NCBI RefSeq assembly: GCF_010907035.1 | Contig: NZ_QUMK01000022.1 | Span: 1 to 64,000, forward strand | Direction: 5' to 3' | Source of the DNA: Rhodopseudomonas sp. BR0M22 | GTDB taxonomy: Bacteria > Pseudomonadota > Alphaproteobacteria > Rhizobiales > Xanthobacteraceae | Length of the DNA: 64,000 nucleotides | Part shown: in pieces, positions 1 through 64,000 of the stretch | How positions within the stretch are numbered: position 1 is the first letter of the stretch | Layout of the letters: each line of letters starts with the position of its first letter | Notes under the pieces: model-generated | The model's database searches: none | Told to the model about the DNA's origin: nothing | What the model saw: only the letters and a program-made list of their open reading frames with translations | Translations under genes and position numbers: made by a program

Positions 1-178
1 GCCGAACTACACCCGCCCCACCCGTCTGCCCGATGGCGTGAGCGTCGCCGGCGACTACACCGGCTCGTCGGGAGCGTCGTCGAGCCCGTTCTCGTTCCTC
101 GAGAACCTGTTCGGCGGACCGCAGCCCCGGCCGCAGCAGCCGGCTGCGCGCAATCAGCGCCGGGTCTACACCCGCTGA
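1..178 (+). CDS. C-terminal end of an unrecognised protein (cut by window edge)
   Basis: The reading frame is open from base 2 to a TGA at 176-178 and gives the last 58 residues of a protein whose start lies outside the window. The tail is rich in Pro, Ser, Gly and Gln, with a Pro/Gln/Arg stretch just before the end (RRVYTR terminus), and looks like a disordered C-terminus. A strong terminator follows 46 bases after the stop, so this is the end of a transcription unit. No domain is visible and I do not assign a function. A cell-envelope role would fit the next gene but is only a guess. Confidence 0.6.
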   Translation, partial: PNYTRPTRLPDGVSVAGDYTGSSGASSSPFSFLENLFGGPQPRPQQPAARNQRRVYTR

Positions 179-224
179 GCAGCTTTCGCGTCTTCCGGGC
201 GCGCACAGCTAGCGAGAGATCTTC

Positions 225-253
225 AAGGGCTCGCCGCGAGGCGGGCCCTTTTT
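225..253 (+). terminator. Rho-independent terminator of the gene cut by the left edge
   Basis: An 11-bp stem (AAGGGCTCGCC at 225-235 pairing with 240-250, one G-T pair) with a GCGA tetraloop is followed directly by a T run. It separates the truncated first gene from the M15-like peptidase gene. Confidence 0.85.
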
Positions 254-463
254 GTCGTTAACTTAGATTAACCATCCTCCATCTAGATTGGGGCACCGGG
301 CTCGATTTCGCCATAGTCAGAGGGTTAGGGTTGACAATCGACTTGGGGTCACGGGCGCCGTTTCCGGATCGCTAACTTCGGTGAACGGCGCGTTTACCCT
401 GCCACGCAGGCTTGGGGTTCGCGGGCAAGGGTTTGTTGGTCGACCATAGGTGGGGCTGCGTTC

Positions 464-2107
464 GTGCTGGCTGCAATTTCGCGCCGTCTGAAATCACTGT
501 CGATGCCAAGAGCCGGTTACGGCGCCGTATTGACGACGGCGTTGCTCCTGGCCGGGGCCGGTTCGGTCCATGACGCGTCCGCGGTCGGCGATACCCGGAC
601 CCTGTCGTTCCACCACACCCATTCGGGCGAAAACCTCACCGTCACCTTCAAACGCAGCGGCCGCTACGACGAAGACGCGCTGAAGCAGCTCAACCATTTC
701 CTGCGCGACTGGCGATCCCAGGACCAGACCGTGATGGATCGCCGGTTGTTCGACATCCTGTGGGAAGTCTACCGGGACGTCGACGCCAAGCAGCCGATCC
801 AGATTATTTCCGCCTACCGCTCCCCCTCCACCAACGCCATGCTTCGCCGCCGCTCCTCCGGGGTGGCGCGCCACAGCCAGCACACGCTGGGGCATGCGAT
901 GGACTTCTTCATTCCGGGCGTCGCGCTCGAGCGGATCCGTTTCGCCGGCCTGCGGCTGCAGCGCGGCGGCGTCGGGTTCTATCCGACCTCTGGCTCGCCG
1001 TTCGTGCATCTCGATACCGGCGGAATCCGGCACTGGCCCCGGATGACCGCCGACCAGCTCGCCCGCGTGTTCCCGGACGGACGCACGGTGCACATCCCGT
1101 CCAACGGCAAGCCGCTGCGCGGCTACGAGCTGGCTCTGGCCGATATCGAGAACCGCCGCGACGGCAGCAGTGCCGCGCCGGCCAAGACCAATTTCCTGGC
1201 AGCGCTGTTCGGCGGCAAGTCGCGAGACGACGAAGACGAACAGGCAGCCGCCAAGCCCTCCTCCGGCGCCAAGCCGATGGCCGACATCAAGGTCGCCGCT
1301 GCTGATGCCGTCGCGGCAGCCGCCGGCGTCAAGACTGCCGATGCCGGCAGCAGCGATCCGGTGCCGGTGCCGCGCGCCAAGCCCGCCGCCGCGATCCAGC
1401 TCGCCTCCGCCAGCGACGTAGTGCTGCCGGCGCCGCGTCCGGCCAAGGCCGTCCAGGCGGAAGCAAAATCGGCCAACGCCAAATCGGCCGAGCCGAAACT
1501 GCAGACACCGGCCGACATCATCAATGCCCGCGGCTTCTGGGACGATTTCCCGCTGGCCTCCGAGCAGGCGAAGCGACCGCAGGTCGCCGCCGTCAGCGCG
1601 CGCGAGGCGTTGGCCGCCGCTGATAAATCGGACGAGGTGGCAATGAATGCGCTGGCCTACGCCCCGTCGGTCCAGGACAACAGCTCGCAGCATGCGCGAA
1701 GCCGGCACCCGCGGGTGGTCACTGCCAGCGCGCCGATCCCGCACAGCTTCCGCCCTCATCCGCAGCGCCATGCGGCAGTGTCGGACAAGATCGACACCGT
1801 GATCGGCAAGTCCGAACAGGGCAAGACGGTCGTGGCGAATTCAGCGCGGCTCGCCGCCGCCGGCAGCCGGGACAACGACGTCTGGATTCGCGCGATGATC
1901 CTGATGCCGCGAGCGATCCGCACCGCCGCAACGGTGATCGGCGACACCGACATGACGCTGCTGACCGGCTATTTCGCCAAACCGGACGCCACGCTGGCGA
2001 TGGGCTTTGCCGACGACCCGCAGCCGGGCCTCTATGCCGATGCCTTCAGCGGCACGGCGGTGGCGACGCTGACCACCACGTCGTTCCCGGACCAGGCATC
2101 GCGCTGA
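464..2107 (+). CDS. DUF882 / M15-family (YcbK-like) peptidase with long disordered tail
   Basis: Predicted exported cell-wall protein. A hydrophobic segment near residues 20-33 (AVLTTALLLAGAG) followed by an Ala-rich stretch looks like a signal peptide. Residues about 45-215 match the DUF882/peptidase M15 fold: SAYRSP, SRHSQHTLGHAMDF-like metal-ligand region (H-S-Q-H-x-x-G-x-A-x-D) and the FVHLD motif that supplies the remaining zinc ligand. This family cleaves peptidoglycan cross-links or stem peptides. The C-terminal 330 residues are low-complexity Ala/Lys/Pro with no recognisable domain, which is long for the family. The start is a GTG at 464; an in-frame ATG at 503 would leave the signal peptide intact. 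It is followed by a terminator shared with the convergent DUF2312 gene. Confidence 0.85.
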   Translation: MLAAISRRLKSLSMPRAGYGAVLTTALLLAGAGSVHDASAVGDTRTLSFHHTHSGENLTVTFKRSGRYDEDALKQLNHFLRDWRSQDQTVMDRRLFDILWEVYRDVDAKQPIQIISAYRSPSTNAMLRRRSSGVARHSQHTLGHAMDFFIPGVALERIRFAGLRLQRGGVGFYPTSGSPFVHLDTGGIRHWPRMTADQLARVFPDGRTVHIPSNGKPLRGYELALADIENRRDGSSAAPAKTNFLAALFGGKSRDDEDEQAAAKPSSGAKPMADIKVAAADAVAAAAGVKTADAGSSDPVPVPRAKPAAAIQLASASDVVLPAPRPAKAVQAEAKSANAKSAEPKLQTPADIINARGFWDDFPLASEQAKRPQVAAVSAREALAAADKSDEVAMNALAYAPSVQDNSSQHARSRHPRVVTASAPIPHSFRPHPQRHAAVSDKIDTVIGKSEQGKTVVANSARLAAAGSRDNDVWIRAMILMPRAIRTAATVIGDTDMTLLTGYFAKPDATLAMGFADDPQPGLYADAFSGTAVATLTTTSFPDQASR

Positions 2108-2136
2108 CCGCTGCGCCTCGATCCGATCGTGTCCAT

Positions 2137-2169
2137 AAAAAAATGCCCGGGTTCGTCCCGGGCATTTTT
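2137..2169. terminator. Bidirectional terminator between convergent genes
   Basis: The stem AAATGCCCGGG / CCCGGGCATTT has A-rich and T-rich flanks on both sides, so it can end transcription of the peptidase gene (+) and of the DUF2312 gene (-). Confidence 0.88.
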
Positions 2170-2261
2170 CGTTTTGGGCGATGTCTTGCCGTTGAGCGAT
2201 GCCTTGCCGGATCGTCGCGCGGATCGCGACGGTCCGGTCCAGACTCCGACCGACGCCGGCC

Positions 2262-2534
2262 TCAGAGCATCCCGAGCGCCTGCATATAGGTTTCCAGGAT
2301 GGTCTCCTGCTCGGCGCGCTCATTGGCGTCCTGCTTGCGCATGCGGACGATGGTGCGCAGCGCCTTGACGTCGAAGCCGTTGCCCTTGGCCTCCGCATAG
2401 ACGTCGCGGATGTCGTCGGAGATCGTCTTCTTTTCTTCCTCGAGACGCTCGATCCGCTCGATGATCGCCCGGAGCTGGTCCTTGGCAAAATTGGTCGCGG
2501 GATCGTCCTGGACGGCGGCAGCGGAGGTGGCCAT
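2262..2534 (-). CDS. DUF2312 (UPF0335) family protein
   Basis: Small soluble protein of 90 residues, almost entirely charged helix. The core ([20 protein letters not shown], then [15 protein letters not shown] and [10 protein letters not shown]) is the diagnostic signature of the alphaproteobacterial DUF2312/UPF0335 family, whose role is not established; a nucleic-acid or structural role has been suggested from GapR, a DUF2312 protein of Caulobacter that binds overtwisted DNA. The ATG at 2534 is preceded by AGGAG at good spacing, so longer upstream in-frame starts are rejected. Confidence 0.9.
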
Positions 2535-2720
2535 CGTGCACTCCTGGCAGATAATGATTGGAAAAAGCGGCGGGGCGGTCGCCTCGCGCGCCGCATCTGC
2601 GCCGGACACTCTTCGCCGCGGCGGCTCCCGTCAAGGGGCATCACGCCGATCCACAGCGACCCACAGCGGAAATCGCCGCCGCCGAATTTGCGCCTTGATG
2701 GGCGGCGTGGACGCGCCGCG

Positions 2721-3020
2721 TCAGTGACTGTGCGGGTGAGATTTCTTGAACGCCTCGACCTGGTCCGCGGTGGCCACGCTCTGGTACTTCGCCTTCCAGG
2801 TCTCGTAAGGCATGCCGTAGACCGCCTCGCGGCTCTCGTCCCGACTCATTTCCACGCCCTGTGCGTCGGCGGCGTCCTTCAGCCAGTTCGACAGGCAGTT
2901 GCGACAGAACCCGGCGAGATTCATCAGATCGATGTTCTGAACGTCGGTGCGCTCGCGCAGATGCGCCACCAGACGGCGAAACGCCGCCGCTTCCAGTTCT
3001 GTCCGGGTGCTGTCGTCCAT
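2721..3020 (-). CDS. DUF1244 family protein
   Basis: A 99-residue protein matching the DUF1244 family of alphaproteobacteria and cyanobacteria, known mainly from structural genomics. Visible family features are AAFRRLVAHLRERTDVQNID, then NLAGFCRNCLSNWL with a CxxC pair, and the tail YGMPYETWKAKYQ. The paired cysteines could bind metal, but that is inference. The C-terminus ends in a His-rich SHPHSH. The ATG at 3020 has an AAGGTGA-like ribosome site. Monocistronic by position; function unknown. Confidence 0.88.
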   Translation of the reverse strand: MDDSTRTELEAAAFRRLVAHLRERTDVQNIDLMNLAGFCRNCLSNWLKDAADAQGVEMSRDESREAVYGMPYETWKAKYQSVATADQVEAFKKSHPHSH

Positions 3021-3208
3021 GCGATCACCTTATGCTGAGCTTGTGGTGCTCCCCAAATGGGGACGGGCTGAGATTTTGCCACATCTGGAGGCTACAGCCG
3101 ACTCCGCCGCGCCGTGGCTCCGGTCCAGAAGGCTCGGCGGGAGGCGCGGCCGTTGACAGGCCGCCTCTGTCACGCGAAATCATCAGCAAATTGGTATAGC
3201 TTGGCTGC

Positions 3209-3793
3209 ATGATCATCATAGATTCCCTTCCCTTCCGGCAGATCTGGGCCCGCCCCGCCGCAGCCGTGACCGCGGCGCTGGCCGTCGGCGCGCTGCTGTG
3301 CGGCAGCGCTCCGGCCTCGGCCGACTTCCGGCTGTGCAACAACACCTCGAGCCGGGTGGGAATTGCGCTGGGCTACAAGGACGTCGACGGCTGGACCACC
3401 GAAGGCTGGTGGAACGTGTCGTCGCGGAGCTGCGAGACGCTGCTGCGCGGCGCGTTGGTCGCCCGCTACTACTACATCTACGCGCTCGACTACGACCGCG
3501 GCGGGGAATGGTCCGGCCAGGCGTTCATGTGCTCGCGCGACAAGGAATTCACCATCAAGGGGACCGAGAACTGCCTGGCGCGCGGGTTCGACCGCACCGG
3601 CTTCTTCGAGGTCGACACCGGCGAGCAGCGGGCCTGGACCGTGCAACTGACTGAAAGCAACGAACAGAACATGCAAAAGCTGCCGGGAATGCCCGGGGCG
3701 CCAGGGACCGGACTGCCGGGCATCCCGCCGACGCCGGGCCGCACCGCCCCCGCCACGCCTGGCACGCCAGGCGAGGCCGGGACCAAGCCATGA
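3209..3793 (+). CDS. DUF1036 exported protein with collagen-like tail
   Basis: A 194-residue exported protein. Residues about 15-38 form a signal peptide ending near ASADF. The mature part matches DUF1036, a small beta-rich, Cys-containing domain (FRLCNNTSSRVGIALGYKD, GWWNVSSRSCETL, FMCSRDKEF, ENCLARGF). The last 40 residues are a Pro/Gly-rich repeat (PGMPGAPG, PGIPPTPG, PATPGTPG) resembling collagen-like spacers. The stop overlaps the pyruvate kinase start by 4 bases (ATGA), so the two genes are probably translationally coupled even though no functional link is known. Confidence 0.88.
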   Translation: MIIIDSLPFRQIWARPAAAVTAALAVGALLCGSAPASADFRLCNNTSSRVGIALGYKDVDGWTTEGWWNVSSRSCETLLRGALVARYYYIYALDYDRGGEWSGQAFMCSRDKEFTIKGTENCLARGFDRTGFFEVDTGEQRAWTVQLTESNEQNMQKLPGMPGAPGTGLPGIPPTPGRTAPATPGTPGEAGTKP

Positions 3794-5223
3794 GACGCCT
3801 GCGCCGGATCAAGATCCTCGCCACGCTCGGCCCCGCCTCCTCCGACAGCACGATGATCCGCAAGCTGTTCGAGGCCGGTGCCGACGTGTTCCGGATCAAC
3901 ATGAGCCACACCCCGCACGACAAGATGCGGGAGTTGGTGAAGACCATCCGTAACGTCGAAAGCAGCTACGGCCGGCCGATCGGCATCCTGGTCGACCTGC
4001 AGGGACCGAAGCTGCGGCTGGGGTCGTTCGCCAACGGCCCGATTCAGCTCAACAACGGCTCGAACTTCGTGCTCGACTCGATCAAGGAGCCGGGCGACGC
4101 AACGCGTGTGCATCTGCCGCATCCGGAAATCCTCGCCGCGCTGAAGGTCGGTGACGCGCTGCTGCTGGACGACGGCAAGGTGCGGCTGATCTGCGAAGAG
4201 ACCGAGGGCGACCGCGCGGTGACCCGCGTGGTGATCGGCGGCAAGATGAGCGACCGCAAGGGCGTCAGCCTGCCCGACACCGACCTGCCGATGTCGGCAA
4301 TGACCAACAAGGATCGCGCCGACCTCGAAGCCGCATGCGAAACCGGCATCGACTGGGTGGCGTTGAGCTTCGTGCAGCGGGCCGAAGACGTCGTCGAGGC
4401 CAAGCGGATGATCCGCGGCCGCGCCGCCGTGATGGCCAAGATCGAGAAGCCGCAGGCAATCGACCGGCTGCAGGACATCCTCGACGTCTCCGACGCGCTG
4501 ATGGTGGCGCGCGGCGACCTCGGCGTCGAGATGCCGCTGGAGCGGGTGCCATCGCTCCAAAAGCAGATGACCCGCATGGCGCGGCGCGCCGGCAAGCCGG
4601 TGGTGGTCGCGACCCAGATGCTGGAATCGATGATCACCAGCCCGGTGCCGACCCGCGCCGAAGTCTCCGACGTGGCGACCGCGGTCTATGAAGGTGCCGA
4701 CGCGATCATGCTGTCGGCTGAATCTGCCGCCGGCAAATATCCGGTCGAAGCGGTGTCGACGATGAACCGCATCGGCGAAGAAGTTGAGCGCGACGTCACC
4801 TATCGTACCGTGGTAACGGCACAGCGCCCCGATCCGGAAGCGACCGCCGGCGACGCCATCGCCGGCGCGGCGCGGCAGATCGCCGAAACGCTCGACCTGT
4901 CGGCGATCATCTGCTGGACATCGTCGGGCTCGACCGCGCTGCGCGTCGCACGCGAACGTCCGAAGGTGCCGGTGGTGGCGATCACCCCCAGCATCAGCAC
5001 CGGCCGCAAGCTGTCGGCGGTGTGGGGCGTGCATTGCGTCGTCGCCGAAGACGCCAAGGATCAGGACGACATGGTCGACCGCGCTGGCCGCATCGCGTTC
5101 CGCGACGGCTTCGCCAAGTCCGGGCAGCGCGTCATCATCGTCGCCGGCGTCCCGCTCGGCACCCCCGGCGCCACCAACATGGTCCGCATCGCCTATGTCG
5201 GACCGAGCGACGCGGACGTGTGA
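3790..5223 (+). CDS. pyk: Pyruvate kinase
   Basis: Converts phosphoenolpyruvate and ADP to pyruvate and ATP in lower glycolysis. The 477-residue length is normal. Visible family features: the N-terminal RRIKILATLGPAS substrate strand, FRINMSHTPHDK, VDLQGPKLRLG of domain A leading into the B domain, the active-site KIEKPQAID, the metal-binding VARGDLGVEMP, and the C-terminal allosteric-type domain starting near residue 345. The ATG overlaps the end of the DUF1036 gene by 4 bases. Downstream is a palindromic intergenic repeat rather than a classical terminator. Confidence 0.97.
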   Translation: MRRLRRIKILATLGPASSDSTMIRKLFEAGADVFRINMSHTPHDKMRELVKTIRNVESSYGRPIGILVDLQGPKLRLGSFANGPIQLNNGSNFVLDSIKEPGDATRVHLPHPEILAALKVGDALLLDDGKVRLICEETEGDRAVTRVVIGGKMSDRKGVSLPDTDLPMSAMTNKDRADLEAACETGIDWVALSFVQRAEDVVEAKRMIRGRAAVMAKIEKPQAIDRLQDILDVSDALMVARGDLGVEMPLERVPSLQKQMTRMARRAGKPVVVATQMLESMITSPVPTRAEVSDVATAVYEGADAIMLSAESAAGKYPVEAVSTMNRIGEEVERDVTYRTVVTAQRPDPEATAGDAIAGAARQIAETLDLSAIICWTSSGSTALRVARERPKVPVVAITPSISTGRKLSAVWGVHCVVAEDAKDQDDMVDRAGRIAFRDGFAKSGQRVIIVAGVPLGTPGATNMVRIAYVGPSDADV

Positions 5224-5265
5224 GGCGGCGCGGAGAGGCAAGCCCTCCCTCGTTCAACCTCACGG

Positions 5266-5417
5266 TCGTGCTTCCGGGGCGCGCGTAGCGGGAGTCCGGA
5301 ATCCATAATCACCGAGTGAGTTGTTGCGCTAGCTAATCCCCATCGCCCAGTGCTTGACAGCTTGCACAGGGCATATGGATTCCGGGCTCGCTCACTTCGT
5401 GAGCGCCCCGGAATGAC
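5266..5417. repeat. Palindromic intergenic repeat, family A, copy 1
   Basis: Two arms (5266-5306 and 5375-5417) are imperfect inverted copies of each other around a 68-bp centre. The right arm has an inner hairpin (TCGCTCACTTCGTGAGCG) and ends in CCCCGGAATGAC. A second copy lies at 6218-6326, so the two flank the hicAB pair. The element sits just after pyk and could fold into a long RNA hairpin. Confidence 0.85.
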
Positions 5418-5479
5418 AAACGAGAGGCTGAGCGTCGGGTCTGGTCGCCCGTGTTGAGCAGAGACGTAAATGCGGCGGA

Positions 5480-5917
5480 TCAGGCCGCCTCTTCGACTCC
5501 GATGACCAGCCGCTTGCCGAGCGCACGTAACGCTTCAACCATCGCCGGCAACTTGGTCGGGTGCCGTGGATCGAGGATTCGGCGAACCTCCTTCTCGTCT
5601 TTGCCCATCCGGCGAGCCAATTCGCTTTTGTTGATACCGGCCTCCGCGAAGGCTTCCAGGACTGCCAGTTTCGCAGCGACCTCGGGGGCAACTGCAATCA
5701 TGATAAGCCCCTTGGTCTTGGTCTTCGCTTTCGGCAGCGGAAGACCGCGCTGCGGATAGCTCAGAAGCGCCAGACCAAGAGCTTCCTCCGCCTGCGCGCG
5801 GGCGTCAGCCATATCGTCACCCTGAGTGATCGCCTCGGGTACATCGGGAAAACTCACCACGACGACGCCGCGCCGATCGCCCGGCTCGAAATCTGCCGCG
5901 TAGGCGTAGGTTTTCAT
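5480..5917 (-). CDS. hicB: HicB-family antitoxin
   Basis: Antitoxin of a type II HicAB system. Residues 1-65 are the HicB partial RNase-H fold (YAADFEPGDRRGVVVVSFPD, then the acidic GDDMADARAQAEEAL helix). Residues about 85-145 are an HTH DNA-binding domain (NKSELARRMGKDEKEVRRIL) expected to autorepress the operon. At 145 residues it is the long HTH-carrying HicB type. The ATG at 5917 has GAGG upstream; an in-frame TTG at 5923 is less likely. It lies 35 bases downstream of hicA on the same strand, the canonical toxin-first order. Confidence 0.9.
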   Translation of the reverse strand: MKTYAYAADFEPGDRRGVVVVSFPDVPEAITQGDDMADARAQAEEALGLALLSYPQRGLPLPKAKTKTKGLIMIAVAPEVAAKLAVLEAFAEAGINKSELARRMGKDEKEVRRILDPRHPTKLPAMVEALRALGKRLVIGVEEAA

Positions 5918-5952
5918 CGGCAAATCCTCATTCGGTGGCCACCGTCGGCCGA

Positions 5953-6153
5953 TTAGTCTGCAAGACCCAGATGTTTTCGTATCTTCCTCGCGGTCTTGGG
6001 ATCGATCTCACGACTCGGCAATGTCGTCAGGCGATCGCCGACGAACACCATCGCGTGACCGCCTTTGCCCTTGCGATAGTCGACGCGAAAGCGCAGCCCG
6101 CGAGCCTGGGCCTCTTCGCGCAACTCCGCGATGAACCGATCACGCTTGTCCAT
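5953..6153 (-). CDS. hicA: HicA-family mRNA interferase toxin
   Basis: A 66-residue protein with the dsRBD-like HicA fold. The GKGGHAMVFVGDR segment carries the conserved catalytic His, followed by the family's LPSREIDPKTARKIRKHLGL end. HicA proteins cleave mRNA until neutralised by HicB. The gene precedes hicB in the same operon. The pair is bracketed by two copies of palindromic repeat family A, which may mark the insertion site of a small mobile cassette. Confidence 0.9.
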   Translation of the reverse strand: MDKRDRFIAELREEAQARGLRFRVDYRKGKGGHAMVFVGDRLTTLPSREIDPKTARKIRKHLGLAD

Positions 6154-6217
6154 GCCGAGACCTCGACCGGACCAGCATCGGACATTTTTGTCCGATTGTC
6201 AAAGTTCGCTAGCCTTG

Positions 6218-6326
6218 TCGTTCCGGGGCGCGCGAAGCGCGAATCCGGAACCTCGAGATGGTCTGGCCTGAGGGGCGACAACTCTGGATTCCGGGTTCGC
6301 TCACTTCGTGAGCGCCCCGGAATGAC
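6218..6326. repeat. Palindromic intergenic repeat, family A, copy 2
   Basis: Same architecture as the copy at 5266-5417 but with a shorter centre. The left arm (6218-6252) carries TTCCGGGGCGCGCGAAGCG, and the right arm (6285-6326) is nearly identical to the first copy. It lies between hicA and the osmC-type gene. Confidence 0.85.
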
Positions 6327-6340
6327 AGGGGAATTGGCGC

Positions 6341-6769
6341 TCAGCTCACCAGCTTCGCATCCAGCGTGATCTTGGTGTTGAGCAGCTTCGAGACCGGGCA
6401 GCCGGCTTTGGCCTTGGCGGCGCAGTCCTGGAAGGTGGCGTCGTCGGCGCCGGGGATCTTGGCGGTGAGCGTCAGGTGAATTGCGGTGATGGCGAAGCCG
6501 TCTCCCTGCTTCTCCAGCGTGACGTCGGCCTTGGTTTCCATCTGCTCGGCGGTGAGCTTGGCTTCGCCGAGGATCAGCGACAGCGCCATGGTGAAGCAGG
6601 CTGCGTGCGCCGCGCCGATCAGCTCCTCGGGATTGGAGCCCGGCTTGCCTTCGAACCGGCTGGAGAAGCCGTAGGGATAATCCGACAGCGCACCGCTCTT
6701 GGTCGAGATCGCGCCCTTGCCATCCTTGATGCCGCCCTGCCATTTCGCCGAGCCGGATGTCGTGCTCAT
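6341..6769 (-). CDS. OsmC/Ohr-family peroxiredoxin
   Basis: A 142-residue cytosolic thiol peroxidase that reduces organic hydroperoxides. The two catalytic cysteines of the OsmC fold are visible: Cys58 in AAHAACFTMAL and Cys124 in KAGCPVSKLL. The N-terminal SAKWQGGIKDGKG and the FSSRFEGKPGSNPEEL stretch are typical of the OsmC rather than Ohr subgroup. The ATG at 6769 has a GGGAGA ribosome site. No neighbouring regulator such as OhrR is present. Confidence 0.93.
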   Translation of the reverse strand: MSTTSGSAKWQGGIKDGKGAISTKSGALSDYPYGFSSRFEGKPGSNPEELIGAAHAACFTMALSLILGEAKLTAEQMETKADVTLEKQGDGFAITAIHLTLTAKIPGADDATFQDCAAKAKAGCPVSKLLNTKITLDAKLVS

Positions 6770-6892
6770 TGGGATCTCCCTGATTGATGTCGATGACCGA
6801 CCGCCATCACCCGAGCGAGCGACGGCCTTGAGGTGGACCTTGGATGTGGGGTGGTTCAGCCGAATTCAAAGCGCGATGGACGCAGAAGCGCC

Positions 6893-7555
6893 TCAGATGT
6901 CGCGGCCTTCGACCTTCTCGGACAGCGTCTTGACGAGGTCCGGCACCTTGTCGAGGTGAGGATTGAGCGCAAGCGCCTGGCGGAACGCATCGAGCGCGCG
7001 TTTGTCGTCGCCGAGTTCCTGCATGATCATACCGAGCCCGGCGAGCGCGCCGAAGTGGCGCGGCTCACGCGCCAGCACCTGCTCGATGTCTTCGAGCGAG
7101 CGCATGTACTCGTTCTGCAGATAGTAGATCGTTGCGCGCCGGTTCCAGCCTTCGACATAATCCGGCTTCAGCTCGAGCACGGCATCGAGCAGCTTCAGCG
7201 CGACGTCATACTGCTTGGCGTCCATCGCCACTTTCGAGCGCGCCATCAGCAGCGCCGTAGTGTCGCTGCTGGTCTGGCTCCACAGCGCCCAGATCCGCCC
7301 TTCGACGTGTTTGGCGCTGGCTTCATCCGGCGCGGCCTTCAGCGCTCCGAACAGGAAATCGAGCCCCTTGGTGCGATCGGTCGGCACCCGGGGCAGCTTC
7401 TCCGGTGGCGCCGGCGGCTGGGCGAGCGGCTTCTCCAGCGGATGCTTGGGCCCATCGGGTGCCTGGGCCCACGCATCATGAGGCGTTCCCAGCAGCAACG
7501 CGGCGAGAGCCAGCAGGCACGGGGCCATACCCGAATGTCGGAGGACGAACGCCAT
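6893..7555 (-). CDS. Exported TPR-repeat protein
   Basis: A 220-residue protein with a cleavable signal peptide (hydrophobic core CLLALAALLLG, processing near DAWAQA). Residues about 32-60 are Pro-rich. Residues 105-205 hold roughly three tetratricopeptide repeats (AKQYDVALKLLDAVLELKPD, NEYMRSLEDIEQVLAREPRH, GDDKRALDAFRQALALNPH). It is probably a periplasmic scaffold; no specific partner can be read. The start at 7555 is chosen because it gives a complete signal peptide; ATG at 7528 is also possible. Confidence 0.85.
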   Translation of the reverse strand: MAFVLRHSGMAPCLLALAALLLGTPHDAWAQAPDGPKHPLEKPLAQPPAPPEKLPRVPTDRTKGLDFLFGALKAAPDEASAKHVEGRIWALWSQTSSDTTALLMARSKVAMDAKQYDVALKLLDAVLELKPDYVEGWNRRATIYYLQNEYMRSLEDIEQVLAREPRHFGALAGLGMIMQELGDDKRALDAFRQALALNPHLDKVPDLVKTLSEKVEGRDI

Positions 7556-7651
7556 CGGTGCAGTCTAGACACGACAAAGCGCGCTGCAAAGCAGCGCGCA
7601 CGTCACAGCGGCGTGAAATCGAAGGCGCGAGCCGCAAGCGGCCCGGCGCAA

Positions 7652-7777
7652 TCAGCCCTGGCGGGCCTTGAAACGGCGCTGGGTCTTGTTGATGACGTAG
7701 AGCCGGCCCTTGCGGCGAACCAGACGGTTTTCGCGGTGACGGGCGAGCAGCGACTTCAGCGAGTTACGGACCTTCAT
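7652..7777 (-). CDS. rpmJ: Ribosomal protein bL36
   Basis: A 41-residue basic protein translated from ATG at 7777: begins [10 protein letters not shown], continues [20 protein letters not shown] and ends with a Gly. This is the zinc-independent (cysteine-lacking) form of bL36 common in alphaproteobacteria, a component of the large ribosomal subunit. It stands alone, as this form usually does outside the ribosomal protein operons. Confidence 0.95.
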
Positions 7778-8076
7778 GGGTCTACCCTGACTGTTTGAAA
7801 GGCCGTGACAATTGGCCGAATGCAAAATGAGAACAGCCCGCTGGCGGGGAGCCCGCCCGGGACGGTGTTTATCTATCCAGCGAGTCCCGGCGTGTCAATC
7901 GATCGGCTGCCGGAACCGGCGGATCGCTTGCGGAAAACCAGGAACCGAGGCGATCGCACGCCGGCGTGGGGCGGAATCCTGTTGGCCGAGCCGCTTCACA
8001 GCTCCACAAAATAATTATACACCATAATCAATTCTATGCCGCCAAGAAGGCGAGCAACGCCCGAAGGAAACGCCCG
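7778..8076. other. Divergent intergenic region between rpmJ and amidohydrolase
   Basis: About 300 bases with no convincing gene. The part next to the amidohydrolase contains an AT-rich stretch at about 8008-8038 (TTATAC and CATAAT hexamers) that is the likely promoter for that gene. The part next to rpmJ must hold its promoter, but I cannot place it. Confidence 0.45.
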
Positions 8077-8946
8077 ATGCTGAATCCCGACGACCTCGTC
8101 GCCATCGACATCCACACCCACGCCGAGGAGCCGTGCGGCTGCCACGCCGACGACGGCTACGACGACTTCCAGGCTCGGATGGCCGAGTATTTCGGCTCGC
8201 CCAACAAGCATCCGCCGACAGTGCCCGAGACCGCTGCGTATTATCGCGCCAAGAAGATCGCCGCGGTGATCTTCCCGGTGGACGCCGAGCGCGAAACCGG
8301 CTTCCGCCGTTACAACAACGACGAGATGATCGAACTGACGCGGCAGAATTCCGACGTGCTGATTCCGTTCGCCTCGATCGATCCGCACAAGGGCAAGCTC
8401 GGCGTCCGCGAAGCGCGGCGGCTGATCGCCGACTACGGCATCAAGGGCTTCAAATTCCACCCGACGATGCAGGGCTTCTATCCCAACGACCGGCTCGCCT
8501 ACCCGCTGTACGAGGCGATCCAGGAAGGCGGCGCGATCGCGCTGTTCCACACCGGCCAGACCGGCGTCGGCTCCGGCATGCCGGGCGGCATGGGGATGCG
8601 GCTGAAATACTCCAACCCTATGTACATGGACGACGTCGCGGCCGATTTCCCGGACATGAAGATCATCCTGGCGCACCCGTCCTTCCCCTGGCAGGAAGAG
8701 GCGCTGTCGGTCGCGACCCACAAGCCCAACGTCTATATCGACCTGTCGGGCTGGTCGCCGAAGTACTTCCCGCCGATCCTTGTGCGCTACATCAACACCA
8801 TTCTGCAGGACAAGATGCTGTTCGGCTCTGACTGGCCGGTGATCACCCCGGACCGCTGGCTGTCGGACTTCGCCAAGCTCGAGATCCGCGACGAGGTCCG
8901 GCCGAAAGTGCTGAAGCACAACGCCCGCAAGCTCTTGGGGATCTAG
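8077..8946 (+). CDS. Amidohydrolase family 2 (metal-dependent hydrolase)
   Basis: A 289-residue TIM-barrel hydrolase. The metal-ligand motifs appear in order: DIHTHAE, GFKFHPTMQGF, LFHTGQTG, ILAHPSFPWQEE and the catalytic FGSDWPV near the C-terminus. Family 2 members hydrolyse or decarboxylate ring compounds. Some R. palustris paralogues are annotated as hydrolases of 4-hydroxyphenyl-beta-ketoacyl-CoA, but nothing in this sequence fixes the substrate. The ATG at 8077 has AAGGAAA upstream. It is followed by a palindromic repeat and a haloacid dehalogenase gene, so a shared catabolic role is possible but unproven. Confidence 0.88.
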   Translation: MLNPDDLVAIDIHTHAEEPCGCHADDGYDDFQARMAEYFGSPNKHPPTVPETAAYYRAKKIAAVIFPVDAERETGFRRYNNDEMIELTRQNSDVLIPFASIDPHKGKLGVREARRLIADYGIKGFKFHPTMQGFYPNDRLAYPLYEAIQEGGAIALFHTGQTGVGSGMPGGMGMRLKYSNPMYMDDVAADFPDMKIILAHPSFPWQEEALSVATHKPNVYIDLSGWSPKYFPPILVRYINTILQDKMLFGSDWPVITPDRWLSDFAKLEIRDEVRPKVLKHNARKLLGI

Positions 8947-8956
8947 GACCTCAACC

Positions 8957-9046
8957 TTCGTCATTGCGAGCGAAGCGAAGCAATCCAGGAGCGTCGTGCA
9001 CTGAGCCGCTGGATTGCTTCGTCGCTTCGCTCCTCGCAATGACGAA
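8957..9046. repeat. Palindromic intergenic repeat, family B, copy 1
   Basis: Left arm 8957-8988 (TCATTGCGAGCGAAGCGAAG followed by CAATCCAG) and right arm 9009-9046 are inverted copies around a 20-base loop. The same arms recur at 21315-21398. It lies between two co-oriented genes and would form a long hairpin in a read-through transcript. Confidence 0.88.
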
Positions 9047-9087
9047 GGAAAGGCTTCTTCACCGAAACAAATCGAGAGTTGCCACCC

Positions 9088-9828
9088 ATGCCCATCGCCG
9101 CCGTCGTGTTCGATGCCTATGGCACGCTGTACGACATTCAGTCGGTCGCGGCGGTGACCGAGGCCGAGTTTCCCGGCCGCGGCGATCTGATCACGCAGCT
9201 TTGGCGCATCAAGCAGCTCGAATATACGTGGCTGCGCTCGCAGATGGGGACTTACGAGGACTTCGCGGTCGTCACCCGGGATTCGCTCGCCTACACGCTC
9301 GACTGCCTCGGCATCGAAGCGGGCGGCGGCGCGTTCGAGCGGATCTTCGCCAAATATCTCGATCTTGCGCTCTATCCCGAAGCGCTGTCGGCGCTGGATG
9401 CGCTCGCGCCCTGCAAGCGCGCGATCCTGTCCAACGGCAGCCCCGATATGCTCGGCGATCTCGTCCGCAACACGGGACTCGATCGCGTGCTCGACGACGT
9501 GATCAGTGTCGATGCCGCCAAGGTGTTCAAGCCGCACCCGCGCGCCTACGCGCTGGCCGAAGCGCGGCTCGGCGTGGCGCCGCGCGAGATGCTGTTCGTG
9601 TCATCCAACCCGTGGGACGTCGCCGGCGCCAAAGCGTTCGGCTTCAACGTGGCCTGGATCGAGCGCGTCAGCCGCGACGCGATGGCGCGCGAACTACAGC
9701 GGCCCGGGCCCCTGCCGCCGCAAACGCTGTTCAAGGCGCTGCGTACCCAGATGGACGTGCTCGGGTTCGAACCGGACCATCGCATCGGATCGCTGACGGC
9801 GCTGGCGGAGATCGTGGCGAGCCGCTGA
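9088..9828 (+). CDS. (S)-2-haloacid dehalogenase, type II
   Basis: A 246-residue HAD-superfamily enzyme that hydrolyses L-2-haloalkanoates to D-2-hydroxy acids. The nucleophile Asp is in VVFDAYGTLYD at the N-terminus. Further class motifs are LSNGSPDML (motif II region), the Lys in KVFKPHPRAY and the family-typical VSSNPWDVAGAKAFG. The ATG at 9088 is preferred to an upstream in-frame TTG. The substrate range cannot be read from sequence; a generic HAD phosphatase is the alternative, but SSNPWD favours the dehalogenase subgroup. Confidence 0.88.
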   Translation: MPIAAVVFDAYGTLYDIQSVAAVTEAEFPGRGDLITQLWRIKQLEYTWLRSQMGTYEDFAVVTRDSLAYTLDCLGIEAGGGAFERIFAKYLDLALYPEALSALDALAPCKRAILSNGSPDMLGDLVRNTGLDRVLDDVISVDAAKVFKPHPRAYALAEARLGVAPREMLFVSSNPWDVAGAKAFGFNVAWIERVSRDAMARELQRPGPLPPQTLFKALRTQMDVLGFEPDHRIGSLTALAEIVASR

Positions 9829-9903
9829 GTTTGCGCCGTCGCAGGCTTTGCGGCATATCGGCTGCTCAGTTGCCGGCACCGAGCGCCGGCCCCGAGGAGC
9901 CGC

Positions 9904-10371
9904 ATGAGTCTGGAATCCGTTCGCGCCTGGTTCGCCCAACACGCCCCCGATATCGCCGTGGAAGAATCGACGATGAGCTCGGCCACCGTGCCGCTCGCCG
10001 CCGAAGCCTACGGCGTGCCGCCGGAACAGATCGCCAAGACGCTGTCGCTACGCGTCGGCGAGCGCGTGGTCCTGATCGTCACCAGCGGCACGACGCGGCT
10101 CGACAACAAGAAGGCCAAGGCGCTGCTCGGCGGCAAGCCGAAGATGCTCGGCGTTCACGAAGTTGCCGATCTCACCGGCCACGAGGTCGGGGGCGTCTGT
10201 CCGTTCGGGTTGAAGGAGCCGCTGCCGATCTATTGCGACGTGTCCCTGCGACAATTCGACCTCGTGGTTCCGGCCGCCGGCTCGACCCACAGCGCGGCGC
10301 GGATCGCGCCGCAACGGATGGCCGAACTGGTCGGCGCCGAATGGGTCGACGTTTGCGAAGCGCGCGACTGA
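9904..10371 (+). CDS. YbaK/EbsC-family aminoacyl-tRNA deacylase
   Basis: A 155-residue trans-editing domain protein related to the ProRS INS domain. Members hydrolyse mischarged tRNA such as Cys-tRNA(Pro) or Ala-tRNA(Pro). Visible family features are TLSLRVGERVVLIVTSGTTR, LDNKKAKALL with the conserved functional Lys, ADLTGHEVGGVCPFGL and the late AGSTHSAARI. The gene has its own 75-base upstream spacer ending with GAGGAGCCGC before the ATG. The exact tRNA substrate is not readable. Confidence 0.9.
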   Translation: MSLESVRAWFAQHAPDIAVEESTMSSATVPLAAEAYGVPPEQIAKTLSLRVGERVVLIVTSGTTRLDNKKAKALLGGKPKMLGVHEVADLTGHEVGGVCPFGLKEPLPIYCDVSLRQFDLVVPAAGSTHSAARIAPQRMAELVGAEWVDVCEARD

Positions 10372-10697
10372 CCGCGCGCCCACGATCGATCCACAGCCGC
10401 ACGACCGTCGCTTCGAGCGATTCTGTTTTTGATAGAATCGAGAGCGTGCTTCGGAGTGCTCACAACAAGGTACAACCTCATGGTGAGGAGGCGCGAAGCG
10501 CCGTCTCGAACCATGCGCCGCAGGCGATGCCGTTGCTCGCTACGTTTTCAACGAAGCCCCGGCGACCTTCGGCGCGAAGAAGTGGCGACGAGAAAGCGCT
10601 GCTCGACCCAAATGCGAAGGGGCGGCCTCGCTGCGCAGGCCGCCCCTTCTTCAGTTGGAAAACGAGTTCTTCAGTTTGAAAATGAGGCGTCGTCCGC
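10372..10697. other. Intergenic region with palindromic repeat and GC-rich hairpin
   Basis: No gene is visible in these 326 bases. They contain repeat family D at 10476-10517 and a GC-rich hairpin at 10619-10650 (GGGGCGGCCT ... AGGCCGCCCC) between the convergent YbaK and Gly/Tyr-rich genes, the latter a likely terminator without a clean T run. Confidence 0.5.
10476..10517. repeat. Palindromic intergenic repeat, family D
   Basis: An imperfect palindrome with CCTCATGGT and ACCATG ends, and an inner hairpin GGCGCGAAGCGCC at 10490-10502. Elements of the form CCTCATGGTGAGGAG...CTCGAACCATGAGG are common between genes in Bradyrhizobium relatives. The right end here is degraded. Confidence 0.7.
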
Positions 10698-11000
10698 TCA
10701 CCAGCGGCGCCAACCATGATGCCGCCAATACGGCCGCGGTCCGTAATAACGCGGACCGTAATAGCGCGGGCCGTAGAACCGCGGACCATAGTAGCCGTAA
10801 GCGCCGTAGTAGTTCGGCCGCCACCAGCACCGGCCCCATTCATTACAGACGTAGCGAACCTGGTCGACCTGGGCGGCTGCGCCGCCGGCGACTTGCGCGG
10901 TGCCGGGAAGACCATTCGGCATCGCCGCAGACGCAATGCCGGGAGCGAACGCGGCCGCGCCCAGAGTGGCAGCGGCAGCAATGGCGAGTTTCAGTCTCAT
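10698..11000 (-). CDS. Exported Gly/Tyr/Arg-rich small protein
   Basis: A 100-residue protein starting MRLKLAIAAAATLGAAAFAP, a clear signal peptide cleaved near GIASAA. The mature part has a short hydrophilic region with one Cys pair (VCNEWGRCWW) and then a repetitive tail of YYGPR units (FYGPRYYGPRYYGPRPYW) ending HHGWRRW. The ATG at 11000 is preceded by a perfect AGGAGG. Similar small secreted proteins are widespread in Rhizobiales and have no known function. A palindrome at 11080-11097 upstream may be its operator. Confidence 0.85.
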   Translation of the reverse strand: MRLKLAIAAAATLGAAAFAPGIASAAMPNGLPGTAQVAGGAAAQVDQVRYVCNEWGRCWWRPNYYGAYGYYGPRFYGPRYYGPRYYGPRPYWRHHGWRRW

Positions 11001-11079
11001 CGAACAACCTCCTTCGGACCGAGAACCATTGATCGATCCGGAATCTAGGAGGTCGCATCTGAACGGGCGCTGACGAGCG

Positions 11080-11097
11080 AGTTCATCTACATGAACT
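11080..11097. promoter_or_regulatory. Perfect 7-4-7 palindrome, possible operator
   Basis: AGTTCAT-CTAC-ATGAACT is a perfect inverted repeat 80 bases upstream of the small exported protein gene (-) and 42 bases past the MCP stop codon. It has no T tract and does not look like a terminator; a regulator binding site is the simplest reading. The regulator is unknown. Confidence 0.45.
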
Positions 11098-11138
11098 TGC
11101 ATTAAGGTATGCGGCACAATTCGTTCGGCCACAGCCGC

Positions 11139-12464
11139 TCACGCGGCCTCGCGGGCCTCCGCGCCGTCGCGATGAAGCGTGCGCAGGAAGTCGCGCACCG
11201 CATCGCCGAGTGAACGAGCCTGCTGCGCCAGCGTGCCGGATGCCGACAGCGTCACCTCGGCGTGCTGTTCGGTGTCACTGATGTTGCTGCCGACGCTATG
11301 GATGTTCCCCGAGATGTCGCGAATGCCGGCGAACGCCTGTTCGACGTTGCGCGCGACTTCTTCGGTCGCCGCCGTCTGCGCTTCGACCGCGAGCGAGACC
11401 TGATGCGTGATGTCGTCGACTTCCCCGATCGAACGGCCGATCCCGGAAATCGCATCGACCGCAGCGCGGGTGGTCTCCTGCACTTCGGCGATGCTGCGCG
11501 AGATGTCGCGCGTGGCATTGGCGGTCTGTTCGGCGAGCGACTTCACTTCCTGCGCCACCACCGAGAACCCCCGCCCCGCCTCGCCGGCGCGGGCCGCTTC
11601 GATCGTGGCGTTGAGCGCCAACAGATTGGTCTGGGACGCGATTTCTTCGATCAACTGCACGATCGCGCCGATCCGCTCGGTAGCGGTCGACAGGCTGCCG
11701 ACCGTGTCGCGAGCGTGATCGGAGGCCGCCACCGCGGCCTTCGCGATCTCCGCCGAGCGATTGACGCCGCCCAGGATCCCATTGGCGGAGGCGGTCAACT
11801 CGGCGGTGGCGGCCGCCACCGTCTCCATATTGTTGGAGGCCTGTTCGCTGGCCGCCGAGACCGCCATGGTGCGTTCGCGCGTTACGCTGACGCCGCGGCT
11901 GAGGCTGCCAGCGGTCTCGCCCATATTGCTGGACGCGGCGCCGACGGCATCGATCACCGTACCGATCGCAGTCTCGAACTCTGCGGTGTTGGCGTTGAAC
12001 GCCGCGACCCTGGTCTCGATCACCTGCATCGCCTCGTTGATGGTGCGGCTGGCGATCAGCAGCGAGCCGCGCAGCCCCTGCGGCAAGATGTGACGATAGT
12101 ATTTGTCGTCGCGGATCGCCGCCATCGCGGCGCTGGATTCGCGCACGAACGCGTCGCAGCGATCGATCATGTCGTTGAAACGATGCTGCAGGTCGAGCAG
12201 ACGCCCGTGATCGCGACGCCCGACCAGCCGGGCCTCGAAGTCGCCGTCGGCGACGCGGCCGCAGACCTCGTCGATCTGGGTCAGCATGCGATCCAGCCGC
12301 AGCAGCATCGCCGCGACGCCAGCGGCGCCGAGCAGCGATACGCCGAAGCCGATCAGCAGCAGCAGCGGTACGGCGAGCACAACGCCCGCCGCCGCAGCCA
12401 GCGTCCCGGCCACGCAGGCGGCGAGGCAGAGACCAGCCCTAAAGAGAGAAGACGAGTTGATCAT
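11139..12464 (-). CDS. Methyl-accepting chemotaxis protein lacking a periplasmic sensor
   Basis: A 441-residue chemotaxis transducer. Two hydrophobic segments lie almost back to back (residues about 8-27 and 30-55), so there is no periplasmic domain. A HAMP-like linker follows ([20 protein letters not shown]). The C-terminal signalling domain has the hairpin tip [20 protein letters not shown] followed by [20 protein letters not shown], which contacts CheA/CheW. The gene overlaps the upstream PAS gene by 26 bases. Membrane anchor, no ligand domain and an Aer-type PAS partner suggest a split energy-taxis receptor. No C-terminal CheR/CheB pentapeptide is seen. Confidence 0.93.
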
Positions 12465-12960
12465 AGGAAATGTTCTTCGACTTGACGAAATCGATCAGGT
12501 GATGATGGCCGGCCGCCAGCGAGTCCTTGCCGTTGCGGTGCCGTGCTTCCTGCGCCAGCAGCTCGGCATAGACCGGCTCCAGTGCGGCGACGACCCGGCG
12601 CTCCGGAACGCGGCGATTGGAGTGATAGCCGATCACGGTCCCGGCAGGATCGAACGACGGCGTGACGTGGGCGAACACCCAGTAATGATCGCCGTCCTTT
12701 GTCATGTTCTTGACGTAGGCGAAAATCTCGCGCCCTTCGGCAAGGGTGTCCCACAGAAGCTTGAACACACAACGCGGCATGTCGGGATGCCGCACGATCG
12801 AATGCGGCTGACCGAGCAGTTCGGCCTCACTGTATCCGCAAATGTCGATGAACACCCGATTGGCGTAGGTGATCCGCCCCTTCAGGTCGGTCTTGGACAC
12901 GATGATGTCGTCGGCGTCGAAGAACACTTCAACGCCCGTGGGTTTGACGGAAGAGGTCAC
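12439..12960 (-). CDS. Aer-like PAS domain protein (FAD/redox sensor of split energy-taxis receptor)
   Basis: A single PAS protein of about 173 residues. Its core closely follows the N-terminal PAS of E. coli Aer: [33 protein letters not shown] (the Aer R-H-x-D motif implicated in FAD binding), then the [18 protein letters not shown] region. It has no HAMP or signalling part; those are in the overlapping downstream MCP gene. The GTG at 12960 is chosen just before the PAS fold. An in-frame TTG at 13026 would add 22 residues, and neither has a good ribosome site. Together the two genes look like Aer divided in two. Confidence 0.88.
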
Positions 12961-13196
12961 GGCGAAATCCGGCTCTGCGACTGAAGGCGATCTGCGCGGA
13001 CACTGATCAACGCCCTGGTCCCGCAACGCAAAGCTACGAGGTAGGTCTTAATAGTTAGTTCGCCAGACGAGCGGCCAACCCACCCCATTACAGATAATCA
13101 ACGGCAGGCGTCACGATCATCCGATCGATCCTTCGACGTACTACCAACTCAGGTTGTAGTATTTTACCTGACAAGAACAAATCGTCCGTCCGGGCT

Positions 13197-13421
13197 TCAC
13201 CTCTTATCGTTCTGGCGACGGCCCACACCTGCGACAAGAAGAAATGCAACGACCAGACTGGCGACGTTCAGCGCCCAAACCCTCACGGACGAGACCGGCC
13301 ATCCAAAGCCGCTGACCATCACCACGCTGAGAACAGCCGCGATGATGACCGCGGCCGCGCCTGCCCCAGCGAGGCGTCCGACATCCCTTCGCGATAACTT
13401 CGGCATCGGCCATTTCGGCAT
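13197..13421 (-). CDS. Small two-helix membrane protein, candidate stress regulon member
   Basis: A hypothetical protein of about 74 residues with a basic N-terminus and two hydrophobic segments (AAAVIIAAVLSVVMVSGF and VWALNVASLVVAFLLVAGVG), ending in RRQNDKR. I recognise no family. The evidence that it is real is a match to an EcfG-type promoter about 90 bases upstream on the same strand. The start is uncertain: ATG at 13421 is used, GTG at 13469 is possible, and neither has a strong ribosome site. Confidence 0.55.
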   Translation of the reverse strand: MPKWPMPKLSRRDVGRLAGAGAAAVIIAAVLSVVMVSGFGWPVSSVRVWALNVASLVVAFLLVAGVGRRQNDKR

Positions 13422-13507
13422 CGGGGGACGTCCGCATGTGAGGGCTTGGCCAGGCTGTTCTGGCGGCACAGGCGCCGCTGCAATTTGCGGGGCTGGCCAT
13501 GACCCTT

Positions 13508-13532
13508 AACGCGGTGCGCGGGACTGAGTTCC
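13508..13532 (-). promoter_or_regulatory. EcfG-type (general stress) promoter for the small membrane protein
   Basis: Reading the minus strand, GGAAC (13532-13528), 16 bases, then CGTT (13511-13508): an exact match to the alphaproteobacterial EcfG consensus GGAAC-N16-CGTT. Predicted transcript start near 13501. Confidence 0.7.
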
Positions 13533-13668
13533 AAAACCGAAACCGACCGTCTCGTCTCCGACAAGCAAGCCCGGCCTCACCCAACCGATTCTTAAGATCC
13601 GGTTGCTAGATCAAGCCGTTGCCGCGTCGTGCCCGACACGGCCGGTTCGGGGAAGCGCTTTGGCCGTC

Positions 13669-15027
13669 ATGGACTCTCCACCAGCAACGCCCCTGGCGGC
13701 GCTGAAGGCGCGCCTGATCGCTCTGTTCGGCGGCTCGAACGAAGCCTCGCTCACCAACCGGCTCGCCGGTACCATTTTCCTCATTCGTGTCATCAGCGCT
13801 GGCCTCGCCTACGGAGCGCAGATCCTGCTGGCACGCTGGATGGGCGGGTCGGACTACGGCATCTATGTCTACGTCTGGACCTGGGTGCTGCTGCTCGGCT
13901 CGATGCTGGACTTCGGCATTTCGGCCTCCGCGCAGAAGATCATTCCAGAATATCGCGCGCGCGGCGAGCTCGACCGGTTGCGCGGCTTTCTGTCCGGCAG
14001 CCGCTGGGGCACGCTGGCAGCTTCCAGCGTCGCATCGCTGCTGCTCGCGCTGCTGGTCTGGGCGCTGTCGCCGCTGATCGGCGACGCCACCGTGGTGCCG
14101 CTGTATCTCGGCTGCCTGACGCTGCCGGCCTTCGTGGTCGCCAACACCCAGGATGGCATTGCCCGGTCGCACGACTGGATGCGGCTCGGGCTGATGCCGC
14201 AATTCATCATCCGGCAGGCGTTGATCATCGGTTTCACGGCCGGCCTGTTCGTGCTCGGCTTCGAACTCGGCGCGGTCGCGGCGATGGCGGCGAGCTGTGC
14301 GGCGGTCTGGATCGCCATGCTCGGCCAGATGGTCGCGCTCAATCGCCGACTCGCCGGCCACGTCCCGGCCGGCCCGCGCGCCTACGACGTCCGCGGCTGG
14401 CTCGCCACCTCGCTGCCGATTCTGCTGGTGGAGAGTTTCTATCTGCTGCTGTCCTACACCGACGTTCTGGTGCTGCAGCAGTTCAGCACGCCGGAAGAGG
14501 TCGGCATCTACTACGCGGTGGTCAAAACGCTGGCGCTGGTGTCGTTCATTCACTACGCGATGTCGGCGAGTACCGCGCACCGCTTTACCGAATATAGCGT
14601 AGCCGGCGACAATGTGAGGCTCGCCGCCTATGTCCGCCATGCGATTCAATGGACGTTCTGGCCGTCGCTGGCGGCGACGCTGGCGCTGCTGGCGCTCGGC
14701 AAACCGCTGCTGTGGCTGTTCGGACCGCAGTTCACCACCGGCTACGGCATCATGTTCGTCGCCGCGATCGGCCTCGTCGTCCGCGCCGCGATCGGTCCGG
14801 TCGAGCGCCTGCTCAACATGCTCGGCCACCAGCAGATCTGCGCCCTCGCCTATGCGCTGGCGTTCGCGGTCAATCTGGCGTTGTGCCTGATCCTGGTCCC
14901 CCGTTTCGGCGGCTACGGCGCCGCCGCCGCGACCTCCGCGGCGCTGACCTTCGAGACCGTGCTGCTGTTCTGGATCGTCCGCAAACGCCTCGGCCTGCAT
15001 GTGCTGGCGTTCGGCAGCAAAGGCTAG
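13669..15027 (+). CDS. Polysaccharide flippase / O-antigen exporter (MATE/MVF superfamily)
   Basis: A 452-residue integral membrane protein with about 12-14 hydrophobic helices spread over its length. The N-terminal part (LAGTIFLIRVISAGLAYGAQ, ARWMGGSDYGIYVYVWTW) is typical of Wzx-like polysaccharide transporters, which flip lipid-linked saccharides across the inner membrane. No glycosyltransferase or polymerase genes are adjacent, so the cargo is unknown. The ATG at 13669 is preferred over an upstream TTG at 13603 because it begins just before the cytoplasmic N-terminal helix. Confidence 0.85.
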   Translation: MDSPPATPLAALKARLIALFGGSNEASLTNRLAGTIFLIRVISAGLAYGAQILLARWMGGSDYGIYVYVWTWVLLLGSMLDFGISASAQKIIPEYRARGELDRLRGFLSGSRWGTLAASSVASLLLALLVWALSPLIGDATVVPLYLGCLTLPAFVVANTQDGIARSHDWMRLGLMPQFIIRQALIIGFTAGLFVLGFELGAVAAMAASCAAVWIAMLGQMVALNRRLAGHVPAGPRAYDVRGWLATSLPILLVESFYLLLSYTDVLVLQQFSTPEEVGIYYAVVKTLALVSFIHYAMSASTAHRFTEYSVAGDNVRLAAYVRHAIQWTFWPSLAATLALLALGKPLLWLFGPQFTTGYGIMFVAAIGLVVRAAIGPVERLLNMLGHQQICALAYALAFAVNLALCLILVPRFGGYGAAAATSAALTFETVLLFWIVRKRLGLHVLAFGSKG

Positions 15028-15047
15028 ATCAAGCGGTCTGGACTCTA

Positions 15048-15076
15048 CTGACCGTCTCACCGTCTCGTGCTATAGT
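15048..15076 (+). promoter_or_regulatory. Sigma-70-like promoter giving a probable leaderless mRNA
   Basis: CTGACC (15048-15053), 17 bases, TATAGT (15071-15076). The expected start, 6-7 bases past the -10, falls on the A of the antitoxin ATG at 15083. No Shine-Dalgarno sequence lies between. Confidence 0.6.
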
Positions 15077-15082
15077 TTCAGA

Positions 15083-15316
15083 ATGAGCGCGGACAACCTC
15101 GAGGATCTGATCAAGCGGGCGGAATCCTGGCCGGAAGCGGCGCGGGAGGAGCTGGCTGCGGTAGCTCGCGAGATCGAAAGCGAGCTTCAAGCAGACCGCT
15201 ATCACGCCAGCGCCGAAGAACTGCTGATCATCGATGCTGCGGTTGCTGCTCTCGACGCAGGCGAACAGGCCACGGACGACGAAATTAGAGCTGCGTTCGC
15301 TAAGTTTGGGCGATGA
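15083..15316 (+). CDS. Small acidic antitoxin of a ParE/RelE-type TA pair
   Basis: A 77-residue acidic protein (SADNLEDLIKRAESWPEAAR, many Glu/Asp/Ala) preceding and overlapping a ParE/RelE-like toxin gene by 4 bases (ATGA). Antitoxin-first order and tight coupling support the assignment. The sequence resembles small rhizobial antitoxins that precede RelE/ParE toxins, but I do not see a clear ribbon-helix-helix. The probable promoter puts the transcript start at the ATG itself. Confidence 0.82.
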   Translation: MSADNLEDLIKRAESWPEAAREELAAVAREIESELQADRYHASAEELLIIDAAVAALDAGEQATDDEIRAAFAKFGR

Positions 15317-15606
15317 AGGTCGTCTACTCCCGGCAGGCTCTCGCCGACCTCGACCAGATCTCCGCCTATTACGGCCAGCACGCAAGCCCGAGAGTTGCCC
15401 GATCGATCGGCGCGCGGATCGAGAACGTGATCGCTCGGATCGCATCGGCTCCCAATTCGGCGCCCAAGGTCACACAACGTCCCGACATTCGATCGGCAGC
15501 CGTGGTGCGCTATCCATTTCGGGTCTTCTATCGCGTGCGAGACTCCAAGATCGAGATCCTGCACATCCGTCACACGGCGCGAGCGCCGATGCGGCAGAGC
15601 GATTAG
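15313..15606 (+). CDS. ParE/RelE-superfamily toxin
   Basis: A 97-residue toxin-fold protein. Family features are YSRQALADLDQISAYY at the N-terminus, ARIENVIARIASAPN in the helical hairpin and VRYPFRVFYRVRDSKIEILH with the final IRHTARAP. ParE members poison gyrase and RelE members cleave mRNA; the Arg-rich C-terminal part does not settle which. The overlap with the antitoxin ensures coupled translation. A hairpin repeat lies 80 bases downstream. Confidence 0.88.
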   Translation: MKVVYSRQALADLDQISAYYGQHASPRVARSIGARIENVIARIASAPNSAPKVTQRPDIRSAAVVRYPFRVFYRVRDSKIEILHIRHTARAPMRQSD

Positions 15607-15687
15607 GCGCCCTACTCATCGACCACGTCGTCGCCCGGCTTGGACGGACAACCAAGTACCCCAGAGACGAAATGCTCTGCATACTGG

Positions 15688-15709
15688 ATCCTCCGCATTC
15701 GCGGAGGAT
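15688..15709. repeat. Short hairpin repeat between convergent genes
   Basis: A perfect 9-bp stem ATCCTCCGC / GCGGAGGAT with the loop ATTC lies between the TA pair and the convergent 3-hydroxybutyrate dehydrogenase gene. It has the form of the short GC-rich intergenic palindromes of this bacterial family and may end transcription from either side. Confidence 0.6.
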
Positions 15710-15730
15710 GACGTCGGCTGTTGGTGCGCC

Positions 15731-16519
15731 TTACGCCGCAGTCCAGCCGCCGTCCATCGACAGGTTGGCGCCGGTGATCTGGCTGGCGTCGTCGCCGCAG
15801 AGGTAGACCGCAAGTGCCGCGACCTGCTCTGGCGTGACGAACTGCTTGGTCGGCTGAGCGGCGAGCAGCACGTCGTTGATCACCTGCTCCTTGCTGAGGC
15901 CACGCGCCTTCATGGTGTCGGGGATCTGCTTTTCGACGAGCGGCGTCCAGACGTAGCCGGGCGAGATGCAGTTGCAGGTGATCTTGTGGGTGGCCAGCTC
16001 CAGCGCCACGGTCTTGGTCAGGCCGGCGATGCCGTGCTTGGCGGCCACGTAGGCCGATTTGAACGGCGACGCGACCAGCGAGTGCGCCGAGGCGGTGTTG
16101 ATGATGCGGCCCCAGCCGCGTTTCTTCATCCCCGGCACCGCGGCGCGGATGCCGTGAAACGCCGACGACAGATTGATGCCGATGATCGCGTCCCACTTCT
16201 CGATCGGAAAATCCTCGATCGGCGAGACGAACTGGATGCCGGCATTGTTGACCAGAATGTCGACCGAGCCGAAGGTGGTTTCGCCGAGCTTGATCATCTC
16301 GGCGATCTCGGCGGGCTTCAGCATGTCGGCCGGGGAATACACCGCCTTCACGGCGAATTCGCTCTCGATCGCCTTGCGCTCCTTCTCGATCGCGTCCGCT
16401 TCGCCCATGCCGTTGATCACGACGTTGGCGCCGGCCTTGGCGAAGGCGCGCGCATAGCTGAGCCCGATGCCCGAGGTCGAGCCGGTCACGACCGCGGTTT
16501 TGCCTGTCAGATTCGTCAT
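15731..16519 (-). CDS. bdhA: D-3-hydroxybutyrate dehydrogenase (SDR family)
   Basis: A 262-residue short-chain dehydrogenase that interconverts 3-hydroxybutyrate and acetoacetate with NAD, a step in using polyhydroxybutyrate. Visible: the nucleotide-binding TGSTSGIGLSYA, the structural NNAGIQFVSPIEDFP, the catalytic Ser/Tyr/Lys in SAHSLVASPFKSAYVAAKHG and the late GGWTAA end. NNAGIQ followed by FP and KWDAIIGINL is typical of the BDH subgroup. The second of two adjacent ATGs (16519) fits the AGGAG site better than 16522. A PHA synthase gene is in the same window at 52.8 kb but not linked. Confidence 0.93.
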   Translation of the reverse strand: MTNLTGKTAVVTGSTSGIGLSYARAFAKAGANVVINGMGEADAIEKERKAIESEFAVKAVYSPADMLKPAEIAEMIKLGETTFGSVDILVNNAGIQFVSPIEDFPIEKWDAIIGINLSSAFHGIRAAVPGMKKRGWGRIINTASAHSLVASPFKSAYVAAKHGIAGLTKTVALELATHKITCNCISPGYVWTPLVEKQIPDTMKARGLSKEQVINDVLLAAQPTKQFVTPEQVAALAVYLCGDDASQITGANLSMDGGWTAA

Positions 16520-16567
16520 CATCCGCTCCTGTTCGCGGGGTTGAGAGAGCGGCGCAGAACAGGCCGC

Positions 16568-17707
16568 TTATTCGAATGCATCCCGGGTGAGGTCCCAGGT
16601 CACCATGGTCTCGCCGTCCTGCGGCGCGCGTTGCCAGCTCTGGTCGCGCATCGAGACATAGACGTCCTGCTCGCCGGCCTTCCAGTGCTCGGTCATGTTC
16701 AGCCGGGAGAAATCGTAGTCCTTCGACGACGCCTCGTAGTCCCGTTTACGGTAAATCAGATGCACAACCGTGACGGCATTCTCCTGCGCCGCCTGGTGCA
16801 GGATGGCGTAGGCCGGATCGTCGCGCAATTCCGCAGGCAGCCGGTCGATCAAGTCCCGCAGCGCCGTGCGGGCATTGTGGATCATCTTGTTCTTGTCGGT
16901 ATTCAGCCGGGTGCGGCTGGAATAGCGAATGTCCTTCTCGCGCTCGGCAGCCTCCAGCAGCGTCTCCGGCAGACGGCCGCGCGAGCTGAAAAGATCCACC
17001 TGAAAGATCAGCAAATTCTCGCGCTGCTCACAGTCGAGCACGTAATCCAGCGGCGTATTCGAAGCGACGCCGCCGTCCCAGTAATACTCGCCGTCGATCT
17101 CGATCGCTGGAAACCCCGGCGGCAGCGCGGCCGACGCCATGATGTGCTCGGGGCCGATGGTCTGCCTGGTGGTATCGAAATACACGAAGTTGCCGGTGAC
17201 GATATTGACCGCACCGACGCTGAGACGGATGCCGTTGTGGTTGAGGCGGTCGAAGTCGACCAGTCGCTCCAGCGTCGAACGCAGCGGCGCGGTGTCGTAA
17301 TAGCTCAGATTAGACGGCTTGCCCGACGGCAGCAGATGCGTCGGCGGAAACCGCGGCGTGAAGAATCCGGGGACGCCGAAGGTGGCGATCATCGCCGCCG
17401 AGGCCTCGTTGAACAGCGAGTGCACATGATCGTCGTGCAGCAACGGCTGCCACGGCACCGGCGAGGACGCCATCTCCCAGAATTGCTTCAGCTTGTCGAC
17501 GCGCTGCTCGCGCGGATTGCCGGCGATGATCGCCGCATTGATGGCGCCGATCGAGATTCCGGCGAGCCATTGCGGCTCGAAATCATGATGGCACAGGGCC
17601 TGATAGGCCCCGGCCTGATATGCCCCGAGCGCGCCGCCGCCCTGCAGCACCAGCACGCGGCGCGCATCGCACGGCCTCCCGGCCTTTCTGTGAGGTGTTT
17701 GATCCAT
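16568..17707 (-). CDS. Patatin-like phospholipase (with DUF3734-type C-terminus)
   Basis: A 379-residue lipid acyl hydrolase. The patatin domain occupies residues about 17-220: oxyanion loop LQGGGALGAYQAG, nucleophile elbow GISIG and the catalytic Asp in YWDGGVASNTPL. The C-terminal 130 residues (YSSRTRLNTDKNKMIHNAR and onward to the STxD-like tail) match the DUF3734 extension that accompanies this bacterial patatin subgroup. It is encoded 48 bases downstream of bdhA on the same strand side but transcribed before it, so the two may share a transcript. The lipid substrate is unknown; intracellular PHB-granule association is only a thought from the neighbour. Confidence 0.9.
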   Translation of the reverse strand: MDQTPHRKAGRPCDARRVLVLQGGGALGAYQAGAYQALCHHDFEPQWLAGISIGAINAAIIAGNPREQRVDKLKQFWEMASSPVPWQPLLHDDHVHSLFNEASAAMIATFGVPGFFTPRFPPTHLLPSGKPSNLSYYDTAPLRSTLERLVDFDRLNHNGIRLSVGAVNIVTGNFVYFDTTRQTIGPEHIMASAALPPGFPAIEIDGEYYWDGGVASNTPLDYVLDCEQRENLLIFQVDLFSSRGRLPETLLEAAEREKDIRYSSRTRLNTDKNKMIHNARTALRDLIDRLPAELRDDPAYAILHQAAQENAVTVVHLIYRKRDYEASSKDYDFSRLNMTEHWKAGEQDVYVSMRDQSWQRAPQDGETMVTWDLTRDAFE

Positions 17708-17801
17708 CCGGTCGGTTGCACCTTCGAGCAGACGCCGGAAACTTGGCGGGGCGCGGCGCCTGCGTCAATCGCGCTAACGTCGGGGCGCGATCACGCCCGG
17801 T

Positions 17802-18314
17802 TTATCGTGGCGTGTCGGTGGAGGCGAGGATCATGGTCCAGAACACCTTGTATTTGGTGCCCGGAGCATAACTCGCCGCGATGCCGATCCGGTCGACGCC
17901 GCTCTTCAGCATGTTGGCACGGTGCGGCGGCGAATCCCGCCAGCCCGAAAACGCTTCCGCCAGCGTGTGATAGCCGGCCGAGACGTTCTCGACCGCGACC
18001 GCCGCCGGATAGCCGGAGGCATTCAGCCGCTGCGCCAGCGGCGCCTTGACGTCGTGGTCGAGCTTGTTGCGTCTCGCCATGGTCGAGGACTGATCCTCGG
18101 CGAGCTTGGTCAGCGCCGGATCCACCGTCACCGGACCGAGGCCGTTGTTCTGGCGATATTGCGAGATCATCGTGGCCGCCGCGGCGACATCGACCCGAGC
18201 GCCTTCGCGCGCCATGCTCTGATACATCGACGGCGTATCGACAGACGGCGCGACATCGCCGGCACAGCCTGCCAGCACCAACAGGCCGAGAACGGCCATC
18301 ACCCCGCGAAACAT
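17802..18314 (-). CDS. CAP/SCP-domain lipoprotein
   Basis: A 170-residue lipoprotein. The ATG at 18314 gives a lipobox signal (AVLGLLVLAGC), with the lipidated Cys near residue 17. The CAP fold (cysteine-rich secretory protein, antigen 5, PR-1) is visible from residue 45: TMISQYRQNNGLGPVTVDPA, the metal-site His in KLDHDVKAP, GYPAAVAVENVSAG with the catalytic-type Glu, and the second His in WRDSPPHRANML. Bacterial CAP proteins are secreted or envelope proteins of mostly unknown activity. Confidence 0.9.
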   Translation of the reverse strand: MFRGVMAVLGLLVLAGCAGDVAPSVDTPSMYQSMAREGARVDVAAAATMISQYRQNNGLGPVTVDPALTKLAEDQSSTMARRNKLDHDVKAPLAQRLNASGYPAAVAVENVSAGYHTLAEAFSGWRDSPPHRANMLKSGVDRIGIAASYAPGTKYKVFWTMILASTDTPR

Positions 18315-18503
18315 TGTGCAGATTCCCCATTCGCGCGCGATCGGCACCGCCGGCCCGTCACCGGCTCACGACGCGCCGGGCAGTTGTTGCACGTCAACAG
18401 TGGCTGAATGGTGAAGATGGGGCCGGCCGGGAATCGCGTTCCGGGCCTGGAAACGGCAACGGCCCGGACTTGCGTCCGGGCCGCGAGCAGTCGCCGTGGA
18501 GGT

Positions 18504-19541
18504 TCAGGCGGCGGCTGCCGACTTCGAGGTGGGGACCGACGAAATCGTCTTCAGAACCTGGGACGCGATCTGGTAGGGGTCGCCCTGCGAGTTCGGGCGG
18601 CGATCTTCCAGATAGCCCTTGTAGCCGTTGTTGACGAAGGAGTGCGGCACGCGGATCGACGCGCCGCGATCGGCGACTCCGTAAGAGAACTTGTTCCACG
18701 GCGCGGTCTCGTGCTTGCCGGTGAGCCGCATGTGGTTGTCCGGACCGTACACCGCGATATGGTCGTCGAGATTGGCCTCGAACGCCTTCATCATCGCTTC
18801 GAAATACTCCTTGCCGCCGACTTCGCGCATGTGGGCGGTCGAGAAGTTGCAGTGCATGCCCGAGCCGTTCCAGTCGGTGTCGCCGAGCGGCTTGCAGTGG
18901 AACTCGATGTCGATGCCGTACTTTTCCGTGAGACGCAGCATCAGGTAGCGCGCCATCCACATCTGGTCGGCCGCGGTCCTCGATCCCTTGCCGAACACCT
19001 GGAATTCCCACTGGCCCTTCGCCACTTCGGCGTTGATGCCTTCGTGGTTGATGCCGGCCGCGAGGCAGAGGTCGAGATGCTCTTCGACGATCTGGCGCGC
19101 GACGTCACCGACATGCTTGTAGCCGACGCCGGTGTAGTACGGCCCCTGCGGCGCCGGATAGCCGGCATCGGGGAAGCCGAGCGGGCGGCCGTTCTTGTAG
19201 AAGAAGTATTCCTGCTCGAAGCCGAACCAGGCGCCTTCGTCGTCCAGGATGGTGGCGCGGGTGTTGGTCGGATGCGGGGTGACGCCGTCCGGCATCATCA
19301 CTTCGCACAGAACCAGGATGCCGTCCTTGCGAGCAGCGTCCGGGTACATCGCGACGGGCTTCAGCACGCAGTCCGAGCTGTGGCCTTCGGCCTGCATCGT
19401 GGACGAGCCGTCGAATCCCCACAGCGGAAGCTGCTCGAGCGTCGGATAGACCTCGAATTCCTTGATGGTCGTCTTGCCGCGCAGGTTCGGCGTCGGCTTG
19501 TAGCCGTCCAGCCAGATGTACTCGAGCTTGTACTTGGTCAT
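18504..19541 (-). CDS. glnII: Glutamine synthetase II (eukaryotic-type)
   Basis: A 345-residue ATP-dependent ammonium-assimilating enzyme of the GSII class. Short length and motifs are diagnostic: KLEYIWLDGYKPTPNLRGKT, LPLWGFDGSSTMQAEG, WFGFEQEYFF (metal-binding Glu), AGINHEGINAEVAKGQWEFQ and NGSGMHCNFSTAHMR. It is not regulated by adenylylation like GSI. The ATG at 19541 has GAGAGGA upstream. A -24/-12 promoter lies about 90 bases upstream and the divergent neighbour is gstI, whose rhizobial homologue blocks glnII translation, so both transcriptional and translational nitrogen control are expected. Confidence 0.96.
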   Translation of the reverse strand: MTKYKLEYIWLDGYKPTPNLRGKTTIKEFEVYPTLEQLPLWGFDGSSTMQAEGHSSDCVLKPVAMYPDAARKDGILVLCEVMMPDGVTPHPTNTRATILDDEGAWFGFEQEYFFYKNGRPLGFPDAGYPAPQGPYYTGVGYKHVGDVARQIVEEHLDLCLAAGINHEGINAEVAKGQWEFQVFGKGSRTAADQMWMARYLMLRLTEKYGIDIEFHCKPLGDTDWNGSGMHCNFSTAHMREVGGKEYFEAMMKAFEANLDDHIAVYGPDNHMRLTGKHETAPWNKFSYGVADRGASIRVPHSFVNNGYKGYLEDRRPNSQGDPYQIASQVLKTISSVPTSKSAAAA

Positions 19542-20035
19542 GCGGTCCTCTCGTTGGAGATGCCATCGGCGTTCGGCCCGATGGCGGACGCGGAACCGCA
19601 CCCGGCGGCCTTCGGTCCAGCCGAGATGAAGCATTTAATATGCCAGACTGGGCCAAATCGCCGCAGGCCCGACAGCGGCGCCTAGACAGCAACCTGGGCG
19701 CGAAAAGCGCGATCGATTGATCGCCGGACATCCACGCCAAAACGCCCGAATGATCCGTATTCCCCCGCGTTCGCAGCGGTAAACAAAATTAACCACTCGG
19801 GCGCACGATTTTCTCGGAGGTGGGAAGCGCAACCAAGCCATTCCGGCCGCGTTGCACCAAAACTGGGCCCGAGTTCATCAGCAGGCGGATGAATGCGCAA
19901 AGAATCGCCAATCACTGGTTGTTCATTGACCAATCTGCCTGAACGCCAAGCAACCACGTTATGATCCGCTTCGACGCGTGCCCGTCGCTTGTCGAGCCAG
20001 CTTCATCGAACCCGAAGGAAGAAAGGAGAGATCGC
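19542..20035. other. Divergent glnII-gstI regulatory region
   Basis: About 490 bases with no gene. Contents: the sigma-54 promoter for glnII (19629-19645), and a half-matching NtrC-like site at 19853-19869 (TGCACC-N5-TGGGCC, where the consensus is TGCACC-N5-GGTGCA). In Rhizobium, NtrC activates glnII and represses gstI from this region. Confidence 0.6.
19629..19645 (-). promoter_or_regulatory. Sigma-54 (-24/-12) promoter of glnII
   Basis: On the minus strand the site reads TGGCATATTAAATGCTT: GG and GC separated by exactly 10 bases, as required for RpoN, with 5 of 6 matches to TGGCAC and a TGC at -12. Predicted start near 19619, leaving a leader of about 78 bases. In Bradyrhizobium glnII is known to be NtrC/RpoN controlled. 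Confidence 0.75.
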
Positions 20036-20218
20036 GTGAGCAGCCTGAATCAGACCTCAGCCAAGATCTACCAGTTCCCGGTCGGCGGCCGGGATGGAGC
20101 CAACCGAACCGTGCTGTCGAGCAGCGAGGCTGCGTCGAATCCGGCCAATATCCTGACCTGCTCGAGCTGGTATCACGAGATCGCGATGCTTGAAGAGCAG
20201 TCGACCAAACGGCCATGA
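20036..20218 (+). CDS. gstI: GstI-like glutamine synthetase translation inhibitor (DUF2735)
   Basis: A 60-residue protein starting at GTG 20036 after a strong AAAGGAGAG site. It has the DUF2735 signature: TSAKIYQFPVGGR near the N-terminus and a conserved Ser-Trp-Tyr-His near the end (CSSWYHEIAM). In Rhizobium leguminosarum the equivalent gene, divergent from glnII, encodes an inhibitor of glnII translation. The identical position here supports the same function. It is followed by its own terminator. Confidence 0.88.
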   Translation: MSSLNQTSAKIYQFPVGGRDGANRTVLSSSEAASNPANILTCSSWYHEIAMLEEQSTKRP

Positions 20219-20265
20219 CGCCAGAGCTTGCGCGGCGACGACGCCGCGACCATCGCAGCGACTGA

Positions 20266-20297
20266 GGAAGGGCCGGCGCGCGCGTTCGGCCCTTTTT
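20266..20297 (+). terminator. Terminator of gstI
   Basis: Stem AAGGGCCG (20268-20275) pairing with CGGCCCTT (20287-20294), an 11-base GC-rich loop, and a run of five T. It isolates gstI from the convergent glutaminase gene. Confidence 0.85.
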
Positions 20298-20314
20298 GCT
20301 GCGCAGAGAGCCCG

Positions 20315-21250
20315 TCAGACGCCGAAGATCGACCAGCCCATGCGCCTGGTCAGCATCTCCAGGGCGACCCGGCCGAGATGAGAGTTGCCGGCGGCATCGA
20401 GACCCGGCGCCCATACCGCGATCGAGGCTCTGCCCGGCGCCACCGCCAGCACGCCGCCGCCGACGCCGCTCTTACCTGGCAGGCCGACCCGGTAGGCGAA
20501 TTCACCCGACCCATCATAATGGCCGCAGGTCAGCATCAGCGCATTGATGCGGCGGGCACGTTCACTGGGCACGACATTGTGGCCGGTCGACGGGTTCTGA
20601 CCGCTGTGCGCCAGGAAGCGCCCGGCCATCGCCAGCTGCCGGCAACTCATCGCGATCGCACAGTGGTGGAAATAGACCCCGAGCGTGTACTCGACCGGAT
20701 TGTCCAGCACCCCGAATGATTTCATGTAATTGGCGAGTGCGGCGTTGCGAAATCCGGTGCGCTGCTCGGATTTGGCCACCGCTTCATCGATCGCGATCGA
20801 GGAATCGCCGGCCAGGAACTGCATGAAGCGCAGGATGTCGCCGAGCGCCTCACGCGGTTGATGCCCGGACAGGATCAGATCGGTCACGGCGATCGCGCCG
20901 GCATTGATGAACGGATTGCGCGGGATGCCGCGCTCGTGCTCGAGCTGCACGATCGAGTTGAACGCCGATCCCGACGGCTCTCGGCCGACGCGCCGCCACA
21001 GCCGATCGCCGGCCTTGCCGAGCGCCAGCGTCAGCGTGAACACCTTCGAGATGCTCTGGATCGAGAACGGCACGTCGGCGTCGCCGGCGGCGGCAACATG
21101 GCCGTCGGCACCGATCACCGCGAGGCCGAACGCCTTCGGGTCGACCCGCGCCAGTTCCGGAATGTAGCTTGCCACCTCGCCGCGGTCCGCCCGCTGCGCC
21201 ATCTCATCGGCGATTTCGGCAACGACACGGTCGAGAAGCTGATTGCTCAT
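20315..21250 (-). CDS. glsA: Glutaminase
   Basis: A 311-residue serine-dependent glutaminase of the GlsA/YbaS-YneH type, releasing ammonia from glutamine. The beta-lactamase-like catalytic SxxK is in [12 protein letters not shown]. Other family features are [32 protein letters not shown] and the Gly-rich [18 protein letters not shown]. The ATG at 21250 is chosen over an upstream in-frame start because the family begins near SNQLLDRVV. Its position next to the glnII/gstI unit gives a local glutamine synthesis and breakdown pair. Confidence 0.94.
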
Positions 21251-21314
21251 GGCGGCGCATTTGATGCAAAGCGCGCACCAGGTCAACGGCGGCGTGATGG
21301 TCGAAGCTTCCCCC

Positions 21315-21398
21315 CGTCATTGCGAGCGAAGCGAAGCAATCCAGACGCCACGCGTGCGGCTTCTGGATTGCTTCGTCGCTACGCTCCTCGCAATGACG
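21315..21398. repeat. Palindromic intergenic repeat, family B, copy 2
   Basis: Left arm 21315-21345 and right arm 21362-21398 match the copy at 8957-9046 nearly base for base, around a short 16-base loop. It lies between the DUF934 gene end and the glutaminase start. Confidence 0.88.
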
Positions 21399-21415
21399 GC
21401 GTGGAGAACTGCGGC

Positions 21416-21925
21416 TTAACTGGCCGACGTCAGATGCCGCTGCCGCCGCAGCTGCAGCGCGCTGCGGTGACCGTCGCCGGTCGGCTGATAGAACTCGGTG
21501 TAGCGATGCGTCGCTTCGCGGAAGGCGTGTGCATCGGCTTCCTTCTTGACGTCGAGCGCGTCGAAGCCATTGCGGACCAGGAAGGTGAACTGGTCGCGCA
21601 GCACCTGCCCGGTGGCGCGCAGTTCGCCGCGATAACCATAGACCTCGCGCAGCCGCCGCGCCTGGCTGTGGGCGCGGCCGTCCTTGTAGGTCGGAAACAC
21701 CAGCGCGATCAGCGCCAGCCGGTCGAGCCAGGGCTTCAGCTCGGCGACGTCACGGTTGTTCGGCCAGACCACGCCGAGCGGGCTGTTGCGCGCCACCAGC
21801 CGCTCGGGATCGGCCAGCAAGCGCGTAGCCGAGATCAGCACCGGACCGGCGGCCGGCAACTCTGCGTCGTCGGCGACGGCGACGAAATCGTCCGCCGCAA
21901 TCTGTCCGTTCTTAACGAGTGGCAT
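21416..21925 (-). CDS. DUF934 protein, sulfite-reduction accessory
   Basis: A 169-residue protein of the DUF934 family, which is nearly always found directly after the alphaproteobacterial nitrite/sulfite reductase gene and is annotated as a probable sulfite-reduction oxidoreductase. Family-like segments are ATRLLADPERLVARNSPLGV, ALIALVFPTYKDGRAHSQAR, LREVYGYRGELRATGQVL and RDQFTFLVRNGFDALDV. The ATG at 21925 overlaps the sulfite reductase stop by 14 bases, showing translational coupling. No cofactor motif is visible and its biochemical role is unproven. Confidence 0.88.
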   Translation of the reverse strand: MPLVKNGQIAADDFVAVADDAELPAAGPVLISATRLLADPERLVARNSPLGVVWPNNRDVAELKPWLDRLALIALVFPTYKDGRAHSQARRLREVYGYRGELRATGQVLRDQFTFLVRNGFDALDVKKEADAHAFREATHRYTEFYQPTGDGHRSALQLRRQRHLTSAS

Positions 21926-23567
21926 AGACCCGCTCCTTGAAGGGTTCGACGCCGAGCCGCTTGACCGCGTCGACGAACAATTCGTCCGGCCTCTGCCGCA
22001 GGCTGAGATAGGCCTCGACAATATCCTCGATCACATCGGCGACTTCGCCGTAAGGCACCGCCGGGCCGATCAGAACGCCGAGTTCGGCGCCCTCGTCGGC
22101 GCGGCCGCCGATGGTGATCTGATAAAACTCCTCGCCATTCTTCTCGACGCCGAGAATGCCGATGTGGCCGACGTGATGATGGCCGCAGGCGTTGATGCAG
22201 CCGGAGATGTTGATGTGCAGCCGCCCGATCAGTGCCGCGGTCTCGGGATTGGCGAAGCGGCGCGACAGTTCCTGGGCGATCGGGATCGACCGCGCATTCG
22301 CCAGCGAGCAGTAATCGAGACCAGGGCAAGCAATAATGTCACTGACCAAACCGACATTCGGCGTGGCGAGACCGAGCTTGTCGAGCGCGGCCCACAGCGC
22401 CGGCAGATCGCGCTTGGCGACGTGCGGCAGCACCAGATTCTGTTCGTGGCCGACGCGGATCTCGCCGAACGAGTATTTGTCGGCAAGGTCGGCGACCGCG
22501 TCCATCTGCTCGGCGGTCGCATCGCCCGGCGGTCCGCCCGCGGGCTTCAGCGACAACGTGACGATGGCATAGCCGTCCTGACGATGCGGCGCAACCGAGT
22601 TGCCGCGCCACGCTTCGAACCGCGCATCGCCGGCCGCGGCGCGCAGCTCGTCCGGTTCGGCCGGCAGCTTTTCATAGGCCGGATAGATGAAGCGCGAGCG
22701 GATGTCCTCGATCATCTCGTCGTCGAGCGTCAGCGGTCCGTCGGCAATCTCGGACCATGCCTGCTCGACCTCGGCGGCGAACTTCTCGATCCCGAGCTCG
22801 TGCACCAGGATCTTGATGCGCGCCTTGTAGATGTTGTCGCGGCGTCCGTACTGATTGTAGACGCGCAGGATCGCCTCGATGTAGCTGAGGATGTCGTGCC
22901 CCTTCACGAAGGACTTGATGGTCCTGCCAATGAATGGACTGCGGCCGAGCCCGCCGCCGACCAGCACTTCGAAGCCGGTTTCGCCGGCGTCGTTCCTGAC
23001 CAGCTTCAGCCCGATGTCGTGGATCTTGATCGCGGCGCGGTCGTGATCGGACGCCGTGATGGCGAACTTGAACTTGCGCGGCAGGAACGAGAATTCCGGA
23101 TGCAGCGCGGTGTGCTGGCGCAGGATTTCGGCCCAGACCCGCGGATCCTCGATCTCGCCCGGCGCGACGCCGGCCCACTGATCGGCGGTGACGTTGCGGG
23201 TGCAATTGCCGGAGGTCTGCATCGCGTGAATGCCGACCTCGGCGAGCTCAGCGAGCGCATCCGGCAGATCGGCGAGCGCGATCCAATTGAACTGGATGTT
23301 CTGGCGCGTCGTGAAATGACCGTAGCCGCGGTCGTAGGTCCGCGCGACATGAGCCAGCTTGCGAAGCTGCTCGGAGGACAGCGTCCCGTAAGGAATGGCG
23401 ACGCGGAACATGTAGGCGTGGAGTTGCAGATACACGCCGTTCATCAGCCGCAGCGGCTTGAACTCGTCTTCGGTCAGCTCGCCGTTGAGACGGCGGCGCA
23501 CCTGATCGCGGAATTCGTCGACGCGCTCGTGGACAATGGCGCGGTCGATCTCGTCGTAAGCATACAT
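21912..23567 (-). CDS. cysI: Sulfite (nitrite/sulfite) reductase haemoprotein
   Basis: A 551-residue sirohaem and [4Fe-4S] reductase that takes sulfite to sulfide in assimilation. The duplicated ferredoxin-like and sirohaem domains are visible. The cluster ligands are the C-x5-C of CPGLDYCSLANARS and the C-x3-C of GCINACGHHHVGHIG. Substrate-binding basic residues lie in GHFTTRQNIQFNW and TSGNCTRNVTAD. Position in an operon with cysG, which makes sirohaem, favours sulfite as substrate; assimilatory nitrite reductase is the alternative. The ATG at 23567 has GAGGG upstream. Confidence 0.94.
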   Translation of the reverse strand: MYAYDEIDRAIVHERVDEFRDQVRRRLNGELTEDEFKPLRLMNGVYLQLHAYMFRVAIPYGTLSSEQLRKLAHVARTYDRGYGHFTTRQNIQFNWIALADLPDALAELAEVGIHAMQTSGNCTRNVTADQWAGVAPGEIEDPRVWAEILRQHTALHPEFSFLPRKFKFAITASDHDRAAIKIHDIGLKLVRNDAGETGFEVLVGGGLGRSPFIGRTIKSFVKGHDILSYIEAILRVYNQYGRRDNIYKARIKILVHELGIEKFAAEVEQAWSEIADGPLTLDDEMIEDIRSRFIYPAYEKLPAEPDELRAAAGDARFEAWRGNSVAPHRQDGYAIVTLSLKPAGGPPGDATAEQMDAVADLADKYSFGEIRVGHEQNLVLPHVAKRDLPALWAALDKLGLATPNVGLVSDIIACPGLDYCSLANARSIPIAQELSRRFANPETAALIGRLHINISGCINACGHHHVGHIGILGVEKNGEEFYQITIGGRADEGAELGVLIGPAVPYGEVADVIEDIVEAYLSLRQRPDELFVDAVKRLGVEPFKERVYATR

Positions 23568-23577
23568 GGAACAGCCC

Positions 23578-23892
23578 TCAAGCCCGAACGGGCAGCGCGA
23601 TGGTGACGCCGTCGCGGCGGATTTTTTCGCGCAGATTTCCGGGAGCGACGGCACCGTCAGCCCCGATCTCGACCGGCGCGATGTAGGCACCGACCGCGCC
23701 GACATCGTCGGCGGTCGCAGCGGCGAGCAGCGCGCGCGCCGGCTCGGCCTCGCGCACGATCGCAGCGTCGGCCAGATCGGTCGACCAGCCGTTCGTTGCG
23801 GTCCGGTAGATCACCACGCCGTCGGTGGTGCGATTTGCAGTCACCACCGAGGGGCCGGTGATCTTGATCTTCTGTTGCAGCGGGGACGTCAT
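23578..23892 (-). CDS. DUF2849 protein of the sulfite-reduction operon
   Basis: A 104-residue protein matching DUF2849, a family found between cysG and cysI in Rhizobiales. Visible: QKIKITGPSVVTANRTTDG, VVIYRTATNGWSTDLADA and APGNLREKIRRDGVTI. Its ATG overlaps the cysG stop by 4 bases and its stop is 10 bases before cysI, so it is the middle gene of cysG-DUF2849-cysI-DUF934. Role unknown; a partner in sirohaem delivery or reductase assembly is a reasonable guess from position only. Confidence 0.88.
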   Translation of the reverse strand: MTSPLQQKIKITGPSVVTANRTTDGVVIYRTATNGWSTDLADAAIVREAEPARALLAAATADDVGAVGAYIAPVEIGADGAVAPGNLREKIRRDGVTIALPVRA

Positions 23893-25325
23893 TCGGCGGC
23901 CATCTGATAGGTCGAAACGAGTTGCAGGAGTTGTTGCTGGCGCCACGGCGCCGAGTGGGTGACGACATCGCCGATCACCAGCAGCGCCGGGCCGCCCTCG
24001 ACCTGCTCGACCAGTGCCGGCAGATCGTCGAGCACGCCCACCGCCGCCACGGCGTCCGGCCGCGTCACGCGCGCGAACACGCCGACCGGGGTATCGGCGG
24101 CGCGGCCCGCCGCGAGCAAGGCCTGACGAATCGTCGGCGCGGCGCTCATGCCCATGTAGACCACCACGGTCATCTTCTGGTCGGTCAGCGCCGACCAGTC
24201 GACCGTCTCGGCGTCCTTGGCCTTGTGCGCGGTGAGGAAGGTGATGCGCAGGGCTTCGTGGCGATAGGTCAGCGGCACTTCGAACTGCGACGCCGCGCCG
24301 AACGCCGCGCTGATGCCCGGCACAACCGCATAGGACACGCCGGCTTCGCGCAGCGCTTCGACTTCTTCGCCGCCGCGGCCGAACACGAATGCATCGCCGC
24401 CCTTGAGCCGCACCGCGCGCTGTCCGGCGCGCGCGGCTTCGATCAGCAGCGCATTGATCGCCTCCTGACCGATGCCCGACTGCCCGACGCGGCGGCCGAC
24501 CGGGACACGCTTGGCGTCGCGGCGGATGCGATCGAGAACCTCCGGAGAAACCAGTTCGTCGTAGAACACCACATCGGCGTCCGATAGCGCCCGCAGCGCC
24601 TTCAGCGTCAGCAGATCGGGATCCCCCGGTCCGGCGCCCACCAAGGTGACATGGCCATTGGCACGGCGGCCGAGCGAATGCCGTGCGTAGTCGGTGGCAT
24701 CGTCGATCTTCTTCAGTTCGGTCTCTGCATCCGTTAGCCGCCCGTCGAGCACCGCGCGGCCGATCGGGCCGTCGACGACGCGCTCCCAGAACCGGCGGCG
24801 CAGCGGGAATTCAGGGATTCGCGCCTTGATCGGCGTGCGCCAGCGGCCGATCAGCGCCGCCAGATCGCCGATCCGCGCCGGCAGCACGGTCTCGATCAAC
24901 TCGCGCACGCGGCGCGCCACCACCGGCGACGTACCGCCGGTGCCGATCGCCACAACGACGTCGCTGCGATCGACGATCGCCGGAAAAATGAAGGTCGAAT
25001 GCGACAGCTCGTCCATGACGTTGACCGGCACACCGAGCGCCCGGGCTTTTGCCGCGAGCGGAGCCGCGAGATCGCCGGCGCCCGCGCACAGCAGCGCAAT
25101 CGCACCGGTGAGCTCGGCGTGCAGCGGCTCGCCGTCCGGAAACACCACCTGCGACCGCTCGGCCTCGGTCAGGCCGGCCAGATCGCGATCACCATCGGTC
25201 GCATACCAGCGGATCGAAGCGCCGGCGCCAAGCAGGAGCCGCAGCTTGGCCCGCGCCATCTCGCCCGCGCCCACCAGCACGACGGGCCCCGCCGCCAGAT
25301 CCAGAAATACCGGAAGAAATCGCAT
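23889..25325 (-). CDS. cysG: Sirohaem synthase (trifunctional)
   Basis: A 478-residue fusion that makes sirohaem from uroporphyrinogen III. Residues 1-210 are the NAD-dependent precorrin-2 dehydrogenase/ferrochelatase (LPVFLDLAAGPVVLVGAGEM; AIGTGGTSPVVARRVRELIE). Residues about 218-460 are the SAM-dependent uroporphyrinogen-III methyltransferase (VTLVGAGPGDPDLLTLKALR, VVFYDELVSPEVL, VRLKGGDAFVFGRGGEE, VVYMGM). It is first in the operon feeding sirohaem to the adjacent reductase. The ATG at 25325 has a GGAG site. Confidence 0.95.
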   Translation of the reverse strand: MRFLPVFLDLAAGPVVLVGAGEMARAKLRLLLGAGASIRWYATDGDRDLAGLTEAERSQVVFPDGEPLHAELTGAIALLCAGAGDLAAPLAAKARALGVPVNVMDELSHSTFIFPAIVDRSDVVVAIGTGGTSPVVARRVRELIETVLPARIGDLAALIGRWRTPIKARIPEFPLRRRFWERVVDGPIGRAVLDGRLTDAETELKKIDDATDYARHSLGRRANGHVTLVGAGPGDPDLLTLKALRALSDADVVFYDELVSPEVLDRIRRDAKRVPVGRRVGQSGIGQEAINALLIEAARAGQRAVRLKGGDAFVFGRGGEEVEALREAGVSYAVVPGISAAFGAASQFEVPLTYRHEALRITFLTAHKAKDAETVDWSALTDQKMTVVVYMGMSAAPTIRQALLAAGRAADTPVGVFARVTRPDAVAAVGVLDDLPALVEQVEGGPALLVIGDVVTHSAPWRQQQLLQLVSTYQMAAE

Positions 25326-27913
<2,588 letters not shown>

Positions 27914-27943
27914 GCCAGCACAACCTTTGACTTCGCTGCCATC

Positions 27944-27973
27944 AGACCTCTCCCGAAAGGGAGGGGTCTTTTG
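27944..27973 (+). terminator. Terminator of glcB
   Basis: Stem AGACCTCTCCC with GAAA loop and GGGAGGGGTCT, followed by TTTT. Confidence 0.88.
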
Positions 27974-28053
27974 CTTTGGTAGCTCATGACTGACGACGAC
28001 CTTCGAGCGCGAAAGACGCCAATATCAAGCGACCGGTTGCCGCGGCGCAGACC

Positions 28054-28078
28054 GGAACGATCCTCCGACCTGTCCGTT
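28054..28078 (+). promoter_or_regulatory. EcfG-type promoter of csbD
   Basis: GGAAC (28054-28058), 16 bases, CGTT (28075-28078): an exact match to the general stress sigma factor consensus. The predicted start near 28085 leaves a short leader with GGAGG before the csbD ATG. Confidence 0.82.
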
Positions 28079-28107
28079 GGACCGGCATCAAAACACTGGA
28101 GGACGAG

Positions 28108-28308
28108 ATGGATTGGAATCGCGTTGAAGGTAACTGGAAGCAGTTCAAGGGCAACGTCAAAGAGAAGTGGGGCAAGCTCACCGACGACGATCTCAACGTC
28201 ATCGAAGGCCGCCGTGACCAGCTCGAAGGCAAGCTGCAGGAACGCTACGGCTACGCTAAGGATCAGGTCCGCAAGGACGTCGACGACTGGTTCTCGAAAC
28301 TGAAGTAA
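28108..28308 (+). CDS. CsbD-family stress protein
   Basis: A 66-residue hydrophilic helical protein with the CsbD signature: MDWNRVEGNWKQFKGNVKEK, WGKLTDDDLNVIEGRRDQLE, ERYGYAKDQVRKDVDDW. CsbD-like proteins are general-stress-induced in Bacillus (SigB) and in alphaproteobacteria (EcfG), with no known biochemical activity. A GGAGG ribosome site and a perfect EcfG promoter precede it, and a terminator follows, so it is a stand-alone stress gene. Confidence 0.95.
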   Translation: MDWNRVEGNWKQFKGNVKEKWGKLTDDDLNVIEGRRDQLEGKLQERYGYAKDQVRKDVDDWFSKLK

Positions 28309-28330
28309 TCGACCGCACAGGTCGACGTAC

Positions 28331-28359
28331 AAAAGCCCCGGCTTCCGCCGGGGCTTTTT
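28331..28359 (+). terminator. Terminator of csbD
   Basis: AAAAGCCCCGGC-TTCC-GCCGGGGCTTTTT, near-perfect stem with both A and T flanks. It may also act on the convergent small membrane protein gene. Confidence 0.9.
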
Positions 28360-28416
28360 GATTTCAACGACATTTCAGAGTTCGAAACGACAACGACGAT
28401 GGCCGCAGAAACGCAA

Positions 28417-28439
28417 CGGCCGGGCAAAATGCCCGGCCG
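28417..28439 (-). terminator. Hairpin after the 53-residue membrane protein gene
   Basis: CGGCCGGGC-AAAAT-GCCCGGCCG is a perfect 9-bp stem 10 bases past the stop of the minus-strand gene at 28450. The T tract on that strand is interrupted (TTGCGTTTC). Confidence 0.6.
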
Positions 28440-28449
28440 GAGCGGTGAT

Positions 28450-28611
28450 TTAGAAGACCGCCAGATATTTCAGCAGCGACACGACGCCGATGATGATGAC
28501 GATGATCCGTGCGATTTGTTTGGCACGACCATCCAACGGCAGCATGTTGATCAGGTACAGCACCAGAATGATGACGAGAAATGTAATCAGAATGCCAATC
28601 AGGACGCTCAT
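28450..28611 (-). CDS. Thivi_2564-family small membrane protein
   Basis: A 53-residue protein read from ATG at 28611 to TAA at 28450: begins MSVLIGILITFLVIILVLYL, has the polar turn INMLPLDGRAKQIAR and a second hydrophobic helix (IIVIIIGVVSLLKYLAVF). Two transmembrane helices joined by a short conserved Pro-Leu-Asp-Gly loop is the signature of this widespread small family of unknown function. A GGAGCTAGC-like site precedes the ATG. A weak EcfG-like promoter upstream and the neighbouring csbD suggest a stress role, which is inference. Confidence 0.82.
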   Translation of the reverse strand: MSVLIGILITFLVIILVLYLINMLPLDGRAKQIARIIVIIIGVVSLLKYLAVF

Positions 28612-28915
28612 TTTTGCTAGCTCCAACCCGCGATGATTCCACCTGGGTCAATCGCCGAGAAGCTGATCGGTTCCCGCCTCGGAACTGACGACGTCTCGTT
28701 GGCGGGAGCCACGTCGCGAAGGACGCAGGCAGAAGCCCGCGCTAAGTACGCCTTGCGCGGCCCTCTCGATCAGGCGGCATGGTTGGTTATGGTCGCTCGG
28801 CCGCAAAGGCACCTACCGAGTGGCGCAGGAGCATTTCAGGTGTTCCGGATCGCTCAACCGTCGCTATCACAGCGTCGATCGAGCGGCCGATTTTTCCATT
28901 GATGCGCGCGAACGC
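28612..28915. other. Intergenic region upstream of the 53-residue membrane protein
   Basis: About 300 bases. Apart from the weak EcfG-like promoter at 28650-28674 I see no gene, repeat or strong hairpin. Confidence 0.4.
28650..28674 (-). promoter_or_regulatory. Weak EcfG-like promoter
   Basis: On the minus strand GGAAC (28674-28670), 16 bases, GATT (28653-28650). The -35 is perfect, but the -10 keeps only the TT of CGTT. Predicted start near 28642, about 30 bases before the membrane protein ATG. Confidence 0.4.
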
Positions 28916-29578
28916 TCAGTCCCGCGCCAACACCGGGACATTGGAATCGCCGGCACGGACATGATCAACGCTTGACGCGGGTGCCAGGGCAATCTTGCCG
29001 TCACTGGCGGAGGCGTTACGAGCAGCGACCATCAGGCCGTCCTTTTCGGCGATGAGGTCACCCTTGCGCACAGTCGGATCGTCCCGGATCGGAATCTTGG
29101 CGAGCCCGAACTGGTCCTTGCCGTTGCAGGTGCAGCCAGCGACAATCTCGGTGCGGTACTTGAACGCGTTGGGCAATTCGGAATACGGCTTGCCGCTGGA
29201 GGTCCGGGCATTGTCGATCGACGAGCCATACACCACCTTGGTCTCGCTCGACGGACAGAAACTGTTGCACATTTCGGCCTTGCTCTCGCCGCCGGTTGCC
29301 GAGAGTGGGAAATAGCGACCATCGCAACTGCGGACGCAATACGCCTGACCGCCCCCCGAAGAATAGGTGCGCGCGCTCGAACGGGACGTCCTTTCGCGCG
29401 GCTGGGAAGCGTAGCCGTCATCGGCAAACGGCAAAGCCGGCATCCGCGGCTGATAGCGCGGCGCCTGAAAGCCACCGAACAGAGCCTGAAAGAAGTCCTG
29501 CGCATGCGCGGGGGACGCCACTGCGGCGCTGGCCAACACTAGGCCGACTGCGATCCGGCCTGAATTGAGCTTACGCAT
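28916..29578 (-). CDS. DUF2865 exported Cys-containing protein
   Basis: A 220-residue exported protein. MRKLNSGRIAVGLVLASAAV is a signal peptide cleaved near PAHAQD. The mature part has the DUF2865 motif YCVRSCDGRYFPLS followed by EMCNSFCPSSETKVVYGSSI, then KYRTEIVAGCTCNGKDQFGLA; the Cys residues probably form disulphides. The family is alphaproteobacterial and uncharacterised. The ATG at 29578 has GGAGACAGG upstream. It is 27 bases downstream of the L,D-transpeptidase gene on the same strand, so the two may form one envelope-related operon under the upstream EcfG-type promoter. Confidence 0.87.
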   Translation of the reverse strand: MRKLNSGRIAVGLVLASAAVASPAHAQDFFQALFGGFQAPRYQPRMPALPFADDGYASQPRERTSRSSARTYSSGGGQAYCVRSCDGRYFPLSATGGESKAEMCNSFCPSSETKVVYGSSIDNARTSSGKPYSELPNAFKYRTEIVAGCTCNGKDQFGLAKIPIRDDPTVRKGDLIAEKDGLMVAARNASASDGKIALAPASSVDHVRAGDSNVPVLARD

Positions 29579-29604
29579 CACCTGTCTCCGGTCACTGTCT
29601 GGCA

Positions 29605-30378
29605 TTAGTCGATCGACGAGACTGAAATGTTCATCGCCTGCCGGCCCGGCCGCGAATTCGCACGAGCCTCGATCGGATGCGCCCCAGACTTCGGCAGCAC
29701 CACCACCCGGGTCCCGACGCCCACCCGGCTGAAGAGGTCCTCGACGTCTTCGTTCGTCAGCCGGATACAGCCGGACGAAACGAACTTCCCGATCGTCGAA
29801 GGATCGTTGGTGCCGTGGATGCGGTAGTCGGTCGAGCCGAGATACATCGCCCGCGCACCGAGCGGATTGCCTGGACCACCAGCCATAAACCGCGGCAGAT
29901 AAGGCTGACGCGCGATCATTGCCGCCGGCGGGCGCCAATCCGGCCACTCCGCCTTACGGGTGACGGTCTGCACGCCGGACCAGGTGAAGCCTTCGCGCCC
30001 CACACCGACGCCGTAACGGATCGCACGACCGCCGCCGAGCACGTAGTACAAATAGGTGTTGCCGGTATCGATCACGACGGTGCCGGCCGGCTCCCTGGTC
30101 GGAAAGCTGACCACGGTGCGGCGGAGCCGGTCGGGAAGCTGCGCATCCTCGTCGCCCACCGTGGCGTCGTTGGCCTGATCCCTCGGCGCAACCAGCACTT
30201 CGTCACCAGTGGTGAAAGGGCCGGCTTCGGGGGCGGCCGCATAGCCGAGGGTTTGAGCCGATGCAACGCCGCCATAGAGCGCACTGGCGATCAGGACCGT
30301 GGCAGCACCGAGCAGCATCCGGCGCGCCGCACCCGACGGCGACCGATCCAAAGCCTTAGTATTCGAAAGAGCAGTCAT
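29605..30378 (-). CDS. L,D-transpeptidase (YkuD/ErfK family)
   Basis: A 257-residue exported peptidoglycan enzyme forming 3-3 cross-links or attaching proteins. An N-terminal hydrophobic segment (MLLGAATVLIASALYGG, cleavage near ASAQT) directs export. The YkuD domain spans residues about 95-230: TVVIDTGNTYLYYVLGGGRA at its start, IHGTNDPSTIG with the catalytic His, and the nucleophile Cys in VSSGCIRLTNEDVEDL. Preceded by a strong EcfG-type promoter divergent from that of the AI-2E permease, so cross-link remodelling is probably part of the general stress response. Confidence 0.94.
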   Translation of the reverse strand: MTALSNTKALDRSPSGAARRMLLGAATVLIASALYGGVASAQTLGYAAAPEAGPFTTGDEVLVAPRDQANDATVGDEDAQLPDRLRRTVVSFPTREPAGTVVIDTGNTYLYYVLGGGRAIRYGVGVGREGFTWSGVQTVTRKAEWPDWRPPAAMIARQPYLPRFMAGGPGNPLGARAMYLGSTDYRIHGTNDPSTIGKFVSSGCIRLTNEDVEDLFSRVGVGTRVVVLPKSGAHPIEARANSRPGRQAMNISVSSID

Positions 30379-30428
30379 GATCGCATCCCCGCCTGGTAAT
30401 TGCGTCGTATCGACACGAGCTGCTAACA

Positions 30429-30454
30429 AACGTCGCCACGTACCAAACCGTTCC
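30429..30454 (-). promoter_or_regulatory. EcfG-type promoter of the L,D-transpeptidase
   Basis: On the minus strand GGAAC (30454-30450), 17 bases, CGTT (30432-30429). Predicted start near 30422, about 45 bases before the ATG. Confidence 0.78.
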
Positions 30455-30488
30455 GTCGCGCTCGATGGAAGACGCCGCGGTCGGTCCG

Positions 30489-30513
30489 GGAACTTTCAGC
30501 GACATCACCCGTT
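30489..30513 (+). promoter_or_regulatory. EcfG-type promoter of the AI-2E-family permease
   Basis: GGAAC (30489-30493), 16 bases, CGTT (30510-30513): an exact consensus match 64 bases before the GTG start, with the -35 element 34 bases from the divergent transpeptidase promoter. Confidence 0.8.
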
Positions 30514-30576
30514 TAAGGCGCAAGCCGTAGCGAGCGGCGACCACAGGTCCGTTCGATCTCGTCGCGGGGGTATGTT

Positions 30577-31677
30577 GTGCGCAGTCTTCCGGCCGAGCTT
30601 CCCGGCACACCGCTACCTGGCAGCCCCGACGATCGGCCACCGCTGATCAGACGAACCGAGGTCGTCGCTTTCGCCCTGGTGGCGTTGTTGGGAATCTTCC
30701 TGATCGGTCTGCTCTATGTCGGCAAGCCGTTCTTTCTTCCGATCGTCACCGCCTTCGTGGTCGGCACGATGCTGTCGCCGTTGGCGAGCTTCTTGGAACG
30801 CTGGCGAATTCCGCGCGGTGTCAGCGCCGTAATGATCGTACTCGCCGGCTTGGCCGGCGTCACTTTCATGATCGGATTGATCTCGGTGCCGTTGATCGAG
30901 TGGAGCAACAGACTCCCGGAGCTCGGCTCGGTACTGCGTGACAAACTCCACGTTCTCGATAAGCCGGTGGCGATGTGGAGGCAGGTTCAGTCGGCGCTGG
31001 GCGGGACCGACACTTTGCCGCCGGCCACGATGCAAATGCCCAAGATCGACTGGATGCAGCCGACGGTCCAGTTTCTCTCTCCCACCATCACCGAAATCAT
31101 GTTGTTTCTGGTGACACTCGTATTGTTCGTCGCGAGCTGGCGCGGGCTTCGTCGCGCATTGGTTATGCTGTTCGCCGAACGCGAGGCCCGGCTTCGGACG
31201 CTGAGGATCCTGAACGAACTCGAGGACAGTCTCGGCTCCTATCTCATGACCGTGACGGTCATCAATCTGTGCTATGGCGCCGCCACCGGCTTGATCTGTG
31301 CGTGGGCCGGCATGCCGAACCCCGCCGGCCTGGGAGCGCTGGCGGCAACACTCAACTTCATCCCGATAATCGGCCCCTTCGTGATGTTCTTGATTCTGTG
31401 TGTTGTCGGAATCGTCAGCATGCCGACGCTCGGAGCTGGGCTGCTTGCTGCGCTCGGTTTCGCCTGCCTGACCTTCATCGAAGGGCATTTCATCACGCCA
31501 ACCGTTATCGGCCGCCGCCTCTCCCTCAATGCGCTGGCGGTATTTATCGCGATCGCCTTCTGGAGCTGGCTGTGGGGCCCGATGGGAGCCTTCCTCGCGT
31601 CGCCGCTGCTGATCGTCGGTCTGGTGTTGAAGGACCATCTGGTACCGGACACCTCTCCGCAGCTTCCCGACAGCTAA
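30577..31677 (+). CDS. AI-2E/PerM-family membrane permease
   Basis: A 366-residue integral membrane protein of the TqsA/YhhT/PerM (AI-2E) family with about eight helices. Family features are the N-terminal VGKPFFLPIVTAFVVGTMLS, the linker with the helical FAEREARLRTLRILNELEDSL, YLMTVTVINLCYGAATGLIC and the C-terminal FLASPLLIVGLVLKDHLVP. Despite the name, members transport varied solutes and some are ion antiporters. The GTG at 30577 has a GGGGG site. The EcfG-type promoter directly upstream marks it as a likely general stress gene. Confidence 0.88.
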   Translation: MRSLPAELPGTPLPGSPDDRPPLIRRTEVVAFALVALLGIFLIGLLYVGKPFFLPIVTAFVVGTMLSPLASFLERWRIPRGVSAVMIVLAGLAGVTFMIGLISVPLIEWSNRLPELGSVLRDKLHVLDKPVAMWRQVQSALGGTDTLPPATMQMPKIDWMQPTVQFLSPTITEIMLFLVTLVLFVASWRGLRRALVMLFAEREARLRTLRILNELEDSLGSYLMTVTVINLCYGAATGLICAWAGMPNPAGLGALAATLNFIPIIGPFVMFLILCVVGIVSMPTLGAGLLAALGFACLTFIEGHFITPTVIGRRLSLNALAVFIAIAFWSWLWGPMGAFLASPLLIVGLVLKDHLVPDTSPQLPDS

Positions 31678-31864
31678 GGCCGCTTCAACGCGGCTGACTT
31701 AGGCAAGAGCGCGCCGTCGCCCCCGGCACCGTGCGATCGACGGTCAAGGTGCACACAGCATCACGATCCGAACATGGCTTAGAACGAAAACATCCGCCCA
31801 GGAGGGCGGATGCCGGTCGGACAGCCGATCCAGACGATCGGCGACAATTCATCAAGCTAACGCG

Positions 31865-32254
31865 TCAGGCCACGCAACGGCCGGGCTGGAGCTGCTTGGC
31901 GACTTCGGTGAGAACGCTCACCACGGGCTCGCAAGCCACGATCGGCTTGGGCGCGAGCATCGGGCGTTTGGTATCTGGCAGACGCAGCGCGCCGCTGATC
32001 TGCTCCTCCGGAATTCGAACCAGCACCGACTGGCCGATCAAATTCACCGCAAACGTCTGTCCTGGCTGGGTCGCCAGCGGCGTGACAGCCCGGTCGGCTT
32101 TGCTCGAACGATTGACATCCTGGACCGCGGTCGCGATCGATGCCTGCCGAATGAGGTTGGCGCGGCCAAGGTCTTCGCCGACTGCCAGTTGCGCTACGCC
32201 GAGCGTCCCGGTGATAGCAAGGGCGCCCAAAATTCCCCGCACGATGTGTGACAT
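31865..32254 (-). CDS. Exported protein of unknown function
   Basis: A 129-residue protein beginning MSHIVRGILGALAITGTLGV, a signal peptide. The mature part (NRSSKADRAVTPLATQPGQT, FAVNLIGQSVLVRIPEEQIS) has two Cys residues, one in PIVACEPVV and one in LQPGRCVA, that could pair. I recognise no family. An upstream in-frame extension is rejected because it would bury the signal peptide. The ribosome site is weak (AAGATAACC). Confidence 0.72.
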   Translation of the reverse strand: MSHIVRGILGALAITGTLGVAQLAVGEDLGRANLIRQASIATAVQDVNRSSKADRAVTPLATQPGQTFAVNLIGQSVLVRIPEEQISGALRLPDTKRPMLAPKPIVACEPVVSVLTEVAKQLQPGRCVA

Positions 32255-32417
32255 GGTTATCTTGCCGCTTTGTTGTAGCAGGCGTTTTGCCGCTTTCCCT
32301 GTTACGGAGGCCGGCACAAGGTCTTCGACGGCGCCCGTACTGGTTAATCGCGCGAGGGGGGCTGCGGTTCGATAATGATCGATCAACTGAGTGTGTTAAC
32401 GATTTTAACGTTTGCCG

Positions 32418-32442
32418 GGAACATTCCGATCCCAGCCGGGTT
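32418..32442 (+). promoter_or_regulatory. EcfG-type promoter of a candidate small RNA
   Basis: GGAAC (32418-32422), 16 bases, GGTT (32439-32442), three of four -10 bases matching CGTT. No reading frame with a ribosome site follows, but a strong terminator does. Confidence 0.62.
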
Positions 32443-32449
32443 TGTCCCG

Positions 32450-32533
32450 CGCTGGTCGAGTCCCCTCCCCCGATTTCAAGACCGGCAAGACAGAGCGCCG
32501 CTGTGTGATGCCAGCGGCGCTCTGTCTGTTTTC
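32450..32533 (+). ncRNA. Candidate general-stress small RNA (GsrN-like)
   Basis: Predicted transcript of about 84 nt from an EcfG-type promoter to a terminator with a perfect 16-bp stem. Before the stem it has a single-stranded C-rich stretch (GTCCCCTCCCCCG at 32459-32471) able to pair with Shine-Dalgarno sequences. Caulobacter GsrN, controlled by the same class of sigma factor, has a similar C-rich target-binding loop. No open frame with a ribosome site is present. The assignment is inference from promoter, terminator, size and location beside phyR; sequence homology to GsrN was not tested. Confidence 0.55.
32488..32533 (+). terminator. Strong intrinsic terminator of the candidate small RNA
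   Basis: AGACAGAGCGCCGCTG (32488-32503) pairs perfectly with 32512-32527 around an 8-base loop, followed by GTTTTC. It cannot belong to the nearest plus-strand gene, which ends more than 800 bases upstream. Confidence 0.8.
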
Positions 32534-32576
32534 GGGGAGCCTAAACTTCCAATCGGTTGGCGACATCCATCGGCCA

Positions 32577-32616
32577 CAAAATGAAAGCGCCGCCCAGGCT
32601 CACCCCGGACGGCGCT
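32577..32616 (-). terminator. Terminator of phyR
   Basis: AGCGCCG / CGGCGCT arms (32586-32592 and 32610-32616) about 25 bases past the phyR stop, with TTTCATTTTG following on the minus strand. Confidence 0.7.
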
Positions 32617-32639
32617 GACTTTGTGCAACCCGCGAAGTG

Positions 32640-33446
32640 TCAGGATGCGACGGCGCTGGGCTTGCGATTGCGCGAATTGCGCTGGAAGAACAAGGCTTGG
32701 CTCGCGACCGCCGAGACCATCGCCGGCTGGAACGGCTTGGAGATCAGGAAGGCTGGCTCCGGCCGCTCGCCGGTAAGGAAGCGCTCAGGATAAGCGGTAA
32801 TGAACACCACCGGCACTTCGAAGGTCCGCAACAATTCGTTAACCGCGTCGAGACCCGAGCTGCCGTCGGCGAGCTGAATATCGGCCAAAATCAGGCCGGG
32901 CTTCTTGGTCTTTGCCAGCGCGATCGCGTCGGCATGCGTGCGCGCGACGCCGATGACATTATGACCCAGCCCTTTGACCAGGCTCTCGATATCCATCGCG
33001 ATGAAGGTCTCGTCCTCGATAATCAGGACGTCGGTGGCGATATCCTCGGCCATCTCGCGACCCGCGGTATCGACGAGCTGCCGGACCTCGACGACGTCGA
33101 CCTGAAGCACGAATGCGACTTCCTCCTCCGAGAAGCCTTCCAGCGAAAGCAGCAAGAAGGCCTGCCGCGGCAGCGGCGTGATCGCCGACAGCCGGCGCTC
33201 GGTCGGCATCGGCAACGTCGTCACATCGGTATCGTCGTTCAACGCCACCGAATTCCAGATCTGTGTGAACAGACGAAACAGACCTGCCCGGGGGCCGTGT
33301 CGCTCGTCGAGAAGGGCGGGATCCTGAAGCAGCGCCTCCAGCATAGCGCCCACATAGGCGTCACCGGAGGCCTGGCTTCCGGTCAGGGCGCGCGCATAGC
33401 GGCGCAACAAGGGCAAATGCTCGGCAACAACCTGTGATCTCGACAT
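32640..33446 (-). CDS. phyR: PhyR, response regulator with anti-anti-sigma domain
   Basis: A 268-residue master switch of the alphaproteobacterial general stress response. Residues 1-130 are a sigma-factor-like domain (EHLPLLRRYARALTGSQ, DVTTLPMPTERRLSAITPLP, RQAFLLLSLEGFSEEEVAFVL). Residues about 140-262 are a receiver (TDVLIIEDETFIAMDIESLV, phospho-acceptor Asp in GLILADIQLADGSSG, VVFITAYPERFL, the Lys in FLISKPF). On phosphorylation it sequesters NepR and frees EcfG. It is divergent from nepR-ecfG and has its own EcfG-type promoter. The ATG at 33446 matches the family N-terminus; ATG 33464 is possible. Confidence 0.97.
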   Translation of the reverse strand: MSRSQVVAEHLPLLRRYARALTGSQASGDAYVGAMLEALLQDPALLDERHGPRAGLFRLFTQIWNSVALNDDTDVTTLPMPTERRLSAITPLPRQAFLLLSLEGFSEEEVAFVLQVDVVEVRQLVDTAGREMAEDIATDVLIIEDETFIAMDIESLVKGLGHNVIGVARTHADAIALAKTKKPGLILADIQLADGSSGLDAVNELLRTFEVPVVFITAYPERFLTGERPEPAFLISKPFQPAMVSAVASQALFFQRNSRNRKPSAVAS

Positions 33447-33508
33447 CCCCACTCCATCAGTCATCTGGGCCGACGCCTGAGGCGGGCCTGTACCTTTGCG
33501 AGGTCAAC

Positions 33509-33533
33509 TACGCCCGAGCCGAGCAAAAGTTCC
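33509..33533 (-). promoter_or_regulatory. EcfG-type promoter of phyR
   Basis: On the minus strand GGAAC (33533-33529), 16 bases, CGTA (33512-33509). It sits 10 bases from the divergent nepR promoter -35. Confidence 0.65.
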
Positions 33534-33543
33534 ATTGCCTGCG

Positions 33544-33568
33544 GGAACTTTCAAGCCGGGACCGCATT
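33544..33568 (+). promoter_or_regulatory. EcfG-type promoter of nepR-ecfG
   Basis: GGAAC (33544-33548), 16 bases, CATT (33565-33568), three of four -10 bases matching. Positive autoregulation of nepR-ecfG by EcfG is known in this group. Confidence 0.68.
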
Positions 33569-33649
33569 AGGCTCCGGTAAACGGCGGCAGATCAAGGAAA
33601 ACCCTCGAAGTTCAGGGGACTTGACCATGGGGAACACATTGGATCAGTC

Positions 33650-33877
33650 ATGCAAGAATTCAAGGCTCAAACCATGAAGAAGTCAGCTCCAGGCTCCAAG
33701 GGAGGTCTCAACGCGGAAATCCAGGCTCGGATCGGGCATCAACTGCGTGCGATGTACGACGACGTCGTTCGCCAGGGCGTCCCCGATCGGTTCGCAGAAC
33801 TGATCAAGAAGCTGGATGATCCTCAGCAAGCGGCCGAAGCCGCGAGCGCCACGAGTACAACCGAGGGGAGGGACTAA
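33650..33877 (+). CDS. nepR: NepR anti-sigma factor
   Basis: A 75-residue protein with the NepR core: GLNAEIQARIGHQLRAMYDD followed by VVRQGVPDRFAELIKKLDDP. NepR holds EcfG inactive until phosphorylated PhyR binds it. N- and C-termini are disordered, as usual. The gene lies three bases before ecfG and downstream of an EcfG-type promoter. ATG 33674 is an alternative start; the conserved core is unaffected. Confidence 0.95.
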   Translation: MQEFKAQTMKKSAPGSKGGLNAEIQARIGHQLRAMYDDVVRQGVPDRFAELIKKLDDPQQAAEAASATSTTEGRD

Positions 33878-33880
33878 TTC

Positions 33881-34426
33881 ATGCCTCTCACCGATAACCT
33901 TCGAGACGACATTCTCGCCGCCGTGCCGAGCCTGCGCGCGTTCGCGATCTCGCTGAGCGGCAATGCCGACCGCGCCGACGACCTGGTTCAGGAGACCCTG
34001 TTGCGCGCGCTAGCCAACATCGACTCGTTTCAACCGGGCTCCAACTTGCCGGCTTGGTTGTTCACGATTCTGCGCAATCTGTTCCGCTCGGACTATCGCA
34101 AGCGCCGCCGCGAAGTCGAGGATGCCGACGGCAGCTATGCCAAAACGCTGAAGTCGCAGCCGGGACAGACCGCTCACCTGGAGTTCGAGGAATTCCGGAC
34201 GGCCCTGGACAAGCTCCCGCAAGATCAACGGGAAGCACTGATTTTGGTCGGCGCCTCGGGCTTCTCTTACGAAGATGCCGCCGCGATCTGCGGATGCGCG
34301 GTGGGCACGATCAAAAGCCGCGTCAACCGCGCCCGGTCCAAACTCAGCGCGCTGCTCTATGTCGAAGGCGCCGAGGACTTCGGCCCGGACGACACCGTGC
34401 GCGCGGTGATCGGCAGTAACGGCTAG
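33881..34426 (+). CDS. ecfG: EcfG general stress sigma factor
   Basis: A 181-residue ECF sigma factor of the EcfG class (ECF15). Region 2 spans residues about 10-80 (LRAFAISLSGNADRADDLVQ, then ETLLRALANIDSF, NLPAWLFTILRNLFRSDYRK). Region 4 spans residues about 105-165 (ALDKLPQDQREALILVGASG, FSYEDAAAICGCAVGTIKSR). It recognises GGAAC-N16/17-CGTT promoters, several of which are in this window. Co-transcribed with nepR and divergent from phyR, the standard arrangement in Bradyrhizobium relatives. Confidence 0.97.
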   Translation: MPLTDNLRDDILAAVPSLRAFAISLSGNADRADDLVQETLLRALANIDSFQPGSNLPAWLFTILRNLFRSDYRKRRREVEDADGSYAKTLKSQPGQTAHLEFEEFRTALDKLPQDQREALILVGASGFSYEDAAAICGCAVGTIKSRVNRARSKLSALLYVEGAEDFGPDDTVRAVIGSNG

Positions 34427-34806
34427 AGCGCTTCATCGATTGATTGAAGCCGACTTGGCCCTTGCCAAGGGTCCAAGTCCTCATCCTGAGCAGCCCGGCA
34501 TCGCCGGGCGTCTCTAAGGATGAGGAGCCGCATCGCCCACGCCTCCTCACCCATGAGGTTTTGCAAGCTGCGACCGTTAAGGAACGTGCAGTCCTGTTTC
34601 TGTCCGAAGCAGAACTGCTCCATCCGCTCCGATCGACCGGATGATCGATCGCAGATGAACGATGTCGTGCGAAAGGTTGCCACGGCCAATTCCACAAAAG
34701 CACGCGTGCGAGGACGACCCTGCAAAGGGCCCCCTCGCCCGCACAAGTCGAGGTCGCGTCAACCCGACGCTGGTCGCCGGTGGGACGCCCGAGTTTCTCT
34801 TCTGAT
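34427..34806. other. Intergenic region between ecfG and the HWE kinase gene
   Basis: No gene is visible in these 380 bases between convergent genes. They contain the palindromic repeat at 34478-34527, which may terminate ecfG transcription. Confidence 0.5.
34478..34527. repeat. Palindromic intergenic repeat, family E
   Basis: Outer arms TCCTCATCCTGAG and CTAAGGATGAGGA enclose a second inner hairpin CCCGGCATCGCCGGG. The outer arms resemble TCATCCTGAGG-type repeats found in many genomes of this order. It is 50 bases past ecfG. Confidence 0.75.
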
Positions 34807-36561
34807 TCAGCGCCTACGTGGCTTAGCGGCCGGCCGCACCGGAGCAGTGATCTGACCGGTGCGGTCGCGCTCGTTGACGTCGACGACCGTTTCCAGTGGC
34901 GCATTCAGCTCGTAGACGTAGCTGACATCGGTGAAGTAGCGCTTCGACGTGCCCCCGAGGGCTTCCGGCGCCACCCGATCGAGCAGGATGATCCCGAATT
35001 CACTGTCCGGACGTCGGGTGGCAGCGCTGGTGTTGAACTCCTCCCACCGGAAGTGGAAAGTCGCGTCCTTGTCCTCGCCAGCAACGGACCAGCTCGCCAC
35101 CACCCGCGGATGCTTGCCGACAACGGCCAGCCCTTCGTCGGAGTGCGACGCCAGCTCGAAAAACAGCAGCGACAAGCTCTGCGCGGCACGAGCGCTGACC
35201 GCGATGTCCGGCCCATCGACCTCGATCCGGTCCGCATGCGGAATCGCGCGCCCCTCGAACAGTCCTTTCAGCATCACGCCCTGCCATTGGCTATCGCTGA
35301 GCAGGGACACCACGTTCGACATGGCATGAATCCGGCCGATCAACAGCTCTCGGGCTACGTCGACATCAGAGCCATGGCGCAAGGTTCGGGTCACGATCGA
35401 CTGGATCACCGCCAGGATGTTCTTCACCCGATGGTTGAGCTCATCGATCACCGCCGTCAGACGCCGTTCGAAGCCGATCCGCATCTGGATCTCGCGCCGA
35501 AGCCGAATATTGCTGTAGCTCACGTACCCGAACAGACCGCCGACGATCAACGTCAGGGCCAACCCCGCAAGGCCGATCAGCACCGCCATTCTCTGCGCGC
35601 GGTCGTAGGGGTCGATCTTGGGATAATAGGCGAGCGACCAATCGCGGTTACCGAACGTCACCGTCCGTGTGATGATCGGCGCAGCACCGTCCGGAATCGC
35701 GCGCGTCGTCACCTCGCCGCTATCGTCGGCGACCAGCTCGTATCCGTCGCGGCTCGGATCCTTCAGCACGACCGAAAACAACGACAAATCGTCGTTGGTC
35801 AGCATCAGCGTGGCCAGATTGTAGGAAAAGGTGACGAAACCGACGGTGTCCGAACTATCGGCGTTCTTGACCGGGGCCGCCAGCACCACACCGATCGGAC
35901 CATTGCCCGTCAACGGCACCGGATCGGAGACGAAGGGCTGACCTTCGGCCAGCGCCTGCGCGAATGTACGCCCGAGTACAGGATCGTGGTCCAGCATCCT
36001 GCCGGTGAGCGCCATCGTCTCGGGATTGCGAGGCTCGACGTCCATGACGACGTCCAGCGGGACCGCGTCGCTACTCGGCTGAAGAGGCCTGCCGTCAAAT
36101 TCCCGAACGGTGGCATCCGGGAATCCTGCTTTGGCCAGCTCCGCCTCCGCCGCCGCGACTTCGTCAGGCCTCAGCCGCGCGACCCAGGTCGCGAGGACGA
36201 AATCGGTCTTGAAGGTGTAGATCGAGGAACGCAGCGGCTGCAGCATGTCGGCCTTGATCACCGACGGCTTGCGGAACAGTCCGGACGCGACACGGCCGAG
36301 CAGCTCTCGCTCGGTGAGCCGATCCTGAACCTGACTGGCGTGAACGTCGATGGCCCGACCGAGAGCGATCCGCTGGATCGCCGCTTCCTGTTCGTAAACC
36401 CGGGATGCGGAAAAGCCCGACAGCGCCACCCCGATAACAGCGATCAAGCCGATGATAAAGCCAAGCCTAACCACGCTCTTACTCGTTGTCCCAGGCGGAG
36501 CGCCCCGCCTCTGATATTCAAGGTATCGATGCCCTCCACCATGCAGAGACATCGACGGCAA
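34807..36561 (-). CDS. CHASE-domain HWE-family sensor kinase with degenerate N-box
   Basis: A 584-residue membrane sensor, a candidate PhyR partner. TM1 at about 33-51, a CHASE-type periplasmic domain to about 315, TM2 at about 325-348. The phospho-acceptor helix is of the HWE type (DELNHRVKNILAVIQSIVTR, His377). In the ATP-binding part the WxE motif is kept (FRWEEFN, Trp506). The N-box is changed: the usual H-E-L-A-T-N-A is F-E-L-A-S-H-S near residues 468-474, so both the family His and the Mg-binding Asn are missing. ATP binding may be lost, making it a phosphatase or modulator. Start uncertain (36561 or 36552). Confidence 0.88.
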   Translation of the reverse strand: MPSMSLHGGGHRYLEYQRRGAPPGTTSKSVVRLGFIIGLIAVIGVALSGFSASRVYEQEAAIQRIALGRAIDVHASQVQDRLTERELLGRVASGLFRKPSVIKADMLQPLRSSIYTFKTDFVLATWVARLRPDEVAAAEAELAKAGFPDATVREFDGRPLQPSSDAVPLDVVMDVEPRNPETMALTGRMLDHDPVLGRTFAQALAEGQPFVSDPVPLTGNGPIGVVLAAPVKNADSSDTVGFVTFSYNLATLMLTNDDLSLFSVVLKDPSRDGYELVADDSGEVTTRAIPDGAAPIITRTVTFGNRDWSLAYYPKIDPYDRAQRMAVLIGLAGLALTLIVGGLFGYVSYSNIRLRREIQMRIGFERRLTAVIDELNHRVKNILAVIQSIVTRTLRHGSDVDVARELLIGRIHAMSNVVSLLSDSQWQGVMLKGLFEGRAIPHADRIEVDGPDIAVSARAAQSLSLLFFELASHSDEGLAVVGKHPRVVASWSVAGEDKDATFHFRWEEFNTSAATRRPDSEFGIILLDRVAPEALGGTSKRYFTDVSYVYELNAPLETVVDVNERDRTGQITAPVRPAAKPRRR

Positions 36562-36617
36562 CGCAACCGAATGATCCCTGAGGAGTGCGCGTCGGTGCTT
36601 CTTTTCAAGAGCGGTTC

Positions 36618-36643
36618 AACACAGCCGCCCCAAGTCCGGTTCC
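36618..36643 (-). promoter_or_regulatory. EcfG-like promoter of the HWE kinase gene
   Basis: On the minus strand GGAAC (36643-36639), 17 bases, TGTT (36621-36618), one mismatch in the -10. Predicted start near 36611, about 50 bases upstream of the ATG at 36561. Confidence 0.55.
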
Positions 36644-36722
36644 GATGCCGCCGATCACAAACGCGATACACCGGCACCCGAACGCCTGGCTGTGGACTGA
36701 GCCTTCGCCGACCGCGGCAGCT

Positions 36723-37355
36723 TCAAGCCGAATTGCCCCGCGGGATCAGGCCGCCCTTCTCCTCGATGAAGCTGATGATGCGGTCCAGCCCTTCGCTTTT
36801 CTTCAAATTGGTCATCACGAACGGCCGCGCACCACGCATCCTCCGGGTGTCGGCATCCATCTTGTCGAGCGAGGCGCCGACGTAGGGAGCCAGATCGATC
36901 TTGTTGATCACCAGCAAGTCGGACCGCGTGATACCGGGTCCTCCCTTCGAAGGGATCTTGTCGCCGGCGGCAACGTCGATCACGTAGATGGTGATGTCGG
37001 CGAGTTCCGGAGAAAATGTCGCAGCCAGATTGTCGCCACCGGATTCGATCAGCACGAGGTCGAGGCCAGGAAACTTGCCGCGCATCTCGGCGACGGCGGC
37101 GAGATTCATCGACGCATCCTCTCGAATAGCCGTATGCGGACAGCCGCCGGTCTCCACTCCGGCGATCCGATCCGGCGTCAGCGACCCGGAGCGCACCAGG
37201 AATTCGGCGTCCCACCTTGTATAGATGTCGTTGGTGATCGCGGCGATGTCGTAGCGCTCGCGCATCGACTTGCAGAGCAGATCCATCAGCGCGGTTTTGC
37301 CGGAGCCAACCGGACCGCCGATACCGACGCGAAGGGGGCCGTGATGATCAGACAT
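36723..37355 (-). CDS. ureG: Urease accessory GTPase UreG
   Basis: A 210-residue SIMIBI-class GTPase that powers nickel insertion into urease. P-loop [15 protein letters not shown], nickel-binding [13 protein letters not shown] (the conserved Cys-Pro-His), switch [17 protein letters not shown], and the G-specificity motif [13 protein letters not shown]. Length and motifs are normal. No other urease gene (ureA-F) lies within the window, and the flanks are an HWE kinase and a gene-poor stretch, so this is an isolated copy or the detached end of a cluster. An orphan UreG could serve a urease encoded elsewhere. Confidence 0.95.
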
Positions 37356-37703
37356 GTTGGATTTCCGCTGAGACCTCGGTGCGAGCGGCCCCGAAGGCCG
37401 TTCGAACGCTCAGAATGCACCGCCATGCGACTAAGAACGATGCTGCGTGATATTGCAAGCCGGCAACAGCCGAGATAGGCAGCGCACATCTCGGTGGTCT
37501 TGGCCGCGGCGTGGCGGATTGCGCGATACGCGAGGAATGAAGATCGCTGTTCGCCATGCCTCCTCTCAATGTTGGAAACCGGCTACCGAGTACCGCACAC
37601 GACCGCAACCGGGCGCGTGCCTTATCCACTACTGCAGTTCTGGCAGGGCGCATTTCAATTGACGCACCAGATCAGCACTTCAATGATGCCCGCTGGGGAT
37701 AGA
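37356..37703. other. Gene-free stretch upstream of ureG
   Basis: About 350 bases in which I see no gene with a ribosome site, repeat, strong hairpin or recognised promoter. Confidence 0.4.
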
Positions 37704-38051
37704 ATGACGTCATCGCAATTGCCGGACAACGGAATCCCGAAGCGAACCGGTAGCAGTCCTGAGCGGCAAGCCGCTGCAGAGCTGGTTGGCGATGCCGCTC
37801 CGCATCCGGCGGTCGCTGAAACCTCCGACGATCACGACCAGCAGACAGCCGCTGCGGCGCTGCGCTCTGACGATCCCGCAAACGAGCAGAACGCGGCCAA
37901 AGCCCTCGACGAGCGCGACGAAATCGCAAAACGCATTGCAGCCTTCCGAAATCTGCAGATCAGGCTGAAGCAGGAGCGTGAGGAATATTACGAGCGCACC
38001 TTGGCTCGCGCCCGCGCCGAACTCGCGCCTGACGCGAAACCGCGCCGCTAA
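37704..38051 (+). CDS. Hypothetical protein with C-terminal coiled coil
   Basis: A 115-residue protein from ATG at 37704 (GGGGATAGA upstream). The N-terminal 75 residues are low-complexity and acidic/Ala-rich, probably disordered. Residues about 75-105 form a charged helix (KALDERDEIAKRIAAFRNLQ then IRLKQEREEYYERTLARARA) that looks like a coiled coil. No family recognised. Its composition fits neighbouring genes, but no homology evidence can be given. Confidence 0.55.
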   Translation: MTSSQLPDNGIPKRTGSSPERQAAAELVGDAAPHPAVAETSDDHDQQTAAAALRSDDPANEQNAAKALDERDEIAKRIAAFRNLQIRLKQEREEYYERTLARARAELAPDAKPRR

Positions 38052-38515
38052 GCAATCTCGATTCGCACCTCGCTGCACCCGACTATCCGGCCGAAGAGTC
38101 CCGGCTACACCTTTGGTCGAGCGATCACGTCGCCGTCGACGCACTAAGCGCAGCAGCGCTCAGACCTCGTCGTTCGCGACAAATCGTCTCCATCAGCAGC
38201 ATGTTTGCGGGAAATACACGGCGAACGGCCGTCAATTCGCACTCTTCGGTGGCAGGTTTCCACTTTGCGAGAAAACGCGGCAGCCAGCACAGCCGGCGCT
38301 GATTTGCAGTCGTTTGAGGCGGATCAACGGTGGCGAATTCGACGAAACGACCATTGTCACTACGCGACGAGTACCTATTTCCGCCGGATCGGCAACTACA
38401 CAACCTTAAACTAACGCTAACCGAAGCCGCTTCGATCAGTTCGAAATTCTCAAATTCTGAATTGTCGGCACGAATTGAGTGTAGTAGAAGGGCGCTTCAC
38501 TAAAGGAGCCTACGC
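38052..38515. other. Gene-free stretch before the histone-like gene
   Basis: About 460 bases. I see no convincing gene, repeat or terminator. The last 60 bases are relatively AT-rich and probably contain the promoter of the Lys/Ala-rich protein. Confidence 0.4.
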
Positions 38516-38800
38516 GTGGCAAAGAAAGCGAAAGCAAAGACTGCGAAGACCGCAGCGAAGTCGAAGAAGGCCAAGAAGGTCGTGACCAAGGCCGCGGCGA
38601 AGACCGCTACCAAGGCCAAGGCCGCCAAGAAGGGCAAGATCACTCGCCGCGAATACACCAAGGAAGACATCAAGGAGCTGAAGGCGCATTCGAAGGCGCG
38701 CACTCCGGTGGCGGAAATCGCCCGTCTGACCAATCGGACCGTTGGCTCGCTGCGTCAGAAGGCGCTGAAGCTCGGTATCGGCCTCGGCCACCAGCGCTGA
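38516..38800 (+). CDS. Histone-H1-like Lys/Ala-rich protein with HTH-like C-terminus
   Basis: A 94-residue very basic protein starting at GTG 38516 after AAAGGAG. Residues 2-45 are Lys/Ala/Thr repeats (AKTAAKSKKAKKVVTKAAAK) like the histone H1 tail. Residues 46-94 are a distinct compact part (EDIKELKAHSKARTPVAEIA, RLTNRTVGSLRQKALKLGIG) with an HTH-like pattern. It likely binds DNA as a chromosome-organising or regulatory protein. Related small proteins occur in Rhizobiales. Target sequence unknown. Confidence 0.85.
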   Translation: MAKKAKAKTAKTAAKSKKAKKVVTKAAAKTATKAKAAKKGKITRREYTKEDIKELKAHSKARTPVAEIARLTNRTVGSLRQKALKLGIGLGHQR

Positions 38801-38871
38801 GCCCGAACGCGCAGCTCGCGAAGCGACTACGACAGCCGATTGCCGGCCAGGGTCGAATCCATCCGGCCCTA

Positions 38872-40983
38872 TCAGTCGCGCTTCGCGAGCGGCGCTGCAG
38901 CCTTTTTGACCCAGACTTTATTATCGTGGAACGCCGCACCGCCGTGCGGCGCGATTGCTTCTGCGCTGGTCAGGACGTTGATTCCGCGTCCACCACGATG
39001 AGTCCGGTTCGGAAACACTGATTCGGCGACCAAAACGCCGCGCCGCAGTCCGCCGTTCAACCGGACCGTGAGCAACGTTTCCCCCCGGGTATTCCCCAGC
39101 ATCACGAGTTCGCCGTCCCCGGCACCGATTTCGACCGCGTCGGACGGATGCATCATGACGGTCGGCTCCCCCTCGCGCGCTTGCGACGAGGGCGTCTCAT
39201 TGAAGGTGGAGTTGAGGAAGCTGCGGGCCGGGCTGGTCGCGAGCCGGAACGGATGCTCCGCGTCGGCTTCTTCGGTCACCGCCCAGTGGTCCGGCAGGCT
39301 CGGCATCGCCTGCCACGGCCCGAGCTTCAGCTTGCGTGCCAGGTTGACGTTGCTCCAGTCCGCCCGGAAATGAAACTTGCCGTCCGGATGCCCGAAGCCG
39401 TCGAGAAAGTGCGACGTGCGGAAATCTGGCTGCAGATCGCGCCAGAGATCGGCCTCGAGCTGCTCGATATCACCGTAGCCACTGCTTTTCAGCGTCGTAT
39501 CGACGACTTCGCGCGGTGTCATGGCAAATGCCGGATGCTCGACGCCGAGCCGCTGCGCCAGCCCCTGTAGCACCTCGTGATTGGAGCGGCACTCACCCGG
39601 CGGGTCGATCAGCCGCGCGCCGACCGAGATGTGCTGATGACCGCCGCCGTAGTACAGATCATCGTGCTCCAGGAACATCGTCGCCGGCAGTACGATGTCG
39701 GCCATCAGCGCGGTCTCGGTCATGAACTGTTCGTGCACCGCAACGAACAAGTCTTCGCGCGCAAAGCCGGCGCGTACCAGCTCCTGCTCCGGCGCCACGG
39801 TCATCGGGTTGGTGTTCTGGATCAGCATCGCTTTGACCGGCGCGCCGCCGGCCAGCGCCTCGGCGTCGCCGGTGAGGATCCGGCCGATCTGCGACTGATC
39901 CAGTATCCGCGTCGCCGGATCGAGCTGATCCAACCCTTCGATCAAGGATTTGTCGAAGCCGAAGATCGCGCCGTTGTTAAAGAATGCGCCGCCGCCTTCG
40001 TGCTGCCAGGCACCGGTCACGGCCGGAATACACAGTGCGGCATGCATCTGGGCCGCGCCGTTGCGGCTGCGGGTGAAGCCGTAGCCGAGCCGGAAGAAAC
40101 TGCGCTTGGTGCCGCCGACCGCGTGCGCGAACGCTTCGATCTCCGCCTCCGGCACACCGCAGATTGCCGAGGCCCAGGCCGGAGTCCTGGTCGCGAGATG
40201 CGCTTCCAGCGCCTCGGGACAATCGGTGTAGCGCGCCATATAGGCGCGGTCCGCGAGACCATCGCGAAACAGAACATGCATCACGCCGCAGGCGAAAGCA
40301 CCGTCGGTGCCCGGCCGCAGGATGATCCGGATGTCGGCCTGCTGCATCGTTTCGTTGTCGTAGATATCGACGACGGCGATCTTGGCTCCGCGGTCTTTGC
40401 GGGCACGCGCCGCATGGGTCATCACGTTGACCTGGGTCGAGACCGGATTGGTACCCCAGATGACAATCAGATCCGACTTCGCCATTTCGCGCGGATCGAC
40501 ACCGGCGACCTTACCGGCACCCGCCGCATAGCCCGCCCAGGCGATGTTCGCGCAGATCGTCGAATAGAACCGCGAGTATTTCTTGACGTTGGCGAGGCGG
40601 TTGATGCCGTCGCGCATCACCAGCCCCATGGTGCCGGCATAGTAATATGGCCAAACCGACTCCGCGCCGAACTCGGCTTCGGCGGCCTGAAACCGCGCAA
40701 CGATCTCGTCCAGGGCATCGTCCCAGGAAATACGCGCAAACTGCCCGGAGCCTTTCGGGCCGGTCCGACGCATCGGATAGATCAGTCGGTCGGGATGGTG
40801 GATGCGCTCGGCGTAGCGAGCAACTTTGGCGCAGACAACGCCGGCCGTGTAGGTCTGCCGCTTCGAGCCGCGCAGCCGACCGACGGTCGCGCCGTCGATC
40901 ACTTCGACGTCGAGCGCACAGGCCGACGGACAATCATGCGGACAGGTGGAGTGGCGGATATCGATCGCGGCACGCTGGTTCAT
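38872..40983 (-). CDS. Molybdopterin-dependent oxidoreductase (formate dehydrogenase/DMSO reductase superfamily)
   Basis: A 703-residue bis-MGD enzyme. The N-terminal [4Fe-4S] ligands are in HSTCPHDCPSACALDV with the fourth Cys in GVVCAKVARY. Cofactor-binding parts follow: GSGQFARISWDDALDEI, LIVIWGTNPVSTQ, IQNTNPMTVAP and the C-terminal molydopterin dinucleotide domain from about residue 600. There is no twin-arginine signal peptide and no selenocysteine, so the enzyme is cytoplasmic. No partner subunit is adjacent. The electron donor and substrate cannot be read; formate, nitrate and other possibilities remain. Confidence 0.92.
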   Translation of the reverse strand: MNQRAAIDIRHSTCPHDCPSACALDVEVIDGATVGRLRGSKRQTYTAGVVCAKVARYAERIHHPDRLIYPMRRTGPKGSGQFARISWDDALDEIVARFQAAEAEFGAESVWPYYYAGTMGLVMRDGINRLANVKKYSRFYSTICANIAWAGYAAGAGKVAGVDPREMAKSDLIVIWGTNPVSTQVNVMTHAARARKDRGAKIAVVDIYDNETMQQADIRIILRPGTDGAFACGVMHVLFRDGLADRAYMARYTDCPEALEAHLATRTPAWASAICGVPEAEIEAFAHAVGGTKRSFFRLGYGFTRSRNGAAQMHAALCIPAVTGAWQHEGGGAFFNNGAIFGFDKSLIEGLDQLDPATRILDQSQIGRILTGDAEALAGGAPVKAMLIQNTNPMTVAPEQELVRAGFAREDLFVAVHEQFMTETALMADIVLPATMFLEHDDLYYGGGHQHISVGARLIDPPGECRSNHEVLQGLAQRLGVEHPAFAMTPREVVDTTLKSSGYGDIEQLEADLWRDLQPDFRTSHFLDGFGHPDGKFHFRADWSNVNLARKLKLGPWQAMPSLPDHWAVTEEADAEHPFRLATSPARSFLNSTFNETPSSQAREGEPTVMMHPSDAVEIGAGDGELVMLGNTRGETLLTVRLNGGLRRGVLVAESVFPNRTHRGGRGINVLTSAEAIAPHGGAAFHDNKVWVKKAAAPLAKRD

Positions 40984-41122
40984 ATGCGAACCGTTATCAT
41001 GAGTTTTCGCGACTGAGAACGGTAGCGGACCATTGCTCCGCAAAGCTTCCGTCCGCACCCGGCGCGCTGCAACTTTTCAGGGGTCTGTTCGTTAAGCCGG
41101 CTCAACAAGGACGACGCGCAAT

Positions 41123-41446
41123 ATGCAACCGGCACAAAACATCGATTTCAACCGTTTGGCGCAGGAAATGGCCGCATGGCGGGCGGTGCCGGCGGGCGAT
41201 CGTGCTCCCGCGCCCGGCTGGTGGTGGGGCCCCGCAATGGCGTTGCGCCATGCCAAGCAGACACTGTCGGCTGAGGATTGCCGCAAGTTCGGCCTTCCGC
41301 CCGGTGCATCGTTCGCCGACGCCGGCAACAAGGTGATGGCGTTTCTGGCAGCGCAGCGGTCGCTGGCGCGGCCGGGCGAATTTCCGAAGAAGCGTCACCG
41401 TGATGGCGGAACGCGGTACGCGTCGTTCGCGATGGCGGCCGAGTAA
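41123..41446 (+). CDS. Hypothetical soluble protein
   Basis: A 107-residue protein of normal composition. Visible features are a Trp-rich segment (APGWWWGPAMALRHAKQTLS), one Cys in EDCRKFGLPPG and a basic C-terminus (FPKKRHRDGGTRYASF). No family recognised. It ends 12 bases before the convergent K+ channel gene. Length and codon use like its neighbours suggest it is a real gene. Confidence 0.6.
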   Translation: MQPAQNIDFNRLAQEMAAWRAVPAGDRAPAPGWWWGPAMALRHAKQTLSAEDCRKFGLPPGASFADAGNKVMAFLAAQRSLARPGEFPKKRHRDGGTRYASFAMAAE

Positions 41447-41458
41447 GTCCTGCCGCAG

Positions 41459-42697
41459 TCAGGCGCGCTCTCCGAGCGTCACCTCCGCCTGTCCCTCGAG
41501 ATCGGCGATCTCGAGGTTGAGGTTACGGCCGGTGCGGCCTTCGACGATCTCATTGATCTTGCGCGCGATACTCGGCTCGCGTGCAATCAGCGCGCGCAAG
41601 TCTGCGCCATCCAGCACCAGCAGCCGCGTGCGCGACACTGCCTTGACGGTCGCCGAGCGCTCCACTCGATTCAAAACGGCGATTTCGCCGAAGAAGTGCC
41701 CGGTGCCGAGCCTGATCCTGCGGCCTTTCTCCTCCGGGCCCAATTCGATTTCGATCTCCCCCTCGGCAATGAAATACATCGCGGTGGCGGGCTCGCCCCG
41801 ACGGAAAACGACTTCGCCGCGATCGATCTGGCGCGCCTGAAGAAGCTGCATGATATGGGCGATGTCGCCGGCGGTGAGGTGAGAAAACAGCGGGACCCGC
41901 GCCACCATGCTCCAGTTGACGATGAAATCACGCCGGTGGATCACCTCGGAGAACGCATTGGCGACGATACCGACCGGCAACGCGATCATGATCAGGCCGC
42001 AGATGATGGTGGCCGACGCGATCATCCTGCCCACGCCGGTCGCCGGCACGACATCGCCGTAGCCGATCGTGCTGAGCGTCACGATCGCCCACCACATCGC
42101 ATCCGGAATGGTGCCGAACTTCTCCGGCTGAACGTTGCCTTCGGCGATGTGCATTGCGGTCGCCGAGACCAGGGTCGCACAGGCGAGAATAACCAGACAG
42201 GCCATCAGCGCCCGTCGCTCGCTTTCCAGCACCTCCAGCAATGACCGCATCCCCGACGAGTACCGCGCGAATTTCAGCACACGCAGGACGCGCAGGATGA
42301 TCAGCACGCGCAGATCGTCGAACCCGAGCATCGCCACCCACAGCGGCATCACCGCCAGGCAATCGACGATGCCCTGCGGGCTCAGCATGTAGGCGAGCCC
42401 GGCACGCAGCGGACTCATGTGGCGATAGGGAAGATGCTCCGGAGCGATCCAAATCCGGATGTAGTATTCGATCGAGAACACCACCAAGCAGAGCAGCTCG
42501 ATGGCCCGGAACACCAGCGCGTAGCCTTCGCGCATCGCCGGCACCGACTCCGTCACGGTGACCGCGACGCTGAGCACGATGAAGAACACGATAACGCGAT
42601 TGACCGCCACGCCCATGCGCGAGGTCTGCGCCTGGGAATCCAGGATTTCGTAGCAGGAGTGCCTGACTGCGAGATAGGCCGGCGGTTCGTCGCGCAT
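41459..42697 (-). CDS. Cyclic-nucleotide-gated K+ channel (MlotiK1-like)
   Basis: A 412-residue six-helix channel. Selectivity filter TLSTIGYGD at about residues 207-215, an S4 segment with regularly spaced Arg (RVLIILRVLRVLKFARYSSG), and a C-terminal cyclic-nucleotide-binding domain (HIMQLLQARQIDRGEVVFRR, phosphate cassette FFGEIAVLNRVERSATV). The architecture equals MlotiK1 from Mesorhizobium, a model CNG channel without a C-linker. The ATG at 42697 has GAGG upstream; an in-frame TTG at 42742 would nearly abut aadR. Membrane located. Confidence 0.95.
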   Translation of the reverse strand: MRDEPPAYLAVRHSCYEILDSQAQTSRMGVAVNRVIVFFIVLSVAVTVTESVPAMREGYALVFRAIELLCLVVFSIEYYIRIWIAPEHLPYRHMSPLRAGLAYMLSPQGIVDCLAVMPLWVAMLGFDDLRVLIILRVLRVLKFARYSSGMRSLLEVLESERRALMACLVILACATLVSATAMHIAEGNVQPEKFGTIPDAMWWAIVTLSTIGYGDVVPATGVGRMIASATIICGLIMIALPVGIVANAFSEVIHRRDFIVNWSMVARVPLFSHLTAGDIAHIMQLLQARQIDRGEVVFRRGEPATAMYFIAEGEIEIELGPEEKGRRIRLGTGHFFGEIAVLNRVERSATVKAVSRTRLLVLDGADLRALIAREPSIARKINEIVEGRTGRNLNLEIADLEGQAEVTLGERA

Positions 42698-42746
42698 TGG
42701 CGCCTCGGGTGGGATCCCGACGGGCGCGCGACGACGGTTCAACGGT

Positions 42747-43466
42747 TCAGGCCGCGGCGAGCGCGTCGAAGCGTTTCGGGTCCAGCACGCGCACGCCGTC
42801 CGGGACGATCACGATCAGTTTTTCCCGTTCGAGCTTGGTGAAGGTGCGGCTTACGGTCTCGATGGTCAAGCCGAGGAAATCGGCGATGTCCTGTCGGCCC
42901 ATCGGCAGGCTGACGGTCTTGGTGACGCCCTCGAGGCGCGCGAGCCGCTCCCGCCAACCGACCAGGAAGGCGGCGACCTTTTCCTCTGCCGAGCGCCGAC
43001 CGAGCAGCAGCATCTGATCCTGCGCGAGGCTGAGTTCGCGGGTCGCGAACTCGTTCATGCGGAGCAGCATCTGCGGGCGATTTTCGATGAAGCGCAGGAA
43101 CGGTCCGCGGAAGAACTTGCAGACGGTGACGCCGCCGATGGAATCTGCCGAAAACGAGTAACGGTTACCGGGCGCCATGCCGAGGAAATCGCCCGGAAGC
43201 GCAAAACCGATGATCTGGCGACGACCGTCGGGGAGCAGTTTGTACAGGCGGGCAATGCCTTCGACCAAGCTGTAGACCGAATCGGCGACCTCGTCCTCGG
43301 AGAACAGCGCCTCTTTCGGCCCATAGCGGACGTGCTGGGCGAGACGCTCGAATTCCTCGTGCTCGGCCGGGGCGAGTTCGCCGCAAATGGCCAACCCGCG
43401 CACCGCGCAATGCGTCTCACACCGAAATCCCTCGCAGGTCGTGGTCGGGTAAGCGAGATGCGGCAT
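42747..43466 (-). CDS. aadR: AadR, Fnr-type oxygen-sensing regulator
   Basis: A 239-residue Crp/Fnr transcription factor. Four Cys fit an oxygen-labile [4Fe-4S] cluster: Cys16, Cys20 and Cys28 in FRCETHCAVRGLAIC plus Cys116 in GGVTVCKFF (an extra Cys11 is nearby). The HTH (QDIADFLGLTIETVSRTFTK) has the E-x-x-S-R recognition pattern for TTGAT-N4-ATCAA. The N-terminus MPHLAYPTTTCEGF matches what I recall of R. palustris AadR, needed for anaerobic growth on 4-hydroxybenzoate and benzoate. An FNR box and a -10 hexamer 31 bases from its centre precede it. Confidence 0.92.
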   Translation of the reverse strand: MPHLAYPTTTCEGFRCETHCAVRGLAICGELAPAEHEEFERLAQHVRYGPKEALFSEDEVADSVYSLVEGIARLYKLLPDGRRQIIGFALPGDFLGMAPGNRYSFSADSIGGVTVCKFFRGPFLRFIENRPQMLLRMNEFATRELSLAQDQMLLLGRRSAEEKVAAFLVGWRERLARLEGVTKTVSLPMGRQDIADFLGLTIETVSRTFTKLEREKLIVIVPDGVRVLDPKRFDALAAA

Positions 43467-43549
43467 CCATCACTCCATGCGGTCGCCAGAACGAACCAAT
43501 CCTGGCGCGCATCGCCGTCGACTGACCGCCCCGTTGCGCCAGAAAATCT

Positions 43550-43590
43550 AATATGTCGGCAAATCGTCAAGCGAGCTTGACACAGATCAA
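43550..43590 (-). promoter_or_regulatory. FNR/FixK box and -10 of aadR; box shared with cytochrome c gene
   Basis: TTGACACAGATCAA (43577-43590) is a good TTGAN-N4-NTCAA site. On the minus strand CATATT (43555-43550) lies exactly 31 bases centre to centre from it, as in class II Fnr promoters, giving a start near 43543. The box is also 72 bases upstream of the cytochrome c ATG on the other strand. Confidence 0.78.
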
Positions 43591-43661
43591 GGTCATGCCA
43601 CGCCCCACATGCATCGTGCAAGTTGTTGTTGGCTGACCTACTCTACCGACCGGACGGCTTG

Positions 43662-43979
43662 ATGCGACGTCTTTTCGCCGGTACGGCGATCCTCTTGATG
43701 CTGGCGGGCCAAACGTCTGCGGCAACCCCGTCGGAAAGGCGGGGCCTCGGCTTTGCGAAAGCCCATTGCGCGCGCTGCCATGCAATCGGGCGCTCGGGCA
43801 AAAGCCGGCTCGAACAGGCGCCGCCATTCCGCACTCTGCACAAGCGGTATCCGGTTGAAACGCTGGCCGAAGCGTTCGCCGAGGGGATCTATACCGGTCA
43901 TCCACGAATGCCGGAGTTCGAACTCGATCCCGCTCAGATCAACGACCTTTTGTCATACCTGAAGACTTTGGAGCGCTAG
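43662..43979 (+). CDS. Small exported c-type cytochrome
   Basis: A 105-residue class I cytochrome c. The signal peptide (LFAGTAILLMLAGQTSA) precedes a single haem site CARCH in KAHCARCHAIGRSG, and the axial Met is in GHPRMPEFELDPAQ. Short C-terminal helix INDLLSYLKTLER. The ATG at 43662 follows GGACGGCTTG; an in-frame upstream start would extend the signal peptide. The gene lies next to an FNR box and divergent from aadR, so it is probably expressed at low oxygen. Its 3' end overlaps the convergent MCE gene by 41 bases. Confidence 0.92.
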   Translation: MRRLFAGTAILLMLAGQTSAATPSERRGLGFAKAHCARCHAIGRSGKSRLEQAPPFRTLHKRYPVETLAEAFAEGIYTGHPRMPEFELDPAQINDLLSYLKTLER

Positions 43980-45135
43980 GCGGCCGACTGGTCTGCGGCG
44001 CCGGATCGGCCTCGGCATGGCCGGACGCGAGCGCCTGCGCGGCCCACGGCACCAGCTCCTTGGCGATGGTATCGAACGATTTGTCGAACGCGGTGACGGC
44101 GGCAGCCGGCTCCGGCTTGTCGAGCGGCGTTGCCTGCTGAAACAGCTTGGCCGCGACCAGCTTGCCGTCCTTGTCGATGATCTTGGCGCTGAACGCGATC
44201 TCAGCACGAAGCGCATCCGCCTCGCCGATCACCTGAAAACTCCTGATATCGGTCAGCAGCTGGTAGTCCGGCTGCACGGCGTCGTTGGGGCGCATCGGCG
44301 CGTGGGCGATGTCGTAGTTTTCGAAGCTCTGGATCAGCTTTTCCTGCAGCATCTTCGGAAGGCTGTCGCTCCACTGCGCGCCGGCAAAGGCCGGAACGTC
44401 CAGACCGGGCGCCAGCAGCATCTTCTGGCTGTCGAACAGCACCACCGTATTGGATTCCGGAATGGTAAGCTGCGCCTTGAGCGGCGGCGATGGCGGCGGG
44501 AAGCCGCTCGCAGCCGACAGGTCGTACACCACCTTCTTGACCACCGGCTCGTTGGCGCCGGTCATCCGTTCGACGCCGCCGAGGATGCCGTCGAGCTTGC
44601 CGGTCTTGCTCGACAGCCACTCCGAGAACGTCTTGAGATTCGCAATCGTGTCCTTCAGCGGCCCGGCATTGTCGCCGAGCACGGTATCGACCTTGCGCAG
44701 CGCCTCGCGGGCGGCCTGCGTCATGCTCATCCCGGCGCCCGGCTCCGCGATCAGCGTGGTGGCGATCGCCGATCCGGTGAGCTGCTTGCCGCCCTCAAGA
44801 GCGACCACCGGCACGCCGGTCAGTCCCTGGAAATCCAAGCCGACCTTGGTGTCCGGCCGGACCGGCGTCGCCGGCGCCACCGCGATCGTCACGTCGACCC
44901 GCCGCGGATCATCCGGCGCGAGCCCCAGCGCCGTGACCTCGCCGACGCGGATGCCGTTGAACAGCACCGCGGCGCCGACCAGCAGCCCCGGCACGGGGTC
45001 GCGAAATTGGACGTGGTAGCTGGTGCGCGCGCCGACGCCCGAGGTGTTGTGCAGCCAGAACACGAAGCCGAACACCGCGAAGATCGCCGCGAGCACGAAC
45101 GCACCGACGATCACGAAAGGAGCACGAGTTTCCAT
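43939..45135 (-). CDS. MlaD/MCE lipid-transport protein fused to an ABC auxiliary domain
   Basis: A 398-residue inner-membrane protein. One N-terminal helix (FVIVGAFVLAAIFAVFGFVF) anchors an MCE domain at about 38-120 (HVQFRDPVPGLLVGAAVLFN, GIRVGEVTALGLAPDD). Residues about 225-365 (TVVLFDSQKMLLAPGLDVPA; LIQSFENYDIAHAP; FSAKIIDKDGKLV) look like the PqiC/YmbA-type ABC auxiliary lipoprotein domain, normally a separate protein. It is last of a permease-ATPase-MCE operon moving lipids between membranes. The tail overlaps the cytochrome c gene. Confidence 0.88.
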   Translation of the reverse strand: METRAPFVIVGAFVLAAIFAVFGFVFWLHNTSGVGARTSYHVQFRDPVPGLLVGAAVLFNGIRVGEVTALGLAPDDPRRVDVTIAVAPATPVRPDTKVGLDFQGLTGVPVVALEGGKQLTGSAIATTLIAEPGAGMSMTQAAREALRKVDTVLGDNAGPLKDTIANLKTFSEWLSSKTGKLDGILGGVERMTGANEPVVKKVVYDLSAASGFPPPSPPLKAQLTIPESNTVVLFDSQKMLLAPGLDVPAFAGAQWSDSLPKMLQEKLIQSFENYDIAHAPMRPNDAVQPDYQLLTDIRSFQVIGEADALRAEIAFSAKIIDKDGKLVAAKLFQQATPLDKPEPAAAVTAFDKSFDTIAKELVPWAAQALASGHAEADPAPQTSRPPSAPKSSGMTKGR

Positions 45136-45147
45136 GGGCGTGGCGTC

Positions 45148-45927
45148 CTAGTCCTGTTTGGGCTGGAGCATCGCCGAGCGCTTGCCGTGGAAATAGGCCC
45201 GCACCCAGGGATGTTCGGATTGCAGCAGGTCGTGCATCGGCCCCACCGCCACGATCTTGCCGTCCGCCAACGCGGCGACGCGGTCGCAAACGACGTTGAG
45301 GCTGGCGAGGTCGTGGGTCACCATGAACACGGTGAGCCCGAGCGTGGTTTGCAGGGTCTTGATCAACTGATCGAAGTCGCCGGCCGCAATCGGGTCGAGG
45401 CCGCTGGTCGGCTCGTCGAGAAACACGATCGAAGGATCGAGCGCCAGCGCGCGGGCCAGTGCGACACGTTTGGTCATGCCGCCGGAGAGCTGCGCCGGAA
45501 ACTTGTCCCAGTCGTCGGGACCGATACCGACCATTTCCAGCTTGGCGGTGGCGATCTCGTCCTGCAGCTTCTCCGACATGTCGAGCATCTCGCGGAGCGG
45601 AAACTGCACATTCTGGCGGGCCGTCAGCGAGGAGAACAAGGCGCCCTGCTGAAACAGGATACCCCAGGTCGCCGCCACCGATGCACGAGCGCTGCCGAAG
45701 CCGCGTTCGGTGTCGTGGCCCATCACTTCGATGTGGCCGCTCTGCTTCGGGATCAGGCCGATGATGGTACGCATCAGCACCGACTTGCCGCCGCCCGACG
45801 CACCGACCAATCCGAGGATTTCGCCGCGGTGAACATCGAGCGACAGATGATCGAGCACGGTCTGCCGACCGAAGCCGACCACGAGATCGGCGACGCGGAT
45901 GGCGTAGAGTTCGGCGAGCGCGTCCAT
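45148..45927 (-). CDS. Mla-type ABC transporter ATPase
   Basis: A 259-residue ATP-binding subunit. Walker A GLVGASGGGKSVLMR, Q-loop FQQGALFSSLTARQNV, signature LSGGMTKRVALARALALDP, Walker B IVFLDEPTSGLDP and the switch His in VTHDLASLN. The MTKR in the signature is typical of MlaF. Its ATG is two bases past the permease stop and it ends 12 bases before the MCE gene. The three genes therefore form one operon energising lipid movement. Confidence 0.95.
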   Translation of the reverse strand: MDALAELYAIRVADLVVGFGRQTVLDHLSLDVHRGEILGLVGASGGGKSVLMRTIIGLIPKQSGHIEVMGHDTERGFGSARASVAATWGILFQQGALFSSLTARQNVQFPLREMLDMSEKLQDEIATAKLEMVGIGPDDWDKFPAQLSGGMTKRVALARALALDPSIVFLDEPTSGLDPIAAGDFDQLIKTLQTTLGLTVFMVTHDLASLNVVCDRVAALADGKIVAVGPMHDLLQSEHPWVRAYFHGKRSAMLQPKQD

Positions 45928-45929
45928 CG

Positions 45930-47078
45930 CTACATCCCGATCGAAGCGAAGAAGACGGCGAACATCCCGTCCAGCACGATCACCAGGAAGATCGACTTCA
46001 CCACGGATGTCGTGGTCTGCAAACCCAGCGACTCGGCGCTGCCCTTGACCCGCAGGCCTTCGCTGCAGGCGACGATACCGATCACCAGCGCCATGAACGG
46101 CGCCTTCCACATCCCGACCTGAAACGAATTCAGCGACACCGCTTCGTGCAGCCGGGCGATGAACACCGATGGCTGCATACCGCCATAGAACCAGGCCGTC
46201 AGCATGCCGCCATACAGCGCCGCCATCGAGCCGATGAAGGCGAGAATCGGCAGCGCGATCACCAACGCGATAATCCGCGGCAGGATCAGCACTTCGACCG
46301 GATCGAGCCCCATGGTCGAGAGCGCATCGATCTCCTCGCGCATCTTCATCGAGCCGAGCTCGGCCGTATAGGCACTGCCCGAGCGCCCGGCGACCATGAT
46401 CGCGACGATCAGCACGCCGATCTCGCGCAGCACCAGGATGGCGACCATGTCGACGACATAAGACTCGGCGCCGAACTTACGGAAGTGGAAAATCCCCTGC
46501 TGCGCAATGATCGCGCCGATCAGGAAGGTGATCAGCACCATGATCGGAATCGCCTGCCAGCCGACCCGGTACACTTGGTAAGTCAACGAGGTCAGCCGCA
46601 GCGAACGCGGCCGGCGCAGCACACCGAGCAACGCGGCGCCGAGCGCGCCGAGCATCTCCAGGAAGACCGCGATATCGGCGGTGGCGCTCCAGGCGGAGCG
46701 GCCGATCTGATCGAGCTTGGCGATGATCGGATTGGGTTTCGGATGCGGCGTCGGTCCACGCCGGTTGAGCTGCCGCACCTCGTCGATCAGTTCGGCGTAA
46801 TTGCCGGAAATGCCCTTGAACTGGGCCGTGCGACCGGCCTGCGCGGCGCTGCGCGACAGCTTTTCCAGCACCCAGGCGCCGATGGTGTCGATCTCACCGA
46901 TCTCGGCCATGTCGATCGTCAGCGACTTCGCCGCGGCGATCTGCGGGGCCACGTCGTCGGACAGCCGCTCCATCGACTTGCTGTTGGTCGCAATCCAAGC
47001 CCCGGTCGGCTTGAGCTCCAGCGTATCACCATCGGTGTGGGCATCCAGGACAGGCGCTACGCTCACGGCTGGTCCCAT
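45930..47078 (-). CDS. Mla-type ABC permease with N-terminal STAS-like domain
   Basis: A 382-residue permease. Residues about 15-105 are a STAS/MlaB-like domain (GAWIATNSKSMERLSDDVAP, IDMAEIGEIDTIGAWVLEKL) fused in front of the MlaE permease. The permease has 5-6 helices: LITFLIGAIIAQQG, VLREIGVLIVAIMVAGRSGS, AYTAELGSMKMREEIDALST and VIALPILAFIGSMAALYGG. It exchanges lipids with the MCE protein. The STAS fusion replaces a separate MlaB. First gene of the operon; a TTGAT-N4-ATCAA box lies 84 bases upstream. Confidence 0.93.
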   Translation of the reverse strand: MGPAVSVAPVLDAHTDGDTLELKPTGAWIATNSKSMERLSDDVAPQIAAAKSLTIDMAEIGEIDTIGAWVLEKLSRSAAQAGRTAQFKGISGNYAELIDEVRQLNRRGPTPHPKPNPIIAKLDQIGRSAWSATADIAVFLEMLGALGAALLGVLRRPRSLRLTSLTYQVYRVGWQAIPIMVLITFLIGAIIAQQGIFHFRKFGAESYVVDMVAILVLREIGVLIVAIMVAGRSGSAYTAELGSMKMREEIDALSTMGLDPVEVLILPRIIALVIALPILAFIGSMAALYGGMLTAWFYGGMQPSVFIARLHEAVSLNSFQVGMWKAPFMALVIGIVACSEGLRVKGSAESLGLQTTTSVVKSIFLVIVLDGMFAVFFASIGM

Positions 47079-47161
47079 CCGGTGTCGAAGGCCAGCATGT
47101 GCTGCTCCGTTTCGATTCGCGCCGATCTGTTGCGGTGCACAGTCTGCGTCCCGCGCCTCGG

Positions 47162-47175
47162 TTGATGCAAATCAA
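47162..47175. promoter_or_regulatory. FNR/FixK box between the Mla operon and a hypothetical gene
   Basis: TTGATGCAAATCAA is a perfect TTGAT-N4-ATCAA palindrome 54 bases upstream of the plus-strand ATG at 47229 and 84 bases upstream of the minus-strand ATG at 47078. No good -10 hexamer lies at 31 bases on either side, so the target cannot be settled. Confidence 0.7.
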
Positions 47176-47228
47176 TTATGTTGCTTCTGCGCTGAAGCAG
47201 CATTGTGCGCAACGACAGGAGCGAAACA

Positions 47229-47639
47229 ATGACCAAGGCCACGCCCTCCGCAATCCTCAACACCTCGTTGCCGGCATGCTTTCGCCAGATCAGGCTCGAA
47301 CTCGCACGCGAACCTGGACATCCGGAAGGCGAAGCCAACATCGCCTACGTGATCATCGCTCCGCTCGATGCCGAGGATCGGATCGATCCGGAGATTTGGA
47401 AGAAGCACCGCGAAGCCTGCCGGGTGTCACGGCAGCGGCCGCATCAGCCCGACAGCCTCGGCCATCTGGTGCATCGTCCCGGCGGATCATGGGCATTTCA
47501 ATATGACAGCGATACGAAACTTCCCGACGAAGCCGGCTATCACTTCGCCGACGAACGCTTCGTTCAGGGCGAGTACGTATCGCTCCGTGAAGAAGGCGAC
47601 ATGCATACGTTCCGCGTCGTCGCGGTCAGCCGGCTGTAG
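47229..47639 (+). CDS. Conserved-looking hypothetical protein
   Basis: A 136-residue soluble protein with a good AGGAG site before ATG 47229. The sequence (ANIAYVIIAPLDAEDRIDPE, IWKKHREACRVSRQRP, YHFADERFVQGEYVSLREEG, MHTFRVVAVSRL) looks like a small beta-rich domain. I recognise no family. It lies directly downstream of a perfect FNR/FixK box, suggesting expression at low oxygen. Confidence 0.75.
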   Translation: MTKATPSAILNTSLPACFRQIRLELAREPGHPEGEANIAYVIIAPLDAEDRIDPEIWKKHREACRVSRQRPHQPDSLGHLVHRPGGSWAFQYDSDTKLPDEAGYHFADERFVQGEYVSLREEGDMHTFRVVAVSRL

Positions 47640-47661
47640 CGGTCAATAGGCCAGTGGATCG

Positions 47662-50385
47662 TCACGCCGAATTGGCGGCGCGCGCGGCTTCTTCGGTCAG
47701 CGGCAGCCGGACGTTGAGAATGTCCGGCTCGGACGCATCGGTCTTGGTCTCGAAGCCGAGATCACGGCACATCCGCAGCATCGCGGTGTTCTCCCGCAGC
47801 ACCTGGCCGCAGACATAGTGCAACCCTTCGGACCGGGCGTATTCGATGATCAGCTTCATCAACGCCCAGCCGAGCCCTTTGCCCTTCAGGTCGGAGCGCA
47901 GCAGGATCGCGTATTCGCCGCTTTCATAGATCGAGTCCGAATGGATGCGGACCACACCGAGCATCTCGCCGGTGATTTCATCGAACGCCACGAACGCCAT
48001 CGCGCGGGCGTAATCGATCTGCGACAATCGCGCGATGAAGGCGTGGCTGAACTCCTTCATGGCCGCGAAGAACCGCAGCCGCAGATCCTCGGGCGTGACG
48101 TGCTTGAGCAATTCGTGGATCCCCGGCTCGTCGTCCGGGCGGATCGGCCGGGCCAGCACGCGCCAGCCGTCCTTCACGGTCAGATGCCGCTCCCATTCGG
48201 TCGGATACGGCTTCACCGCGAAATGAACGTTGCCGCGGCCGGCAAACCTGCGTTCCGGCGCGCGTACCACGACCCGTGCGTCGATCGCCACCACGCCGGT
48301 TTCGTCGGCCAGCAACGGATTGACGTCGAGTTCGCGGATCTCCGGCAGGTCGGCCGCCATCTGCGACAGCTTGACCAGCGCGAGCGCCACCGCGCTGCGC
48401 TTGACCTCCGGCACATCGCGATAGGCACCAAGCAGCTTCGACACGCGGGTGCGCGCGATCAGCGACTCGGCGAGCGGCAGATCGAGCGGCGGCAGCGCCA
48501 GCGACCTGTCGTCGATCAGTTCGACGCCGGTGCCGCCTTGGCCGAAGGCGATCACCGGACCGAAGGTCGGATCGTCGGCAATGCCGATGGTGAGTTCGCG
48601 CGCCTTCGGCCGCAGGATCATCGGCTGCACCATGACGCCGTCGAGCCGCGCATTCGGCCGCAGTTTGGCGGCGCGCGCCAGGATGTCGTCGACTGCGGCG
48701 CGGACCGCTTCGACGCTGGTGAGATTGAGCACCACGCCGCCGATGTCGGACTTGTGCGGGATGTCGCGCGACAGCACTTTCACCACCACGGTGACGCCTT
48801 GCGACAGGAACGACGACGCCCACGACACCGCCTCTTCGGCATTGGTCGCCGCCAGCGTCGGGATCATCGGAATCTGATAGGCCGCGAACAGACCACTGAT
48901 CTCCAGCGGATCGAGCCAGGAGCGACCCTCGCGCAGCGCCTTCTCGACGATCGCCCGCGCGGTCTCGGTGTCCGGGTCGAAATCCTTCGGGAGCGACGGC
49001 GGCACTTCGGTGAGGAGCTGCACCGCCTCGCGGTAGCGCACCATGTTCATGATGCTGCGGACCGCGTCGTCCTCGGTCGGATAGTTCGGAATCGAGGCGG
49101 CGTCGAAGCCGTGGGTGACCGCCTCCTCGGCACCGACCCAGACCGCGAACACCGGCTTGAACAGCGTGCGACGCACCCGCTCTTCGCCGACGACGCGGAT
49201 GACTTCGCGGGCGATGTCGCCGGGCGAAGCCACCGCCGTCTGCACGTTCATCACCAAAATGGCGTCGTTATCCGGATCGGCGAGCAGCATCGACAGCGTC
49301 GCCGAGTAACGCTCGGCGTCGGCATCACCAGTGATGTCGATCGGATTGAATCCGGACCACGAGGTCGGCAGGACCGCGTCGAGCTTCTTGTGCAGATCGG
49401 CCGACAGCGCCGCCGGTTCACCGCCGAGTTCGACCAGCCGGTCGACCGCCAGAATGCCGATGCCGCCGCCATTGGTGAGGATCGCGACCCGCTTGCCGCG
49501 CGGCGCGCTGACGCGCCCGAGCGTTTCGGCGCAATCGAACAATTCGCGCAGGTCGTACACCCGCAACATGCCGGCGCGGCGAAACGCGGCCTCGTACACG
49601 GCATCGGCACCGGCGAAGGCGCCGGTGTGGGTCGCCGCGGCCTTGGCGCCGTGCGCCATCCGCCCCGACTTCACCACCACCACCGGCTTGACCCGGGCAG
49701 CCGCGCGGGCCGCCGACATGAACTTGCGAGCGTCGGTGACGGCTTCGATGTAGAGCAGGATCGCGCGGGTCTCGAGATCGGCCGCATAGAAGTCAAGCAT
49801 GTCGGCGATGTCGACGTCGAGCTGGTCGCCGATCGAGACGATGCCGGAGAAGCCGATCTCCTTCACGGCCGCCCAATCCACCATGCCGGCCGCGATCGCG
49901 CCGGACTGGGAGATCAGCGCCAGATTGCCCCGCCGCGGCATGTGGGCGGCGAAGCTGGCGTTGAGATTGACGCCGGGAATCATGATGCCGAGACAGTTCG
50001 GGCCGATCAGCCGGATGCCGGACTTGCGCGCGGCGCGATTGGCTGCTTCCGCGTAGGAGCCCTTGCCGCGCCCCATCTCCGAACTGATGATGATCGCGCC
50101 CGCGACGCCGAGTTCGCCAGCTTCGGCTACGACCTTGGCGACCGAGCGCGGCGGCGCAGTGATCACAATCAGATCGGGAACGAACGAGAGCTGCGCGAGC
50201 GAGCCGACGGTCTTGAACCCGCCAATTTCCGGATAGCGCGGATTGACGACGCCGATCGCGCCTTTGAATCCCGCCTCGCGCAAATTGGTGAGGATCGCTC
50301 GGCCGAGCGATGCGGGACGCGGACTGGCACCGACCACCGCGACTGCACCAGGCGACAGGAGAGTGTTCAATCGATAGGTCGACAT
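47662..50385 (-). CDS. PatZ-like fusion: ADP-forming acyl-CoA ligase plus GNAT acetyltransferase
   Basis: A 907-residue three-part protein. Residues about 8-135 are a CoA-binding Rossmann domain (GAVAVVGASPRPASLGRAIL). Residues to about 470 are the succinyl-CoA-ligase-like part (NLALISQSGAIAAGMVDWAA). Residues about 490-710 are an ATP-grasp domain (VVVKVLSRDIPHKSDIGGVV, IAFGQGGTGVELIDDRSLAL). Residues about 735-890 are GNAT (EMLGVVRIHSDSIYESGEYA, RSDLKGKGLGWALMKLIIEY). This is the architecture of E. coli PatZ and Pat, which acetylate acyl-CoA synthetases. R. palustris is known to control its acyl-CoA ligases this way. The ligase part may be catalytic or only regulatory. Confidence 0.92.
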   Translation of the reverse strand: MSTYRLNTLLSPGAVAVVGASPRPASLGRAILTNLREAGFKGAIGVVNPRYPEIGGFKTVGSLAQLSFVPDLIVITAPPRSVAKVVAEAGELGVAGAIIISSEMGRGKGSYAEAANRAARKSGIRLIGPNCLGIMIPGVNLNASFAAHMPRRGNLALISQSGAIAAGMVDWAAVKEIGFSGIVSIGDQLDVDIADMLDFYAADLETRAILLYIEAVTDARKFMSAARAAARVKPVVVVKSGRMAHGAKAAATHTGAFAGADAVYEAAFRRAGMLRVYDLRELFDCAETLGRVSAPRGKRVAILTNGGGIGILAVDRLVELGGEPAALSADLHKKLDAVLPTSWSGFNPIDITGDADAERYSATLSMLLADPDNDAILVMNVQTAVASPGDIAREVIRVVGEERVRRTLFKPVFAVWVGAEEAVTHGFDAASIPNYPTEDDAVRSIMNMVRYREAVQLLTEVPPSLPKDFDPDTETARAIVEKALREGRSWLDPLEISGLFAAYQIPMIPTLAATNAEEAVSWASSFLSQGVTVVVKVLSRDIPHKSDIGGVVLNLTSVEAVRAAVDDILARAAKLRPNARLDGVMVQPMILRPKARELTIGIADDPTFGPVIAFGQGGTGVELIDDRSLALPPLDLPLAESLIARTRVSKLLGAYRDVPEVKRSAVALALVKLSQMAADLPEIRELDVNPLLADETGVVAIDARVVVRAPERRFAGRGNVHFAVKPYPTEWERHLTVKDGWRVLARPIRPDDEPGIHELLKHVTPEDLRLRFFAAMKEFSHAFIARLSQIDYARAMAFVAFDEITGEMLGVVRIHSDSIYESGEYAILLRSDLKGKGLGWALMKLIIEYARSEGLHYVCGQVLRENTAMLRMCRDLGFETKTDASEPDILNVRLPLTEEAARAANSA

Positions 50386-50523
50386 CTCACCTCGACACCG
50401 GCCGGCCAGCAGCGAACGGCAGCCGTCTCTCCATCCGGAACTCGCGGGTGACTGTGTACGACAGATATCGCGGTAAGCCAACGCCAGCGGTGCGCGGCGG
50501 AGAGACGCGCACCGATCGATCCG

Positions 50524-50964
50524 TCAGCGTACCTTTGTGAAGCTCGCTAGCGCCTTGATGAGGTCCTCACGCGAGATGATGCCGTCCAGTTTTCGATCGG
50601 CATCCAGGACCGGGATGCTGCGCGTCTGGTGCTCCACCATCAATTGGAGCACCCGGGTGAGCTTGGTATCGGAGTGCACGTACAAAAAATCCGCCGACAT
50701 CACGTCGCCGACCGTCCGATTCATCAGGTCGTCGTAATGCGGCAACATCTGGGTCGGGTGAAACGCAAAGCAACTCAGAAAATCGTACTTGGTCACCATG
50801 CCGATGACACGCTGATCCTCCACCACCGGATAGGCGTTGAAGTCGTCGTGCTCGAACTTGTCCTCCAGCTCGCGCATGGTCAACTCGCGCGAGACGGATT
50901 TCACCGCTCGCGTCATATGGTCGGCAACGGTTGCCTCTAGAAACTTGTACAAGACCGGACCCAA
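50524..50964 (-). CDS. Two-CBS-domain protein
   Basis: A 146-residue protein with two CBS motifs, residues about 12-68 (ADHMTRAVKSVSRELTMREL; AYPVVEDQRVIGMVTKYD) and 85-143 (VGDVMSADFLYVHSDTKLTR; SIPVLDADRKLDGIISREDL). CBS pairs bind adenosyl ligands and sense energy state. It has no enzyme domain. The start is uncertain: TTG at 50964 gives the full-length N-terminus, TTG at 50952 and ATG at 50916 are alternatives. An FNR/FixK box lies about 100 bases upstream. Confidence 0.85.
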   Translation of the reverse strand: MGPVLYKFLEATVADHMTRAVKSVSRELTMRELEDKFEHDDFNAYPVVEDQRVIGMVTKYDFLSCFAFHPTQMLPHYDDLMNRTVGDVMSADFLYVHSDTKLTRVLQLMVEHQTRSIPVLDADRKLDGIISREDLIKALASFTKVR

Positions 50965-51060
50965 TCACTTGGAATTTTCACCGACGATCTGCAATGCCCA
51001 GATGGCAGCTCTGCTAATCGTCGTTGGGGTGCAAATTGACCGCAGCTCCGGCGAATTGAA

Positions 51061-51074
51061 TTGATCAAGGTCAA
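51061..51074. promoter_or_regulatory. FNR/FixK box between the CBS gene and the bifunctional kinase gene
   Basis: TTGATCAAGGTCAA fits TTGAN-N4-NTCAA. It lies in the 240-base divergent region between the CBS protein (-) and the APH/AAA kinase (+). No well-placed -10 is visible on either side. Confidence 0.65.
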
Positions 51075-51205
51075 ACAGGCGTCAATTCGCGGCAGTGCCG
51101 GTTTTCGTATAACAATGTGCACAATCTGCCCGTCCGCACTGCTCATTCGGAATGCAGCGTGATCCATCTTCGGACAGTTCCGCGATCCCCTAAGTAGTAA
51201 TCCCG

Positions 51206-52771
51206 ATGCCCGCGACCGACGCCACCGCCGACAATTCCCAGCAACAGGAAGTCTTCGACTTTCTCCGCCATGGCGGCGACGATGACAGCTCCCCGGCGGT
51301 GCAGATCGACACCCACGGCGCAGCGGTCTTTCTCCAGGGAAAACGGGCATTGAAGGTCAAACGGGCCGTCAAGTTCCCGTTCCTGGACTATTCGACGCTC
51401 ACTCGACGCAAGACGGCCTGCGAACAGGAGCTCGAGGTCGGTCGCCGATTCGCACCCACCATCTATCGCCGTGTCGTTCCGATCACGCGCACTGACAAGG
51501 ACGCGTTACAGATCGGCGGCGACGGGCCCGCGGTGGAATGGGCGGTCGAAATGACACGCTTCGACGATAAAGCAACATTGGATCATCTCGCCCGCGCCGG
51601 CGCACTCGGTCCCGAGCTGATCGACGCCGTCGCCGACACGATCGCTGCATCGCACCGCGCTGCGCCGCTGGCGGCGAGCGAGCCCTGGGTGGCGTCGATC
51701 GAACCGATCCAGGCCGACAACACCAACGAGCTCGCTGCGGGCGGCTATGCCGCCGCCGATGTCACGGCACTGGATCAGGCCAGCCGCGCCGCCCTCTTCC
51801 GGCTTCGGCCGCTGTTGAAGCGGCGCGGTGCCGCGGGCTTCGTGCGCTGGTGTCACGGCGATCTGCATCTCGCCAACATCGTGATCATCGACGGCAAGCC
51901 GATGCTGTTCGACGCCATCGAATTCGATCCGGCCTTCGCCTCGGTCGACGTGCTGTACGATCTCGCCTTCCCGCTGATGGACTTGCTGCACTACGGCCGC
52001 GGCAGCGACTCCGCGCAACTTCTGAACCGCTATCTGGCGGTGACGCCGGAGGACAATCTCGACGCCCTATCGACACTGCCGCTGCTGCTGTCGATGCGCG
52101 CAGCGATCCGCGCCAAGGTGTTACTGGCACGGCCCGCAGCCGACGACGCGACGAGGCGCTCCAACAGGAGCACGGCCGATTCCTATTTCGCACTGGCGCT
52201 TCGGCTGATCGCGCCGCCGCCTCCTCGGCTGATCGCGGTCGGCGGCCTGTCGGGCACCGGCAAATCGGTGCTGGCGCGCGCGTTGTCCGGTCACGTCCCG
52301 CCTCTGCCGGGGGCCGTGCTGCTGCGGTCCGACGTAGCGCGCAAACGACTGCACGGCGTCGCCGACACCGAGCGGCTGCCGGCAACCGCCTACACCGCTG
52401 AAGTGACCGAGGCGGTGTATCGCGGTCTGGCCGAGCGTGCCGCGCATATCTTGAAACAGGGGCATTCGGTGATCGTCGATGCGGTGTTCGCCAGGCCCGA
52501 CGAGCGCCAAGCGATCGAAGCCACCGCGGCTGTGCTTGCCGTTCCGTTTCATGGCCTGTTTCTGACAGCCGACCTCGACACCCGGATCGCGCGGGTCGCC
52601 GGCCGCACCGGCGACGCATCCGACGCGACGCCCGAGATCGCGCGGCAGCAGCAGAGCTACGCGCGAGGCGTGCTCGGCTGGACCGAAATCGATGCGTCGG
52701 GAACGCCGGCCGACACACTCGACCGGGCACTCACGGCGTTGCGGCGGACCGCTCAGGTCTGCAGCACGTAG
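51206..52771 (+). CDS. Bifunctional kinase: aminoglycoside-phosphotransferase-like plus P-loop kinase
   Basis: A 521-residue fusion. Residues about 35-325 are a protein-kinase-like APH domain (FLQGKRALKVKRAVKFPFLD; catalytic CHGDLHLANIVIIDG at 216-230; metal-binding LFDAIEFDPAF). Residues about 340-515 are an AAA/gluconate-kinase-like P-loop domain (LIAVGGLSGTGKSVLARALS; lid-type LLRSDVARKRLHGV). Similar fusions occur near CBS and universal stress genes in many proteobacteria, with no defined substrate; it is not evidence of antibiotic resistance. The stop overlaps the convergent phaC by 19 bases. Confidence 0.88.
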   Translation: MPATDATADNSQQQEVFDFLRHGGDDDSSPAVQIDTHGAAVFLQGKRALKVKRAVKFPFLDYSTLTRRKTACEQELEVGRRFAPTIYRRVVPITRTDKDALQIGGDGPAVEWAVEMTRFDDKATLDHLARAGALGPELIDAVADTIAASHRAAPLAASEPWVASIEPIQADNTNELAAGGYAAADVTALDQASRAALFRLRPLLKRRGAAGFVRWCHGDLHLANIVIIDGKPMLFDAIEFDPAFASVDVLYDLAFPLMDLLHYGRGSDSAQLLNRYLAVTPEDNLDALSTLPLLLSMRAAIRAKVLLARPAADDATRRSNRSTADSYFALALRLIAPPPPRLIAVGGLSGTGKSVLARALSGHVPPLPGAVLLRSDVARKRLHGVADTERLPATAYTAEVTEAVYRGLAERAAHILKQGHSVIVDAVFARPDERQAIEATAAVLAVPFHGLFLTADLDTRIARVAGRTGDASDATPEIARQQQSYARGVLGWTEIDASGTPADTLDRALTALRRTAQVCST

Positions 52772-54516
52772 CTGCCGGGCGCATTCGGGAGCGTCCCCGG
52801 ATCGACCTCCGGCAAGCCGACCCGCGGCGGCGCAACCGGCTCGCCGGAGCGAGTGCCGAGCCAATGCACCCATTCGGTCCACCACGAGCCTTCGGCGTGG
52901 GGTGCCTGCTTCAACCAATCGTCGGGCCCGACATACGGACCATCGGCTTCCTTGGTCATCACCTGATAGCCGTGTGCCTTCGGCGACGGCGGTGAGACGA
53001 TGCCGGCATTGTGGCCGCCGCCTGTCAGACAGAACGTGATGTCGGCGTCGGCGAGCAGATGGATCTTGAAGGTCGAGCGCCACGGCGCGACGTGATCGCG
53101 CTGGGTGCCGACGACGAAGATCGGCGTGTGGATGTCCGACAACGCGATCGGCCGGCCATCGACCGTGTAGCGGCCTTCGGCCAGGTCGTTGTCGAGGAAC
53201 AGCTTACGCAGATATTCGGAATGCATCCGATACGGCATCCGGGTGGCATCGGCGTTCCAGGCCATCAGGTCGTTCGGCTCGGAGCGCACCCCCATCAGAT
53301 ATTCGTGCACCAGCCGCGACCAGATCAGATCGTTGGAGCGCAGGATCTGAAACGCCCCGGACATCTGGGTGGTGTCGAGTACGCCGCGATTCCACATCAT
53401 GTCTTCGAGGAACGCGACCTGACTCTCGTTGATGAACAGCGTCAGTTCGCCGGCTTCGGTGAAATCGGTCTGGGCGGCGAACAGCGTGATCGATTTCAGC
53501 CGGTCGTCGCCGTCGCGCCCCATCGCGGCTGCGGCGATCGACAGCAGCGTGCCGCCGAGACAATAGCCCACCGCATGCACCGGACGTTCCGGCAGGATCG
53601 CGCCGATCGTGTCGAGCGCCGCCATCACGCCGAGCCGGCGATAATCTTCGAGCGAGACCTCGCGATCTGCGGCAGTCGGGTTGCGCCACGAGATCATGAA
53701 CACGGTGTAGCCCTGCTCGGTGAGATACTTCACCAGCGAATTGTGCGGCGACAGATCGAGAATGTAGTATTTCATGATCCACGCCGGCACGATCAGGATC
53801 GGCTCCGGCCGCACCGTCTCGGTCGCGGGCGCATATTGGATCAGCTCGATCAGGTTGTTGCTGTACACCACCTTGCCGGGCGTCACCGCGACGTCCTTGC
53901 CGACCACGAAATCGTGCTTGGGCTCGTGCGCCATCAGCTCGAGCAGATCCTCCCACCAGTTGCGGAAGCCGTCGGCGAGGTTGCGGCCTTCGGTCGACAC
54001 GGTGCGTCGAAGCACTTCCGGATTGGTGAGGGCGAAGTTCGACGGCGCCCAGACGTCGAGCATCTGCCGGGTCGCGAACTCGACGATCTTCTCGTTCTGC
54101 TCCGAAACCCCGCGGATGTCGGTTGTGGCGGCGTGCCACCATTGCTCGGCCAGCAGAAAGCCTTGAGCCATCAGGTTGAACGGCTGCTCTCGCCACTCCG
54201 GCGCGGTGAAGCGGCGGTCCTGCGGCTGCGGCGCGATCAGCGACCACGGCGCGGACTGATCGAGCGCAGCCTCGCCGAGCTGCGCGGCGCGACGCAGCGC
54301 GTCGCTCGCAAGATCCATCCGACGGGTCGGCGCCCAGAACAAATGCGACAGCCAATCGGCATAGGCCAGCGTCAACGCGGTCGGTGACAGTCCGCCGGTC
54401 AATGGCGCAAGCGTCGCATGCAGCGTGCGATCGCTGTCGTTGGAGCGGCTGAGCGGCGCAGGCGGCCGAGCCTGCTGGGGGACGGCGCTTTGCGCCTGCG
54501 GAGAAGTCTGCAACAT
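52753..54516 (-). CDS. phaC: Polyhydroxyalkanoate synthase, class I type
   Basis: A 587-residue polymerase that joins (R)-3-hydroxyacyl-CoA into PHA granules. An N-terminal PhaC_N domain (WAPSNFALTNPEVLRRTVST) precedes an alpha/beta hydrolase core. The lipase-like box VGYCLGGTLL has the nucleophile Cys near residue 319, with the catalytic Asp in FVVGTQRDHVAPW and His in LTGGGHNAGIVSPP. Length and lack of an adjacent phaE point to class I. The ATG at 54516 has GAGGTGAC at good spacing; GTG 54522 is less likely. phaA, phaB and phasin genes are not adjacent. Confidence 0.94.
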   Translation of the reverse strand: MLQTSPQAQSAVPQQARPPAPLSRSNDSDRTLHATLAPLTGGLSPTALTLAYADWLSHLFWAPTRRMDLASDALRRAAQLGEAALDQSAPWSLIAPQPQDRRFTAPEWREQPFNLMAQGFLLAEQWWHAATTDIRGVSEQNEKIVEFATRQMLDVWAPSNFALTNPEVLRRTVSTEGRNLADGFRNWWEDLLELMAHEPKHDFVVGKDVAVTPGKVVYSNNLIELIQYAPATETVRPEPILIVPAWIMKYYILDLSPHNSLVKYLTEQGYTVFMISWRNPTAADREVSLEDYRRLGVMAALDTIGAILPERPVHAVGYCLGGTLLSIAAAAMGRDGDDRLKSITLFAAQTDFTEAGELTLFINESQVAFLEDMMWNRGVLDTTQMSGAFQILRSNDLIWSRLVHEYLMGVRSEPNDLMAWNADATRMPYRMHSEYLRKLFLDNDLAEGRYTVDGRPIALSDIHTPIFVVGTQRDHVAPWRSTFKIHLLADADITFCLTGGGHNAGIVSPPSPKAHGYQVMTKEADGPYVGPDDWLKQAPHAEGSWWTEWVHWLGTRSGEPVAPPRVGLPEVDPGTLPNAPGSYVLQT

Positions 54517-54766
54517 CGTCACCTCGTCGCGGCCTTCGCTGCGAAGGCCGCGCTATCTATCGGTCATTCTCGACTGGATTTGGGCGTCTTGGCACCCGAT
54601 GCTCTCCGCATATAGAACGATGAAGCTGTCATCTTACAGTCATCTCATAATCCGTCGGCGACCGGCGGACGACGTGGTTAAATCGCGGTAGCGACCTCGG
54701 CGGGGCGCCGGAGAGGCGCCCCAGTCGAACCCGGCAGAGGACGGACACAGTCCGCCTCCATTGCCG

Positions 54767-55603
54767 TCAGCGCGCCAGGAATGCGCAACGCGAAGTCTGC
54801 TCCAGCAGATGCTGAGTGACACCGCCGAGAATCCACTCCCGGAAGCGAGAGCGTCCGTAGGCTCCGGCGATCACGATGCCAGCCCCGACTCTGCGGGCCA
54901 CCTCGGTGATTTGCCGCGACACGTCGCCGGTGGGCTCGGGGACCTCGCCGACCGCATGGATGTGATGACGCGACAGCCAGTCGACGACATCGTGCACACC
55001 GGCGAGCGCGGCCGCCCGCCCCTCGTCCTCCTCGCTCTCGACAATCTGCGCGACGGTGACATGGGTCGCCTGGCGGAGCAGCGGCAGCGCATCGACGATC
55101 GCACGCCGCGCTTCCGGATCATCCTTCCACGCGACCAGCACGCTGGACAGATCGATCCGGCAGACATTCGGCGGCACCACCAGCAACGGCCGGCCGATTT
55201 CCATCACCAGATCGGCCGGGTCCGCCAGAGCGAACGGATCGGTGAGGATACTCGGCGTGCCGGCACCGCACACCACGATGTCGGCCGCGCGCGCCTGCTG
55301 AACAATATAGCGCGACGGCTGCTCGATCGCGCCGCGCCACTCCAGTTCGCGCGCGTGCCCGCTCATCGCCTGGCGGAACTCTGCTTCCAGCTCGCCCAGC
55401 CGCTGCTTGATGGCAGCGAGCCCTTCCGCCATCACCCGCTCGGCCTGTGTGCCGCTCATATAGTAGACGGGCGGGCTCAATTCCGAAGCGGCGATACCGA
55501 TCAGCCGCGATTCGAACCGCTCGGCGAGTTCCGCGGCGATGCCGAGACGACAGGCATTGGGCTGATCGAACGCAAGCGCGACCATCACTGTCGAGTATGT
55601 CAC
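54767..55603 (-). CDS. Tandem universal stress protein (UspA family)
   Basis: A 278-residue protein with two UspA folds. The first half (VALAFDQPNACRLGIAAELA; IVVCGAGTPSILTDPFALAD) is less conserved. The second carries a G-x2-G-x9-G-like signature (VIAGAYGRSRFREWILGGVT), usually ATP binding. The start is GTG at 55603, five to six bases after GGGGGAGG. Divergent from another tandem Usp with which it shares an intergenic region containing an FNR/FixK-like box. USPs aid survival under oxygen or energy limitation. Confidence 0.88.
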   Translation of the reverse strand: MTYSTVMVALAFDQPNACRLGIAAELAERFESRLIGIAASELSPPVYYMSGTQAERVMAEGLAAIKQRLGELEAEFRQAMSGHARELEWRGAIEQPSRYIVQQARAADIVVCGAGTPSILTDPFALADPADLVMEIGRPLLVVPPNVCRIDLSSVLVAWKDDPEARRAIVDALPLLRQATHVTVAQIVESEEDEGRAAALAGVHDVVDWLSRHHIHAVGEVPEPTGDVSRQITEVARRVGAGIVIAGAYGRSRFREWILGGVTQHLLEQTSRCAFLAR

Positions 55604-55710
55604 CGACACCTCCCCCGGAACCGCCGCGGCATTGCATTCTCCTAGCCGCCGCTCGCCGCTTACGGCCGCTGTAAGGCGTCCATGATCCCGCAACAAACCG
55701 TTTCGACACG

Positions 55711-55751
55711 ATGAGATAGATCAAAGTAGCCGACGTACCCGGCCATATATT
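55711..55751 (+). promoter_or_regulatory. FixK/FNR-like promoter of the universal stress gene at 55791
   Basis: ATGAGATAGATCAA (55711-55724), one mismatch from TTGAN-N4-NTCAA, with TATATT (55746-55751) exactly 31 bases centre to centre downstream. Predicted start near 55758. The box might also serve the divergent Usp gene. Confidence 0.68.
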
Positions 55752-55790
55752 CCGCACCCGTCTACGACAGTTGGAACGGGAGTCCCTGCA

Positions 55791-56624
55791 ATGCTGAGTG
55801 ACATCGTCGTCCACATCCCGGCAGATCGACCGGCCGATGGCGTCGTCGCCTGCGCCGTCTCGGTGGCCAGCGCGTTCGACGCGCATCTGGACGGCATCGT
55901 CTGCACCTACCAGCCGATCAATCCGGCGATCATGGTCGGTGCCTCGGCGGCCTACTACGCCGCCGCCACCCAATACAACACCGATGGCGACGAGGCCGCG
56001 GCCCGACTCGATCAGTTCGAACTCGCCGCACGCGCCGCCGGCATCACCCACGGTGCACGCTCGCTTTGCGATACGCCGGTGCTGGCGAACCAAGCCCTGG
56101 CGGAAATCTCGCGATTGTACGACCTTACCATCGTGGCCCAACCCGACCGCGCCAAGCCCGGCCACCAGGATCCGCTGCCGGAAGCGGTGCTGTTCAATTC
56201 CGGCAAGCCGATGCTGATGGTGCCGTACATCCACACCGGCCCGCTCGCTTTGGACCGCGTCCTGGTATGTTGGGACGGCGGACGCCCGGCGACCCGCGCC
56301 GTGGGCGACGCGATGCCGTTCCTGAAGCGGGCCAACGCGATCGACGTCGTTGCCGTCAACGAAGACGAGGACGTCGTCGGCCAGGCATCGTCCGGCGCAT
56401 TGCTGGCGCATCTGTTGCGGCATGATCTCGCCGCGACCAGCCACCAGCTCACGGCGGCACCGAACAACATTCACAACACCATCCTGTCGTTCGCGGCCGA
56501 CATCGGCGCCAATCTGCTGGTCATGGGCGGCTACGGCCATTCGCGGCTGCGCGAGTTCATCCTCGGCGGCGTCACCCGAGGCATCTTCAAATCGCTGACC
56601 TTGCCTGCACTGATCTCGCATTGA
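55791..56624 (+). CDS. Tandem universal stress protein (UspA family)
   Basis: A 277-residue two-domain Usp. N-terminal half MLSDIVVHIPADRPADGVVA; C-terminal half with the nucleotide-binding pattern LLVMGGYGHSRLREFILGGV. The ATG at 55791 has GGGAG upstream. It is followed 86 bases later by a CBS-BON gene, forming a likely stress/low-oxygen operon ahead of fixLJ. Paralogous to the divergent gene at 54767. Confidence 0.92.
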   Translation: MLSDIVVHIPADRPADGVVACAVSVASAFDAHLDGIVCTYQPINPAIMVGASAAYYAAATQYNTDGDEAAARLDQFELAARAAGITHGARSLCDTPVLANQALAEISRLYDLTIVAQPDRAKPGHQDPLPEAVLFNSGKPMLMVPYIHTGPLALDRVLVCWDGGRPATRAVGDAMPFLKRANAIDVVAVNEDEDVVGQASSGALLAHLLRHDLAATSHQLTAAPNNIHNTILSFAADIGANLLVMGGYGHSRLREFILGGVTRGIFKSLTLPALISH

Positions 56625-56710
56625 CGCATCGTGCCGGCGGGGCACAGAACGAGCCACGATGCGACCGGCGTGGCGCTCGGATCACGGCCGCGGCTTAGGG
56701 GAGACTGAAT

Positions 56711-57442
56711 ATGCGTGCTCACCAAATCATGACCCGGCAGGTGGTGACGATCGGCCCCGAGGCATCGATCGTCGACGCCGCCAGCGCGATGATCGACAAC
56801 CATCTCAGCGGCCTGCCGGTCGTCGATGCCGACGGCAAACTGATCGGCATCATCTCCGAAGGCGATTTCATCAGGCGCGCCGAGATCGGCACCGAGCGCA
56901 AGCGCGGCAGGTGGCTGCGGATGCTACTCGGCCCCGGCACCTGCGCCGGCGATTTCGTTCACGAACACGGCCGCAAGGTCGGCGAAGTGATGACGCATCA
57001 CCCGCACACGATCACCGAGGACACCTCGATCGAAACCATCGTCAAGCTGATGGAGAAGTATCACGTCAAACGGTTTCCGGTGATGCGCGGCGACGTTCTG
57101 GTCGGCATCGTCACCCGCAAGAACCTGTTGCGCGCGGTCGCCGATCTGGCGCGCCAGGCGCCCGAGCCGAACGCCGCGGACGACAAGATCCGCGACAAGA
57201 TCATCGCCGAAATCGAACGCAACGACTGGCGCCCGTTCGGCCTCAGCGTGCTGGTGCGCGACGGCGTCGTTCACCTCAACGGCGTGATCACCGAAGAGCG
57301 GTCGCGCCAGGCGGCGGTCGTGGTGGCGGAGAACGTCTGCGGGGTGCGCGAAGTGCACGACCATCTGTGCTGGGTCGACACCATGTCGGGGTTCTACCTC
57401 AATTCGCCGGAGGACGATCGGGCCGCCAAGAAAGCGAGCTGA
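56711..57442 (+). CDS. CBS-CBS-BON domain protein
   Basis: A 243-residue protein. Two CBS motifs (residues about 5-60, HQIMTRQVVTIGPEASIVDA and LSGLPVVDADGKLIGIISEG; 90-148, VGEVMTHHPHTITEDTSIET) are followed by a BON domain (residues about 160-225, DKIRDKIIAEIERNDWRPFG; VVHLNGVITEERSRQAAVVV). CBS pairs sense adenosine nucleotides, and BON may bind lipids or membranes. Such CBS-BON proteins are frequent beside Usp genes. It ends about 145 bases before fixL. Confidence 0.92.
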   Translation: MRAHQIMTRQVVTIGPEASIVDAASAMIDNHLSGLPVVDADGKLIGIISEGDFIRRAEIGTERKRGRWLRMLLGPGTCAGDFVHEHGRKVGEVMTHHPHTITEDTSIETIVKLMEKYHVKRFPVMRGDVLVGIVTRKNLLRAVADLARQAPEPNAADDKIRDKIIAEIERNDWRPFGLSVLVRDGVVHLNGVITEERSRQAAVVVAENVCGVREVHDHLCWVDTMSGFYLNSPEDDRAAKKAS

Positions 57443-57588
57443 ATTCGGCGCATCAGGCGCCGAGACTGCGTTCCTGAAAGGCGGAGGGCACTTGGCCTTC
57501 CGCCACAGTGTCGGCACGCCGTCACACCGTGTTGCGGATCGGAATGACGGTGTGTTAAGAGCGACAAAGTCAGCATTTCAGGCGTCGC

Positions 57589-59115
57589 GTGACCGATCCA
57601 ACCCAACCGCCGACCGAACTCCTCGCGCGCGATCGTCGATTGCAGCAGGGCATCGACGGCTACGGTGTCGGCACCTGGGAGCTCAATCTCGCCACGCAGG
57701 AATTGGCGTGTTCGGCGACCGCGCGGAAGCTGTTGGGCGTGCCGGCCGACGCTCCGCTCACCTACGACACGTTCATCTCGCTGGTCGATCCTGAAGATCG
57801 GGAGCAGATTGCCCGTGCGCTGCAGCGATCGATCGAGTCCGGCGACCAAGTCGACGTGATGTACCGGGTCGCGGAGAATGTACGGCCGAGCCACTGGCTG
57901 CGCGCCCGCGGCGGCATCGTCAACGAGGACGGCGTGTCGTATCTGTGCGGCATCGTGCTCGACATCGATCAGCAGAAAGTGTTGGAGCAGGAGCTGCGGC
58001 TGCAGCAGGGCCAGCTTCGCTCGATTCTCGACACCGCTCCCGACGCGATGATCCTGATCGACGGCCACGGCATCATCCGGTTCTTCTCGCGCGCCGCGGA
58101 GCGGATGTTCGGCATGTCCGAACGCGAGGCGATCGGCCAGAACATCAGCGCGATGATGCCTCGCTCCGACGCGTCACGCCACGACGAATACATCGACCGC
58201 TACAACGCGACCGGCGAACGCCACATCATCGGCATCGGCCGGATCGTCACCGGCCGCCGCAAGGACGGCACTTCGTTCCCGATGCACCTGTCGATCGGCG
58301 AAATGGAATCCGGCGGCGAGCGTTACTTCACCGGCTTTATCCGCGATCTCACCGAGTATCAGCAGATCCAGGCGCGGCTGCACGAACTGCAGGCCGAGCT
58401 GGTTCACGTCTCGCGCCTCACCGCGATGGGCGAAATGGCCTCGGCGCTGGCGCACGAGCTGAACCAGCCATTGTCCGCGATCAGCAACTACATGAAGGGC
58501 TCACGCCGGCTGCTCGCCGGCAGCACCGATCCCAACACCGCGAAGATCGAGACCGCCATGGAACGCGCCGCCGAACAGGCGCTGCGTGCCGGCCAGATCA
58601 TCCGGCGGCTGCGCGATTTCGTCGCGCGCGGCGAATCCGAGAAGCGGGTCGAGAGCCTCGCCAAACTGATCGAGGAGGCAGGCGCCCTCGGTCTGACCGG
58701 CGCGCGGGAACAAGGCGTCGTGCTGCGCTTCAATCTGGATCCGGCGCACGATCTGGTGCTGGTCGACCGCGTGCAGATTCAGCAGGTGCTGGTGAATCTC
58801 TTCCGCAACGCGCTGGAAGCGATGGCCAATTCCGATAAGAAGGAGTTGTCCGCCGGCAATACGCTCGTCGCGGACGACATGGTCGAAGTCACCGTCTCGG
58901 ACACCGGCAGCGGTCTGCCGGAGCAGGTCAAGGCGAAGCTGTTTCAAACGTTCTTCACCACCAAGGAAACCGGAATGGGGGTCGGCCTTTCGATCAGCCG
59001 TTCGATCATCGAGGCGCACGGCGGCCGGATGTGGGCGGAAACCAACAGCGCCGGCGGCGCAACGTTTCGCTTCACACTGCCGCTCGCTCCGATCGGGGAT
59101 TTGACTGATGCCTAA
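57589..59115 (+). CDS. fixL: FixL oxygen-sensing haem histidine kinase
   Basis: A 508-residue soluble kinase controlling microaerobic genes. Residues about 20-130 form a first PAS; residues about 142-260 form the haem PAS. In SRHDEYIDRY the axial His is His198; Arg204, His212 and Arg218 (RHIIGIGR) match Bradyrhizobium FixL Arg206, His214 and Arg220, which sense ligand. Phospho-acceptor His289 lies in ALAHELNQPLSAI. N- and G-boxes follow (LFRNALEAM, VSDTGSGLP, FFTTKETGMGVGLSISRS). GTG start at 57589. No membrane segments. Overlaps fixJ by 8 bases. Confidence 0.97.
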   Translation: MTDPTQPPTELLARDRRLQQGIDGYGVGTWELNLATQELACSATARKLLGVPADAPLTYDTFISLVDPEDREQIARALQRSIESGDQVDVMYRVAENVRPSHWLRARGGIVNEDGVSYLCGIVLDIDQQKVLEQELRLQQGQLRSILDTAPDAMILIDGHGIIRFFSRAAERMFGMSEREAIGQNISAMMPRSDASRHDEYIDRYNATGERHIIGIGRIVTGRRKDGTSFPMHLSIGEMESGGERYFTGFIRDLTEYQQIQARLHELQAELVHVSRLTAMGEMASALAHELNQPLSAISNYMKGSRRLLAGSTDPNTAKIETAMERAAEQALRAGQIIRRLRDFVARGESEKRVESLAKLIEEAGALGLTGAREQGVVLRFNLDPAHDLVLVDRVQIQQVLVNLFRNALEAMANSDKKELSAGNTLVADDMVEVTVSDTGSGLPEQVKAKLFQTFFTTKETGMGVGLSISRSIIEAHGGRMWAETNSAGGATFRFTLPLAPIGDLTDA

Positions 59116-59719
59116 GGGAATCGTGCATGTGATCGACGACGATCTCGCGATGCGGGAGTCGATCGAATTCCTGCTGAGCTCTGCCGGGTACGAGGTCAAA
59201 CTGTACGAATCCGCGCAGACGTTTCTCGATCTGCCGGACGTGGAATTCGGCTGCATCCTGTCCGACGTCCGGATGCCCGGCATCGACGGCCTCGATCTGC
59301 TGAAGCGGCAGAAGGCGGCCGGCAGCAAGTTGCCGGTCCTGATCATGACCGGTCACGGAGACGTGCCGCTCGCGGTCGAAGCGATGAAGCTCGGCGCCTC
59401 CGACTTCATCGAGAAGCCGTTCGACGACGACCGCCTGATCGGATTGATCGAGCTGGCGCTGAAGCAGGCGCAGGAAGGCGCCAAGAGCGAGGCGGTGACG
59501 CAGGACATCGCGGCACGTATCCAGTCGCTCAGCCCGCGCGAACGCCAGGTGATGGATGGGCTGATCGCCGGGATGTCGAACAAGGTGATCGCCCGCGAGT
59601 TCGATATCAGCCCGCGGACCATCGAGGTCTATCGCGCCAACGTGATGACCAAGATGCAAGCCTCCAGCCTGTCGGAACTGGTGCGAATGGCGATGCGCGG
59701 CGGGGCCATCAAGGATTGA
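59108..59719 (+). CDS. fixJ: FixJ response regulator
   Basis: A 203-residue NarL/LuxR-type regulator. Receiver residues 1-122, with Asp53 in GCILSDVRMPG and the Lys in DFIEKPFDD. LuxR-type HTH from about 140 (SPRERQVMDGLIAGMSNKVI; FDISPRTIEVYRANVM). FixL phosphorylates it at low oxygen, and it then activates fixK. Overlaps fixL by 8 bases (translational coupling). Overall order fixL-fixJ-receiver-fixK resembles that of Bradyrhizobium. Confidence 0.97.
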   Translation: MPKGIVHVIDDDLAMRESIEFLLSSAGYEVKLYESAQTFLDLPDVEFGCILSDVRMPGIDGLDLLKRQKAAGSKLPVLIMTGHGDVPLAVEAMKLGASDFIEKPFDDDRLIGLIELALKQAQEGAKSEAVTQDIAARIQSLSPRERQVMDGLIAGMSNKVIAREFDISPRTIEVYRANVMTKMQASSLSELVRMAMRGGAIKD

Positions 59720-59756
59720 GACAGATCAATCCGGCTGCGCAATCTAGCCATATGGT
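59716..59756 (+). promoter_or_regulatory. FixK/FNR box and -10 of the receiver gene after fixJ
   Basis: TTGAGACAGATCAA (59716-59729) begins within the fixJ stop codon. TATGGT (59751-59756) lies exactly 31 bases centre to centre downstream, so a class II FixK/AadR promoter is likely, with a start near 59763. Confidence 0.78.
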
Positions 59757-59800
59757 AGCATTATAAATTTCTCGCAGCCCTCCAAACGTGAGGTTTGGTG

Positions 59801-60193
59801 ATGCTAAGCCCGCCGACAAAGACCATCGTTTACGTCGTCGACGACGATCAGGGCGTGCTCGGATCTCTACGGTTTCTGCTGGAAACCGACGGCTTCGCAG
59901 TGCGCACGTTCCGGAGCGGACCGGCGCTGCTGGATGCGATCGGCCATGGCCCGGTCGACTGCATCGTGATCGACTACAAGATGCCCGGCATGAACGGAAT
60001 CGACCTCGCCCGCGGATTGCGCGAGCGTGATGTCCGCGTCCCGATCGTGATGATCACCGGCTACCCGGATTCCACCATTTCCAGCCGCGCCGGCTCGGCG
60101 GGCGTGCAGCATGTGGTGGTCAAGCCGCACCTGGAAGAGAGTCTGGTGTGGCATATTCGCGCCGCTCTGCAGGAGAGCGGCGCCGCGGCGTGA
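59801..60193 (+). CDS. Single-domain receiver protein between fixJ and fixK
   Basis: A 130-residue response regulator with no output domain. Acidic pocket VYVVDDDQGV, phospho-acceptor Asp in CIVIDYKMPGMNG, Thr in VMITGYPDS, and Lys in HVVVKPHLEES. ATG at 59801 after GAGG. Its own FixK/FNR-type promoter sits between fixJ and this gene. Single receivers can compete for phosphoryl groups, so it may act as a feedback sink or modulator for FixL; that is inference. Confidence 0.92.
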   Translation: MLSPPTKTIVYVVDDDQGVLGSLRFLLETDGFAVRTFRSGPALLDAIGHGPVDCIVIDYKMPGMNGIDLARGLRERDVRVPIVMITGYPDSTISSRAGSAGVQHVVVKPHLEESLVWHIRAALQESGAAA

Positions 60194-60281
60194 CGGCACG
60201 CCCCACCCGCGCGCTCCAATTTTTAAGATCTTGTTAAGACTGGTGTTTCCCGCAGGGTGCGGAGGCGGACGCGTCCCCGGC

Positions 60282-60299
60282 CTACGTAAACCTACTTAG
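60282..60299 (-). promoter_or_regulatory. Tandem FixJ-like sites upstream of fixK
   Basis: On the minus strand CTAAGTAG (60299-60292) and TTACGTAG (60289-60282) each match 7 of 8 bases of the reported FixJ core GTAMGTAG. They are 10 bases apart, one helical turn, and about 90-110 bases before the fixK ATG. Confidence 0.5.
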
Positions 60300-60389
60300 G
60301 GGGACCCACTTAAGATATGGAGCGAAATACCTCGACCTCGGAATCTTCCGTACAACCCTGGCCATCCGATTACGCCAGGAGTTGGCCAG

Positions 60390-61076
60390 ATGCTGAACCA
60401 GTCGCTCAGGACCCCCGCCACCGCCGCCCCGATTGATCCTTCCTGTTATTCGGCCGAGCAGTTTTTCGTCACCACCGGCCACGCCGGTCTGATTGCCTCC
60501 GAATTCACCTATAAGAAAGAAGAGGAAATCTACGGCGAGGACGAGCCGTCCGAGTACGTTTACCAGGTCGTGTCCGGCGCGGTGCGCAGCTACAAGCTGC
60601 TGTCCGACGGCCGCCGCCAGATCGGCGCCTTCTATCTTCCGGGCAACGTGTTCGGGCTGGAATCGGGTCCGACCCACCGCCTCACCGCCGAAGCGATCGT
60701 CGACACCACGGTTCGCCTGATCAAGCGCCGCAGCCTCGAACAGGCCGCCGCAACCGACATCAATATCGCGCGCGGCCTGTGGTCGATGACCGCCGGCGAG
60801 CTGCGCCACGCCGAAGACCACATGCTGCTGCTCGGCCGCAAGAATGCGATGGAGCGGGTCGCCAACTTCCTCTTGGAAATGGACCGCCGCCTCGCTGTCG
60901 CCGGCCTGATGGCACTGCCGATGTGCCGCCGCGACATCGGCGACTACCTCGGCCTGACCCTCGAAACCGTGTCCCGCGCGCTGTCTCAGCTCCAAAGCAA
61001 GGGTATTCTCGGCTTCTCCGGCGCCCGCCAGATCGAACTGCGCAACCGCGCCCAGCTTCGCAATCTCGACGCCTAA
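60390..61076 (+). CDS. fixK: FixK (FixK2-type) transcription activator
   Basis: A 228-residue Crp/Fnr protein without the N-terminal cluster cysteines of FNR. cAMP-fold residues about 25-140; HTH in RRDIGDYLGLTLETVSRALS with E-x-x-S-R for the TTGAN-N4-NTCAA half-sites. Cys179 in ALPMCRRDIG corresponds to Cys183 of Bradyrhizobium FixK2, the oxidation-sensitive residue. FixJ turns it on at low oxygen; it then activates cbb3 oxidase and other genes, and may feed back on the receiver gene upstream. Followed by a terminator. Confidence 0.96.
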   Translation: MLNQSLRTPATAAPIDPSCYSAEQFFVTTGHAGLIASEFTYKKEEEIYGEDEPSEYVYQVVSGAVRSYKLLSDGRRQIGAFYLPGNVFGLESGPTHRLTAEAIVDTTVRLIKRRSLEQAAATDINIARGLWSMTAGELRHAEDHMLLLGRKNAMERVANFLLEMDRRLAVAGLMALPMCRRDIGDYLGLTLETVSRALSQLQSKGILGFSGARQIELRNRAQLRNLDA

Positions 61077-61410
61077 CGTCAGCTTCGGCGGGCTCCCCGC
61101 CGCAGCACCGGCTTCCAATCGGATCGGACAGACAGGCCGCCAGCGATGGTGGCCTTTTCTGTCTGCGCCGGAGCCGTCCCCGCGCTGGGCTTCTCAACTG
61201 CCGGCAATGGGAAAATTTTTCTCTTTATTCCCGCAATCGGCGAGGAATGAACGCACCGTCATGGCCATATTGCCGAGACGGAGATTTTTATTTCTACCCA
61301 TTGATTGACTTGGGCTCCCTGGGGCGTCCTGATGAACGCCCGCGGACCTGCGTTGCCGTCATCGGCGCACGCGGTCACAGCCCGGTTTTCATCGCCCGAA
61401 GGATGTCGCC
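61077..61410. other. Intergenic region between fixK and metY
   Basis: About 330 bases. Contains the fixK terminator (61134-61158) and a short hairpin GGGCGT/ACGCCC near 61322-61341. No recognisable SAM riboswitch consensus and no gene is visible. Confidence 0.5.
61134..61158 (+). terminator. Terminator of fixK
   Basis: Stem AGGCCGCCA-GCGA-TGGTGGCCT with one G-T pair, then TTT. Confidence 0.82.
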
Positions 61411-62718
61411 ATGACCCAGAAGCTCCACCCCGAAACTCTCGCGTTGCATGCCGGCTGGCGCGCCGATCCGGCGACCGGCTCGGTGGCGGTGCCGCTGTTC
61501 CAGACCACCTCGTACCAATTCCGCGATACCGAGCATGCCGCGAACCTGTTCGCGCTGAAGGAGCTCGGCAACATCTACACCCGGCTCGGCAACCCGACGA
61601 CCGATGTGCTGGAGCAGCGCGTCGCTGCGCTCGAAGGCGGCGTCGCCGCGCTCGCAGTGGCGTCCGGCCAGGCCGCATCGGCCTTTGCGCTTCAGAACCT
61701 CGCCCGTGTCGGCGACAACGTCGTGTCGTCGACCGACCTCTATGGCGGCACCTGGAACCTGTTCGCCAACACCCTGAAGGACCAGGGCATCGAGGTCCGC
61801 TTCGTCGATCCGTCCGATCCGCAGGCATTCGAGCGCGCCACTGACGAGCGCACCCGCGCCTATTATGCCGAAACGCTGCCGAATCCCAAGCTCGCGGTGT
61901 TTCCGATCGAGGAAGTGGCCGCGATCGGCCGCCGGCACGGCATCCCGCTGATCGTCGACAACACCGCAGCGCCGCTGCTGGTGAAGCCGCTCGAACACGG
62001 CGCCGCGATCGTGGTGTATTCGGCGACCAAATATCTCGGCGGCCACGGCACCTCGATCGGCGGCCTGATCGTCGACGGCGGCAACTTCCCGTGGGAGCAA
62101 TTCCCGCAGCGCCAGCCGGCGCTGAACACACCGGACCCGAGCTATCACGGCGCGGTCTGGGTCGAGGCCGTGAAGCCGATCGGTCCCGTCGCCTACATCA
62201 TCAAGGCCCGCACCACCCTGCTGCGTGACCTCGGCTCGGCGCTGTCGCCGTTCAACGCCTTCCAGATCATTCAGGGTCTGGAAACGCTGCCGCTGCGGAT
62301 CGAGCGTCACGTCCAGAACGCCCAGAAGGTCGCCGATTATCTGGAGAAGCGCCCCGAAGTCGTGAAGGTGATCCATCCGTCGAAGCAGAGCGGCGTCGCC
62401 CGCGAGCGCGCCGAGAAGTATCTCCAGGGCAAGTTCGGCGGTCTGGTCGGCTTCGAACTCGCCGGCGGGCGCGAGGCCGGACGCAAGTTCATCGACGCGC
62501 TCGAACTGCTGTATCACGTCGCCAATATCGGCGACGCCCGCAGCCTTGCGATCCATCCGGCCTCGACCACTCACTCGCAGCTCTCGACCGAAGAGCAGCT
62601 CGCCACCGGCGTGTCGGACGGCTATGTGCGGCTGTCGATCGGCCTGGAACACATCGACGACATCCTCGCCGACCTCGACCGCGGCCTCGCCGCGGGACGC
62701 CTGGCGAACGCGGCGTAA
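61411..62718 (+). CDS. metY: O-acetylhomoserine sulfhydrylase (PLP-dependent)
   Basis: A 435-residue enzyme of the Cys/Met PLP family that makes homocysteine from O-acetylhomoserine and sulfide. Features: TLALHAGWRADPATGSVAVP, YTRLGNPTTDVLEQRVAALE, the PLP Lys in VVYSATKYLGGHGTS, and the C-terminal ASTTHSQLSTEEQLATGVSD. The length of 430-440 with the extended loop after the PLP Lys separates it from cystathionine gamma-synthase. It would use sulfide from the cysI pathway in this window, although not linked. MetZ-type O-succinylhomoserine use is possible. Confidence 0.94.
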   Translation: MTQKLHPETLALHAGWRADPATGSVAVPLFQTTSYQFRDTEHAANLFALKELGNIYTRLGNPTTDVLEQRVAALEGGVAALAVASGQAASAFALQNLARVGDNVVSSTDLYGGTWNLFANTLKDQGIEVRFVDPSDPQAFERATDERTRAYYAETLPNPKLAVFPIEEVAAIGRRHGIPLIVDNTAAPLLVKPLEHGAAIVVYSATKYLGGHGTSIGGLIVDGGNFPWEQFPQRQPALNTPDPSYHGAVWVEAVKPIGPVAYIIKARTTLLRDLGSALSPFNAFQIIQGLETLPLRIERHVQNAQKVADYLEKRPEVVKVIHPSKQSGVARERAEKYLQGKFGGLVGFELAGGREAGRKFIDALELLYHVANIGDARSLAIHPASTTHSQLSTEEQLATGVSDGYVRLSIGLEHIDDILADLDRGLAAGRLANAA

Positions 62719-62729
62719 CGCACAAAGCT

Positions 62730-62822
62730 GTAGGGTGGGTTAGGCGCACTCGCGCCGTAACCCACCAGCTTTCGACGAAACGTAGATCGGTGGGTTACGC
62801 GCTCCGCGCTAACCCACCCTAC
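62730..62822. repeat. Palindromic intergenic repeat, family C, supplying the nuoN stop codon
   Basis: GTAGGGTGGGTTA and TAACCCACCCTAC ends are perfect inverted copies, with two more inner GTAACCCACC / GGTGGGTTAC arms. The terminal CTA at 62819-62821 is the TAG stop of the minus-strand nuoN. The GTAGGGTGGG-type repeat is common in proteobacterial genomes. Confidence 0.88.
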
Positions 62823-64000
62823 GGCGCCATCGTCGCAGTGACCACGTTCAGCAGACCGGCCGGGGCGACGCCGAAGATGATGATCAGCGCGATGCAGACG
62901 ATCAAGAGGCCGCGATCGAGCTGCGGCAGCGGCTGGGACTCGTCGTGCGTGTGGCCGACGAACGGTGCTGTGAAGAACTTCGCGTAGTAGAAGAAGCCGA
63001 GCGACGAGCCGGCGACCACGATCCCGACCAGCACCCACAGCCCGCCATCGATCAGAACGCGCAGCAGGAACAGCTTGGCGATGAAGCCGCCGGCTGCCGG
63101 TAGGCCGGCAAGTGACAATAGCGACAGCGACAGCGCGACCGCTTCCAGCGGACGACGCTGCATCAGCCCGTGCAGATCGGGCAGCGTCGGCGCGCGACCG
63201 AGCGCGGCGGCGACGCACAGCGCGCCCAGCATCGCCGGCGCGTAGATCGCCAGATAGAACAGCACCGCCTCGCCAGCATGCGGCGTGCCGGAGGCGATGA
63301 TCAGCGCGATGTAGCCGGAATGCGCGATGGTCGAGTAGCCGAGCATCCGCGGCAGTTGCGGCTGCCGCAGCGCCAAGAGATTGCCGATCAGCACCGAGGC
63401 GCCGCCGAGCGCGGCGAGCCCTTGGCTCCACACCGGCTCCGGCAGATGCGCGGTCAGTGCCAGCCGCAGGATCACGATCGCGACGGCCGATTTCGACACC
63501 ACGCCGGCCAGCGTCGCGGCGCTGGCGGGTGCGGCTTCGAACGCATCCGGCGTCCACATATGGAACGGCACCAGCGAAAACTTGAACGCGAGGCCGGCGA
63601 GCAGCAGCGCCGTGCCGAACGCGGTGAGCGCGCCGCGGCCGCCCCAGCCGGCGAAATCGAGCGCGCCGGTCTCGGCGAAGATCAGCGCGATGCCGAGCAG
63701 CAGCGCCGAGGACGCCAGCCCGCTCATCACCAGAAATTTGTAGGCGGCCTCCAGACCCTGCCGGGTCAGCCGAAACGCGAACAAGGCGATCAGCGACAGG
63801 CTGAGGATCTCGATGCCAAGAAACAGCGTCGCAGCGTGGCCGGCACCGACCAGGGTCGCGGCGCCGATCGCCACCAGCACCAAGAGCGATGGCGCCTCCT
63901 TGGCGGGGTGACCGGTGCGCAGAAACACCAGCGCGCCGAGCGACACTAGGCACGCGAACACGATGCCGAACCGCGCCGGACCGTCGTCGGTGAACAGCGC
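62819..64000 (-). CDS. nuoN: NADH-quinone oxidoreductase subunit N (5' end beyond the window)
   Basis: Membrane subunit of complex I; proton-pumping antiporter-like fold. At least 393 residues are in the window and the frame is still open at base 64000. NuoN is usually about 480 residues, so roughly 85 N-terminal residues are missing. Visible: FGIVFACLVSLGALVFLRTG, FLGIEILSLSLIALFAFRLT, AYKFLVMSGLASSALLLGIA, FKFSLVPFHMWTPDAFEAAP and the Lys-rich SKSAVAIVILRLAL helix. It is the last gene of the nuo operon, so other subunits should lie just right of the window. Confidence 0.95.
   Translation of the reverse strand, partial: ALFTDDGPARFGIVFACLVSLGALVFLRTGHPAKEAPSLLVLVAIGAATLVGAGHAATLFLGIEILSLSLIALFAFRLTRQGLEAAYKFLVMSGLASSALLLGIALIFAETGALDFAGWGGRGALTAFGTALLLAGLAFKFSLVPFHMWTPDAFEAAPASAATLAGVVSKSAVAIVILRLALTAHLPEPVWSQGLAALGGASVLIGNLLALRQPQLPRMLGYSTIAHSGYIALIIASGTPHAGEAVLFYLAIYAPAMLGALCVAAALGRAPTLPDLHGLMQRRPLEAVALSLSLLSLAGLPAAGGFIAKLFLLRVLIDGGLWVLVGIVVAGSSLGFFYYAKFFTAPFVGHTHDESQPLPQLDRGLLIVCIALIIIFGVAPAGLLNVVTATMAP

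Follow-up and report, generated by a model that had tools for sequence, protein, structure and literature searches.

A conserved small RNA family beside phyR in Rhodopseudomonas, very probably driven by EcfG, and its possible pairing with the nepR-ecfG leader

Introduction

The general stress response of Alphaproteobacteria is known to work by partner switching among the proteins PhyR, NepR and EcfG. Does the locus encoding this switch also carry an RNA regulator under the control of its own sigma factor? We addressed this question in a 64,000-nucleotide stretch of DNA from Rhodopseudomonas sp. BR0M22, here called the window, in which a sequence-only reading had placed an unannotated small RNA gene beside phyR. 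If real, an RNA that shares both the locus and the sigma factor of the switch would give the stress response a post-transcriptional arm in Rhodopseudomonas, Bradyrhizobium and relatives, some of which are root-nodule bacteria.

A characterised precedent is GsrN of Caulobacter crescentus, whose synthesis depends on sigma-T; it targets the katG leader via a C-rich loop, undergoes processing and is affected by Hfq (Tien et al. 2018, PMC5869019). According to the sections of that paper considered here, a GsrN homologue was predicted in R. palustris and B. diazoefficiens (Fig. 9A), in both cases only from closeness to the stress locus and the presence of an EcfG site. The RNA is therefore not a first sighting. 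Through a covariance model, a promoter alignment and a predicted duplex, the brief 2018 prediction becomes a defined gene whose proposed target is named and open to test: the new point is that its loop is predicted to fit the nepR-ecfG leader.

Results and discussion

The promoter proposed by the sequence-only reading can be read directly in the window (Table 1), with GGAAC at 32418-32422 and GGTT at 32439-32442 on either side of a 16-nt spacer. The predicted 84-nt RNA has a fold of -47.6 kcal/mol (z -6.9; 0/200 shuffles equal), and its short hairpin GCUGGUC...GACCGGC contains GAGUCCCCUCCCCCG. The C-rich stretch said to be single-stranded is the loop of this hairpin. The terminator stem is perfect over 16 bp (32488-32503 with 32512-32527), closes an 8-nt loop and, as had been described, precedes only a short T run (GTTTTC, 32528-32533); a simple terminator scan missed this hairpin, since it requires 5 T within 8 bases. 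There are no Rfam 15 matches in the window above the gathering threshold, and the three sub-threshold Rfam matches in 18 loci all lie off the small RNA. The gene is present in one copy in its own genome, where a covariance model matches it over 32445-32535 with 73.6 bits. Compared with the near family this copy is slightly aberrant (CCCCUCCCCC and UGUGAUGC): the apical loop of hairpin 2 reads UGUGAUGC instead of the UGGUGAUGC of most near relatives, the UG of the common CCCCCUGCCCC loop is missing, and the covariance model score is the third lowest among 16 genus members.

Table 1 Features of the stress locus in the window
Feature	Position	Strand	Basis or remark
Small conserved gene, head-to-head with the small RNA	31865..32254	-	kept in relatives
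Sigma-EcfG-type promoter GGAAC-N16-GGTT	32418..32442	+	sequence; layout kept in family members
Predicted small RNA, about 85 nt	32449..32533	+	start inferred from promoter, end from terminator
Hairpin 1, GCUGGUC / GACCGGC enclosing the C-rich loop GAGUCCCCUCCCCCGAUUUCAA	32451..32486	+	pairing across relatives
Leader-complementary segment UGGUCGAGUCCCCU, loop region	32453..32466	+	14 contiguous pairs
Hairpin 2, 16-bp intrinsic terminator and short T run	32488..32533	+	compensatory changes
Terminator of phyR itself, outside the small RNA	32586..32616	-	terminator scan
phyR, convergent with the small RNA	32640..33464	-	NF006623 1.2e-110
Proposed target AGGGGACUUGACCA, nepR-ecfG leader	33614..33627	+	22 nt upstream of the nepR AUG at 33650
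nepR, anti-sigma factor	33650..33877	+	Pfam NepR 1e-15
ecfG, general stress sigma factor	33881..34426	+	sigma-70 ECF family; named ecfG from its position next to nepR and phyR

A blastn search recovered the RNA in 13 of the 16 sampled genus members, with the own genome included, and in 7 more of the 296 genomes; two of these 7 (L017, L021) turned out on inspection to be coding-sequence false positives. Covariance model R1, built from 21 sequences, detected it in 102 of 296 sampled family genomes, with E 0.004 for the weakest matches and the weak ones inspected in part. These matches cover 13 of 47 genera, include all 16 sampled genus members and occur once per genome except for two in G138. 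The second G138 match (L142 5161-5237, L298), which lies 1.5 kb downstream of the intact gene, is a promoterless copy of the terminator hairpin with its loop kept and the C-rich hairpin absent. The promoter, the C-rich loop and the terminator stem are all kept within the genus and also in further genera of the bacterial family, as the sequence-only reading, which had named this conservation as a way of checking its proposal, would have it.

More diverged homologues lie downstream of phyR in additional genera. To find them, PhyR was sought in 24 family genomes and the DNA following phyR was examined in 22 loci (L261-L282); G014 and G007 (L283, L284) gave response-regulator matches only and were left out. 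On the basis of promoter, a CCGGCC...C-rich...GGCCGG hairpin and terminator, we recognised a homologue in 11 of the 22 loci (L262, L264, L267, L268, L269, L270, L272, L275, L276, L277, L278), seven of them new and four (L267, L268, L269, L272) from genomes with an earlier weak covariance model match. Downstream of phyR, no homologue was recognised in 10 of the 22, among which L265 and L266 are incomplete and L279-L282 contain only distant phyR relatives (46-48% identity). L261 (G019) resembles a decayed copy, with promoter and hairpin remnants and the C-rich loop gone. Model R2, from whose training the diverged members were excluded, correctly located nine of the 11 in 123 kb, with E from 6e-6 to 3.5e-3; four of the nine were already known from the R1 search. 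The remaining two, L278 and L277, were recovered by R3, and members left out of R3 (L262, L267, L269, L278, L277) were found at the right place with E 2e-7 to 8e-3.

The promoter is conserved together with the RNA. GGAAC-N16/17-NGT[T/C], ending 2-5 nt before the model start, is present in 77 of 85 distinct upstream regions (from 99 collected family matches), compared to 271 of 19,800 random 76-nt windows of the same loci (1.4%). Seven of the other eight regions have GGAAC in place with another -10, and one belongs to the promoterless partial copy in G138. We rejected the motif alone as genome-wide evidence: GGAAC-N15..17-CGTT, a pattern that does not fit the GGTT form of the window itself, gave 92 matches against 119 for the reversed control and is not enriched. 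The weight of the promoter thus derives from its conservation at a fixed place, not from a genome-wide motif count, and points to a small RNA that is very probably EcfG-driven.

Compensatory changes support the fold. Alignment A3 (58 sequences, 54 distinct), which was fitted to the covariance model and is hence biased towards the fold, has 99.6% of cells paired and changes on both sides in 11 of 21 pairs. Such changes fill 116 cells compared to 31.8 in shuffles, the covariation score is 0.411 versus 0.230 (0/500), and none of 500 shuffles is as high by any measure; sliding destroys the fold, leaving at most 55% paired. An earlier MAFFT alignment of 21 sequences had both-side changes in 7 of 21 pairs. 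Helix 1 is paired in 99.5% of cells over the 54 distinct sequences, with both-side changes in one of its seven pairs and one-side changes only in the other six; helix 2 has both-side changes in 10 of 14 modelled pairs. Near-family members hardly vary in their loops, which read CCCCC(C)UGCCCC (hairpin 1) and UGGUGAUGC (hairpin 2), although the closing pairs of hairpin 2 switch; this suggests that both loops are used. More diverged members retain only the C-richness of loop 1. The apical loop of the terminator hairpin (window 32504-32511), UG(G)UGAUGC, is nearly invariant in the near family, and its GGUGAU is complementary to AUCACC near the 3' end of 16S rRNA.

Might the segment be translated after all, given that five mechanical ORFs (50-86 aa) overlap it? 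Relatives in A3 differ by loop indels of 1-2 nt, hence no reading frame is kept, and the stems change in a compensatory manner; a short translated ORF instead of a non-coding RNA is extremely improbable, and the claim that the segment lacks a credible reading frame holds.

The position of the gene proved informative as well. The RNA was detected in 53 of 80 named phyR loci surveyed and runs opposite to phyR in all 53, in line with the convergence first noticed in the window. Its distance to phyR ranges from 72 to 2723 nt. In 52 of the 53, a divergent small gene lies head-to-head with it at 136-395 bp; because the phyR distance varies so widely, this gene is the more constant neighbour and a better landmark for the small RNA than phyR. 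The window representative encodes a product of about 129 aa with a signal peptide (by eye) and has no Pfam or NCBIfam match at E 0.001. In the 27 loci without the RNA the divergent gene is missing too (within 3000 bp past phyR in 24, within 364-1209 bp in three). As both are missing together, they have probably moved out of range and were not lost. L094, one of the 27, has a partial covariance model match of 23.3 bits.

Two further explanations bear on this arrangement. One holds that the segment is only a terminator or a spacer between convergent genes that ends phyR or read-through transcription and yields no stable RNA. A strong hairpin between convergent units would fit, as would the promoterless hairpin copy in G138. 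However, phyR possesses a terminator of its own. Moreover, the hairpin is conserved together with a promoter and a C-rich hairpin, neither of any use to a terminator, and this holds even with phyR up to 2.7 kb away; we consider this explanation very unlikely. The other, in which the RNA would regulate phyR in antisense by way of overlapping 3' ends, gains some appeal from the invariable convergence. Given the position of the phyR terminator, however, the two transcripts need not overlap (the predicted terminators end at 32533 and 32586, respectively), and the variable distance to phyR likewise speaks against it, making it highly improbable. The observation made by the sequence-only reading is confirmed, well above chance, and its interpretation is supported, with corrections as to priority and the pairing partner.

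Beyond phyR lie nepR and ecfG, divergent from it. The closest named relatives in PhyR likewise place the window in Rhodopseudomonas. The inverted pair AAAGTTCC...GGAACTTT between phyR and nepR (window 33526-33568) forms divergent EcfG-type -35 elements, and phyR and nepR-ecfG consequently look autoregulated.

How far does the RNA family reach? Covariance searches of 397 plus 297 genomes of the order and 241 genomes of the class returned no convincing member outside the bacterial family. In the order genomes, R2 gave 11 matches outside the family at E 0.05 or less. Nine of these (L161-L169; G568 and G610 were left out) lack GGAAC within 60 nt upstream, as do 13 loci L285-L297 (L288 equals L164, and L297 is a family genome); the only one of L161-L169 at a phyR, L164, lies on the same strand just behind it and resembles a phyR terminator. 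In the 241 class genomes, R2 clearly found the own genome and two others just under E 0.01, both without promoter. We treat the weak matches outside the family as chance terminator look-alikes. A class scan for an EcfG motif, a C run of at least 5 and a terminator, with criteria set after candidates had been seen, was positive in 3 of 31 nepR regions (L234, L237, L241; regions taken from 60 listed NepR matches), compared to a mean of 0.07 over 29 permuted motifs. This result is consistent with a published statement that small RNAs under EcfG control are widespread in the class. A looser reading of the class nepR regions, which carries no statistic, adds L230, L235, L236 and L254. In bacterial families elsewhere in the class, L230, L235, L234, L236, L254 and L241 each present, close to a stress locus, a candidate C-rich RNA driven by EcfG; these candidates seem to belong to different sequence families. 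The layout recurs in L237, which comes from a different family within the order, but R3 gives only E 1.4 there. L289 (G458) resembles the RNA in the shape of its C-rich-loop hairpin and terminator but lacks an EcfG promoter, and its 3-kb locus contains no phyR, nepR or ecfG match.

The likeness to GsrN drawn by the sequence-only reading is borne out by the described features of GsrN (PMC5869019, in the sections considered): both RNAs have a sigma-EcfG/sigma-T promoter directly upstream (near-consensus here), an exposed C-rich loop in the 5' part and an intrinsic terminator at the 3' end. GsrN-like RNAs are about 100 nt long and in most relatives lie near the phyR-nepR-ecfG locus, as does the window RNA. 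Unlike what those sections describe for GsrN, the near family of the window RNA also conserves the loop of the terminator hairpin, UG(G)UGAUGC, and no pairing with a katG G-tract was seen. In 12 of the 13 genus members with katG (L322 was left out), the katG leaders share no G-tract site like that of Caulobacter. Their best contiguous helices, calculated without shuffle control, range from -10.6 to -15.7 kcal/mol and lie at scattered places; three leaders have a 6-bp GGCAGG site, and in the own genome CCGAUUUC fits over 8 bp. As no G-tract site is shared by these 12 leaders, katG is unsupported as main target in the genus. The window RNA is of GsrN type in design; since the katG feature was not found and the likeness rests on described features, we withhold the label of GsrN orthologue.

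Sharing genus, position and promoter with the homologue predicted for R. palustris, the window RNA is very probably that gene, for which the text of PMC5869019, as far as considered, gives no coordinates, sequence or structure. Within the open-licence PMC literature, the parts considered treat an RNA of this kind in PMC5869019 only, not in PMC4842269, PMC5082802 or PMC8103513; those of PMC4842269 mention PhyR and EcfG only in a reference title. The BjsR and BjrC RNAs are likewise intergenic small RNAs of the same bacterial family. In the available descriptions the BjsR RNAs differ from the window RNA in having RpoD or RpoN promoters or none, and the phyR-side locus is not mentioned for BjsR or BjrC.

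But, what would the C-rich loop pair with? The sequence-only reading had suggested ribosome-binding sites. A pairing candidate was indeed found; the notion of a generic site did not stand, as the best partner found is the nepR-ecfG leader. The 14 possible contiguous pairs, one of them G-U, rank first over both strands of 10 kb. Measuring pairing by contiguous helices and by 22-nt-window duplexes, we found 5 of 2000 shuffled window leaders as good by the former and 2 of 60 by the latter, looped, measure. Searched through the 5.3-Mb genome with G-U allowed, the 14-nt pattern, chosen after the pairing had been seen, occurs with zero mismatches only in the RNA gene and the nepR-ecfG leader. No site has a single mismatch and 21 have two; for the reversed control, 35 sites lie within two. 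We rejected an upstream ORF (AUG 33627) as explanation for the conservation of the leader: its AUG is ACG in L004 and L007, where the pairing site is kept.

Within the genus, the best 22-nt-window duplex falls on the same leader site in 14 of 15 members (15 of 16 sampled). At most 3 of 60 shuffles were as good in only 6 of the 15, z lies above -1.5 in 8, and in L013 and L024 a third of the shuffled leaders match the contiguous helix. The lengths of C run and G run agree in four of the 15 loci (window 4/4, L004 5/5, L007 4/4, L010 6/6). Across 69 loci, cognate RNA-leader pairs beat swapped ones in permutations that ignore relatedness (2 of 20,000 as good; 310/20,000 for the genus and 380/20,000 for 26 representatives). 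By the same comparison the cognate fit is unsupported in 27 Bradyrhizobium-like loci (4969/20,000) and 24 loci of other genera (15,378/20,000); the mean duplex z amounts to +0.48 over 10 Bradyrhizobium-like and +0.15 over 18 other loci. Outside the genus, the leader fit is convincing in one other locus, L141 (G069), where a quite different loop fits a different leader with 12 contiguous pairs (z -4.1; 0/60 and 4/2000 shuffles). The nepR-ecfG leader is thus a credible predicted target for the genus Rhodopseudomonas and unproven elsewhere; that it is a true target of the small RNA we put somewhat below an even chance, judging from complementarity.

As we infer from the observed family, promoter, structure, position and complementarity, the RNA would act in trans as a regulator of the alphaproteobacterial general stress response. 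Stress would free sigma-EcfG, the RNA would be transcribed from its GGAAC-N16-GGTT promoter and terminated by hairpin 2, and the C-rich loop presented by hairpin 1 would pair with G-rich mRNA leaders. An EcfG-driven RNA acting by base-pairing is, on this sequence evidence, likely. The best-supported partner in the genus, the nepR-ecfG leader, would imply feedback on the anti-sigma/sigma operon, with a reduced nepR-ecfG output as the weakly favoured sign of the effect. Hence, the small RNA may feed back on the general stress response via the mRNA of its own sigma and anti-sigma factors. Specifically, an EcfG-made RNA would pair over 12-14 nt with the nepR-ecfG leader in Rhodopseudomonas and reset the ratio or amount of sigma and anti-sigma factor, a feedback that arose or, in altered sequence, persisted in the genus of L141; we propose this tentatively, as a plausible possibility short of being probable. 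In Caulobacter, nepR-sigT mRNA co-purified with GsrN, which matches the predicted fit of the window RNA loop to the nepR-ecfG leader; in contrast to the feedback that this 14-bp fit would suggest, the sections considered report that no GsrN feedback on sigma-T activity was seen (PMC5869019).

Alternatively, a GsrN-like RNA may act mainly on other G-rich leaders, with the nepR-ecfG fit being a genus-level accident or a minor partner. The fit fades outside the genus while the C-rich loop is kept in genera whose nepR leader does not fit, and better combined targets may exist; katG leaders offer short fits of 6-8 bp. On the other hand, the nepR leader site is, apart from the RNA gene, unique within one mismatch of the 14-nt pattern, and the 12 katG leaders share no site of the Caulobacter kind. 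We rate this alternative at close to, and just under, an even chance.

Apart from the small RNA, additional EcfG-type motifs were noted in the window. ORF 28108-28308 (+), presumably CsbD-like, has one at 28054; in L262, L263, L269, L270 and L277 a similar ORF, preceded by an EcfG motif of its own, is found downstream of phyR, and in four of these five it is located between the small RNA and phyR. Two divergent EcfG-type motifs, at 30429-30454 (-) and 30489-30513 (+), are flanked by a minus-strand ORF and an AI-2E family transporter.
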